DNA of 42,764 nt. It comes from Phycisphaerales bacterium (GTDB lineage Bacteria; Planctomycetota; Phycisphaerae; Phycisphaerales; UBA1924). Shown piece after piece: positions 1 through 42,764 of the stretch. Position 1 is the first letter of the stretch; each line of letters begins with the position of its first letter. The stretch is from NCBI GenBank assembly GCA_029260435.1, contig JAJDDG010000076.1:1-42764 (forward strand), given 5' to 3'. The notes beneath the pieces are model-generated. The model ran no database searches. It saw nothing but the letters and a program-made list of their open reading frames with translations, and was not told the DNA's origin. A program made the position numbers and the translations under genes.

Positions 1-218
1 CCCACGATGTCCTTCGTGGGCACAACTACCTCGACCTCGGGCTGCTCCTTCAGGATCTGCTCGGCCACCTCTCTCCGGTGTACCGCAATATCCTTCGGAA
101 ACTCGAGCGCAATACGCACCCGATCGCCCCTGATCCCAGCAATCCGTACGACCCCGATGGGATCCGCCGGATCACCGATCACAACCTCTTCACCCTCTCG
201 ACGGGTGATGACAAGCAT
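1..218 (-). CDS. csrA: Carbon storage regulator CsrA, 3' end beyond the window
   Basis: About 72 residues are visible and the reading frame runs off the left edge. The N-terminus MLVITRREGEEVVIG, followed by VRIAGIRGDRVRIALEFPKD and an HRREV segment, is the classic CsrA fold signature. CsrA is a dimeric RNA-binding protein that binds GGA motifs in leaders and controls translation of carbon-storage, motility and biofilm mRNAs. The start ATG at 218 has a clear AAGGAG Shine-Dalgarno 6 nt upstream (225-230), unlike most genes here. In-frame ATGs further upstream (for example one opening MPKELG) exist, but the family start is MLVITRR. The visible part is intact, so only the last residues are missing. 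Confidence 0.95.
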   Translation of the reverse strand, partial: MLVITRREGEEVVIGDPADPIGVVRIAGIRGDRVRIALEFPKDIAVHRREVAEQILKEQPEVEVVVPTKDIV

Positions 219-288
219 GCCAAGCTCCTTTGGCATTTCCGCTCCGCGGCACCACAACCATCGGCACCTCCACCAGCGAAGCGGCATC

Positions 289-318
289 ACCATACCACGA
301 TCGGGGTGACGATTACAA
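289..318 (-). promoter_or_regulatory. Candidate sigma-70-type promoter for csrA
   Basis: On the minus strand, TTGTAA (318-313) and TATGGT (294-289) are separated by 18 nt, and TG precedes the -10. This gives a leader of roughly 65 nt ahead of csrA. It is by eye only. Confidence 0.4.
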
Positions 319-351
319 CAAATCGCCCAAAACCACCTTCGTTAGCTGGTA

Positions 352-597
352 TTAGGCTTCCACGACCTCTGTCACACCCGGCACATGCTCTTTCAGATTC
401 CGCTCGATACCCATTTTCAGAGTCATCTCGGAGGACGGACACCCGATGCACGCGCCCAAAAACCGGATGCTCACCACGCCCTCGGCGGTCACATCAACCA
501 GCTCGATATCGCCGCCGTCGCGCTGTACGCTGGGGCGGATCCGTTCGAGAATCCGGGCGACATTGTCCCGCAGATCGGTTGGTGTGGTGTCGTTCAT
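352..597 (-). CDS. NifU-like Fe-S cluster scaffold (Nfu domain)
   Basis: This 81-residue protein is a stand-alone Nfu domain, which assembles or carries a [4Fe-4S] cluster and passes it to apoproteins in the cytoplasm. The family motif is plain: FLGACIGCPSSEMTLKMGIE contains the CxxC pair that binds the cluster, preceded by RPSVQRDGGDIELVDV. The size matches single-domain Nfu proteins. It ends 134 nt before csrA on the same strand and diverges from the lipoprotein gene at 665. The 5' region has only a weak purine stretch (CCAGAG); a TATCTC hexamer lies 17 nt before the ATG. No other Isc/Suf gene is visible. Confidence 0.92.
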   Translation of the reverse strand: MNDTTPTDLRDNVARILERIRPSVQRDGGDIELVDVTAEGVVSIRFLGACIGCPSSEMTLKMGIERNLKEHVPGVTEVVEA

Positions 598-652
598 CTC
601 TGGATCTTGCTTACGAGATACACCCGGCGTGCGGGGTGCGTGGGATGCATCA

Positions 653-658
653 TAGACT
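653..658 (+). promoter_or_regulatory. -10-like TAGACT for the lipoprotein gene
   Basis: TAGACT ends 6 nt before ATG 665, so transcription would begin at or next to the start codon. No Shine-Dalgarno is present. Confidence 0.5.
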
Positions 659-664
659 CACGGC

Positions 665-2146
665 ATGAACTCTGAACGAACCCGCCCGATACTCGTGATT
701 CTCCTGGTTGTCTGCACGGCGATTTCTCTGTCCTGCTCGGCGGGCGGCGGCCCGGGCAAGGCGGCCCCGCTGTCGGCGATCACCGATGCACAGGCACATT
801 CGAAGCATCGGATCCGGGCGATCAACTCGTCGTGGGAGAAGGTCGTCAACAATGAGATCGAAGCCGAGATGCTCCGCGAGTTGCTCAAGCGGGTGGTGTG
901 GTCTCGGAGCACGTTCTGGGAGATCCGGATGGCGGCGCTGAAAGTGTTGGTCGCGGATACGCCCCGTCTCGATGACACACGCAACATGATCACGCTGCTG
1001 CTGGCGACCGAGACGCACTGGGAGATCATGGAGTACATCGCGGACATCGCCTCTGCGCGCGGGTGGCGTGATCTCGCGCCGGGATTGGTGCGCTCGTGGG
1101 CGCGCCCGCCGGTTGTGGAACCGAGCGACGCTGACCGCCCGGAGCGCCGGGCGCTCGCGGCGCTGTTCCCGGAACAGAGCGTCGAAGAGACCGTCTATCA
1201 GGTGTTCACCGCGCGACTGGGAGATGCCTCGGTGCGCGAGCGGGACCGCCTCGCGGCGTGGGGGCTGCTCTGTCGGATCGACAAGGACACCACCGCGACC
1301 CGCTCGATCCTCGCGGCGGACAATGAGCAGACAGACGATCCCATGCTCCGCGTACTGCGCCGGAGCGCAAACGAATTGAAAGCAGTTCCCAAGTCGGACG
1401 AGCAGCTGCGGTGGCTCATCTCGCTTGCCGGGGAAGAACACGCTGCGGTCTGGTCCCGTGCGGCCCAGGAGATCGGCGGTCTTTCCGGGGAACAACTCGC
1501 GGGGTTCGAGCTGCGCCATGTAGCGGCGGTGGTCTGGGCGAGCGGGCACGAGGCGGCGTGGCTCTCGCTCGATCGGCGTGGTTTGCTTTCGGCGCTCGAA
1601 ACACGCCTATCCGAAGCCGAGACACACCAGCGGGTGCGGAACTCTAACGCGGACTTCGTGCGCCCTGCCACAGTGAAAGAACACCGAGACGAGCTTGCCT
1701 GGGGTGACGCCCTGAGCGCGTTGATCGCCAGCGAGTTCGTTCACGAGGCCTCGTTGTACGACGCGATCTTCCACTTCGCCCATCGCGACCAGCTCGACCG
1801 CTCCACCGAGTACGGCGGTGCGATCGGATTTTCCGACACCTCGCGGTTCTCGATGCTTGAGTTCCCGCCCCGCCCCGCGCAGCGCATCGCCGACAACAGG
1901 TTTGTCGCATCGATCGATCTGCTGGACGCCTCGGACGATGCGCTGTTCCACTTCCACAATCATGCGCAGCGGTTCCGCAACGCGACGTACGCTGGCCCGA
2001 GTGCCGGGGACATCGAGTACGCCGCACGAGAGGGGCGCGGATGCCTCGTGTTCACGTTCACCGATCGCGACACCCTGAATGTGGATTACTACCAGGGTAA
2101 CGGGGTGGTGCTGGATCTGGGCGAGATCCGGCGACCCGGCGCATGA
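665..2146 (+). CDS. Probable lipoprotein of unknown function
   Basis: The 493-residue product begins with a basic n-region, a hydrophobic stretch (ILVILLVVCTAISLSC) and a Cys at about residue 24, which looks like a type II signal peptide although the lipobox (SLSC) is not ideal. The rest is soluble, rich in Arg/Glu/Ala, with helical segments in the first half and a C-terminal part containing DALFHFHNHAQ and a short beta-rich end. I do not recognise a family. It overlaps the M48 protease gene by 4 nt (ATGA), so the two are probably co-translated and may act together at the envelope. A heat-like helical repeat fold in residues 60-330 is possible but not shown. Confidence 0.8.
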   Translation: MNSERTRPILVILLVVCTAISLSCSAGGGPGKAAPLSAITDAQAHSKHRIRAINSSWEKVVNNEIEAEMLRELLKRVVWSRSTFWEIRMAALKVLVADTPRLDDTRNMITLLLATETHWEIMEYIADIASARGWRDLAPGLVRSWARPPVVEPSDADRPERRALAALFPEQSVEETVYQVFTARLGDASVRERDRLAAWGLLCRIDKDTTATRSILAADNEQTDDPMLRVLRRSANELKAVPKSDEQLRWLISLAGEEHAAVWSRAAQEIGGLSGEQLAGFELRHVAAVVWASGHEAAWLSLDRRGLLSALETRLSEAETHQRVRNSNADFVRPATVKEHRDELAWGDALSALIASEFVHEASLYDAIFHFAHRDQLDRSTEYGGAIGFSDTSRFSMLEFPPRPAQRIADNRFVASIDLLDASDDALFHFHNHAQRFRNATYAGPSAGDIEYAAREGRGCLVFTFTDRDTLNVDYYQGNGVVLDLGEIRRPGA

Positions 2147-3510
2147 CCCAGGCGATTGTCATTGCAATCGTTGTCTCGATCGCGCTGGCGGACGAGCTGT
2201 CGGTTTTTCCGATCCGAGCAGCGTCGATGAGGTGGGGTTCGCTCGCGGTGCTCGTGCTGCCCTTTGTCGTGTTGCTCCTTGTATCGCACGCATGGTTTCG
2301 GGTTCGGATCGGGCACGCGGATTTCGCCCGCTCGGTTCGGCGGGCGGATCGCGCGATTCTGTTCACACGCCTCGGGATCCTGGTGGTGCACGGTGTTGTG
2401 GTGTTCGGGTTCGGGATGCTGGATGCGGTGCGCGGGATCGTCGGCGATCTTGTGCTCGTTGATGAAGCGCTCACGGCGGCACCCGCGCTGCTCGCGGTGG
2501 TGTGGACATGGGTCATGATGTATCCGACGGAACGGGCGATCTCGATGCTCGGTGATGGGGCGCGGGTGCCATCGCGGGGAAGCGTGGTAACGGACCATGT
2601 GCGCCACGACATGCTGCTGTACCTGGTGCCGATCACGGCGCTTGTCGGGTGGTCGGAGTGGATCGACGGCGGCGCGTGGGCGTTGCCAGAGTGGGGCAGG
2701 GAAACGATCCGGTGGGGCGGCGTGGCGGTGATCCTCTGCGGCGCGCCGTTCGTGTTGCGCGCGGTCTGGAACACAACACCCTTCCCTGAGGGTGCGATGC
2801 GCGAGCAACTCGAGGGGCTTGCTCGCGCGCACGGCGTGCGGTACCACGCGCTGCGGGTGTGGCACCCACGTGCGGCGATCGCGAACGCGGCGGTCATCGG
2901 GCCGGTGCGGTTTTCGCGGATCATTCTGCTCACCGAGACACTTGTCGATCGGCTCCCGGACGATCAGATCGAGGCGGTGATGGCGCACGAGGTGGCGCAC
3001 GCTCGCCGGCGGCACCTGCCTTGGATGATGGGCGGGCTGCTGAGCGTGCTCATGCTCGCGTGGGTCGGCGCGTGGCGGGTGGTGGAATGGTGCGCGGGCT
3101 CGTTGATGGGGATCGAGATCGACGCGTGGGCGAGCGAAGCGATGCTGGCTGGCGCGCTGCTGCCAGCGGGAATTGTGAGTTTGTTTGTTTTCCGGTATAT
3201 CTCGCGCCGGTTCGAGTACCAGGCGGACGCCTTCGCCGCGGCGCATCTCTCGGTGGGTAGCGATTCGGTGACCGAGTCCGGTGCCGACACGATGGCGCAC
3301 GCGCTGTTGGGTGTTGCGCACCTCAATCATCTGGCGGTGGAGAAGCGGACATTCCGCCACGGCTCGATCGCGGGGCGGGTGGAGCGGCTGTATAGATTGG
3401 CGGGCGCGGCGCGGTGGCGCACGCCGATCGATCGCGAGGTGCTCGTGATTAAAGGCGCGATCGCGTTGCTCGGTGCGGGGCTGATCACGTGGATGGTGCT
3501 GGGGGCGTGA
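2143..3510 (+). CDS. M48-family membrane zinc metallopeptidase
   Basis: This 455-residue protein has about five or six hydrophobic segments in its first 220 residues and near residues 300-345. It carries the zinc site MAHEVAHARR (HExxH) and, about 70 residues later, RRFEYQADAFA, where Glu is the usual third ligand and the following Asp is conserved. That arrangement is typical of Ste24/HtpX-type M48 peptidases, which cleave membrane or misfolded proteins. It is longer than HtpX (about 290) and nearer to Ste24 proteins in size. The start ATG overlaps the upstream lipoprotein stop (ATGA). Substrate unknown. Confidence 0.88.
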   Translation: MTQAIVIAIVVSIALADELSVFPIRAASMRWGSLAVLVLPFVVLLLVSHAWFRVRIGHADFARSVRRADRAILFTRLGILVVHGVVVFGFGMLDAVRGIVGDLVLVDEALTAAPALLAVVWTWVMMYPTERAISMLGDGARVPSRGSVVTDHVRHDMLLYLVPITALVGWSEWIDGGAWALPEWGRETIRWGGVAVILCGAPFVLRAVWNTTPFPEGAMREQLEGLARAHGVRYHALRVWHPRAAIANAAVIGPVRFSRIILLTETLVDRLPDDQIEAVMAHEVAHARRRHLPWMMGGLLSVLMLAWVGAWRVVEWCAGSLMGIEIDAWASEAMLAGALLPAGIVSLFVFRYISRRFEYQADAFAAAHLSVGSDSVTESGADTMAHALLGVAHLNHLAVEKRTFRHGSIAGRVERLYRLAGAARWRTPIDREVLVIKGAIALLGAGLITWMVLGA

Positions 3511-3535
3511 ACGAGACCGGGCGTGGGTGAGAGCC

Positions 3536-3541
3536 TACACT
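3536..3541 (+). promoter_or_regulatory. -10-like TACACT for the PP2C gene
   Basis: TACACT ends 8 nt before ATG 3550. This favours ATG 3550 over the in-frame GTG at 3523, which would lie upstream of the inferred transcription start. Confidence 0.45.
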
Positions 3542-3549
3542 CTCTGGCG

Positions 3550-4848
3550 ATGCCGCAACCCACAGATACCGATACGTTCAACGAAGAGCTCCACGAGACG
3601 GCGGATCTGCTGCGGGTTGTGTCCGCGATCCACGACCCGCAGGAGTTGCAGCGGGTATTTTCCCAGCGGCTGCGTGATATCTCCGACACGGACGGGTACA
3701 TCGCGCTGTCGCGGCGCGGGCTCGGCGAGGGCGAGTTCAAGATCACGCGCCAGCTGCTGAACCACGAAACAATCGAGACGAACCCGGTTGATCCGTGGCG
3801 GGAGTGGGAATCGTTGACGGTGCATTCCGGCGGGTGGATCGGCGGGATCATCGAGCGTGGCGAGCCGAGGTTGTTTTCCGACCTGCAACTCCGAGGGGAT
3901 CCGGTGCTGGGTGATCAACTCGCGGGGTTCAATTCGGCGGCGGCGGTGCCGCTGTTCGACGAGGGCGAAGCGACGAACTGGGGGATCATGCTGCGCCGAG
4001 AGGCACGGTCGTTCACGCAGAAGGATCTTCACGATCTGCTGATGCGGGGGAACCTGATCGGGCGGATGACGCGGAATCTGGTGATCCGCAAAGAGGTGGA
4101 GTCGCTCAACAATCGATTGATGCAGCAGATGCAGGAGATCGCGCAGATCCAGATGTCGCTCCTGCCCGAGCGGACGCCGAGCGTGCGGGGGTTGGACATC
4201 GCGACGAGCTACCTGACATCCGACGAGGCTGGCGGTGATTACTACGACTTTTTCGAGTACCCGGACGGGCGGTTCGCGGTGGTGATCGCGGATGTCTCGG
4301 GGCACGGCGCGGGCGCAGCGACGGTCATGGCGATGTTCCAGACGATGCTGCACAACCACGCGCACGACGACGCGACGCCCGGCGAGCTGCTGCGCCTCGC
4401 CAACCGCTCGCTGGTTTCCAAAAAGCTAGACGGGAACTTCATCACGGCGTTTCTCGCGGTGATTGACCCGACGCGGCGGCACATTACCTACGCGAACGCC
4501 GGGCACCACGCGCCGCTGCGCCACCGCGCGAACGGCTCGCTCGACCAGCTCGCGCTGGCGCGGGCGGCGCCGCTTGGCGTGCTGGGTGACATGACATTCG
4601 GCGAGGACGAGACAACTCTCGACGCGGGGGACACGCTTGTGCTGTTTACCGATGGGATCACCGAGGCGTTCAGCCCGGAACCGACGCGGGAGATGTTCGG
4701 GATGGACGGGCTCCGGCGGTCGCTCGAGGCGTGCACCGGGATGCCGGGGTGTGTGGTCGATTCGATCCACGAGGCGCTGTATGCGCACACGCGCTCTCGC
4801 CAGCGTGAAGACGATCAGACGATCGTCGCGGTGCGGATTACCGAGTGA
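3550..4848 (+). CDS. GAF domain plus PP2C (SpoIIE/RsbU-type) serine phosphatase
   Basis: About 432 residues. Residues roughly 15-185 look like a GAF sensor domain, followed by a helical linker (about 190-215) containing EIAQIQMSLLPE, the usual lead into RsbU/SpoIIE catalytic domains. Metal-binding motifs follow: GGDYYDFFEYPDGR, ADVSGHGAGAA and LFTDGITEA. Such enzymes dephosphorylate anti-anti-sigma (STAS) proteins. A STAS protein is encoded at 17920-18261, but there is no direct evidence that it is the partner. The start is a choice: GTG 3523 would add nine residues. The stop overlaps the start of the YkgJ-like gene. Confidence 0.92.
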   Translation: MPQPTDTDTFNEELHETADLLRVVSAIHDPQELQRVFSQRLRDISDTDGYIALSRRGLGEGEFKITRQLLNHETIETNPVDPWREWESLTVHSGGWIGGIIERGEPRLFSDLQLRGDPVLGDQLAGFNSAAAVPLFDEGEATNWGIMLRREARSFTQKDLHDLLMRGNLIGRMTRNLVIRKEVESLNNRLMQQMQEIAQIQMSLLPERTPSVRGLDIATSYLTSDEAGGDYYDFFEYPDGRFAVVIADVSGHGAGAATVMAMFQTMLHNHAHDDATPGELLRLANRSLVSKKLDGNFITAFLAVIDPTRRHITYANAGHHAPLRHRANGSLDQLALARAAPLGVLGDMTFGEDETTLDAGDTLVLFTDGITEAFSPEPTREMFGMDGLRRSLEACTGMPGCVVDSIHEALYAHTRSRQREDDQTIVAVRITE

Positions 4849-5309
4849 TGGCGCACGGATCAGTGCAAAGCGAGTGGTACGGCGAGGGGCTGCGGTTCGA
4901 GTGCACGCTCTGCGGGGCATGCTGCACGGGCCCGCCGGGTGTGGTGCTTGTGTCCGACGAGGAGGGCGCGTTGATTGCGGCTCGCCTGGGGATTTCGCCC
5001 GAGGATTTTTTTGAGCGGTACACGCATCCGACATCGGATGGTGCGTCGATCAATGAGCTGCTGAATGCGCACGGGTACGACTGCGTGTTCCTCGATCGGG
5101 AGAGCGATCCGGGTAAGGCGGCGTGTTCGCTGTACGAGGACCGCCCGGTGCAGTGCCGGACGTTCCCGTTCTGGCCCGAGCACATCCGATCGCCCCGGGA
5201 CTGGAACCGCCTGATGAGCCACTGCGAGGGGATCGGGCGGGGCGACGTGATCCCGGTGGATGAGATCCGGATTAGCGCGCGCAGGCACAGCGAACGGTAC
5301 GGAAAGTAA
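4848..5309 (+). CDS. YkgJ-family cysteine-cluster protein (probable metal-binding)
   Basis: 153 residues. Two cysteine groups, FECTLCGACCTGPPG near the N-terminus and CVFLDRE...CSLYEDRPVQCRTFPFW later, form the CxxCxxCC...C...RPxxCR pattern of the UPF0153/YkgJ family, annotated as zinc/iron-chelating (formerly an Fe-S cluster oxidoreductase guess). Function is not established for the family. The ATG at 4848 overlaps the PP2C stop by one base (TGATG); a GTG at 4845 is an alternative. It is the last gene of the + run and converges on accC, with no obvious terminator in the 12-nt gap. Confidence 0.88.
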   Translation: MAHGSVQSEWYGEGLRFECTLCGACCTGPPGVVLVSDEEGALIAARLGISPEDFFERYTHPTSDGASINELLNAHGYDCVFLDRESDPGKAACSLYEDRPVQCRTFPFWPEHIRSPRDWNRLMSHCEGIGRGDVIPVDEIRISARRHSERYGK

Positions 5310-5321
5310 TCTGTTCGATAT

Positions 5322-6665
5322 TTATTTTTTGAGCAGACGTTCGAGGTAGTGGATGTCCACGCCGCCTTTGACGAACCCCGGGTCTTGCATGAGTTCGCGG
5401 TGCAGTGCGATGGTGGTGTGGATCGGCTCGACGTGGAACTCGTCGAGGGCGCGAGCCATGCGCCGGATGGCTTGATCACGATCATCGGCGTGCACGAGGA
5501 GCTTGCCGATCATGGAATCGTAGTTAGGCGGGACTCGATAGCTGCGGACGACATGCGTATCCATCCGGACGCCGGGGCCGCCGGGCGGGTCGAACTGTTC
5601 GATGGTGCCCGCGCAGGGAACGAAGCCCTTGGAGGGGTCTTCGGCGTTGATGCGGCACTCGATGGCATGCCCGGTCGGTTTGATATCGCGCTGCTTGAAG
5701 GGCAACGGCTCGCCCGCGGAGACACGGATCATCGTCTGCACGATATCGATGCCGGTGATCAACTCGGTAACGGGGTGCTCGACCTGGACGCGGGTGTTGA
5801 CCTCGAGCAGGTAGAAATTCTGCTTGTCGTCCATCAGGAACTCGACGGTCGCGGCGCCGGAATACTTGGCGTTCTTGATGAGGCGGGCGGCGGACCGGCA
5901 GACTTCTTCGCGTTTCTTCGGGTCGATGTGCGGGGCGGGGGCTTCCTCGATTACTTTCTGGTGGCGACGCTGCATGGAGCAGTCGCGCTCGTAGAGGTGG
6001 ACGGCGTTGCCGTGCTGGTCGCCGATGCACTGGACCTCGACGTGGCGGGAGTGTTCGAGGAATTTCTCGACGTAGACCGCGCCGTTGCCAAACGCGGCCT
6101 CGGCTTCCTGGCGTGCGGCGTCGAGCCCGGCGTGGAGTTCTTCGTCGTTGCGAGCGATGCGCATGCCGCGCCCGCCACCGCCGGCGGAGGCTTTGACGAT
6201 GACGGGGAATCCGATTTTCTGCGCGACCTCGATGGCTTCTTTCGGGTCTTCGATAGCGCCGTCGGACCCCGGGAAGACGGGGACTTTGGCGCGGCGGGCC
6301 ATTTTTTTGCACGAGACCTTGTCGCCCAGCAGGGCCATCGCCTCTGGCGAGGGGCCGATGAACGCGAGCTTGCAGTCGCGGCAGACCTCGGCGAAGTGCG
6401 CGTTCTCGGCGAGGAAACCGTAGCCGGGGTGGATGGCGTCTGCCTCGGTGATCTCGGCAGCGGCGATGAGCGCGGGGATATTCAGGTAGCTCTTGGTGGC
6501 GCTCGCCGGGCCGATGCAGACGGATTTGTCCGCGAACTCCAGATACGGCGCGTCCTTGTCCGCCTCCGAATAGACAGCGACGGACTCGATACCGAGTTCC
6601 TTGCAGGCACGGATGACGCGCAGCGCGATCTCACCACGGTTAGCGACGAGGACTCGTGAAAACAT
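5322..6665 (-). CDS. accC: Acetyl-CoA carboxylase biotin carboxylase subunit
   Basis: 447 residues, the normal length for AccC. It carboxylates biotin on AccB using ATP and bicarbonate, the first half-reaction of malonyl-CoA synthesis. The N-terminal biotin-carboxylase domain (VLVANRGEIALRVIRACKEL), the ATP-grasp glycine loop (KASAGGGGRGMRIA) and the active-site segment EVNTRVQVEHPVTE are all present. It starts 6 nt after the accB stop with no clear Shine-Dalgarno, so translational coupling to accB is likely. AccA and AccD are not in the window. Confidence 0.98.
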   Translation of the reverse strand: MFSRVLVANRGEIALRVIRACKELGIESVAVYSEADKDAPYLEFADKSVCIGPASATKSYLNIPALIAAAEITEADAIHPGYGFLAENAHFAEVCRDCKLAFIGPSPEAMALLGDKVSCKKMARRAKVPVFPGSDGAIEDPKEAIEVAQKIGFPVIVKASAGGGGRGMRIARNDEELHAGLDAARQEAEAAFGNGAVYVEKFLEHSRHVEVQCIGDQHGNAVHLYERDCSMQRRHQKVIEEAPAPHIDPKKREEVCRSAARLIKNAKYSGAATVEFLMDDKQNFYLLEVNTRVQVEHPVTELITGIDIVQTMIRVSAGEPLPFKQRDIKPTGHAIECRINAEDPSKGFVPCAGTIEQFDPPGGPGVRMDTHVVRSYRVPPNYDSMIGKLLVHADDRDQAIRRMARALDEFHVEPIHTTIALHRELMQDPGFVKGGVDIHYLERLLKK

Positions 6666-6671
6666 CTTGAA

Positions 6672-7133
6672 TCAGTCCGCCTTCACCAGGAACAGCTTCT
6701 GACCGAACTCAACGGCGTCGCCGTTCTTCACAAGAATCTTTTCGATCGTGCCCGAACACTCGGCCTTGATCTCGGTGAACACCTTCATTGCCTCGACGAG
6801 GCAGACGGTGGTGTCGTTGCCGATGCTTTTGCCGACCGACGCGAACGCGGGCGTGTCCGGGTTCGGGGACGAATAGAACGTGCCGACCATCGGGGAGGTG
6901 ATCGCGTGGAGCGAGTCGGTATCCACCCCCCCACTCGCCCCACTCCCCGCGCCCGGATCTGCGGACGCAGCGGTGACGGGTGCAGCGATCGGCGCGGCGT
7001 ATGCCACTGGCACGTCCGCTGGGCCTGGGCGCCTGAGCGTTACGGTCTCTTCCTGGTCACGGAGATCCAGTTCGGAGAGGTCGTTCTCGACCATGAGGCG
7101 GACGAGTTCTTTCAGCTTTCTGATATCGATCAT
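6672..7133 (-). CDS. accB: Acetyl-CoA carboxylase biotin carboxyl carrier protein
   Basis: 153 residues. The N-terminal helical part (MIDIRKLKELVRLMVENDLS) is followed by an Ala/Pro-rich flexible linker (about 40-75) and a biotinyl domain with ITSPMVGTFY and the biotin acceptor motif EAMKVF, the Lys being residue 117. It carries carboxybiotin between AccC and the carboxyltransferase. The reading frame stays open upstream to 7694, but that extension overlaps the peptidase gene; the family start is at 7133, where ATGA overlaps the peptidase stop. A biotin-synthesis gene (bioA) occurs elsewhere in the window. Confidence 0.97.
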   Translation of the reverse strand: MIDIRKLKELVRLMVENDLSELDLRDQEETVTLRRPGPADVPVAYAAPIAAPVTAASADPGAGSGASGGVDTDSLHAITSPMVGTFYSSPNPDTPAFASVGKSIGNDTTVCLVEAMKVFTEIKAECSGTIEKILVKNGDAVEFGQKLFLVKAD

Positions 7134-8239
7134 AGAGTGGCCCAGTCGGGGTCTTTCGCCAGCGAACTCAACACCCGCCCGCCGCGCGAAGTGACCACAA
7201 TATCGTCTTCGATGCGGACACCGCCAATCCCCGGGAGATACACACCGGGTTCGATGGTGATCACCATCCCTTGTTCGAGCGGGGCATCGATCTCTTTGGC
7301 GATTCTGGGCCCCTCGTGGACATCCAGCCCGATGCCGTGCCCCAGCGCATGCCCGAATTGTTTTCCGTATCCCGCGCCGTCGATGATCCGCCTCGCGGCG
7401 GCGTCCAGCTGCGAGCAGGTGATGCCGGGGCGGACGACGTCTATCGCGGCGAGCTGGGCATCGAGGACCACCCCGTAGATCTCTCGCATCTGCTTCGACC
7501 ATCTCCCGAGGGTGAATGTCCGGGTGAGATCCGAGATGTACCCGTCCACACGCGCCCCCCAGTCGATCAACAACGGCTTGGCGGTCGCGGTCCTGGTCCG
7601 CCCGGGGACGGCGTGGGGCTTTGAACCATTGGCCCGCGCTGCCATGATCGTCGGGAAGCTCGGGGCGCTCGCGCCGAGTTCCTTCATGCGGCACTCAAGG
7701 CGGGCGGCGAGTTCGAGCTCGCTCTGCCCCGGCTTGATCGTCGGGAGCAGGTCCAGCAGGGCGCGCTCCTGCACGTGGATGGCTTTGGTGATCGCGCGGA
7801 TCTCGGCGTCGTCCTTGATGACGCGCAGGCGGGAGAGGATCGCGGTGGTGTCTTTCAGGCGCTTCGCGCCGGTCTGCTTCACGATAGATCGCTTTGTTGC
7901 GATCGTCATGTATTCGCTCTGCACCCCGACGCGCCGGAGCTTCATATCCGAGATGAGCCCCGCGGCTGCGCCGGCGATCGAGCCCTTGCGCATGTGGACC
8001 TTCGCGATCCCCTTGAGGCAGGCGAGGTCTTCGGCGAAGCGGAAGTCGGAGATCACAACGAACGAGCGCGGCGCAACGATCGCCCACGAATCTTCGCCAG
8101 AAAAAGGCGAGAGGTACCGGATATCGCGGGCATTGGAGATGAGCAGGGCGTCGCACCCGGCATCGCGGATCGCGCTGCGCGCCCGGCGCAGGCGCGCTTT
8201 GAAGTGTGCGTGCGGATGTTTCGAGGGTGCGTTGCTCAT
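7130..8239 (-). CDS. M24-family aminopeptidase (Xaa-Pro type)
   Basis: 369 residues from ATG 8239. It has an N-terminal creatinase-like domain (DALLISNARDIRYLSPFSG) and a C-terminal pita-bread metallopeptidase domain with the expected metal ligands: DWGARVDGYISDLTR (two Asp), GHALGHGIGLDVHEGP (His), ITIEPGVYLPG (Glu) and GGVRIEDD (Glu). Such enzymes remove N-terminal residues before proline. A PepQ/YqhT-like gene beside accBC is a common bacterial arrangement. The longer start (GTG 8269) would precede the -10-like TATACT at 8249-8254, so ATG 8239 is preferred. Confidence 0.93.
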   Translation of the reverse strand: MSNAPSKHPHAHFKARLRRARSAIRDAGCDALLISNARDIRYLSPFSGEDSWAIVAPRSFVVISDFRFAEDLACLKGIAKVHMRKGSIAGAAAGLISDMKLRRVGVQSEYMTIATKRSIVKQTGAKRLKDTTAILSRLRVIKDDAEIRAITKAIHVQERALLDLLPTIKPGQSELELAARLECRMKELGASAPSFPTIMAARANGSKPHAVPGRTRTATAKPLLIDWGARVDGYISDLTRTFTLGRWSKQMREIYGVVLDAQLAAIDVVRPGITCSQLDAAARRIIDGAGYGKQFGHALGHGIGLDVHEGPRIAKEIDAPLEQGMVITIEPGVYLPGIGGVRIEDDIVVTSRGGRVLSSLAKDPDWATL

Positions 8240-8248
8240 CGTCGCGCG

Positions 8249-8254
8249 AGTATA
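8249..8254 (-). promoter_or_regulatory. -10-like TATACT for the M24 peptidase/accBC operon
   Basis: TATACT on the minus strand ends 9 nt before ATG 8239. Confidence 0.5.
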
Positions 8255-8292
8255 CCCCCCCGACTCCACCGGCGTTCGCGGTTATTGCGAGT

Positions 8293-9009
8293 TCAGAACA
8301 CGCGGTCGTCGAGCGATGCACGCAGCGCGAGCGGTTTGGCGAGCAGCTCCGATTGCAGGACGATCCGGCGCAGATCGGATGCAGTGAACCGCACGCTCCG
8401 CTTGAGCGAATCGGTGGGCACCCTGAACGCGTCGTCCATCTTTGCAGTGTCGGCGGCGATGTGTGAGCGGTGGCGGGCCTTTTTTTTCTCTTCGCGGGCC
8501 TCGTGCTCGGCATCCAGAAGGAGACGCTCGCGCTGCTGCGCTTCGAGCTGCTGGCGCTGGCGGGCGGCGAGGACCCGGGGATCGACCTTGCGCTGCTGGG
8601 GTTGCTGGCGCGCGGTGGGGATGCGCGCACCGGGTTGACCCTGGATGGTTCGCGAGGGGGTGCGCGTGCCCTGCGGGCGGAGGCGGTCGGGCTGACGGGC
8701 GGTCGGTGTGCCCGCGGGTCGGGCGCTCTGCTGCTGGCGGCGGCGGAGTTCGCGGAGCTGCGCCTGGCGCTGGGCGGCGAGCTGTTCGAGCGAAGGGCGG
8801 GATGTCCGCTGCGGTTGCTGCTGGGGGTGCGGGGTGCGTTGGACCGGCTCGGATACCCGTCCGGTGCGGAGGAGTTCGTCCTGGCGACGCTCTGCGCGAT
8901 CGATCGCGGCCTTCTCGGCCGCCTTCTCCTGCATCTTCTGCCACGCCTTGCCCAGCACGGGTGCGACAAACATCAGGAAGAACACGATAAGTCCAATCCA
9001 ACTCTGCAT
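8293..9009 (-). CDS. Hypothetical protein, one N-terminal membrane helix and a Gln/Arg-rich coiled coil
   Basis: 238 residues. A single hydrophobic helix at the N-terminus (WIGLIVFFLMFVAPVLGKAW) is followed by Lys/Glu/Ala and then strongly Gln/Arg-rich sequence to about residue 185, with many heptad-like stretches, and a short conserved-looking C-terminus (TASDLRRIVLQSELLAKPLALR). No family recognised. The topology suggests a membrane-anchored cytoplasmic protein with a low-complexity or coiled-coil middle. Its start is only 54 nt from the divergent FecCD gene at 9064. Confidence 0.8.
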   Translation of the reverse strand: MQSWIGLIVFFLMFVAPVLGKAWQKMQEKAAEKAAIDRAERRQDELLRTGRVSEPVQRTPHPQQQPQRTSRPSLEQLAAQRQAQLRELRRRQQQSARPAGTPTARQPDRLRPQGTRTPSRTIQGQPGARIPTARQQPQQRKVDPRVLAARQRQQLEAQQRERLLLDAEHEAREEKKKARHRSHIAADTAKMDDAFRVPTDSLKRSVRFTASDLRRIVLQSELLAKPLALRASLDDRVF

Positions 9010-9017
9010 ATGACCTC

Positions 9018-9023
9018 AGTATA
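9018..9023 (-). promoter_or_regulatory. -10-like TATACT for the coiled-coil membrane protein
   Basis: TATACT (minus strand) ends 8 nt before ATG 9009. Confidence 0.5.
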
Positions 9024-9051
9024 GACGAGCATCCCGCTCGTCTGCATCGTG

Positions 9052-9057
9052 TAGCCT
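9052..9057 (+). promoter_or_regulatory. -10-like TAGCCT for the FecCD/FecE operon
   Basis: TAGCCT ends 6 nt before GTG 9064. It lies back to back with the minus-strand element at 9018-9023, giving a very compact divergent promoter pair. Confidence 0.4.
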
Positions 9058-9063
9058 GACCGC

Positions 9064-10041
9064 GTGCGGACGAAATCGGACATGTGGATCGCTCTGTTTG
9101 GGATATCGGCTCTGCTGGCGATCGGGGTGCGGTTTGTTTCAGGGTCGGACGGGATTGATTTCCACGGCGCGAGAGAATTCCTTGAGATCCGCGCAACGGG
9201 CGCGATCGCGGCGGCGGCGATCGGTGCGGCGCTCGCGGTGGCGGGCGTGCTGCTCCAGGCGATCTTGCGGAACCCGCTCGCCTCGCCCTACATCCTCGGG
9301 CTGACCTCCGGGGCTGGTCTCGCGGTGACACTCAGCGCGCTGCTCGCCTACTGGCTCACGGGTGAACACATGCTCCACCGGTACCCGACGGTACCCGCGG
9401 TGATCGGCTCGATCGGGGCGATGGGGGTGGTGTACTCGCTCTCGAAGCGACGCGGTGCGATCGATCCGACGACACTGATCCTCGTTGGCGTGATCGTGAC
9501 CATTGTGTGCGGCTCGCTGATGGTCTTTGCACAGTCGCTGCTCACAGATTCAGGGCTGGTCGGTTCGGTGCGGTGGATGATGGGATCGATCTCGCAGGAT
9601 CTCTCGCTCGAGCGCGCCTCGGTGATCGCTGGTGCGACTGTCGTGGGTGTGGTTCTGGCGGCGCGTCTCGGTCGATCGCTTGATGCCGCCTCGCTCTCGG
9701 ATGATGAGGCGATCTCGGTGGGTGTGGATCTCAAGGGATTGCGTCTCGCGGCGCTGGGGCTCGCGGCGCTGCTCACGGCGTTGACGGTCGTGCTCGCGGG
9801 TCCGATCGGGTTTGTCGGGCTGGTGTGCCCGCACTTCGCGAGGCTGCTCGTCGGCCCCTCGCACGGGAGATTGATCATTGCCAGCGCACTGGTGGCGGTG
9901 ACGCTGCTGGTGGGTGCCGATGCGCTCACGATGATGATCAGCCTGCCGAGCGGGCGGTTGCCGCTGGGTGTGATCACCTCGCTGGTCGGCGGGCCGGTGT
10001 TTATCGCGCTGTTGCTGCGCCACAGGGGGCGGATGGGATGA
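9064..10041 (+). CDS. FecCD/BtuC-family ABC transporter permease
   Basis: 325 residues with about nine hydrophobic segments. GVLLQAILRNPLASPYILG and LAGPIGFVGLVCPHFARLL are hallmark FecCD/BtuC motifs; the second contains the loop that contacts the ATPase. These permeases import iron-siderophores, haem or cobalamin with a periplasmic binding protein. The GTG start sits 6 nt after a TAGCCT element; ATG 9082 is an alternative six codons in. The ATPase follows with a 4-nt ATGA overlap. No binding protein or TonB receptor gene is present on either side, so the substrate cannot be named. Confidence 0.95.
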   Translation: MRTKSDMWIALFGISALLAIGVRFVSGSDGIDFHGAREFLEIRATGAIAAAAIGAALAVAGVLLQAILRNPLASPYILGLTSGAGLAVTLSALLAYWLTGEHMLHRYPTVPAVIGSIGAMGVVYSLSKRRGAIDPTTLILVGVIVTIVCGSLMVFAQSLLTDSGLVGSVRWMMGSISQDLSLERASVIAGATVVGVVLAARLGRSLDAASLSDDEAISVGVDLKGLRLAALGLAALLTALTVVLAGPIGFVGLVCPHFARLLVGPSHGRLIIASALVAVTLLVGADALTMMISLPSGRLPLGVITSLVGGPVFIALLLRHRGRMG

Positions 10042-10802
10042 GCCTGCGGGTGATCGATCTTGATCTTGGGTACGGCGCGGCGCGGAGCGTGATCGAGGGG
10101 CTGTCGCTGGATTTCGATAGCGGGATCACGGCGCTACTCGGGCCCAACGGATGTGGAAAAACCACGCTGCTGCGCGCGATCGGCGGGGCATTGATGCCGC
10201 GCACCGGCTCGATCCGATTCGGCGAGCGTGATCTAGGCGTGCTGGCCCCCGTGCAGCGGGCGCGGACAGTCGCGCTCATCCCACAGACGCCAAGCGTTTC
10301 GGCGGCGTTCACGGTTTGGGAGGTGGTCTCGCTCGGGCGGTTCGCGCTCAAGAGGGACGACGATGTCGTACACGCTGCATTGGCGCGGACAGATCTGCTG
10401 GATCTGAGCGGGGCGTTGTTTTCCCAGTTGAGCGCCGGGCAGCAGCAGCGCGTGACGCTCGCGCGGGCGCTTGCTCAGTTGGGCACCGGGCGGCACGAGG
10501 CGAGGCTGTTGCTCGCCGACGAGCCGTTCGCGGCGATGGACCCTGCCCGGGCGATGATGTGTACGGGCGTGCTGAGAAAACTCCGCGACGACGGGGTGAG
10601 CGTGGTCGTAGTCGCGCATGATTTTACGACCGCGGCGCGCCTCGCGGATCATGCGGTGCTCCTCGGCGCAGGCGGGCGGATCGAGGCGCACGGCCCGAGC
10701 ACCGAGGTGATCGCGCCCGAACCTCTGGAGCGCGCATTCGGTGTGGTATTCGAGCGGGTTGAGACGCGCTCGGGAGCGGTTGTCGTTCCCTCGGAGGCGT
10801 GA
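10038..10802 (+). CDS. FecE/BtuD-family ABC transporter ATP-binding protein
   Basis: 254 residues from ATG 10038. Walker A GPNGCGKTT, Q-loop region ALIPQTPSVSAAFTVWEVVSLGR, signature LSAGQQQRVTLARAL, Walker B ARLLLADEPFAAMDPA and the H-loop VVVAHD are all intact. The frame is open further upstream inside the permease, but the start is fixed by the ATGA overlap. It energises the preceding FecCD-type permease, forming an importer for an iron complex or a corrinoid. It converges on fabI across 24 nt with no visible hairpin. Confidence 0.96.
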   Translation: MSLRVIDLDLGYGAARSVIEGLSLDFDSGITALLGPNGCGKTTLLRAIGGALMPRTGSIRFGERDLGVLAPVQRARTVALIPQTPSVSAAFTVWEVVSLGRFALKRDDDVVHAALARTDLLDLSGALFSQLSAGQQQRVTLARALAQLGTGRHEARLLLADEPFAAMDPARAMMCTGVLRKLRDDGVSVVVVAHDFTTAARLADHAVLLGAGGRIEAHGPSTEVIAPEPLERAFGVVFERVETRSGAVVVPSEA

Positions 10803-10826
10803 TCGGGTGTGCGGACGGGAATGGGA

Positions 10827-11618
10827 TTACTCGGCGGCGCCGATGATGTTCACGCCGCAATCGACGTAGATATTCTCGCCGGTGACGCCCGCGCCCAAGT
10901 CGGAAACGAGCCAAACTGCGGCTCCACCGACGTCCGTGCCCTCGACGTTGCGCTTGAGTGGTGCGATCCTGGGGGTGTGCTCGAGCATGGTGTCGATGCC
11001 GCCCACCGCTGAAGACGCGAGGGTCTTGAGCGGGCCGCCTGAGATGGTGTTCACTCGGATTCCCTGCTCGCCCAGTTCGGCGGCGAGGTAGCGTGCGGTG
11101 CACTCCAGCGCGGCTTTGGCGACCCCCATGACGTTGTACCCGGGGACGACCTTCTCCGAGCCATAGTAGCTCATGCCGAGGATCGCGCCGCCGCCCGAGT
11201 CGGCCATCTGGGCGCGGGCACGCTGCCCCATGGCGAGGAGTGTGTACGCGCTGATATCGATCGCGCTGAGGTAGGCATCACGCGGGGTGGAGGCGAACTT
11301 GCCCTGCGCGAGCCATTCACGCTCGGCAAAGGCGATCGAATGGATCACAAAGTCCAGACGCGAGTTGTCCTTGGCGTATGACTCAAACACTTTGTCGAAA
11401 TCTTCATCGCTTGATGCATCGCACGGGTAGAGCTGCGCATCGGAAATACCCAGCGTCTCGATCGCCTTGCGGGTGCGGCGTTCGTTCTTCACGCCGGGCA
11501 GGTGGGCGTATGAACAGGTCGCGCCGTGCTCGACGAGCGAGCGGGCGATATGTGTGGCGTATGAGCGGTCATTGGCGACGCCAAAGATCAGACCCTGTTT
11601 CCCGTCCAGCAGACCCAT
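10827..11618 (-). CDS. fabI: Enoyl-[acyl-carrier-protein] reductase (NADH), FabI type
   Basis: 263 residues. It reduces trans-2-enoyl-ACP in the last step of each fatty-acid elongation round. The atypical SDR nucleotide site GVANDRSYATHIARSL and the catalytic segment MSYYGSEKVVPGYNVMGVAK, with Tyr-x6-Met/Tyr-x6-Lys spacing as in E. coli FabI (Tyr156, Lys163), identify it. The start has a good GAGGAG Shine-Dalgarno, one of the minority here. It lies 69 nt downstream of the TlyA-like gene on the same strand, below lpxI, so a fatty-acid and lipid A gene neighbourhood is likely. TACGGT about 30 nt upstream could be its own -10. Confidence 0.97.
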   Translation of the reverse strand: MGLLDGKQGLIFGVANDRSYATHIARSLVEHGATCSYAHLPGVKNERRTRKAIETLGISDAQLYPCDASSDEDFDKVFESYAKDNSRLDFVIHSIAFAEREWLAQGKFASTPRDAYLSAIDISAYTLLAMGQRARAQMADSGGGAILGMSYYGSEKVVPGYNVMGVAKAALECTARYLAAELGEQGIRVNTISGGPLKTLASSAVGGIDTMLEHTPRIAPLKRNVEGTDVGGAAVWLVSDLGAGVTGENIYVDCGVNIIGAAE

Positions 11619-11687
11619 ACGTATCTCCTCGTGGTGCTTGCGAACCGTACATCATCCGCGGGGTGCAGGCTTATGGCAAGACGAGCA

Positions 11688-12302
11688 TCAATCCCCCGAA
11701 ATCGGCTCCAGCAAAGCGAGGTATTCCCGGTTGCCCGGCTTCTTGCGGCGGGAGCCCCCGCCAGCGATGGGCGAAGTGGTCCACGCCTGCTCGCGCACGG
11801 CGTACCCCTCGAACCGCGATCGCACCTCATTTGCCACGCGCTGGGCATCGCTGTCGCTCAGCACGCCGCCTTCGAGCAGGTCTTCCATGCCCATCTCCTT
11901 CGCCTCGTAATGTGGCTTGACGAGCGAGAGGATCCGCCCCCCCACGCCGATTTCCGAGATCCATTTCAACGCGGCTTCCAATGCCAACCGCTGCACCGTC
12001 CACCCGAGATCCATCACGACGAGCCGGACGCCCGCGCCACCCGGCGGGTCGGTGTGCAGGGCGTTGGAACGCTCCAGGACCGTCACACGGTCGTCTGTCC
12101 GCAACCCGTAGTCGAGGACGCCGTACCCGGTATCCAGTGCGTACACATGCTCGGCGCCGTGCTTGAGCAGGCAATCGGTAAACCCGCCGACGTGGCACCC
12201 CAGATCGGCGCAGATCAACCCGGTTGGATCGAGTGCGAACTCGCGGAGGGCGTGCTCGAGCTTGAGCCCGCCGCGCCCGACGTAGGCGCAGCGTTCGCTC
12301 AT
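11688..12302 (-). CDS. TlyA-like FtsJ-fold rRNA methyltransferase lacking the S4 domain
   Basis: 204 residues. The sequence YVGRGGLKLEHAL, DLGCHVGGFTDCLL, YALDTGYGVLDYGLR and VVMDLGWT...LSLVKPHYEA matches the S-adenosylmethionine-dependent methyltransferase half of TlyA proteins, which 2'-O-methylate rRNA. TlyA normally has about 60 extra N-terminal residues forming an S4 RNA-binding domain. Here the protein begins almost at the RGGLKL motif and the ATGA overlap with lpxI fixes the start, so S4 is absent. The middle-gene position in a LOG-lpxI-tlyA run suggests co-translation. Substrate may differ from classical TlyA. Confidence 0.88.
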   Translation of the reverse strand: MSERCAYVGRGGLKLEHALREFALDPTGLICADLGCHVGGFTDCLLKHGAEHVYALDTGYGVLDYGLRTDDRVTVLERSNALHTDPPGGAGVRLVVMDLGWTVQRLALEAALKWISEIGVGGRILSLVKPHYEAKEMGMEDLLEGGVLSDSDAQRVANEVRSRFEGYAVREQAWTTSPIAGGGSRRKKPGNREYLALLEPISGD

Positions 12303-13201
12303 GCCTGCGAGAGCCCGATGATCGCGACGCCCAGCTCGTCTGCCAAGCGGATCGTCTCGGGCTTGTCGATCATGATCACATCACCGGACGCGATCGCGAT
12401 GCACCGCCCCTTGGCTTCGTACACCTTGCGGATGGTCTCGCACCCGATGGTCGGCACGTCGGAACGCCGGTCGTGCCCCACGCGTGCGCCCTTGAGCAGC
12501 GTCCACCCCGGGTTTTTGCACAGCTGCCCCGCCCGCTCGATCATCCGGTCGGTCCCCTCGATCGCCTCGACCGCGATCACGTCGCGCTCGCGCACCGCGA
12601 TCGCCTGCCCGACATCCAGCCGCAGGATTTCCTTGAGCATCGCCCACCCGAACTCGGCGTCGGCGCGCTGCCCGGCGGTGGGCTGCTTGAGTGTCATGAC
12701 ACCTGCGCTGGAGAGGTGGCTCTGGATATGGGCGGTTGAGTCGATGAGTTCGATCCCCGAAGAGGCGAGGTGATCGGCGATCGCCGAAAGGATCAGGTGT
12801 GAACGCCGGTCTTTGCGGAGGCGGAACCAGAGCCTGAGGCTCACGAGGTCCGGCACGTTGCGGATGATCGTACCCCACGAGTGCATCATGTGTGCCTTGT
12901 CCACGCGCCCAACCATGACCGCGTGGTGCACACCCAATTTCTGCAGCGCCTTGCGCCACCCGCCCAGACGCATCGCCCCCACTTCTCTGAGTTCTTCGCA
13001 GATGGTGCGCAGTTCCGGGTCGAACTGCCCTGCGAAGCCGATGCAGCGCACCGGGTGACCGGCTTCGATCATCCCCTGCGCGACCAGCACCGGCAGACGT
13101 CCGCCGCCCGCGATGAGCCCCATCGGGGTCGGCGCTTCGGGCGGGTCCGTGAGGATCACCGGGGCGGGTGTGGTGACAATGCTCGGTGCCCCTCCACTCA
13201 T
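12299..13201 (-). CDS. lpxI: UDP-2,3-diacylglucosamine hydrolase, LpxI family
   Basis: 300 residues from ATG 13201. LpxI (DUF1009) cleaves UDP-2,3-diacylglucosamine to lipid X and UMP in lipid A synthesis, replacing LpxH. The N-terminal GLIAGGGRLPVLVAQ, the middle VGRVDKAHMMH, and the C-terminal domain with VRERDVIAVEAIEGTDRMI and VPTIGCETIR fit the family along its length. The frame is open upstream to 13333, but the LOG stop overlaps ATG 13201 as ATGA. Its own stop overlaps the TlyA-like start. Its presence indicates a Gram-negative-type outer membrane with lipid A. Confidence 0.95.
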   Translation of the reverse strand: MSGGAPSIVTTPAPVILTDPPEAPTPMGLIAGGGRLPVLVAQGMIEAGHPVRCIGFAGQFDPELRTICEELREVGAMRLGGWRKALQKLGVHHAVMVGRVDKAHMMHSWGTIIRNVPDLVSLRLWFRLRKDRRSHLILSAIADHLASSGIELIDSTAHIQSHLSSAGVMTLKQPTAGQRADAEFGWAMLKEILRLDVGQAIAVRERDVIAVEAIEGTDRMIERAGQLCKNPGWTLLKGARVGHDRRSDVPTIGCETIRKVYEAKGRCIAIASGDVIMIDKPETIRLADELGVAIIGLSQA

Positions 13202-13869
13202 CCGTCCGCTCCCTGTTCGCCCGCGCTCGCGATCGGTGCTCCGGGGGTCAGTATCTCTGGCCGCACCGGCCCCCGATCCGTTTGGGCATCGAGCCTGTCC
13301 AGCACGCCCACCACCTCGGAGGCGTGCTCGCACACCTCGTACAGCGTGCGCACGCCCTCGTTCACAAAGTTCGACGCGATCATGTGCTCGAACATGGTGA
13401 GCAGCGGGTCGTAATAATTCGCGTTGGGGTCGTCGGGATCACTTGTATTCACAATCACGATCGGTTTGTCATGCTCGCCAAGCAGACGCCCGACGAGGAT
13501 CTCGAAAAACTCCTCGAGCGTGCCGACCCCGCCCGGCAGAACGACGAACGCCCCGCCCCGCGCTTCGAGCATTTGTTTGCGCTCGCGCATCGTTTTGACA
13601 ATCGAGATCTGGTGGTTCTCCAGATCCAGTTGCTCGAGTGCGCACAGGCGTTCGGTGATGATGCCCGCCACGCGCCCGCCGGCGTCCCGCGCAGACTTCG
13701 CTATCTCCCCCATCAGCCCGCGGGTGCCTCCGCCGTACACCAACTCTCGCCCGGACTCGGCGAGCGCTCTGCCAAGGATCTGCGCTTCGCGGACGTAGTC
13801 GGCGTGCAGGTGCGGGCTGGACGAGCAGTAGACGGTGACGGATCGGGCGGTGTGTTGCGGAGCACTCAT
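13198..13869 (-). CDS. LOG-family (TIGR00730) nucleotide phosphoribohydrolase
   Basis: 223 residues. The signature MRERKQMLEARGGAFVV followed by LPGGVGTLEEFFE is the PGGxGTxxE active-site motif of the LOG family, which includes cytokinin riboside 5'-monophosphate phosphoribohydrolases and the nucleotide hydrolase PpnN. VYCSSSPHLHADY and LVYGGGTRGLMG fit the Rossmann-like core. The exact nucleotide substrate is unknown; the plant-hormone name is historical and should not be read as physiology. It opens a three-gene coupled unit with lpxI and the TlyA-like gene. Confidence 0.93.
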   Translation of the reverse strand: MSAPQHTARSVTVYCSSSPHLHADYVREAQILGRALAESGRELVYGGGTRGLMGEIAKSARDAGGRVAGIITERLCALEQLDLENHQISIVKTMRERKQMLEARGGAFVVLPGGVGTLEEFFEILVGRLLGEHDKPIVIVNTSDPDDPNANYYDPLLTMFEHMIASNFVNEGVRTLYEVCEHASEVVGVLDRLDAQTDRGPVRPEILTPGAPIASAGEQGADG

Positions 13870-13875
13870 GCCCGC

Positions 13876-13881
13876 ATTCTA
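13876..13881 (-). promoter_or_regulatory. -10-like TAGAAT for the LOG-lpxI-tlyA unit
   Basis: TAGAAT (minus strand) ends 6 nt before ATG 13869. Confidence 0.5.
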
Positions 13882-13925
13882 CGTCCCCACGGAACACCCC
13901 CAAACTCCTCGCTTGGGCGAAAGTG

Positions 13926-14096
13926 CTACTCGGGCGTGGGACTTGTCCAGACATTGATCGCCTCGACGATCTGATCCGCTGCCTCGCGCTCGCCCCAGAT
14001 GAGCCCGGCGAGAGCCGCGATCGCGAGCACCAAGATGATCAGCCCGAGCCTGGCGCGGTTTGGGTGGATACTGTGATGGCTCATCAGGCGAGGCAT
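13926..14096 (-). CDS. Small single-pass membrane protein, 56 residues
   Basis: A short ORF starting MPRLMSHHSIHPNRARL has a strong hydrophobic helix at about residues 18-34 (LGLIILVLAIAALAGLIW) and an acidic, amphipathic tail (GEREAADQIVEAINVW) ending SPTPE. A good AGGAGG Shine-Dalgarno lies 8 nt before ATG 14096, and the membrane-helix composition argues against a chance ORF. A second in-frame ATG follows four codons later. The basic-in/acidic-out charge pattern suggests an N-in orientation. It lies 56 nt upstream of the LOG gene on the same strand. No family recognised. Confidence 0.65.
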   Translation of the reverse strand: MPRLMSHHSIHPNRARLGLIILVLAIAALAGLIWGEREAADQIVEAINVWTSPTPE

Positions 14097-14135
14097 GGAG
14101 CCGCCCTCCTATCAAGCTGATCGGCTGCCTCGATC

Positions 14136-14183
14136 GATACCGCCACCGGGATTGCGGGAACCGCCCTCGATGCAGGCGGTATC
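14136..14183. repeat. Perfect 9-bp inverted repeat between divergent genes
   Basis: GATACCGCC at 14136-14144 and GGCGGTATC at 14175-14183 form a perfect inverted repeat with a 30-nt spacer, located between the divergent small membrane protein gene and the ABC ATPase gene. It could be an operator or a weak cruciform; nothing more can be said. The stretch 14195-14250 that follows is C-rich simple sequence. Confidence 0.4.
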
Positions 14184-14264
14184 ACCCAGACCATGCCCCC
14201 CCCACCCCCCCAATCTCCCGCCCCCACACCTACCCCCCCATCCGCTCCCGCTGCGCCACCCCTG

Positions 14265-14270
14265 TATGCT
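14265..14270 (+). promoter_or_regulatory. -10-like TATGCT for the LolD-like ATPase
   Basis: TGTATGCT gives an extended-type -10 (TATGCT) ending 9 nt before ATG 14280. Confidence 0.45.
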
Positions 14271-14279
14271 CCCGCCCGA

Positions 14280-14993
14280 ATGAACGACTCTCAGAGAGAA
14301 TCAGGGGCGGTCGTCTGCGAGTTGCAGCAGATCCATAAGACCTACTTCAAGCCGGATGGCTCGGTCCTTGTCGATGCCCTGGCGGGGGTGGATTGCTCGA
14401 TCCCGAGAGGGCAGTACGTCGCGATCATGGGACCCTCCGGCTCCGGCAAATCCACGATGATGAATGTGCTGGGGTGCCTCGATCGCCCCACCTCCGGTGC
14501 CTATCTGCTGGACGGGCAGGACGTCGCCCAGATGACGGACGAACAGCTCTCGGCCTATCGCGGACAAAAGATCGGCTTTGTGTTTCAGGCGTTCAACCTG
14601 ATCTCGCAGCTGACGATTGTGGAAAACGTCGAGGTGCCGCTGTTCTACCAGGGGGTGCTGAAGAGCGAACGCGAAGCACGTGCGAAAGCGAAGCTGGAAC
14701 TCGTGGGGCTGGGCGACCGCCTGACACACCGCCCGGCGGAACTCTCCGGCGGGCAGCAGCAGCGCGTTGCGATCGCGCGGGCGCTGGTCTCTGAGCCTGT
14801 TGTGCTGATGGCGGACGAACCCACCGGCAACCTCGACTCGGCGACGGGCGGCGCGATCCTCGAAACAATCGACGAGCTGCACGCGCAGGGGATGACCATC
14901 CTGATGGTGACGCACGACGATGCGATCGCGAACAGATGCCAGCGGGTTGTCTGCCTGCGCGACGGGCTCATCGAGACCGACACGCTGCAGTGA
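14280..14993 (+). CDS. LolD/MacB-family ABC transporter ATP-binding protein, orphan
   Basis: 237 residues from ATG 14280. Walker A GPSGSGKST, Q-loop VFQAFNLISQLT, signature LSGGQQQRVAIARAL, Walker B VLMADEPTGNLDS and H-loop LMVTHDD match the LolD/MacB/FtsE group, which drives mechanotransmission-type exporters (lipoprotein release, macrolide efflux) rather than importers. The partner permease normally sits next door but none is present; the neighbours are ruvC downstream and an unrelated minus-strand gene upstream. The frame extends upstream to 14193 as a Pro-rich translation of C-tracts, which is not real coding. It is likely to act with permeases encoded elsewhere. Confidence 0.94.
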   Translation: MNDSQRESGAVVCELQQIHKTYFKPDGSVLVDALAGVDCSIPRGQYVAIMGPSGSGKSTMMNVLGCLDRPTSGAYLLDGQDVAQMTDEQLSAYRGQKIGFVFQAFNLISQLTIVENVEVPLFYQGVLKSEREARAKAKLELVGLGDRLTHRPAELSGGQQQRVAIARALVSEPVVLMADEPTGNLDSATGGAILETIDELHAQGMTILMVTHDDAIANRCQRVVCLRDGLIETDTLQ

Positions 14994-15062
14994 TTCCCGT
15001 CAGGATCCCCGATCACAATCCAGTCTCGATAACACGCAGTGGCTGTACCAGCCGCGCGGTCT

Positions 15063-15151
15063 GAAAAAAAACCGGATCGGCACTCCGAAGAGCGCCAGAT
15101 CCGGCTTCCGGGGGGCAAGGTTAACTGCGACCAGCCTAACATCGCCCCCCC
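15063..15151 (-). ncRNA. Candidate structured small RNA with intrinsic terminator
   Basis: On the minus strand an about 89-nt segment folds by eye into two hairpins and ends in eight T. Hairpin 1 pairs GGGGGGC (15150-15144) with GCCCCCC (15116-15110), with inner stems GTTA/TAAC and CTG/CAG around a GTCG loop. Hairpin 2 pairs CCGGATC with GATCCGG and GGCGCTC with GAGTGCC around a TTCG tetraloop. In both hairpins a pair that is G-U in the minus-strand RNA would be A-C in the plus-strand RNA, so the minus strand is the likelier transcript. No minus-strand gene lies nearby to be terminated. A CACACT hexamer 10 nt before 15151 is a weak -10; no clear -35. I could not match it to SRP RNA, 6S RNA, tmRNA or a riboswitch. 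Confidence 0.38.
15064..15104 (-). terminator. Intrinsic terminator, minus strand
   Basis: A 15-bp GC-rich stem with a TTCG tetraloop (stem 15072-15085 with 15090-15104, one unpaired base) is followed on the minus strand by eight T (15071-15064). Confidence 0.65.
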
Positions 15152-15256
15152 GTGCGTGTCGAGTGTGGACCCGCAAAGTTGTCACGTCCGCTCGTGATTA
15201 CGTCCTATCTGGACCTGAACCTCCGGGTTCTCGGAAGTTCCCGCCCGTCATGCCGA

Positions 15257-15262
15257 TACCAT
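15257..15262 (+). promoter_or_regulatory. -10-like TACCAT for ruvC
   Basis: TACCAT ends 7 nt before ATG 15270. Confidence 0.45.
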
Positions 15263-15269
15263 CTCCCGC

Positions 15270-15779
15270 ATGAGGGTTCTCGGCATCGATCCCGGTCTCC
15301 GGCTCACGGGCTACGCCTGCCTGGAGGTCAACCCGGATGATCCGACCCGACTACCGGGCATCATCGAGGCGGGTGTCTTCCGGTTCGGGCGGGGAAGAAG
15401 CATCTCCGATCGGCTGACAGAACTCGCCGACGATCTGGACGGGCTGCTTGCTCGGACATCGCCCGAGTTGGCAACCGTCGAGGCATTATTCGCCCACTAC
15501 GCCCACCCCAAGACCGCGATCACGATGGCCCACGCGCGGGGCGTGATCCTGCTCGCGCTGCATCGCGCGGGGATCGAGATGATCGAGGTCGCCCCCAAGG
15601 AAGCGAAGAAATCTCTCACCGGCTCGGGGCGGGCCTCGAAAGAGCAGGTGCAGTCGGCGGTCCAGATCGTGCTCGACCTGCCCGAACCGCCCGAGCCGCC
15701 GGATGTGGCGGACGCCATCGCGATCGCGCTGAGCGGCGTCCGGCGCCACGCCATCGCATCGATCCATACATCTGCATAA
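15270..15779 (+). CDS. ruvC: Holliday junction endonuclease RuvC
   Basis: 169 residues, the family's usual length. RuvC dimers resolve Holliday junctions by symmetric cleavage after RuvAB branch migration. The acidic metal site is intact: Asp7 in LGIDPGLRLTGYA, Glu71 in ATVEALFAHYAHPKTA, and Asp145 with Asp148 in DVADAIAIAL. ruvA and ruvB are not adjacent. The gene has its own -10-like element and ends 81 nt before the NtrC-type gene across a C-rich, structureless spacer. Confidence 0.97.
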   Translation: MRVLGIDPGLRLTGYACLEVNPDDPTRLPGIIEAGVFRFGRGRSISDRLTELADDLDGLLARTSPELATVEALFAHYAHPKTAITMAHARGVILLALHRAGIEMIEVAPKEAKKSLTGSGRASKEQVQSAVQIVLDLPEPPEPPDVADAIAIALSGVRRHAIASIHTSA

Positions 15780-15860
15780 TGTCTCCCCCCCCACCAACAC
15801 CCACACACTCATCACCACACCCCGTCCCCCTTGCGAATCGACCCATCACCCGGAGCAACA

Positions 15861-17279
15861 ATGGCGAGCGAAACCGAGCAAGACCTGCGGGCGCAGGTGC
15901 TGATCGTTGAAGACGAAGCCGAGCACGCGGACGTCATGGCCGACGCCCTGCGCAAACCCGGGCACGTCTGCACGATCGTGCACGACGTCCCCAGCGCCAT
16001 CGAGGAACTCAAGGGCGGGGCGTTCGATATCGTTGTCACCGACCTGCGCATGCCCAACTCGGGCGGGGCGAACAGCGTGGACGCAGAGGGCGCAAACGCG
16101 GGGTTCGTGATCCTCAACGAGGCGGCGTCGCTCCAGCCCGACGCCCAGACGATCATGGTCACGGCGCACGGCGATGTCGCCACCGCGCGGACCGCGTTCA
16201 AGCACGGGGCATTCGATTTCATCGAAAAGCCGCTCGATCTTGCTCTGTTCAGGTCACTCATCGATCGGGCGGCGGAGAAGGTGCTGCTCAGACACCACGC
16301 CGGCGAATTCTCCGAGCTGGTGCAGCACGACGGGTTCGAGGGGATCATCGCGGGCTCCGAACCGATGCGCCGGATCCTGGAGACCGTCCGCAAGGTCGCG
16401 GCCTCCAATCTCTCGGTGCTGATCACGGGCGAGTCGGGCACGGGCAAGGAACTGATCGCTGAGGCGATCCACAGAAACTCGCTCCGCAAATCCAAGAAGT
16501 TCGTCACGTTCAACTGCGCCGGGCAGAGCGAGTCGCTCATTGAAGATCAGCTTTTCGGGCACGTCCGCGGCGCGTTCACCGGTGCCGAGAAGGACCGGGA
16601 GGGCGTCTTTGAGTACGCCGACGGCGGCACGCTCTTCCTCGACGAGGTGGGCGACATGCCGCTGGCGATGCAGCCCAAGCTCCTCCGCGCCCTCGAATCG
16701 GGCGAGGTGATCCGCCTCGGGTCGAACGACCCGCGCAAGACCGACGTCCGGTTCGTCACCGCGACAAACAAAGACCTGCCCGAAGCGATCAAGGCGGGGC
16801 AGTTCCGTGAAGACCTGTACTTCCGCATCAAGGGCACGCAGGTCCACCTGCCGGCGCTGCGCGAGCGCCGAGAAGATATTCCCCGCATCGTGCGCCACGC
16901 CGTCGCCAGGTTCGCCGGAGAGTTGAACGCCCCCGTCCCTGATATTTCCGACGCCGCGATGATGCGCCTGAGTTCGTTCGGGTGGCCCGGCAACGTCCGC
17001 CAGCTCTTGAATGTCGTGCAGAACATGGTCGTCATCGCGGGCGGCGAACCGCTGGACGTCCGCCATATCCCCGACGATATCGCCTCGGGCGAGGACAACC
17101 CGGACGCCCCGCTCGCATCGGGCGGCTCGCTCGCCGGCACCTCCCTTGAGCAACTCGAAAAACGCGCCATCCGCGAGACGCTCCGCCTCACGGGCGGCAA
17201 CCGCGAGCAGACCGCGAACCTCCTGGGCATCGGCGAGCGCACGCTCTACCGCAAGCTCAAGGAATACGGATTGAGGTGA
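15861..17279 (+). CDS. NtrC-family sigma-54-dependent response regulator
   Basis: 472 residues: receiver domain (about 10-135), AAA+ domain (about 165-390) and Fis-type helix-turn-helix (about 430-472). The phosphoacceptor Asp is in IVVTDLRMP, the switch Thr in MVTAHGD and the Lys in FIEKPLD. The AAA+ domain has Walker A GESGTGKE, the sigma-54 contact loop RGAFTGAEKD and Walker B GGTLFLDEVGDMP. The C-terminal NREQTANLLGIGERTLYRKL is the DNA-binding helix-turn-helix. The receiver carries an unusual Gly/Asn/Ala-rich insertion of about 15 residues right after DLRMP. The start is ATG 15861 with CGGAG upstream. No histidine kinase is adjacent. Confidence 0.96.
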   Translation: MASETEQDLRAQVLIVEDEAEHADVMADALRKPGHVCTIVHDVPSAIEELKGGAFDIVVTDLRMPNSGGANSVDAEGANAGFVILNEAASLQPDAQTIMVTAHGDVATARTAFKHGAFDFIEKPLDLALFRSLIDRAAEKVLLRHHAGEFSELVQHDGFEGIIAGSEPMRRILETVRKVAASNLSVLITGESGTGKELIAEAIHRNSLRKSKKFVTFNCAGQSESLIEDQLFGHVRGAFTGAEKDREGVFEYADGGTLFLDEVGDMPLAMQPKLLRALESGEVIRLGSNDPRKTDVRFVTATNKDLPEAIKAGQFREDLYFRIKGTQVHLPALRERREDIPRIVRHAVARFAGELNAPVPDISDAAMMRLSSFGWPGNVRQLLNVVQNMVVIAGGEPLDVRHIPDDIASGEDNPDAPLASGGSLAGTSLEQLEKRAIRETLRLTGGNREQTANLLGIGERTLYRKLKEYGLR

Positions 17280-17280
17280 T

Positions 17281-17363
17281 GCCCCCTCTCCCTTTCCGGG
17301 GAGAGGTCGAAGATCCGCCGAAGGCGGGGTGGTCGAACGAAGTGAGACCGGGTGAGGGTCTTT
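17281..17363. repeat. Left inverted repeat of the DUF559 cassette
   Basis: It contains two internal hairpins, CCTCTCCC/GGGGAGAGG and CCGCC-GAA-GGCGG, followed by GACCGGGTGAGGG. The stop codon of the DUF559 gene (17362-17364) overlaps its inner end. Confidence 0.75.
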
Positions 17364-17715
17364 ATTCTTCCATTCTTGAGCGAGCAACTCGCAGAATTGT
17401 CCGCAGAACAGCGCCCCGAGATGACATGAACTCGGAAACGGTGAACCGGATCACTTTGACTCCCCACCACTGTTCGATGTACGCGTCGCGAGTCCCGTCC
17501 GCTTCCCGCTTCGGACCATGATGTGAACCGTCCAACTCCACAACGAGTCTTGCCTTGGGGCAGTAGAAGTCAGTGACGTAAGGCCCGAACGCTTCCTGGC
17601 GTCGAAACTTCAGGGCACCGAGTTGTCGATCACGCAAAGCCCGCCACATGACTCGCTCGGGCGGTGTGGAATCCTGCCTGAGTCGGCGAGGCAGGTTGCG
17701 TGATGGTTCGCCCAT
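17362..17715 (-). CDS. DUF559 endonuclease-domain protein
   Basis: 117 residues from ATG 17715. The sequence PPERVMWRALRDRQLG, KFRRQEAFGPYVTDFYCPKARLVVELDGSHH and IRFTVSEFMS is the standard DUF559 layout, a small restriction-endonuclease-like (PD-(D/E)XK/Vsr-related) fold; the Asp of VTDFYC and Glu of VVELDG are the expected metal-site residues. Biochemical function is not established for the family. A longer start (17775) would fall inside the right inverted repeat and upstream of TATGCT, so it is disfavoured. The gene is intact and sits alone between inverted repeats. Confidence 0.9.
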   Translation of the reverse strand: MGEPSRNLPRRLRQDSTPPERVMWRALRDRQLGALKFRRQEAFGPYVTDFYCPKARLVVELDGSHHGPKREADGTRDAYIEQWWGVKVIRFTVSEFMSSRGAVLRTILRVARSRMEE

Positions 17716-17721
17716 AACTGG

Positions 17722-17727
17722 AGCATA
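17722..17727 (-). promoter_or_regulatory. -10-like TATGCT for the DUF559 gene
   Basis: TATGCT (minus strand) ends 6 nt before ATG 17715 and lies between the right inverted repeat and the gene, so the cassette appears to carry its own promoter. Confidence 0.5.
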
Positions 17728-17739
17728 CCGGAAGAAAGA

Positions 17740-17801
17740 AAAATCCCTCACCCGGTCCCGACAAGTCGGGACCACCCTCTCCCTGGAAAGGGAGAGGGGG
17801 C
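17740..17801. repeat. Right inverted repeat of the DUF559 cassette
   Basis: It contains two perfect palindromes: GGTCCCGAC/GTCGGGACC (10 bp around AA) and CCCTCTCCCT/AGGGAGAGGG. Its outer 17 bases are the exact inverse of the start of the left repeat; it lacks the middle section of the left repeat. Confidence 0.75.
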
Positions 17802-17809
17802 AAGAGAAG

Positions 17810-17904
17810 ACATGCTCGTGCTGCGCGTGAGCATGCCACCCAAGAATAAGGAAGGAAAAGAGAGCACTGACCTTCCCTTCGGGGAGGTCAGTGGCACGGG
17901 GAGG
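17810..17904 (+). repeat. REP-like palindromic repeat unit, copy 1
   Basis: Hairpin A (CATGCTC 811-817 with GAGCATG 829-835 of 17.8 kb) is followed by CCACCCAAG, a purine-rich spacer and hairpin B, a 13-bp stem (17865-17877 with 17881-17893) with one T-G wobble, then TGGCACGGGG. The same order and flanks recur on the minus strand at 40536-40661. On the minus strand hairpin B is followed by TTTT, so it could also terminate the STAS operon. Confidence 0.6.
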
Positions 17905-17919
17905 TTGATCGAGGGTGCG

Positions 17920-18261
17920 TCAACTCCCGATCTGGAGCCCGGCGATCGCTGTCGCCTTGTCCGGCGCGAAGTCGAAGACTTTGTCCAGCCCGGTCAGCAG
18001 CATGATCGACCAGACGGCGTCGCTCACCGAGCACAGACGCATGTTCTTGTCCCGCTCGGCGATCGCCTTGCGGATCTTCAGCAGCTGCGCGATGTTCGAG
18101 GAGTTGAGGTATGTCACCTCCGCCATGTCGAGCACGACATCCCGCTTCTTCTGCGGCTCGTCGCTCGTGAGCTTCTGGTGGAGTTCGTTCATCTCCTCGG
18201 AGAGCGCGGGCTCGTCCGCGAGGTCACACACGACAATATTTTCCGACCAGTCCATGGGCAT
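17920..18261 (-). CDS. STAS-domain protein (anti-sigma factor antagonist-like)
   Basis: 113 residues, the size of a single STAS domain. DVVLDMAEVTYLNSSNIAQLLKIRKA contains the conserved Asp and the Ser-Ser pair where anti-anti-sigma factors are phosphorylated, and MRLCSVSDAVWSIMLLTGLDKVFDF matches the C-terminal helix and strand. Such proteins release a sigma factor or another target when dephosphorylated by a PP2C enzyme; one PP2C gene lies at 3550 but linkage is not shown. It follows the GT39-type gene by 30 nt on the same strand, with GGAG upstream. No anti-sigma kinase is adjacent. Confidence 0.9.
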   Translation of the reverse strand: MPMDWSENIVVCDLADEPALSEEMNELHQKLTSDEPQKKRDVVLDMAEVTYLNSSNIAQLLKIRKAIAERDKNMRLCSVSDAVWSIMLLTGLDKVFDFAPDKATAIAGLQIGS

Positions 18262-18291
18262 CGGGGGGCTCCGATCAATGGGGAAATCGCG

Positions 18292-19902
18292 TCACTCGAC
18301 GGACGGTTGTAATTCTACATCGGCTGATCCGGTTGCGCGCACCACTATGAATCCCCGCGAATCGGGCGTGACCTCCGCCACCCTGTCGAACCGCGCCGCG
18401 AGCCCGGCTGCCTCGTACCGCTCCCACTCCGCCTTCTTGAAGACCACGATCGTCCCCGCCTCGGGCACCGCCAACCCCTTGATCGCGTCCTTCTCCCACG
18501 AGCAATCCAGTTCGATCCCCCGCCCCCCACTCCCGCCCCCCAGCTCGCGCATGTACCAGATCACCTCTGGCTTGGAGTACACCGCCTGCCCCGCCCACAC
18601 CGCCACTATCCCGTCCGAACCGATGCCGCGCGATTCGAGGGCATCAACAATCCGGACCGCGGCGTCGTACCCCCTGTCGCGCCCCTCCGGGCGGATGGTA
18701 AACGTCCACCACAACGCGGCGCCGATCAGCACCACCACCCACACCGCGCCGTTGCCCAGCAGCACCGACCGCGCCATCCGCGCGCGTTTGTTGTTGAACC
18801 CGCCCCCCCCACCAATCCCCCCCCCACCAACGCCCCCCCTACCAACGCGGGCACCAACAACGACGTACCCCACCACCGGCCCGATCAGCACCAACACGGG
18901 CAGGGCGTAGCGCGGGTTCGCGAGCCCGTACACCATGCCAACCGCAAGACCCACGAGTACAGATGCGGCAAGCACGCGCGCGATGTGTACCGCCCGCGCA
19001 TCCATCGACGTGCCCGCCTCTGCTTTCGCATTTTTCCCAAACGGGAACGCCAGCGCGATGCTCATCGGTAGCGCGAGCGCCAACGCGCCGGGCACGAGCA
19101 GCGCGACACCTGCGAGCCGATCGGCAGACCACATAAACCCGGTAAAACTCTGGCGGACGATCGTTTCATCATCGGGAAGCGAGGCGTACAGCGCGATCAT
19201 GACCCCGGCACCGATGAATAACCCCAGGAACGGCCCCCCGGCCGCCCACTTCGAAGCTGTTCGACGCTGCGCCTTGTCGCTCACAATCCAAGATCCGAAA
19301 AAGACTGCCATCACCACCAGCATCAGCACCGGGCCTTTGAGTAGTGCCCCGCAGACCATCCCGACGATCACCATCAAGGCGAGCAAACGCGGCTGCCGCT
19401 TGGTCCACTTCTCGCTCGGCACAAGCAGCGAGACCATCGGGAACGCCACGAGCGCGGCGCTGAGCATCAGCAGACTCTCGATATCCGCCGATCGCGCTGG
19501 CGCGATAAACCCCGGCAGCAGGGCTGTTGCCAACCCGGAGGCGAGCCCGCCCGCAGCACCGAACCACCGCAATCCGAACACCAGCGCGAGCAGCGCGAGC
19601 GCGGTGTGCCCCAGCGCAGAGGGCAGCCGCGCAGCGAACTCGTTCTCGCCGAACACCGCCGAACTCGCCGCGATCGCCCATGGCAGCCCGGGCGGTTTGT
19701 TGACATACACCGTTCCGAACATCCGAGTGGGGTACCACTCGCCGGTTTCGAGGATCTCCCACGCCGGAATCGCGCGGTGCCCCTCCGTTTTGGCGAGGCG
19801 TGGCCCGCTCATGCCGACCCACGCGACCACCACACTCACGACAACCACGAGCAGCGCCGCAGCAAACGGTGAACGCGAGATCGTTGCGCCGGGTGCCTTC
19901 AT
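18292..19902 (-). CDS. GT39/ArnT-type membrane glycosyltransferase
   Basis: 536 residues with about ten hydrophobic segments. The N-terminal loop after helix 1 carries RLAKTEGHRA and, further on, VYVNKPPGLPWAIAAS, the pattern of PMT_2/ArnT proteins that transfer sugars from polyprenyl-phosphate donors to lipids or proteins on the periplasmic side. The acceptor is unknown. A Gly-rich loop (GGVGGGGIGGGGG) at about residue 360 is encoded by long G tracts. The C-terminal 150 residues form a soluble domain. It begins 10 nt after the HAD gene and has its own TAGGCT element overlapping the HAD stop. Confidence 0.88.
   Translation of the reverse strand: MKAPGATISRSPFAAALLVVVVSVVVAWVGMSGPRLAKTEGHRAIPAWEILETGEWYPTRMFGTVYVNKPPGLPWAIAASSAVFGENEFAARLPSALGHTALALLALVFGLRWFGAAGGLASGLATALLPGFIAPARSADIESLLMLSAALVAFPMVSLLVPSEKWTKRQPRLLALMVIVGMVCGALLKGPVLMLVVMAVFFGSWIVSDKAQRRTASKWAAGGPFLGLFIGAGVMIALYASLPDDETIVRQSFTGFMWSADRLAGVALLVPGALALALPMSIALAFPFGKNAKAEAGTSMDARAVHIARVLAASVLVGLAVGMVYGLANPRYALPVLVLIGPVVGYVVVGARVGRGGVGGGGIGGGGGFNNKRARMARSVLLGNGAVWVVVLIGAALWWTFTIRPEGRDRGYDAAVRIVDALESRGIGSDGIVAVWAGQAVYSKPEVIWYMRELGGGSGGRGIELDCSWEKDAIKGLAVPEAGTIVVFKKAEWERYEAAGLAARFDRVAEVTPDSRGFIVVRATGSADVELQPSVE
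18803..18839. repeat. Homopolymer C tracts (8, 9 and 7) inside the glycosyltransferase gene
   Basis: Three C runs at 18803-18810, 18817-18825 and 18833-18839 (G runs in the coding strand) lie within 37 bp in the reading frame. They encode the Gly-rich loop. Confidence 0.9.
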
Positions 19903-19909
19903 CCGCGAG

Positions 19910-19915
19910 AGCCTA
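19910..19915 (-). promoter_or_regulatory. -10-like TAGGCT for the glycosyltransferase gene
   Basis: TAGGCT (minus strand) ends 7 nt before ATG 19902; its TAG is also the stop codon of the HAD gene. Confidence 0.4.
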
Positions 19916-20818
19916 CCACCGACCGCTCAGGATCATCTCGATCGCGTGCGCCACGCCGTCCTCGGCGTTCGATTTCGTAGTCACGTCCGCGACCTCGTGC
20001 AACCGATCGACCGCGTTGCCCATCGCGATGCCCAGCGCCGCGCCCTCGATCATGCGGATATCGTTGATCTCGTCGCCGATCGCCGCGACCCGTTCGCGCG
20101 GCACGCCCTGCTCCAACGCGAGACGGTGGATCGCGGTCCATTTGCTGACCTGCGGATCGAAGACCTCCAACAAATGCACGCTATCGTTTTTCACCCCGAC
20201 CTTGCCGCCGTCTTTGGTCGCGCCGACAGCCGCGAAGTGGTGGATCATCGCACGCTCATCGAACCGGGCCTTGATCCCGCGCGCCAGCTCGGTCATGACA
20301 TCCGTTGTCGCCGCGAACCCGAGGCGGACGGTGTGCTCCGGGTGCGGGTCTTCCTCGACAGACGCCGCGAACTTCACCTCGACGTCCATCACCTCGAACC
20401 ACCACCGCGACGGCTCCTCGATCGGGCCCGAATCGATCACCAGATAATCGAACCCCGCCGCGTCCCGGTCCTTGAACAGCAGCGGTGCCCTGTTGCGCTC
20501 GGCGAAGTACTCGCACATCTCGCGCACCAGCCCGCGGTCCATCGCCCACCGATGCATGGTTCTGCCGCTCGCCGCATCGACGATCAGCGCCCCGCCCGCG
20601 GTCACCATCGGCGCATCGGTGCGCCCCGCCGCTGGCGTGCGCCCGTCAATCTCGTCTACCAGGTGCGCCGACTCGATCAGCCCGCGCCCCGTGCAGATAA
20701 CGATCTCGAGCCCGTGCTCATGAGCCCGCTCTACCGCCCGCTTGTTGACTTCGGAAACATGCCCGTCGGTCCCGACCAGGGTGCCGTCCAGATCAACGGC
20801 GAGAATGTCGTAGTTCAC
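19913..20818 (-). CDS. Cof-type HAD-IIB phosphatase
   Basis: 301 residues from GTG 20818. Motif I is AVDLDGTLVG (both catalytic Asp), motif II VICTGRG, and motifs III-IV lie in VSKWTAIHRL and AAIGDEINDIRMIEGAALGIAMGNA. This is the Cof/YbiV subgroup, which dephosphorylates sugar phosphates and other small metabolites; substrate unknown. The GTG start overlaps the upstream kinase stop (GTGA), so the kinase and phosphatase are made together. An open frame extends upstream to 20911 but overlaps the kinase gene. Confidence 0.94.
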   Translation of the reverse strand: MNYDILAVDLDGTLVGTDGHVSEVNKRAVERAHEHGLEIVICTGRGLIESAHLVDEIDGRTPAAGRTDAPMVTAGGALIVDAASGRTMHRWAMDRGLVREMCEYFAERNRAPLLFKDRDAAGFDYLVIDSGPIEEPSRWWFEVMDVEVKFAASVEEDPHPEHTVRLGFAATTDVMTELARGIKARFDERAMIHHFAAVGATKDGGKVGVKNDSVHLLEVFDPQVSKWTAIHRLALEQGVPRERVAAIGDEINDIRMIEGAALGIAMGNAVDRLHEVADVTTKSNAEDGVAHAIEMILSGRW

Positions 20819-21792
20819 TTCGCCACCACCGGCAGCAGCTTTTCGAGCACGTTGAGCGCCCCTTCGAGATAGCTCGGATGTCCCTCGCGGTGCAGGAACG
20901 CGGGCACACACGCCGCCATCAGCACGCGCCTGATATTCGCCAGCTCGCCGGAATCATCGCTGACCAGCAGCCCGAGCTGCTTGCGCGCCTTGGCGATCTT
21001 CGCGACAGGCTTGATCCCCTTGACCGCATCGGGGCGCGCCCAGTAGAGGCGTTCGAGGTACACCGCGTCCTCCACCCAGTTGCCCGCGTGCACCTCCGCC
21101 ATATCAAGCAGCACGCACCCGCCGCCGCCCCATGGTGAATCGTCGGCCCGCACCATCATGTTCCCCGGGTGCAGATCACCATGACACCATGTATCAATCG
21201 GACGCTGCCTCCACCGCTCGACAATCGTGTCGAGATGCTTTGAGACTTCTCTGAGCGCGTTGGTCCACCCCTGCTCGTTTTGGATGTGGTTCTCCTTGAC
21301 CTCACCGCGTGCCTTGGCGACAAGCGTCGCCCACGGTGCCCGCTGCGGCTTCTCGATGATCGGGAACGCCTCGCCCGAATGCTTGTAAAAACTGGCCGCC
21401 GCCTCCGCGAGCGAGACAAACACTTCCTTGTGCAGGCGTGCGGCGAGCGGATCACCCGGCAGGCGCTCCATCACGATCCATGCCAGGTCGTACCCACCGA
21501 GTTCCAACCCCGAACCGACCACGTTCACAAAGTGGCGGTCCTTGCCGGATAGCGCCGTGGCGTACCGGTGCTCGGTCGGCCCGATCGGCAGCTTGACCAC
21601 GACATCGCGCGGGGCGTCACCGGAGTCGTACGTTGCGTATGCGGTTGCAGCCCCCGACCGCTGCCAGTCCACCCTGAACCAATGAAAATCAGAAACCTTC
21701 CCGCCGCAAGCCTCGGCGATCGCGGGCTCGAGCTGCCTACCCAGATCGTGCGGCGAAGCACCGCCGTGAACACCCGAGACCTGCACTGTCAT
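20815..21792 (-). CDS. Phosphotransferase-fold small-molecule kinase (APH family)
   Basis: 325 residues. The catalytic loop CHGDLHPGNMMV at about residue 204 and the metal-binding LLDMAEVHAGNWVED that follows are standard for the APH/fructosamine-kinase-like superfamily; VMERLPGDPL in the hinge supports it. Members phosphorylate aminoglycosides, choline, homoserine or fructosamines, and the sequence does not say which. There is no sign that this is a resistance gene. The start overlaps the stop of a 16-codon leader ORF (ATGA), and the stop overlaps the HAD gene. Confidence 0.88.
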   Translation of the reverse strand: MTVQVSGVHGGASPHDLGRQLEPAIAEACGGKVSDFHWFRVDWQRSGAATAYATYDSGDAPRDVVVKLPIGPTEHRYATALSGKDRHFVNVVGSGLELGGYDLAWIVMERLPGDPLAARLHKEVFVSLAEAAASFYKHSGEAFPIIEKPQRAPWATLVAKARGEVKENHIQNEQGWTNALREVSKHLDTIVERWRQRPIDTWCHGDLHPGNMMVRADDSPWGGGGCVLLDMAEVHAGNWVEDAVYLERLYWARPDAVKGIKPVAKIAKARKQLGLLVSDDSGELANIRRVLMAACVPAFLHREGHPSYLEGALNVLEKLLPVVAK

Positions 21793-21839
21793 AGGCGTCC
21801 GCCCCCCTGCTCGTTGTCGGCTGTGACCTGTCCCTCCAT
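21789..21839 (-). CDS. Putative 16-residue leader ORF coupled to the kinase gene
   Basis: ATG 21839 opens MEGQVTADNEQGGGRL and stops in TGA that overlaps the kinase start (ATGA). A TAGACT element sits 7 nt before it, just as at bioA, and the TAGACTNCGGGTGATGGAG context is nearly the same at both genes. Because the kinase ATG has only a G-rich run ahead of it, ribosomes may reach it through this leader. No regulatory codon run (such as repeated His or Trp) is visible. Confidence 0.4.
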   Translation of the reverse strand: MEGQVTADNEQGGGRL

Positions 21840-21846
21840 CACCCGC

Positions 21847-21852
21847 AGTCTA
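21847..21852 (-). promoter_or_regulatory. -10-like TAGACT for the leader ORF/kinase/HAD unit
   Basis: TAGACT (minus strand) ends 7 nt before ATG 21839; its TAG is the bioA stop codon. Confidence 0.4.
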
Positions 21853-23283
21853 CCGCGCGGCGTGGTCAAAATCGAAAGAATTGATCCCGTCCACAACGAG
21901 TCTTATCAGACGCCCGCAGGTCGCCTTGTCCATCGCGGGAGCCGGGTTCAGCACCAGAACATCCCCCAGCGGACGCACCATCGCCCCCGAGCGGGTGATC
22001 GCCTCGCACACCGACCGCCCGACACGCGCCGAACGCTCGAACGCCACCCACGCCTGCCGCCCCTGCACAAGCTCAATTCCGATCATCACCCCCCGCCGCC
22101 GGACATCGCCCACATGCGGGTGATCCGAGAGCCCCCCCGCGATCTCCCGCTCCATCAGCCCGCCGATGGTGTTCGCGTGCTCGACAATCCCGCGCTGCTG
22201 GATCAGATCGAACGACGCGATCCCCGCGGCGCACGCCAGCGGGTTACCCGTGTAGGTGTGCCCGTGAAAGAGCGTGCGCTCCTCGCCGGGCTCGCCATCG
22301 AAGCTCCGCGCAATCTCGGGCGAGCACACCGTCGCCGCGAGCGGCAGGTACCCACCGGAGATCCCCTTGCCCATGCAGACGATATCCGCCCGCACACCCT
22401 CCACATCGCAGGCGAACATCCCGCCCGTCCGCGCAAACCCCGTCGCCACCTCGTCCACAATCAGCAACACACCCCGCTCCCGCGCAAGCCGCTCGACACC
22501 TTGCAGATACCCGTCCGGGTGCTCGATCATCCCCGCGGCACCCTGCATCAGAGGCTCGATGATCACCCCCGCGCACCGCCCGCCCACCTCATCCAGCGTG
22601 CATTCGAGCGCAGCAAGCGCCTGATCCCGCACCGCATCGCGCAGCTCGCCGTCCGCGCTGGGCCATCCATCGACCGAATCCCGCCGCCTGTCCCGCGCCA
22701 CATCCGGCGCGGGCGCTTTGGCACACCGAAACCGCATCGAGCCGAACGGCTTGTGCAGCACCTCGGAATACCCGACAGACACGCCGCCCGTCGTATCCCC
22801 GTGATACGCCCCCTCCAGCGAGACGAACGTATCCCGCTCGCCCCGCCCGTTGTAGTAGTGGTGCCCGATCGCCATCTTTAGCGCAAGCTCGACGGCTGTC
22901 GCCCCGGCATCCGAGTAGAACACCTTCGCATTCTCGTGCTCGACAACGGGAGAAACACCCGCGATCCGTGCCGCCAGTTCGATCGCCGGCACCGTGGCGT
23001 ACCCGAGCATGGTCGCGTGCGCGATACGCCCGAGCTGATCGCGCACCGCGTTATCGATCTCGGGAACGCGGTGCCCGTGGACATTGCACCACAGACTCGA
23101 AAAACCGTCGATGTACCCCCGCCCCTCCGTGTCGAACAGCTCGAAGCCCTCGCCGTGCTCGATGACGATCGGTTCGCCCCCGCGCCACCGGCGCATCGCA
23201 GTGAACGGGTGCCAGAGATGCGCGAAGTCCGACTCGATCAGCCGGCGTGTCTCGGTGCTGCAATCGGTTGCGGGCTGCTCCAT
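21850..23283 (-). CDS. bioA: Adenosylmethionine-8-amino-7-oxononanoate aminotransferase
   Basis: 477 residues from ATG 23283. BioA converts 7-keto-8-aminopelargonate to 7,8-diaminopelargonate with SAM as amino donor, a late step of biotin synthesis. Features are the class-III PLP fold: HLWHPFTAM near the N-terminus, SLWCNVHGHRVPEID, YSDAGATAVELALKMA, LLIVDEVATGFARTG with the PLP Asp, and the Schiff-base Lys in MGKGISGGYLPLAA (about residue 304). Length is slightly above the usual 430 because of an insertion near DVARDRRRDSVDGW. Biotin would serve AccB. Other bio genes are not in the window. Confidence 0.95.
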   Translation of the reverse strand: MEQPATDCSTETRRLIESDFAHLWHPFTAMRRWRGGEPIVIEHGEGFELFDTEGRGYIDGFSSLWCNVHGHRVPEIDNAVRDQLGRIAHATMLGYATVPAIELAARIAGVSPVVEHENAKVFYSDAGATAVELALKMAIGHHYYNGRGERDTFVSLEGAYHGDTTGGVSVGYSEVLHKPFGSMRFRCAKAPAPDVARDRRRDSVDGWPSADGELRDAVRDQALAALECTLDEVGGRCAGVIIEPLMQGAAGMIEHPDGYLQGVERLARERGVLLIVDEVATGFARTGGMFACDVEGVRADIVCMGKGISGGYLPLAATVCSPEIARSFDGEPGEERTLFHGHTYTGNPLACAAGIASFDLIQQRGIVEHANTIGGLMEREIAGGLSDHPHVGDVRRRGVMIGIELVQGRQAWVAFERSARVGRSVCEAITRSGAMVRPLGDVLVLNPAPAMDKATCGRLIRLVVDGINSFDFDHAAR

Positions 23284-23289
23284 CACCCG

Positions 23290-23295
23290 AGTCTA
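23290..23295 (-). promoter_or_regulatory. -10-like TAGACT for bioA
   Basis: TAGACT (minus strand) ends 6 nt before ATG 23283. TTGCCT about 15 nt further upstream, in the tail of the preceding terminator, could be the -35. Confidence 0.5.
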
Positions 23296-23306
23296 GCAGC
23301 GCGTTC

Positions 23307-23336
23307 AAAAAGGCAACCGCCCCCTCGCGGGGGCGG
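23307..23336 (-). terminator. Intrinsic terminator after the PEP-CTERM-like gene
   Basis: On the minus strand CCGCCCCC and GGGGGCGG pair around GCGA (23336-23317), followed by TTGCC and five T (23311-23307). Confidence 0.7.
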
Positions 23337-23370
23337 CGCTATAGCTTTGAGTATCAGATTTCAGGAAGAA

Positions 23371-24210
23371 TTACGACTCGCCGCGCCGCCGACGACCGGT
23401 GAAACACACAAGCCCGAGCCCGCCGAGCACAGCGGTGCCCGGAGCCGGTACAGGCTTCACGGTGAACAGGAAGTCGCCGGAGACATTCTTGGAGCGACCA
23501 CCCTGCTGCCTGCCCGTGAGCCAGCCCCAACCGGAGATGCCATCGAACCCGCGGTGTCCCAAGTCGTTGTCTTCGTCGCCGAGACGGAACACCCGCCCGC
23601 TATCATTGGCCTTGTCCAACAGGTCGAACACGTCACCGAGCGGTGTCGAGATGATGCCGGAGTTCGAGGCGGGGAGGCGGACCTCCAGATCGTTATCACC
23701 CGAAGCGAGCGACAGCCCGGAGGTATAGGAAAAATCGATCTCGTACATACCCTTGTACACGTCATCAGCCCAGTCATCGCCGATGTCTCGTCCACCAAAT
23801 ACTGAGCCGAAGATCCGGATCGATGAGCCGCCAGCATCGACGATCATCCGCATATCCGATGCTTCGTGATCGAAGTCGAACGTGAACTTCCGTGAGCCCT
23901 TCGGGCGGTAGAGGCTGTTCAGCACCATGCCGTAGAACGGCGTGGCGCTGTTCCCATCCGGGTGATTGCCCAAGGAGTATTCGCCATCGCCAAGAGCCGC
24001 GGTGACGTTGCCGGTGGGCACCTGTCTGCCACCCTTGGGACGCTTGTCCTTCTCTTTGTGTTTCTTGTCACCATGGTGCTTGTCATTGTCATGATGCTTC
24101 TTGCCTCCGCGGTCGTCATCCGACCTGCTGGCGTTGGCGTTACTCGCGAGCATGCCGATCCCGACAGCGCTTACAAGCACGCACAGCAATCCTGTCTTGC
24201 CATTTCTCAT
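23371..24210 (-). CDS. Secreted PEP-CTERM-like protein with His/Lys/Asp-rich N-terminal region
   Basis: 279 residues. A signal peptide (about 1-28, ending SNANA) precedes a very charged segment (about 30-65) of Asp, His, Lys and Gly. The main domain is probably a beta-sandwich, and the C-terminus VPAPGTAVLGGLGLVCFTGRRRR is a PEP-CTERM sorting tail: PxP-like motif, hydrophobic helix, Arg cluster (here P-A-P instead of P-E-P). Such proteins are exported and processed by an exosortase; no exosortase gene is in the window. ATG 24210 follows a GGGAGAAGAG stretch. Function of the main domain unknown. Confidence 0.85.
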   Translation of the reverse strand: MRNGKTGLLCVLVSAVGIGMLASNANASRSDDDRGGKKHHDNDKHHGDKKHKEKDKRPKGGRQVPTGNVTAALGDGEYSLGNHPDGNSATPFYGMVLNSLYRPKGSRKFTFDFDHEASDMRMIVDAGGSSIRIFGSVFGGRDIGDDWADDVYKGMYEIDFSYTSGLSLASGDNDLEVRLPASNSGIISTPLGDVFDLLDKANDSGRVFRLGDEDNDLGHRGFDGISGWGWLTGRQQGGRSKNVSGDFLFTVKPVPAPGTAVLGGLGLVCFTGRRRRGES

Positions 24211-24443
24211 TGTTTCTCTTCTCCCTCGTCTGTCTGGTATCCAGATGTGGTGATGTCACGGCGCCAACTCGGCGACACCGCGACGCACTCAAGCAGACAC
24301 CACAACCACCGCGCGTCGAGCGATTCCACGCCGATACGCCTGATTCACCCCCCGCCAACGCCGAACACACCGCACAACCCGTACAGCCCCACCCCGCCCC
24401 GCCCACAAACCCCTCTGCCGGATAGCACCACACGCAGACCCGG

Positions 24444-24449
24444 TACCAT
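24444..24449 (+). promoter_or_regulatory. -10-like TACCAT for rsmA
   Basis: TACCAT ends 7 nt before ATG 24457. The rest of the 246-nt gap 24211-24456 shows no further structure. Confidence 0.5.
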
Positions 24450-24456
24450 CGATCGC

Positions 24457-26435
<1,979 letters not shown>

Positions 26436-26465
26436 TCACGAAACTCGACCGGAGCACCCCGCCCG

Positions 26466-28358
26466 ATGACTACCCCCCACCTCGCCTTCCGAGCCATCCT
26501 CGTCCTATCGATCGCAGCAGGCGCTCTGCTCGCCTCATGCCAATCGGGCTCCTCCCAACGCCAGCGGGCAAGCGGGCAGGCCCGCCCGATCATCACACGC
26601 GATCTCCCCACTGTCCTCCGCAACCTTGTCGGCTCGGAAACCACCCTCGCGGGCTCCGAACCCATCCTCATCTCCGGGTACGGACTCGTGGTCGATCTAA
26701 GCGGCAATGGCTCCTCGGACGTCCCCCTCGCCATCCGCGCCATGATGGAACAGGAGATGAGCCGCATGGGCATCGGCTCCTCACGCGCCCAAGCAGGCGC
26801 ATTCCGAGGCTTGTCCCCGAGCGAGTTGATCGACGACCCGAACACCGCCGTCGTCCTCATCCGCGCCGTCATCGAGCCCGGTGCTCCCAAGGGCACCCGC
26901 TTTGATATCCGGATAGACGCACTACCCGGCACCTCCACCGCTTCTCTCGAAGGCGGGCGCTTGTACACCACCCGCCTTTACAAAGGACAGGTCCGCCCCG
27001 GCATGCCCTCGACCGAGCACCTCGCCACCGCACGCGGCAACGTCTTCTCCAACCCCTTTGTCGATCCGACGCACTCCGGGTCCGCCGGCGGTCAGACATC
27101 CGGACGCGTCCTCGGCGGCGGCTCGGTCGCCACGCCCCAACCCCTGCGCCTCATCCTCGACAACCCCTCGCACTCCCGCGCCCGAGCCATCACCGCCGCG
27201 GTCAACTCCCGTTTCCCGCGCGAAACCGGCGCAGCATTCACCGCCGAAGGGCGGTCCGATGAGGTCGTCGATATCACCGTCCCCCCCTCCTACCGCAACC
27301 GCCCGGCGGACTTTGTGCAGCTCCTCCTGCACACCCGGATCGATCAATCGCTCCCCGAAGAATGGGCGCTCCGCTACACACGCGCGCTTAAAGATGATCT
27401 CGCCCTCTCGGGCGAACTCTCCTGGGCGCTCAGAGCTCTCGGGCCGATCGCAAAAAAACACCTCCGCCCGCTCTACAACTTCCCCGAAGCCTCGCCGCGC
27501 CTCGCCGCGCTCGAAGCCGGTGCTTTTCTCCAGGATCCGACCACACGCCCCGCGCTCGAAGACCTCGTCACCAACGGCCCACCCGCGATCCGCGCCAGCG
27601 CGATCAAGCTGCTAGCCGGCCTCGGTTCGGACCCGAATGTAAACCGATTCCTCCGCGCCCAGCTCAACAACCCCGAGATCGACCTGCGCATCGCCGCCTA
27701 CGAGGGGCTCGTCCAACGCGCTGATCACACCGTGACCCGCACGATGATCGATAACAAGTTCATCGTAGACATGGCACCCTCCATCTACCCCACCGTGTAT
27801 ATCACCCAGCTCAAGCAGCCCAAGATCGTGCTGCTCGGCGCCGACCGCGCGTTCCCCATGCCGGCCTTCGTCTCCATCTGGGGCGACTCCCTCATGATCG
27901 ACGGGAGCGAGGGGCAGACGCGCGTCCGCGTGTTCTACAAAGACGACCGCACCGGGCGCTCCACCACCGAGACCACTGCCTCGGACCTGCCATCTCTCCT
28001 CCGACTCCTGGCGCACGAATCCACCCCCGAATCCCCCTCGCCCGGGCTCAACCTCACCTACTCCCGCACCGTCGGTGCGCTGCACCGCCTGCTCGACGCC
28101 GGGCTCACCGACGCCATCTTCATCGCCGAAGCGGACAGGCTCGCCCTCGAACTCGCCCGCTCCGTCCAGGCAGAGTTCACCAACGAGCGACCCGAACTGA
28201 CCGCCTCCGCCGAGCCCGACCCCGCCCAAGCGCTGTGGGACGATCTCGAAAACGCCCCCGCCGCGGACGGGCAGGCTCAGGCTCCGCCCTCGCTGCTCGA
28301 ACCCAGGCCCAAACGCCAGTTCGTCGTGCCCCTCGCGCCCCCGCCAGCGAAAAAGTAG
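26466..28358 (+). CDS. FlgI-like lipoprotein with HEAT-like repeats
   Basis: 630 residues. The N-terminus ([15 protein letters not shown]) is a type II signal peptide with lipobox LASC, Cys25. Residues about 40-270 resemble the P-ring protein Flg[63 protein letters not shown] and [12 protein letters not shown] are the FlgI pattern of GxGLVVGLxGTG, VxAxLPPFxxPGxxIDV and LxGGxLLxTxL. Residues about 295-430 form a helical repeat ([46 protein letters not shown]) like HEAT units. A further mixed domain follows. FlgI is not normally lipid-anchored or fused to repeats, and no flagellar genes adjoin, so a role outside the flagellum is likely. Confidence 0.85.
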
Positions 28359-28418
28359 CCCCCCGTTGCATCCACGCCCCGCCCCCGCGATACTCGGCAG
28401 ACCGGGCCGGGCCTGTTC

Positions 28419-28437
28419 GCGTTCGGAGAACGCTTTT
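28419..28437 (+). terminator. Possible weak terminator before smc
   Basis: GCGTTC (28419-28424) pairs with GAACGC (28428-28433) around GGA, followed by four T. Short stem, so low certainty. Confidence 0.4.
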
Positions 28438-28479
28438 CATTATGCCCCGGCTCCGCAGACACGGAGGTCGTCACCACCC

Positions 28480-32408
<3,929 letters not shown>

Positions 32409-32412
<4 letters not shown>

Positions 32413-33260
32413 AGCGCCCGGTCCAAAAACCCCCGCACCGATTTGCCCAGCGCTTCAACCGCTGCCACTCCTGCGCCGAACGATCCATCGCCCACGCCGT
32501 GTGCATCGAAATTGTGATCCCCCTCGTCAAGGAAGCACGTCTCGATGCTTGTTTTTCCGAGCAATCCGACGATCCGTTCCGCGTGCGCAAACGGCACACT
32601 CGCATCCCCCCGCGCGTGGCACACCAGCGCCGGGCAGGTGACCCGCCCGACATCCTCTGTGAACTGATCACGATCCGGCTCATCAAGATGGTGCGCGTAC
32701 CACGACCGCCCGAGACGGACCTTCCCGCCCGTCGCCCGCCCGCACTCGCGCTCCACGTACCCCTTCTCGTCCAACTCATCCCGGATCGCATCGGTGAACC
32801 TTGTGTATGTCCCCGTCGCCGCGATGCTCACCACCGCGCCCGGTCCGTCTCCCGCCGCGCACATCCGCCCCGCGAGACCCAGCACCTGCGCACCACCCCG
32901 ACTATGTCCAACCAGAATCAACGGCAGCCCCTCGCCCTCAAGCTCCCCCGCGCACACCGCATCGACCACACGCCGGATATCAAACATGCAGTGCGCCAAG
33001 CTGTCCCGCGCAAACACATCCAGATTATCGATCGAATCGCCATCCTCCCCAACACCCGCGTGCCCCATCGTGAACCGATGACTCACCAACCCCATCCCCG
33101 CCAGCGCCTTGCTCACCACCGGCATGATGTTCCGCCGCAGATTCCCCGTGAACCCGTGCGCGACGATTGCCACACCGCGTGCTGCGCCATCCGGTGAATC
33201 AGTAACGCCCCGGAGCGGCAGCCCCTCCGCCCCATCGAGTTGCCATTCCCACCAGCTCAC
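32409..33260 (-). CDS. Alpha/beta hydrolase
   Basis: 283 residues. The fold is given by IVAHGFTGN (oxyanion region), nucleophile elbow VGHSRGG with Ser, the acid Asp in [10 protein letters not shown] and His in DEGDHNFD. It resembles prolyl-oligopeptidase/dienelactone-hydrolase-like esterases; substrate not inferable. GTG 33260 overlaps the isocitrate dehydrogenase stop (GTGA), so it is expressed with that gene. It converges on smc, the two stops sharing four bases. Confidence 0.88.
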
Positions 33261-34288
33261 GATCCCAATCTCTTGATGACCGCATCCGCAAAGCCCTGCG
33301 TATCGAGCGAACCGCCGAGGTCGCCCGTCTTCTCGCCAGCCTCCAGCGCCGCGAGATACGCCGATTCGATGCGCTTGGCGCTCGCCGCCGCCTCTTTGTT
33401 GCCCTTGTAGTCGCCCAGATACTCAAGCATCATCTTCGCGCTCATCAAGAGCGCGAGCGGATTCGCAACACCCTTGCCCGCGATATCCGGCGCCGAGCCG
33501 TGTACCGCCTCGAACACAACCCGTTCATCACCGTAGTTCCCGCCGGGCGTCACACCGAGCCCGCCAACCAACCCCGCGCACAGATCGGACATGATGTCCC
33601 CGTACAGGTTCTCGCAGAGGATGATGTCGAACTGCGTTGGATCCTGCACCAATCTCATCGACCCCGCATCAACGATCACCTCTTCGTACTCGATATTCGG
33701 ATAATCCTCCGCATGCACCATGCGGCACAGATCGAGCAGCAGCCCGTCGGTCATCTTCATGATGTTCGCCTTGTGGAAGACGCTCACCTTCTTGCGCCCA
33801 TTCCGATTGGCGAACCGGAACGCCCCCCGCGCAATCCGCTTGCACGCCTTGCGCGTCGCGACCTTCATCGAGATGATCACCTCGCTGGTCACCTGATTCT
33901 CGACCCCCGAGTACAGCCCCTCGGTGTTCTCCCGAATAATGATCAGGTCCACACCCTCGTACCGAGATTCCACACCCGCCAGACTCTTCACCGGTCGCAC
34001 CGCCGCCCACAGATCCAACCGCTTGCGCAGCCCCACGTTCACCGAAGAAAACCCCTCGCCGATCGGTGTCGTGCAAGGCCCCTTGAGCGCCACCCCGCGC
34101 TGCAGAATCGCATCAACCGTCACCTCGGGCAGCACATCGTCCATCCCCGCCTCCAGCGCCGCCACGCCCGCCAGATGCATCTCGAACACCACCGGCGCAC
34201 CCGCACCCTCCAGAACCCGCACCACGGCATCGGAAATCTCCGGCCCGATTCCGTCCCCAGGGATCAATACAACCTTTTGTTTCGCCAT
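33257..34288 (-). CDS. Isocitrate/isopropylmalate-family dehydrogenase, probably NAD-dependent isocitrate dehydrogenase
   Basis: 343 residues from ATG 34288. VVLIPGDGIGPEISDAV opens the nucleotide/substrate fold; LRKRLDLWAAVRPVKSL, RENTEGLYSGVEN, SVFHKANIMKMTDGL and NLYGDIMSDLCAGLVGGLG are family motifs. The RENTEGLYSG phrase and the HKANIMK catalytic Lys region favour the short NAD-type isocitrate dehydrogenase over isopropylmalate dehydrogenase (LeuB). It decarboxylates isocitrate to 2-oxoglutarate in the TCA cycle. Homoisocitrate or tartrate specificity cannot be excluded. Confidence 0.88.
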   Translation of the reverse strand: MAKQKVVLIPGDGIGPEISDAVVRVLEGAGAPVVFEMHLAGVAALEAGMDDVLPEVTVDAILQRGVALKGPCTTPIGEGFSSVNVGLRKRLDLWAAVRPVKSLAGVESRYEGVDLIIIRENTEGLYSGVENQVTSEVIISMKVATRKACKRIARGAFRFANRNGRKKVSVFHKANIMKMTDGLLLDLCRMVHAEDYPNIEYEEVIVDAGSMRLVQDPTQFDIILCENLYGDIMSDLCAGLVGGLGVTPGGNYGDERVVFEAVHGSAPDIAGKGVANPLALLMSAKMMLEYLGDYKGNKEAAASAKRIESAYLAALEAGEKTGDLGGSLDTQGFADAVIKRLGS

Positions 34289-34295
34289 AAGACGG

Positions 34296-34301
34296 ATTGT
34301 A
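34296..34301 (-). promoter_or_regulatory. -10-like TACAAT for the isocitrate dehydrogenase gene
   Basis: TACAAT (minus strand), the best match to TATAAT in the set, ends 7 nt before ATG 34288. Confidence 0.55.
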
Positions 34302-34329
34302 TCGCCACCCCCGCCCTCCAACTTGACCA

Positions 34330-35118
34330 CTACCCCAGCACCCGCTCCGCCGCCGCCGCGTTCTCCCGGATATGCGCCGGGTTGATCGACCCGACGATCA
34401 CACTCGATACCCCCCCGCCTCCCTTGCCCGCGAAGACCGCCCGCAGCGCACGCTCGGCCCCGCCATCAACACCGTGCCCACTCGCAAACGCCTTCTTCAC
34501 GAACACGCCCACGCCGCGCTCCGCCGCCCGTTGAACGACCACCCGCTCGTCATCGTACCCCTCGTGTACCGTCACCATCACCACATCGCACAATTCCACC
34601 GCGAGCAACCCGCCCGAAACAGTCTTCGTGCTCGCGCCGGTCGCACGAATCTTCCCCTCCTCTTTCAACCGGGTGAGTGATTCCATCGCCCCGCTCTCGC
34701 GCAGGATCTGCTCGTCGTTGCCGTCCGAGTGGATCAATACCACATCGAGCACATCCGTCCGCAATAACCGCAGACTATTCTCAACGCTCGCCCGCACACC
34801 ACCCGCCGAAAAATCAAACGCCGATTCCCCGCTCGCCGCATCGAACGACTCGCCCACCTTCGTCACGATCACCCAATAGTCTCTGGCCGACCCCAAAATC
34901 CGCCCGAGCCGCGCCTCGCTCTCGCCATACGCCAGCGCGGTATCCACCACGTTCATCCCCGCCCCCCGCGCCGCATCCAGCACCCGGCGCGCACCATCAT
35001 CATCGGGAATCTCAAACGCCCCCGGATACTTCACTCCCCGGTCCCGCCCGAGCTTCACCGTGCCCAATCCAAGCACGGATACACCGATCCCGGTTGTCCC
35101 AAGCAGCCGCTTCTCCAT
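34330..35118 (-). CDS. Aldo/keto reductase
   Basis: 262 residues, a little shorter than the usual 280-330. The AKR tetrad appears in order: VVDTALAYGESEARLG (Asp and Tyr), IVTKVG (Lys) and VLIHSDG (His). VSVLGLGTVKLG at the N-terminus and VIVGSINPAHIREN near the C-terminus (NADPH phosphate-site region) fit. Substrate unknown. It precedes the isocitrate dehydrogenase gene by 41 nt on the same strand. Confidence 0.9.
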   Translation of the reverse strand: MEKRLLGTTGIGVSVLGLGTVKLGRDRGVKYPGAFEIPDDDGARRVLDAARGAGMNVVDTALAYGESEARLGRILGSARDYWVIVTKVGESFDAASGESAFDFSAGGVRASVENSLRLLRTDVLDVVLIHSDGNDEQILRESGAMESLTRLKEEGKIRATGASTKTVSGGLLAVELCDVVMVTVHEGYDDERVVVQRAAERGVGVFVKKAFASGHGVDGGAERALRAVFAGKGGGGVSSVIVGSINPAHIRENAAAAERVLG

Positions 35119-35124
35119 CCCCGC

Positions 35125-35130
35125 ACTCTA
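35125..35130 (-). promoter_or_regulatory. -10-like TAGAGT for the aldo/keto reductase gene
   Basis: TAGAGT (minus strand) ends 6 nt before ATG 35118. Confidence 0.45.
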
Positions 35131-35172
35131 CCCCCCCGCCCCCCGATCCGCCCTCCCGGAACCACACCGCCA

Positions 35173-35178
35173 TACCAT
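35173..35178 (+). promoter_or_regulatory. -10-like TACCAT for the FAD oxidoreductase gene
   Basis: TACCAT ends 10 nt before ATG 35189. The alternative ATG 35177 lies inside the hexamer. Confidence 0.4.
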
Positions 35179-35188
35179 GCACCCGCAC

Positions 35189-36397
35189 ATGCCCCCCCCA
35201 ACTCTCCCAACCGATCCCGTTCAAATAGACGCACTCATCATCGGCGGCGGCATCGCCGGGTGCTGGACGCTCGACCGCCTCACCCGCGCGGGGCGCTCCG
35301 CCGTCCTCATCGAAAAGACCGCGCTGGGATCGGGGCAGACCATCTGGTCCCAGGGCATCCTCCACTCCGGGCTCAAGTACACCCTCGCCGGCTCCTTCAA
35401 CAAATCCGCCCGCGCTATCCGCGAAATGCCCGCCGTCTGGCGCGCCTGTCTCGCGGGTGAATCCGACCCCGATCTCTCCCCCGTTGCGCTCCGTTCAGAG
35501 CACTGCCACCTCTGGCGCACCGACTCCCTCTCTTCCCGCGCCGCAATGATCGGCGCAGCAGCCGGGCTGGTCACCAAACCCGTAGACCTCGCGCCAACAG
35601 ACCGCCCCGAGATCCTCCGCGACTGCCCGGGCAAGGTCGCCCGTCTCGATGAACAGGTCATCGAACCCGCCTCGCTCATCGCCCGATTCCTCGAACTCCA
35701 CCACCACCGCATCATCCGCGCCGACATCGCGCAGGACGCCCTCCTCGACATCCCCGAGCCCGGCGTCCTCCGCTCGATCACCATCCAAGGCGTCACCCTC
35801 GCGCCGCGCACCACAATCATCACCGCAGCCGCCGGCGCACCCGCGCTCGCCGAGGTGCTGCATCTCCCCGCACCCCACTCCCAGACCCGCCCGCTGCGCA
35901 TGGTCCTCGCCCGCTCCGCCTCGCTCCCACCGCTCAACGCCCACTGCGTCGATGGCATGTCCACCCGCGTCACCATCACATCAACACAAGACGCATCCGG
36001 GCGCACCATCTGGCAGATCGGCGGCGAGGTCGCCGAGCAGGGCGCACTGCGCACCGATGCGCAGACCATCGCCCTCGCCCGCGCCGAACTCGCAGCCGTC
36101 CTCCCCTCGCTCGATCTTTCAACAATCGAGTTCGCGACCTACGAAGCCCCCCGCGCCGAATCACGCACCAAATCCGGCAAACGCCCCGAGTCCGTCACCC
36201 TCGAACATTGCGCCCGCACCATCTTCGCCTGGCCCTCCAAACTCGTCCTCGCCCCGCAGCTCGCCGACGACATCCTCGCAGCGTTGCCCCCATCAGAAAA
36301 CTCCTCGTCCCCGGACGCGCTCGCCGATGCGCTCGCCCACCTCCCACGCTCCGAAGTAGCGATCCCCCCCTGGGAAACCGCCTCGTTCTCGCGCTGA
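35189..36397 (+). CDS. FAD-dependent oxidoreductase (DAO family)
   Basis: 402 residues from ATG 35189. The N-terminal dinucleotide fold DALIIGGGIAGCWTLDRL, with the acidic end of strand 2 at VLIEK, binds FAD ADP. GSGQTIWSQGILHSGLKYTLAG resembles glycerol-3-phosphate dehydrogenase or L-2-hydroxyglutarate oxidase-type DAO proteins. The C-terminal Gly-rich FAD motif typical of DAO proteins is not obvious, so substrate and quinone link are unclear. Divergent from the aldo/keto reductase gene, with 70 nt between their starts. Possible in-frame start at 35177 would add four residues. Confidence 0.85.
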   Translation: MPPPTLPTDPVQIDALIIGGGIAGCWTLDRLTRAGRSAVLIEKTALGSGQTIWSQGILHSGLKYTLAGSFNKSARAIREMPAVWRACLAGESDPDLSPVALRSEHCHLWRTDSLSSRAAMIGAAAGLVTKPVDLAPTDRPEILRDCPGKVARLDEQVIEPASLIARFLELHHHRIIRADIAQDALLDIPEPGVLRSITIQGVTLAPRTTIITAAAGAPALAEVLHLPAPHSQTRPLRMVLARSASLPPLNAHCVDGMSTRVTITSTQDASGRTIWQIGGEVAEQGALRTDAQTIALARAELAAVLPSLDLSTIEFATYEAPRAESRTKSGKRPESVTLEHCARTIFAWPSKLVLAPQLADDILAALPPSENSSSPDALADALAHLPRSEVAIPPWETASFSR

Positions 36398-36403
36398 GCG
36401 CAG

Positions 36404-36430
36404 AAAAACACCCGGCGTACACCGGGTGTT
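36404..36430 (-). terminator. Intrinsic terminator for the DUF4097-like gene
   Basis: ACACCCGG and CCGGGTGT form a 9-bp stem (36407-36415 with 36422-36430); on the minus strand it is followed by five T. It separates two convergent genes. Confidence 0.75.
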
Positions 36431-36457
36431 CGTTGAAACGTCATTCCTGCGAGTTGT

Positions 36458-37336
36458 TTACCCGGCGCCGCCGCTGCCGACCTTCACGCGCACGCTGCCG
36501 ATATCCGTCCGAAGCTCGATCGTGGGCTCGGTCTCGCCGCCGAGATCCGCAACCAACACGCCGCGCTTCTTCTTGTGGATCGCTGCGTCAGCGCCATCAA
36601 GCGAAGACGACACGCTCCCGATATCCGTGCTCGCGTGTACATGCCCAACGCGATCCGCCGGGAACTCGACCGTCACATCCCCGACATCCGCCGTCGCGAG
36701 CACATCCCCGATCCCGCCGTGCAGCACCGTAATCCGGACATCACCCACATCACTCCGCGCCGTCACCGCACCGTCCGAACTCACGCGGATGCTGCCCACA
36801 TCAGATCGGGCGTCAACACCGCCGCGCATATCGATCAGCTTGATATCGCCAACATCCGTAGACACGCTCGCGCCGAGCACAAACCCGGACGCCTCCACGT
36901 CACCCACATCCGTCCGGAGATCAATCGCAACACCGCTCGGCATCACGATCTCCCAGTCCACACTCACCCCGTACGAATTCCTCCGGAACCTCTTCTCCAA
37001 CTGCACACCCGCGAGCACAGTGCCCGGCTCGTTCTCGTCGTACCGCAGCACGATCACCAGATTGTCCAGCACCTCCTGCGCCTTCTCCGTGCTCGTACCC
37101 TTGCCGACAATATGCACCGCCGCCGTGATCTCCGTCACCGCGTCGCTCGAGACCAGTGTCACATCCCCGACATCATTCTGCAGCACGAACCGCTCCGCCC
37201 CGACCGGCACCGTCGCGACCCGATCCTCGCTCACCTTGATCAGCGGCATCCCGCACCCGCCCATCGAAGCGCCGCTCACGATCAGCGCCCCGAACACCGC
37301 CGCCGTCGAACCCATCTTGAAAACGTTCTGAACCAT
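36458..37336 (-). CDS. DUF4097-like beta-helix lipoprotein
   Basis: 292 residues from ATG 37336. The signal peptide (GSTAAVFGALIVSGASMGGC) suggests lipidation at Cys28, though the lipobox is weak. The mature part contains about eight tandem D-V/I-G-D/S units (NDVGDVTL, TDVGDVEA, TDVGDIKL, SDVGSIRV, SDVGDVRI, ADVGDVTV, TDIGSVSS, TDIGSVRV) at 20-30 residue spacing, the pattern of DUF4097 putative adhesin-like beta-solenoids. Molecular role unknown. ATG 37339 is a second start possibility; the AAGGAG Shine-Dalgarno is 7 nt from ATG 37336 and 4 nt from the other. Confidence 0.85.
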   Translation of the reverse strand: MVQNVFKMGSTAAVFGALIVSGASMGGCGMPLIKVSEDRVATVPVGAERFVLQNDVGDVTLVSSDAVTEITAAVHIVGKGTSTEKAQEVLDNLVIVLRYDENEPGTVLAGVQLEKRFRRNSYGVSVDWEIVMPSGVAIDLRTDVGDVEASGFVLGASVSTDVGDIKLIDMRGGVDARSDVGSIRVSSDGAVTARSDVGDVRITVLHGGIGDVLATADVGDVTVEFPADRVGHVHASTDIGSVSSSLDGADAAIHKKKRGVLVADLGGETEPTIELRTDIGSVRVKVGSGGAG

Positions 37337-37402
37337 CATCCTGCTCCTTGCGTTGCTCCCACCCAATCTGTGTAGAGGAAAGGGGGTGGTGAGGGGGGTT
37401 GT

Positions 37403-37408
37403 ATTATG
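37403..37408 (-). promoter_or_regulatory. Possible -10 CATAAT for the DUF4097-like gene
   Basis: CATAAT (minus strand) lies 66 nt before ATG 37336. The divergent spacer to the kinase start at 37604 also holds an A+T-rich TATTTAA at about 37509 on the plus strand, which may belong to the kinase promoter. Confidence 0.35.
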
Positions 37409-37603
37409 GAGGTGCAGGGGGAGATCCGAGGATCCGCCCACACCGATACCAGTATTGCAGACAGTCTCTTATTGGTTGGGATCACCCGGATTCCCGTTTC
37501 ATCTCACCTATTTAACCATCCGGTCCCAGGGAATACCCAATGTTCCTCTTGATCCCCTGTCTGGGTTAATTCAGGCGTTCTCACGAGCCGATCTTTCGGG
37601 GAC

Positions 37604-39160
37604 ATGCTCTCCCCACCGAGCCATCTCGCAGACCATTTCCAGCAGCTCGTCCACTGTATGGCGATGTCACTCGGCTTCGAATTCGCCGTCATAGGCATCC
37701 AGACCGCCGACCGGAAGTCCATCGGAACTCTCGCGATCGATTCCAAAGGCAAACCAGTCGAACTAACCTACCCCGTCAAAAACACCCCCTGCAAAATCAC
37801 CCTCGAAGGTGAGCCATACATCGTCCCCGCCGACGCCGCACGCCTCTACCCGGACGACGAACCGCTCGTCCAGTTGGGCACCGAGTCCTACGCCGGGGCG
37901 AGATTCCACGACGCCGTTACCGGCAGATACGGCGTCGTCGCCGGACTCTCCACAAAGCCCATCCATGACGTCGATCGGATGACCACGCTCATCGCCACGT
38001 TCGCCTCCAGCGCAGAGACCGCCCGGCGCGCCGAAGCCGCGACGCAATCCCGCGACCGCTTCATCGCCAGCATCTCCCACGAGATCCGCACACCCATGAC
38101 CGCCATCATCGGGCACGCCGAACTCCTCGCCGACCCCCAGACCGCCGCAGCAAACCACGACGAACACATCCAGACAATCACCAACTCGGGCAAACAACTC
38201 CTCAACCTGATCAACGACTTCCTCGACACCGCAAAGCTCGATGCCGGCTCGCTCAAAGTCGAATGCGCCCCCGTCCGACCAGCGCAAATCGCTGCGGATG
38301 TCGTCGCGTTGCACAGCCCCAAAGCACGAGGCAAAGGCATCGAGCTCATCTGCACCCACGCCCCCTCTGTGCCCGAATGCGCCACCACCGATCAGTACCG
38401 CATCTCACAGATCCTCGGCAACCTGATCGATAACGCCATCAAGTTTACCGAGCAGGGCACCGTCTCTCTGCATGTCGATTTCGAGACAGACCCCGCCGCG
38501 CTGCTCTTCCGTATCTCCGACACCGGTACCGGCATCCCCGACCACCTCCAGAAAACAATCTTCGACCCGTTCGCGCAGGTCAATCAAGACCAACCCAACG
38601 CCCCCAAGGGCACCGGGCTCGGGCTCACCATCTGCGCGAAGCTCGCCAAACTGCTCGGTGGTTCGATCGAACTCGATTCTACGATAGGCATGGGCAGCAC
38701 CTTCACCCTCCGTATCGACCCCGGGTGTACGTGCAGCACACCCGAAATCGATGCGCCGCCCACCCCGATCCCCGCAGACGCACTCCGCGGACGCTCCATC
38801 CTGCTTGTGGATGACTCCGAAACCATCCGCCGCCTCTTGTATATGTTCCTCACCCGCGCCGGTGCGAAGGTCACAACCGCCAAAGATGGACAGCACGCAC
38901 TCGACACGATCAATGCATCCGCACCATTCGACCTCATCATCATGGATATCCAGATGCCCATCATGGACGGCCCCACCGCCACCCGCGCCATCCGCGAGAT
39001 GGGCATCGCATCACCAATCCTCGCCCTCACCGCGAACACCGCCCACTCGGACAAAGAAGAATGCCACCGCGCAGGGTGTTCCGCATTCCTGACCAAGCCC
39101 GTCCCGCGCAACACCTTCATCGAGACATGCGCGCAGCTCACGCAGACAGTCACCGTCTGA
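37604..39160 (+). CDS. Hybrid sensor histidine kinase with receiver domain
   Basis: 518 residues: an N-terminal GAF-like sensor (about 1-145, no transmembrane helix), HisKA with H-box ISHEIRTPMTA (about 158), HATPase with N-box NLIDNAIKF, G1 ISDTGTGIP and G2 GTGLGLTIC, and a C-terminal receiver (about 400-515) with the acidic VDDSE, the phosphoacceptor Asp in IIMDIQMPIMDG, Thr in LTANT and Lys in LTKPV. It is probably a soluble, cytoplasmic hybrid kinase passing phosphate through a phosphorelay. No Hpt protein or response regulator is next to it. The start is taken from the longest frame; a GGGG run sits 4 nt upstream. Confidence 0.95.
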   Translation: MLSPPSHLADHFQQLVHCMAMSLGFEFAVIGIQTADRKSIGTLAIDSKGKPVELTYPVKNTPCKITLEGEPYIVPADAARLYPDDEPLVQLGTESYAGARFHDAVTGRYGVVAGLSTKPIHDVDRMTTLIATFASSAETARRAEAATQSRDRFIASISHEIRTPMTAIIGHAELLADPQTAAANHDEHIQTITNSGKQLLNLINDFLDTAKLDAGSLKVECAPVRPAQIAADVVALHSPKARGKGIELICTHAPSVPECATTDQYRISQILGNLIDNAIKFTEQGTVSLHVDFETDPAALLFRISDTGTGIPDHLQKTIFDPFAQVNQDQPNAPKGTGLGLTICAKLAKLLGGSIELDSTIGMGSTFTLRIDPGCTCSTPEIDAPPTPIPADALRGRSILLVDDSETIRRLLYMFLTRAGAKVTTAKDGQHALDTINASAPFDLIIMDIQMPIMDGPTATRAIREMGIASPILALTANTAHSDKEECHRAGCSAFLTKPVPRNTFIETCAQLTQTVTV

Positions 39161-39231
39161 CCACCCCCCCTATCACCTCATCACCGCCCGCCCGCTACGA
39201 TGCCCCCCGATCACCACACCGGGAGACATCC

Positions 39232-39867
39232 ATGGACGCCGCCGTCGCCCTCGTCGAGGGCTACCTCCACATCAACGGGTACCTCACCGCCACCGAATAC
39301 CCCGTCGTCGAGAAGCTCTCCAAAACCAACTACCGCGCCATCACCGATGTAGACATCCTCGCCGTCCGACTCCCCGGCGCAGGACGCATCCTCCCCCAAC
39401 GCGGCAAAGACACAACCACCCTCTTGCGTGCCTTCGAACCCGACCCGCAACTCGTCGACGACGAAACAGACAACCTCACCGACTTCCTCATCTGCGAAGT
39501 GAAAGAAGGCGTCGCCGAACTCAACCGCTCCGCCCGCTCTCCCGAAACCCTCATCACCGCCATCCGCCGGTTCACCATGGTCGAGCCAGATGCCGCCCAC
39601 CAGGTCGCCGAAGACCTCCGCCACAAGGGCCGCGCACTCCTCCCCCACCGCAATGTCCAGGTCCGCCTCATGGTGTTTGGCTCGCGCATGGACGAGCACC
39701 CGCCAAACTGCAAGGTGATCCTCCACCGCCACTGCATCGCGTACATGGCGAAAATCGCCAAACTCCAGGAACCCCTCGCCGGCGCGATGCACATCAAAAA
39801 CCCAACGCTCAACCTGCTCGCGATCCTCGCCAAGTCCGGGATCTCGATCGAACCCTGCGCAGAGTGA
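39232..39867 (+). CDS. Hypothetical protein, possible PD-(D/E)XK nuclease-like fold
   Basis: 211 residues from ATG 39232 with GGGAG 6 nt upstream. TNYRAITDVDILAVRLPGAG followed about 45 residues later by TDFLICEVKEG gives a D...ExK pattern like the catalytic core of PD-(D/E)XK proteins (D-x(n)-E-x-K), and VEGYLHINGYLTATEY suggests the first helix. No other nuclease hallmark is visible and I do not recognise the family. Near the stop, ALLPHRNVQVRLMVFGSR could be a later strand. It ends 6 nt before the convergent methyltransferase gene. Confidence 0.7.
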   Translation: MDAAVALVEGYLHINGYLTATEYPVVEKLSKTNYRAITDVDILAVRLPGAGRILPQRGKDTTTLLRAFEPDPQLVDDETDNLTDFLICEVKEGVAELNRSARSPETLITAIRRFTMVEPDAAHQVAEDLRHKGRALLPHRNVQVRLMVFGSRMDEHPPNCKVILHRHCIAYMAKIAKLQEPLAGAMHIKNPTLNLLAILAKSGISIEPCAE

Positions 39868-39872
39868 CCGCT

Positions 39873-40475
39873 CTACCCCCGCCCGATCCACGCCACCATG
39901 TCATCTGTCGCCTTGCGGTAGGTGAACTCGTCCGGGTCGATTCGCCCCGCCCACCACGCCGCGTCCCGCACCGTCCGGTGCAGGTTCTCCCCGTTCTTGT
40001 CCGTGCTCCCCGCCACGCGGCAGCTCACACTGCACACGATCAACCCGTCATCCCGACAAACCCGGCGCAGCTCCGCAATCAGCGTGATCGCGTCCGCCTC
40101 GTCCAGATGTTCAAGCACATCGAAGCACGTCACCAGCCCGAACCGCCCCTCCTCCATCGGGATCCGCCCGGGTTCCATCACCGACAGCCGCGAGCCGTCC
40201 CACCCCAGTGCCGCAAACCGCTCCTGCGCCCCCGCAATCGCCCGCCCGCTCACATCCACCCCGTACGCCTCCATCCCGAAATCCGGACTCGTCAATAGTT
40301 CAACAACAAACCCCGCCCCGCACCCCACATCAACCGCAGGCCCCCGCGCCGCGCCGATCCGCACCGACTCCCGCAGCACCAGCTTGTACCCCGGCGACCC
40401 GCCCGCAGAGTTGTACCCAGGGTGAGCCGCGTGGATCGCGTCGTAGATACCCGCATAGTCGGTTTGTGTCTGCAT
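39873..40475 (-). CDS. Class I SAM-dependent methyltransferase
   Basis: 200 residues from ATG 40475. The SAM-binding motif AVDVGCGAGFVVELL, the acidic tip of strand 2 (AYGVDVSGRAI), and LVTCFDVLEHLDEADAI with RRVCRDDGLIVCSVSC are the UbiE/UbiG-like small-molecule methyltransferase pattern. The acceptor is unknown. The in-frame start at 40523 would fall upstream of TAGCAT, so ATG 40475 with GGGAG 5 nt upstream is preferred. Confidence 0.88.
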   Translation of the reverse strand: MQTQTDYAGIYDAIHAAHPGYNSAGGSPGYKLVLRESVRIGAARGPAVDVGCGAGFVVELLTSPDFGMEAYGVDVSGRAIAGAQERFAALGWDGSRLSVMEPGRIPMEEGRFGLVTCFDVLEHLDEADAITLIAELRRVCRDDGLIVCSVSCRVAGSTDKNGENLHRTVRDAAWWAGRIDPDEFTYRKATDDMVAWIGRG

Positions 40476-40492
40476 AGTTGCTCCCGCGCACG

Positions 40493-40498
40493 ATGCTA
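40493..40498 (-). promoter_or_regulatory. -10-like TAGCAT for the methyltransferase gene
   Basis: TAGCAT (minus strand) ends 17 nt before ATG 40475; with the GGGAG ribosome site this looks like a short-leader rather than leaderless gene. Confidence 0.4.
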
Positions 40499-40596
40499 CC
40501 CGCACACATTCCCACACGCACACCGTCGAAATACCCCCCCCCGTGCCACTGACCCGTCCTCGGGTCAGGGCGCTTCACCAAATCTTCGGGTGGCAT

Positions 40597-40623
40597 ACCC
40601 ACTGTGCCTCATCTATCTCCGCC
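40597..40623. repeat. 27-bp direct repeat, first copy
   Basis: It matches 40754-40780 in 26 of 27 bases (core CCCACTGTGCCTCATCT); the copies lie 157 bp apart. Confidence 0.9.
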
Positions 40624-40753
40624 TTCAGCCGGGTGTCATGCCCAAGCGCAGCTTGAGCATGTCTTGTATCTCTCTTTTTCCGGGTGCCACGCCTTGACAC
40701 GAAGTGCAAGGCGTGTTCTCCGTATTCTCCATGCCACCGACCCGCCGCAGCGG

Positions 40754-40780
40754 ACCCACTGTGCCTCATCTGTCTCCGCC
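40754..40780. repeat. 27-bp direct repeat, second copy
   Basis: This copy contains the TGA stop (40768-40766) and the last four codons of the WD40/TPR gene. Confidence 0.9.
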
Positions 40781-42764
40781 GTGAGTGGGCGGTGCTTGAT
40801 GAACCGGTTCTTTCGTATCCTCAGCGAGCGCGGCCTCGAACCTGGCAAGGGCGGATTCGTATACGCCGCGATCAGGATCATCGGGCGATAGCAGCGACAG
40901 AGCCCTCTTCTCTGTTTCAATCGCCCCAACCGTATCGCCGGTGAGATGATGGGCGAGTGCAAGCGTGTCGAGAATTGCGGGGTTCTTGTGCTCAGCCATT
41001 TCGTTGGCTGCAAGAGCGATTGGCAACGCCGCCTGTGGATAACGCAGTTCCCTCTGCTCGTCGGTGAGTAGAAACCATGCGAATCCGTTGAGGGCGATGG
41101 GACTTGCCGCGCTCTGTTCCACAGCAATCTTTAGAACCTCCGCCAATTCAGCCAGATACAGGTTGGCTTCATCGACCCGCCCGAGCTTGTCGTAGAGACC
41201 AGCCAGGCGCGCAATCGCCCGCATGTTCTGAAGACTGCTATCACCAAATGCCCGGCGACTGGAATCCAACGCATCGATCAGTAGCGGTTCCGCCGTGTCG
41301 TACTCGCCTCGGGCATAAACTTGCATCGCCTCCTGCAAAGCATCGTGTGCGGCGTCACGTATCGCCGAGCATGTTTTCAAAACAAGGTTCATCGCCGCGT
41401 GGCGGAGCGGATCGTTCAGCGTCTCGTTGGCCCTCACATGTTCAGCGATGGACGAAAAATCCAGCCCCGAGCTGAATAAGTCCTCGACGAGAGGGCGGAT
41501 CATCTCTGTATGGCGGCGCGCCTCGTCGCGCTCGGCTATCCGGTCACGGTATGGAACGGTATCCCATACGCGAACCGTCTTGTCCCACGACACCGAGGCG
41601 ATGCGCGAACTATCGGGGCTAAACGCGACTGAGATAATAGGTTGTTCGTGACCGCGAAGGACGCGAAGCTCCTGCCCGCTCTCGGCATCCCACACCCGCA
41701 CTGTGTCGTCGTATGACCCCGACACAATGCGCGACCCGTCAGGGCTGAACGCGACAGATTGGACGCGACCCTCGTGCCCGCGGAAGACAAGGATCTCTTT
41801 GCCGGTGGTGGCGTCCCACATCCGAACCGTGTTGTCATTCGACGCCGTGGCAATCCGTGATGCATCGGGGCTGAACGCGAATGACAAAACCCAGCTTTCG
41901 CGCTCGACGAGGACGCCAAGTTCCTCCCCGCTTGCTGCATCCCATAACCGAACCGTCCCGTCCCACGACCCCGAAGCGATCCGTGTACCGTCCGGACTGA
42001 ACACAACCGATCTGATCGGTCTCTCATGCCCGTGGAGGACAAGAAGCGGTTTGCCACTTTGGGCATCCCACAACCGCACCGTGTTGTCCTCCGAAAAACC
42101 CCCAACCCAATTTCCGGACCCTGACGCGATGCGCAATCCATCCGGACTGAACGCGACCGAAGTGACGTGGTCCTCGTGCTCGGATAGGACGAGAATTTGA
42201 TCGCCGGTGTCCACGTCCCACACCCGCATCGTCTTGTCCATCGACACGGAAGCGATGCGCGACCCGTTCGGGCTGAACGCGACCGACAAGATATTGCCTT
42301 CGTGCCCGCGGAGGACGCCGAGTTCCTGCCTGCTTGTAGCATCCCACACCCGAATCGTAAGGTCATTTGAGCCGGAGACGATGCGAGACCCGTCCGGGCT
42401 AAACGCGACCGAGTAAACCTGCCCCTCATGTCCACGGAGAACAGCAAAATCGCCCGAGACCGAGGCGTCCCACACCCGTACCGTTCCGCCCCACCCCCCC
42501 GAAGCGATGCTCAACCCGTCCGGGCTGAACACGGCCGATTCGATCCCGCGCTCATGCCCGCGAAGGACGACTATCTCCTCGCCGGTTTCGGCGTCCCAAA
42601 CCCGCAGCGTCTTGTCCCCCGCCGTCGAAGCGATGCGGGAGCCGTCCGGGCTGAAGGCAACCGATGCAATCCTGCCCTCGTGTCCGCGGAGGACGTGAAG
42701 TTCCTCTCCATTTGAGGCTTCCCACACCCGAACCGTTCTGTCGCTCGATCCAGAAGCGATGCGC
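40766..42764 (-). CDS. WD40-repeat and helical-repeat (TPR-like) protein, 5' end outside the window
   Basis: 665 residues are visible and the frame continues past the right edge. Nine full WD40 repeats follow a partial one, each about 42 residues with GH...[22 protein letters not shown], so one or more beta-propellers. One repeat has a longer loop ([12 protein letters not shown]). The C-terminal 240 residues are helical: [41 protein letters not shown] (kinesin-light-chain-like TPR), [23 protein letters not shown] and [19 protein letters not shown]. In planctomycetes such tails often belong to Ser/Thr-kinase-WD40 proteins; whether a kinase domain lies upstream cannot be seen. Likely a scaffold. 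The last residues and stop are inside a dispersed repeat. Confidence 0.92.

Follow-up and report, generated by a model that had tools for sequence, protein, structure and literature searches.

Intrastrand triplex motifs (TM, also TMECO or PIT motifs) are reportedly associated with the names of Hoyne and Maher beside that of Holder and colleagues. It was Holder et al. (2015) who described the motif under this term, demonstrated triplex formation in vitro for copies from Escherichia coli, listed 23 copies in that organism, and tied them to genome instability, the TM loci being unstable; no mobility gene was found with them (PMC4666352). In the REP/RAYT systems (REPtrons) and in TIRYT elements, a gene is framed by inverted palindromic repeats of which solo copies occur genome-wide, and REP/RAYT repeats sometimes lie inside genes (PMC3733652). 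Rickettsia palindromic elements (RPE) are palindromic repeats placed in frame within protein genes (PMC3733652).

The locus presented here lies in a window of 42,764 nucleotides, the whole stretch of DNA that was analyzed, from a Phycisphaerales bacterium (contig JAJDDG010000076.1). As in REP/RAYT systems, an enzyme gene is framed by a dispersed inverted repeat whose number tracks the enzyme. Unlike in those systems, the enzyme is a DUF559 protein and not a HUH/Y1 transposase, the GTAG tag is absent from both window arms, and in the same order Y1 and DUF559 families carry different repeats. Only DUF559 lies between the repeats, with no Y1/HUH transposase, and the genome has no PF01797 match. 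The window unit would work like REP/RAYT and is not a member of it, being without a Y1/HUH enzyme and without GTAG. Units of this kind share with RPE the in-frame location of palindromic repeats within protein genes and differ in sequence, RPE being CGTC-tagged and not described with an enzyme gene between copies.

Organization of the DUF559 Unit

The 521-bp stretch at 17281-17801 holds a single gene, encoding DUF559 on the minus strand, within inverted copies of a palindromic repeat. Its parts and neighbors are:

15831..17279, plus strand: sigma-54 response regulator, neighbor outside the unit that sets its left border
17281..17358, plus strand: left repeat (triplex motif, long-linker form), with copies at ~33-40 further genome places
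17285-17306, plus strand: hairpin of the left repeat
17310-17349, plus strand: second palindromic stretch of the left repeat
17350-17358, plus strand: tail of the left repeat, GGGTGAGGG, pointing at the DUF559 gene
17362..17715, minus strand: DUF559 (Vsr/EDxHD-type PD-(D/E)XK) nuclease gene, 117 aa from ATG, likely coding sequence
17745..17801, minus strand: right repeat, inverted
17745-17753, minus strand: tail of the right repeat
17754-17773, minus strand: second hairpin of the right repeat
17775-17801, minus strand: main hairpin of the right repeat, CCCTCTCCC..GGGAGAGGGGGC
17920..18261, minus strand: STAS domain gene, neighbor outside the unit

The DUF559 reading frame stays open to a GTG at 17775, and the protein matches the PF04480 profile (E=3e-29, 101 bits against a curated cut-off of 20.6). 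Each arm is built of a C-rich/G-rich hairpin of the CCCTCTCCC..GGGAGAGGG type, a linker, which in the window unit is long and itself palindromic, and the gene-facing tail GGGTGAGGG. An earlier sequence-only reading had described the flanks as inverted copies of each other, in a unit starting one base past the stop of an unrelated gene. Both points hold: the outer arms (17280-17306 and 17776-17802) match over 27 nt at 96%, the inner arms (17346-17363 and 17740-17757) over 18 nt at 89%, with GACCGGGTGAGGG at 17346-17358 and its complement at 17745-17757, and the stop of the sigma-54 regulator ends at 17279. Two hairpins had also been proposed for each flank. DNA folding recovered both on the right (z=-5.0), whereas the left flank reached only z=-1.4 and its fold is therefore not clearly above chance. 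The promoter-like element attributed to the gene was not recovered, with 0 sigma-70-like sites. Terminal inverted repeats, as in a MITE or insertion sequence, are present at the unit ends, and inspection by eye found no target duplication there.

Three other identities were considered and rejected. PADLOC gave weak partial matches only, to DpdF and mREase_II, which does not make the unit a defense system; PLSDB contained no similar unit on plasmids, which removes plasmid carriage; and Rfam gave no match to a known ncRNA at E 0.1. Just outside the unit, two further palindromes, at 17863-17898 and 17810-17843, are of the CACTGACC..GGTCAGTGGCACGGG and ACATGCTCGTG..GAGCATGCCACCC type. Both recur beside copies of the repeat elsewhere in the genome (e.g., L012-L014 and L033) and represent other dispersed families.

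The Repeat Is Dispersed and Has the Layout of a Triplex Motif

The sequence-only reading had missed that the flanks belong to a dispersed family of ~40 copies in the genome. By sequence search, on which the genome-wide counts are based, the repeat occurs at ~40 places, mostly without DUF559, and the flanks can be rejected as private ends of one element. The genome has 2 DUF559 genes, both bracketed by inverted repeats; the second (L009) is enclosed in identical manner, tails inward. The L009 unit lies between direct copies of a ~120-150 bp host stretch (1228-1372 and 1907-2028), as if insertion or repair had duplicated local DNA. On contig C142, the repeat is nested inside a larger element with ends TAGAGC...GCTCTA, present in three near-identical copies (L002, L003, and L004), a MITE-like composite.

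The tail of the repeat is a mirror image of the 3' stem arm. Among asymmetric arms, and bearing in mind that arms of one locus are not independent in these statistics, the mirror match beats the direct match 71 to 18; where the tail departs from the mirror, 53 of the 65 changed A positions are A to T, and G is kept at 609 of 637. A mirror tail that keeps G and exchanges A for T is the code of an antiparallel purine triplex. The repeats have the mirror purine third strand and the G·G-C and A/T·A-T triads that define a TM. The linker, for which the TM definition allows 1-6 nt, measures 2-3 nt in 105 of 164 arms and is long and itself palindromic in the window unit. Judged by its sequence, the repeat is one already described, the intrastrand triplex motif (TM/PIT). 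The arms share its sequence and layout, e.g., CCCTCTCCC-loop-GGGAGAGGG-CCGG-GGTGAGGG, and its dispersed occurrence, and inverted pairs in E. coli have their tails inward in 4 of 5 cases. Unlike our units, the motifs of Holder et al. (2015) are described with neither a link to DUF559 nor insertion inside genes (PMC4666352). When applied to the two arms of DUF559 units, the rule by which type A pairs with type B in E. coli fails. A canonical G-quadruplex pattern fits 94 of 209 arms, which offers an alternative fold to the triplex.

The sequence-only reading knew of no description of such a unit. The repeat itself is already known as a triplex motif; of the DUF559-TM link we found no earlier report in the open-access literature (subscription journals lay outside the search).

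DUF559 Genes Are Bracketed by Inverted Repeats Across Taxa

Two sets of DUF559 genes were assembled, 59 from the order and, picked by protein similarity only, 80 from across GTDB. Bracketing was scored by comparing the 300-bp upstream flank with the reverse complement of the downstream flank, and the threshold was set at the 99% quantile for 1916 stretches of equal size taken from these loci. In the order, 57 of 59 genes were bracketed, two of the scores not deriving from the motif (L051, a masked stretch, and L071, a long unrelated inverted repeat), compared with ~1% of random positions. The DUF559 gene of L071 sits within ~240-bp near-perfect inverted repeats unlike the usual motif. Bracketing in unrelated taxa, which had also been envisaged, was found for 55 of 79 genes from many phyla. 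The hairpin itself was present on both sides of 42/57 genes in the order and 36/74 across phyla. Genes of the same size encoding PIN/VapC proteins were never bracketed (0/30); these and the within-locus controls led us to reject chance bracketing. Outside the order, ~30% of DUF559 genes have no detectable inverted repeats, which counts against the mechanism proposed below. The DUF559-TM association itself is, in our judgment, virtually certain.

On the DUF559 tree, repeat type required 24 changes compared with 38.6 after shuffling in the order, and 12 compared with 16.6 in the many-phyla set. Such a distribution would fit enzyme-repeat specificity, with host relatedness left in the comparison.

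As a positive control, 25 of 28 Y1_Tnp genes (RAYT/TIRYT) were bracketed by inverted repeats, and in 0 of 28 was the DUF559-unit hairpin on both sides. The inverted repeats of these Y1 genes (L313-L342) are of a different sequence type, so that two repeat-enzyme systems coexist in the order's genomes. These data bear on whether the TM ends serve a different recombinase, e.g., a RAYT/Y1 transposase, with DUF559 as its cargo. Y1 genes are common in the order and come with their own inverted repeats, which gives the idea some basis. Yet the window's genome and others, G007 and G053 among them, have DUF559 and no Y1 match, TM hairpins do not frame Y1 genes, and across phyla it is DUF559 that is found as the cargo. 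We consider such a passenger role very improbable, and reject RAYT as the mover for the window's genome, both for the missing Y1 match and for the different repeat type. The earlier suggestion that the unit is moved in trans by another transposase finds no support: no Y1/RAYT was detected in the genome, and the repeats at the order's Y1 genes are of another kind.

Repeat Number Follows the Enzyme

Repeat hairpins were counted in 201 genomes of the order, 40 with strong DUF559 and 161 without. The median was 53 per genome with DUF559 and 1 without (Mann-Whitney p=7e-17), whereas a reversed-pattern control gave medians of 2 and 1, respectively. The difference persists at the level of families and has the same direction in 9 of 11 mixed genera, the within-genus sign test on its own giving p=0.065. 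Across 50 genomes of many phyla that have DUF559, the hairpin median was 39.5 compared with 3 for the reversed control pattern. At least 20 hairpins were counted in 24 of the 161 genomes without detected DUF559, which counts against the mechanism; repeats may be kept in some DUF559-less genomes as non-autonomous copies would be. The correlation could also run in the opposite direction.

The DUF559 Protein Is a Predicted Nuclease

Acidic and His residues of nuclease type show little or no variation in DUF559, and on these conserved residues we base its prediction as a nuclease. The AlphaFold (AF2) model of the window protein has a pLDDT of 85; its nearest PDB entries are 3hrl, a DUF559 protein from Neisseria gonorrhoeae, and 3r3p, the catalytic domain of the homing endonuclease I-Bth0305I, followed by PvuRts1I-type nucleases and then, weakly, Vsr. 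Fold and family are common to the window protein, I-Bth0305I, and the DUF559 nucleases (3hrl, YcjD, and VsrA). Unlike the present unit, Vsr-like/EDxHD nucleases have no known tie to dispersed repeats, and the unit lies outside any intron or intein.

The sole experimentally studied DUF559 that we found is Caulobacter VsrA, which has a DUF559 domain, causes an SOS response in a methyltransferase mutant, and was read as a mismatch-repair enzyme (PMC12907096). That reading counts against the TM mechanism and suits another one, in which TMs are disruptive folds resolved by DUF559 as a host repair nuclease, kept where TMs are common and sitting among them for regulation or by chance. The SOS response seen when the methyltransferase is missing (PMC12907096) and the instability of TM loci in E. 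coli (PMC4666352) agree with such a maintenance role, which leaves unexplained the inverted-repeat framing in 57/59 cases and the insertion inside genes. We regard it as improbable.

Host Sites Are Polymorphic

In the window's family, the HMG-CoA lyase gene carries a DUF559 unit in frame within one loop, between WVPQLGD and FSALVPN, in 8 of 77 genes. The others have a solo repeat in a few cases and a plain 20-residue loop in most. On the host tree, these states require 4 changes, at least 3 of them forced by well-supported branches, and the DUF559s of sister hosts are not mutual nearest relatives (e.g., L046 versus L057/L061). A unit is also inserted in frame in an Eco57I-type methylase (L036). 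In the hppD-hmgA gap of the Stenotrophomonas family, 4 genomes have the unit, 1 a solo motif, 1 a gene-less inverted pair, and 6 of the readable ones are empty. Within the genus of G007, the unit is absent at its place in six relatives, several of which hold an unrelated gene there. The sequence-only reading had counted as evidence against itself flanks that are generic repeats together with a gene found at this place in every relative. Generic they are, and mostly without DUF559, but presence of the gene at a given place varies among relatives, as seen at host sites other than the window's.

A homing element would be expected to enter a defined site that is empty in relatives. Two host sites vary between empty, solo, and filled, which would be compatible with this, with borders approximate here and cleavage presumed. 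DUF559 might be a homing parasite only: TMs would spread otherwise, e.g., by replication slippage at the fold, and DUF559 would cut them and insert its own gene via recombination between TM copies. Gene-less solo repeats at the HMG-CoA lyase and hppD sites that elsewhere hold units, the closest matches of the DUF559 model (a DUF559 structure and the domain of a homing endonuclease), and the presence of repeats in some DUF559-less genomes all agree with this. Moreover, both unit arms are whole repeats, and therefore any TM offers homology. Harder to accommodate is the median of 1 repeat without the enzyme, also seen in most genera, which is easier to understand if the enzyme spreads the repeats. 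We consider homing alone rather unlikely. Between spreading of the repeats and mere homing into them, the number correlation favors spreading.

E. coli ycjD Lies Next to a Triplex Motif

The DUF559 gene annotated in E. coli K-12, ycjD (1351407-1351760), is separated by 168 bp from TM no. 9 (TMECO 9, 1351204-1351239), a nearness with a chance of ~0.3%, and a degenerate TM copy overlaps its 3' end. At its 5' end, a near-perfect 43-bp palindrome of other sequence (L343 5759-5801; MG1655 1351758-1351800) occupies the place expected for a second TM arm. The region, in the fabI-sapF gap (L343-L348), is polymorphic, with ycjD present in 3362 of 5426 complete E. coli genomes. The ycjD-less sites were rejected as clean empty sites, for a TetR/RND efflux cluster is found there in three checked strains.

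TMs and small foreign genes could simply accumulate in the same kind of variable intergenic region without being functionally linked. The variability of TM loci and the replacement of ycjD by an efflux gene cluster would agree with this; however, the order's VapC-type small mobile genes, at 0/30, do not share the framing, and the arms of DUF559 units are inverted with tails facing the gene. Hitchhiking in such hot spots seems to us hardly credible.

Discussion

The layout of the unit, its generality, the correlation between enzyme and repeat number, and the polymorphism of host sites are the observations from which a mechanism can be proposed. The unit would be a two-ended element, with a DUF559 gene between inverted TMs, each made of a hairpin, a short linker, and a mirror-image purine tail that faces the gene. 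We infer that DUF559 most likely recognizes the TM, either as hairpin/triplex fold or as duplex, and would then nick or cut there. Repair from other TM copies would carry the unit, and probably solo TMs too, to new places, including in-frame positions inside genes, where insertions would survive because the frames required are open through the repeat arms. To our knowledge, PD-(D/E)XK nucleases do not join DNA, and therefore an extra repair step must be assumed.

The best reading is a REP/RAYT-like partnership in which an unrelated Vsr/EDxHD-type nuclease acts on TM ends, and we hold it with evenly balanced confidence. The sequence-only reading had already proposed an action of DUF559 on the hairpins at its own ends, analogous to that of RAYT on REPs. 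This proposal survives, partly supported, because bracketing is near-universal in the order and common across phyla, and because repeat number goes with the enzyme and orthologous sites differ among genomes; the action itself would still be a prediction from genome comparison.

Triplex-motif repeats have been known for years from more than 260 genomes, E. coli included, and linked to genome instability. The association described here suggests that DUF559 is the long-missing agent spreading or maintaining them. It gives a testable role both to TM repeats and to DUF559, a widespread family of unknown function, and a parallel to REP/RAYT with an unrelated enzyme. It also explains the proline/glycine-rich "PLPEGEG" peptides and the whole nuclease domains found inside ordinary enzymes. 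Since laboratory E. coli already has both partners, ycjD and TMs, the idea can be tested there. The chances seem to us about equal that DUF559s are dedicated TM enzymes, which would make them a second REP/RAYT-like class of repeat-spreading systems, distributed over many phyla and perhaps surviving as a relic in E. coli.
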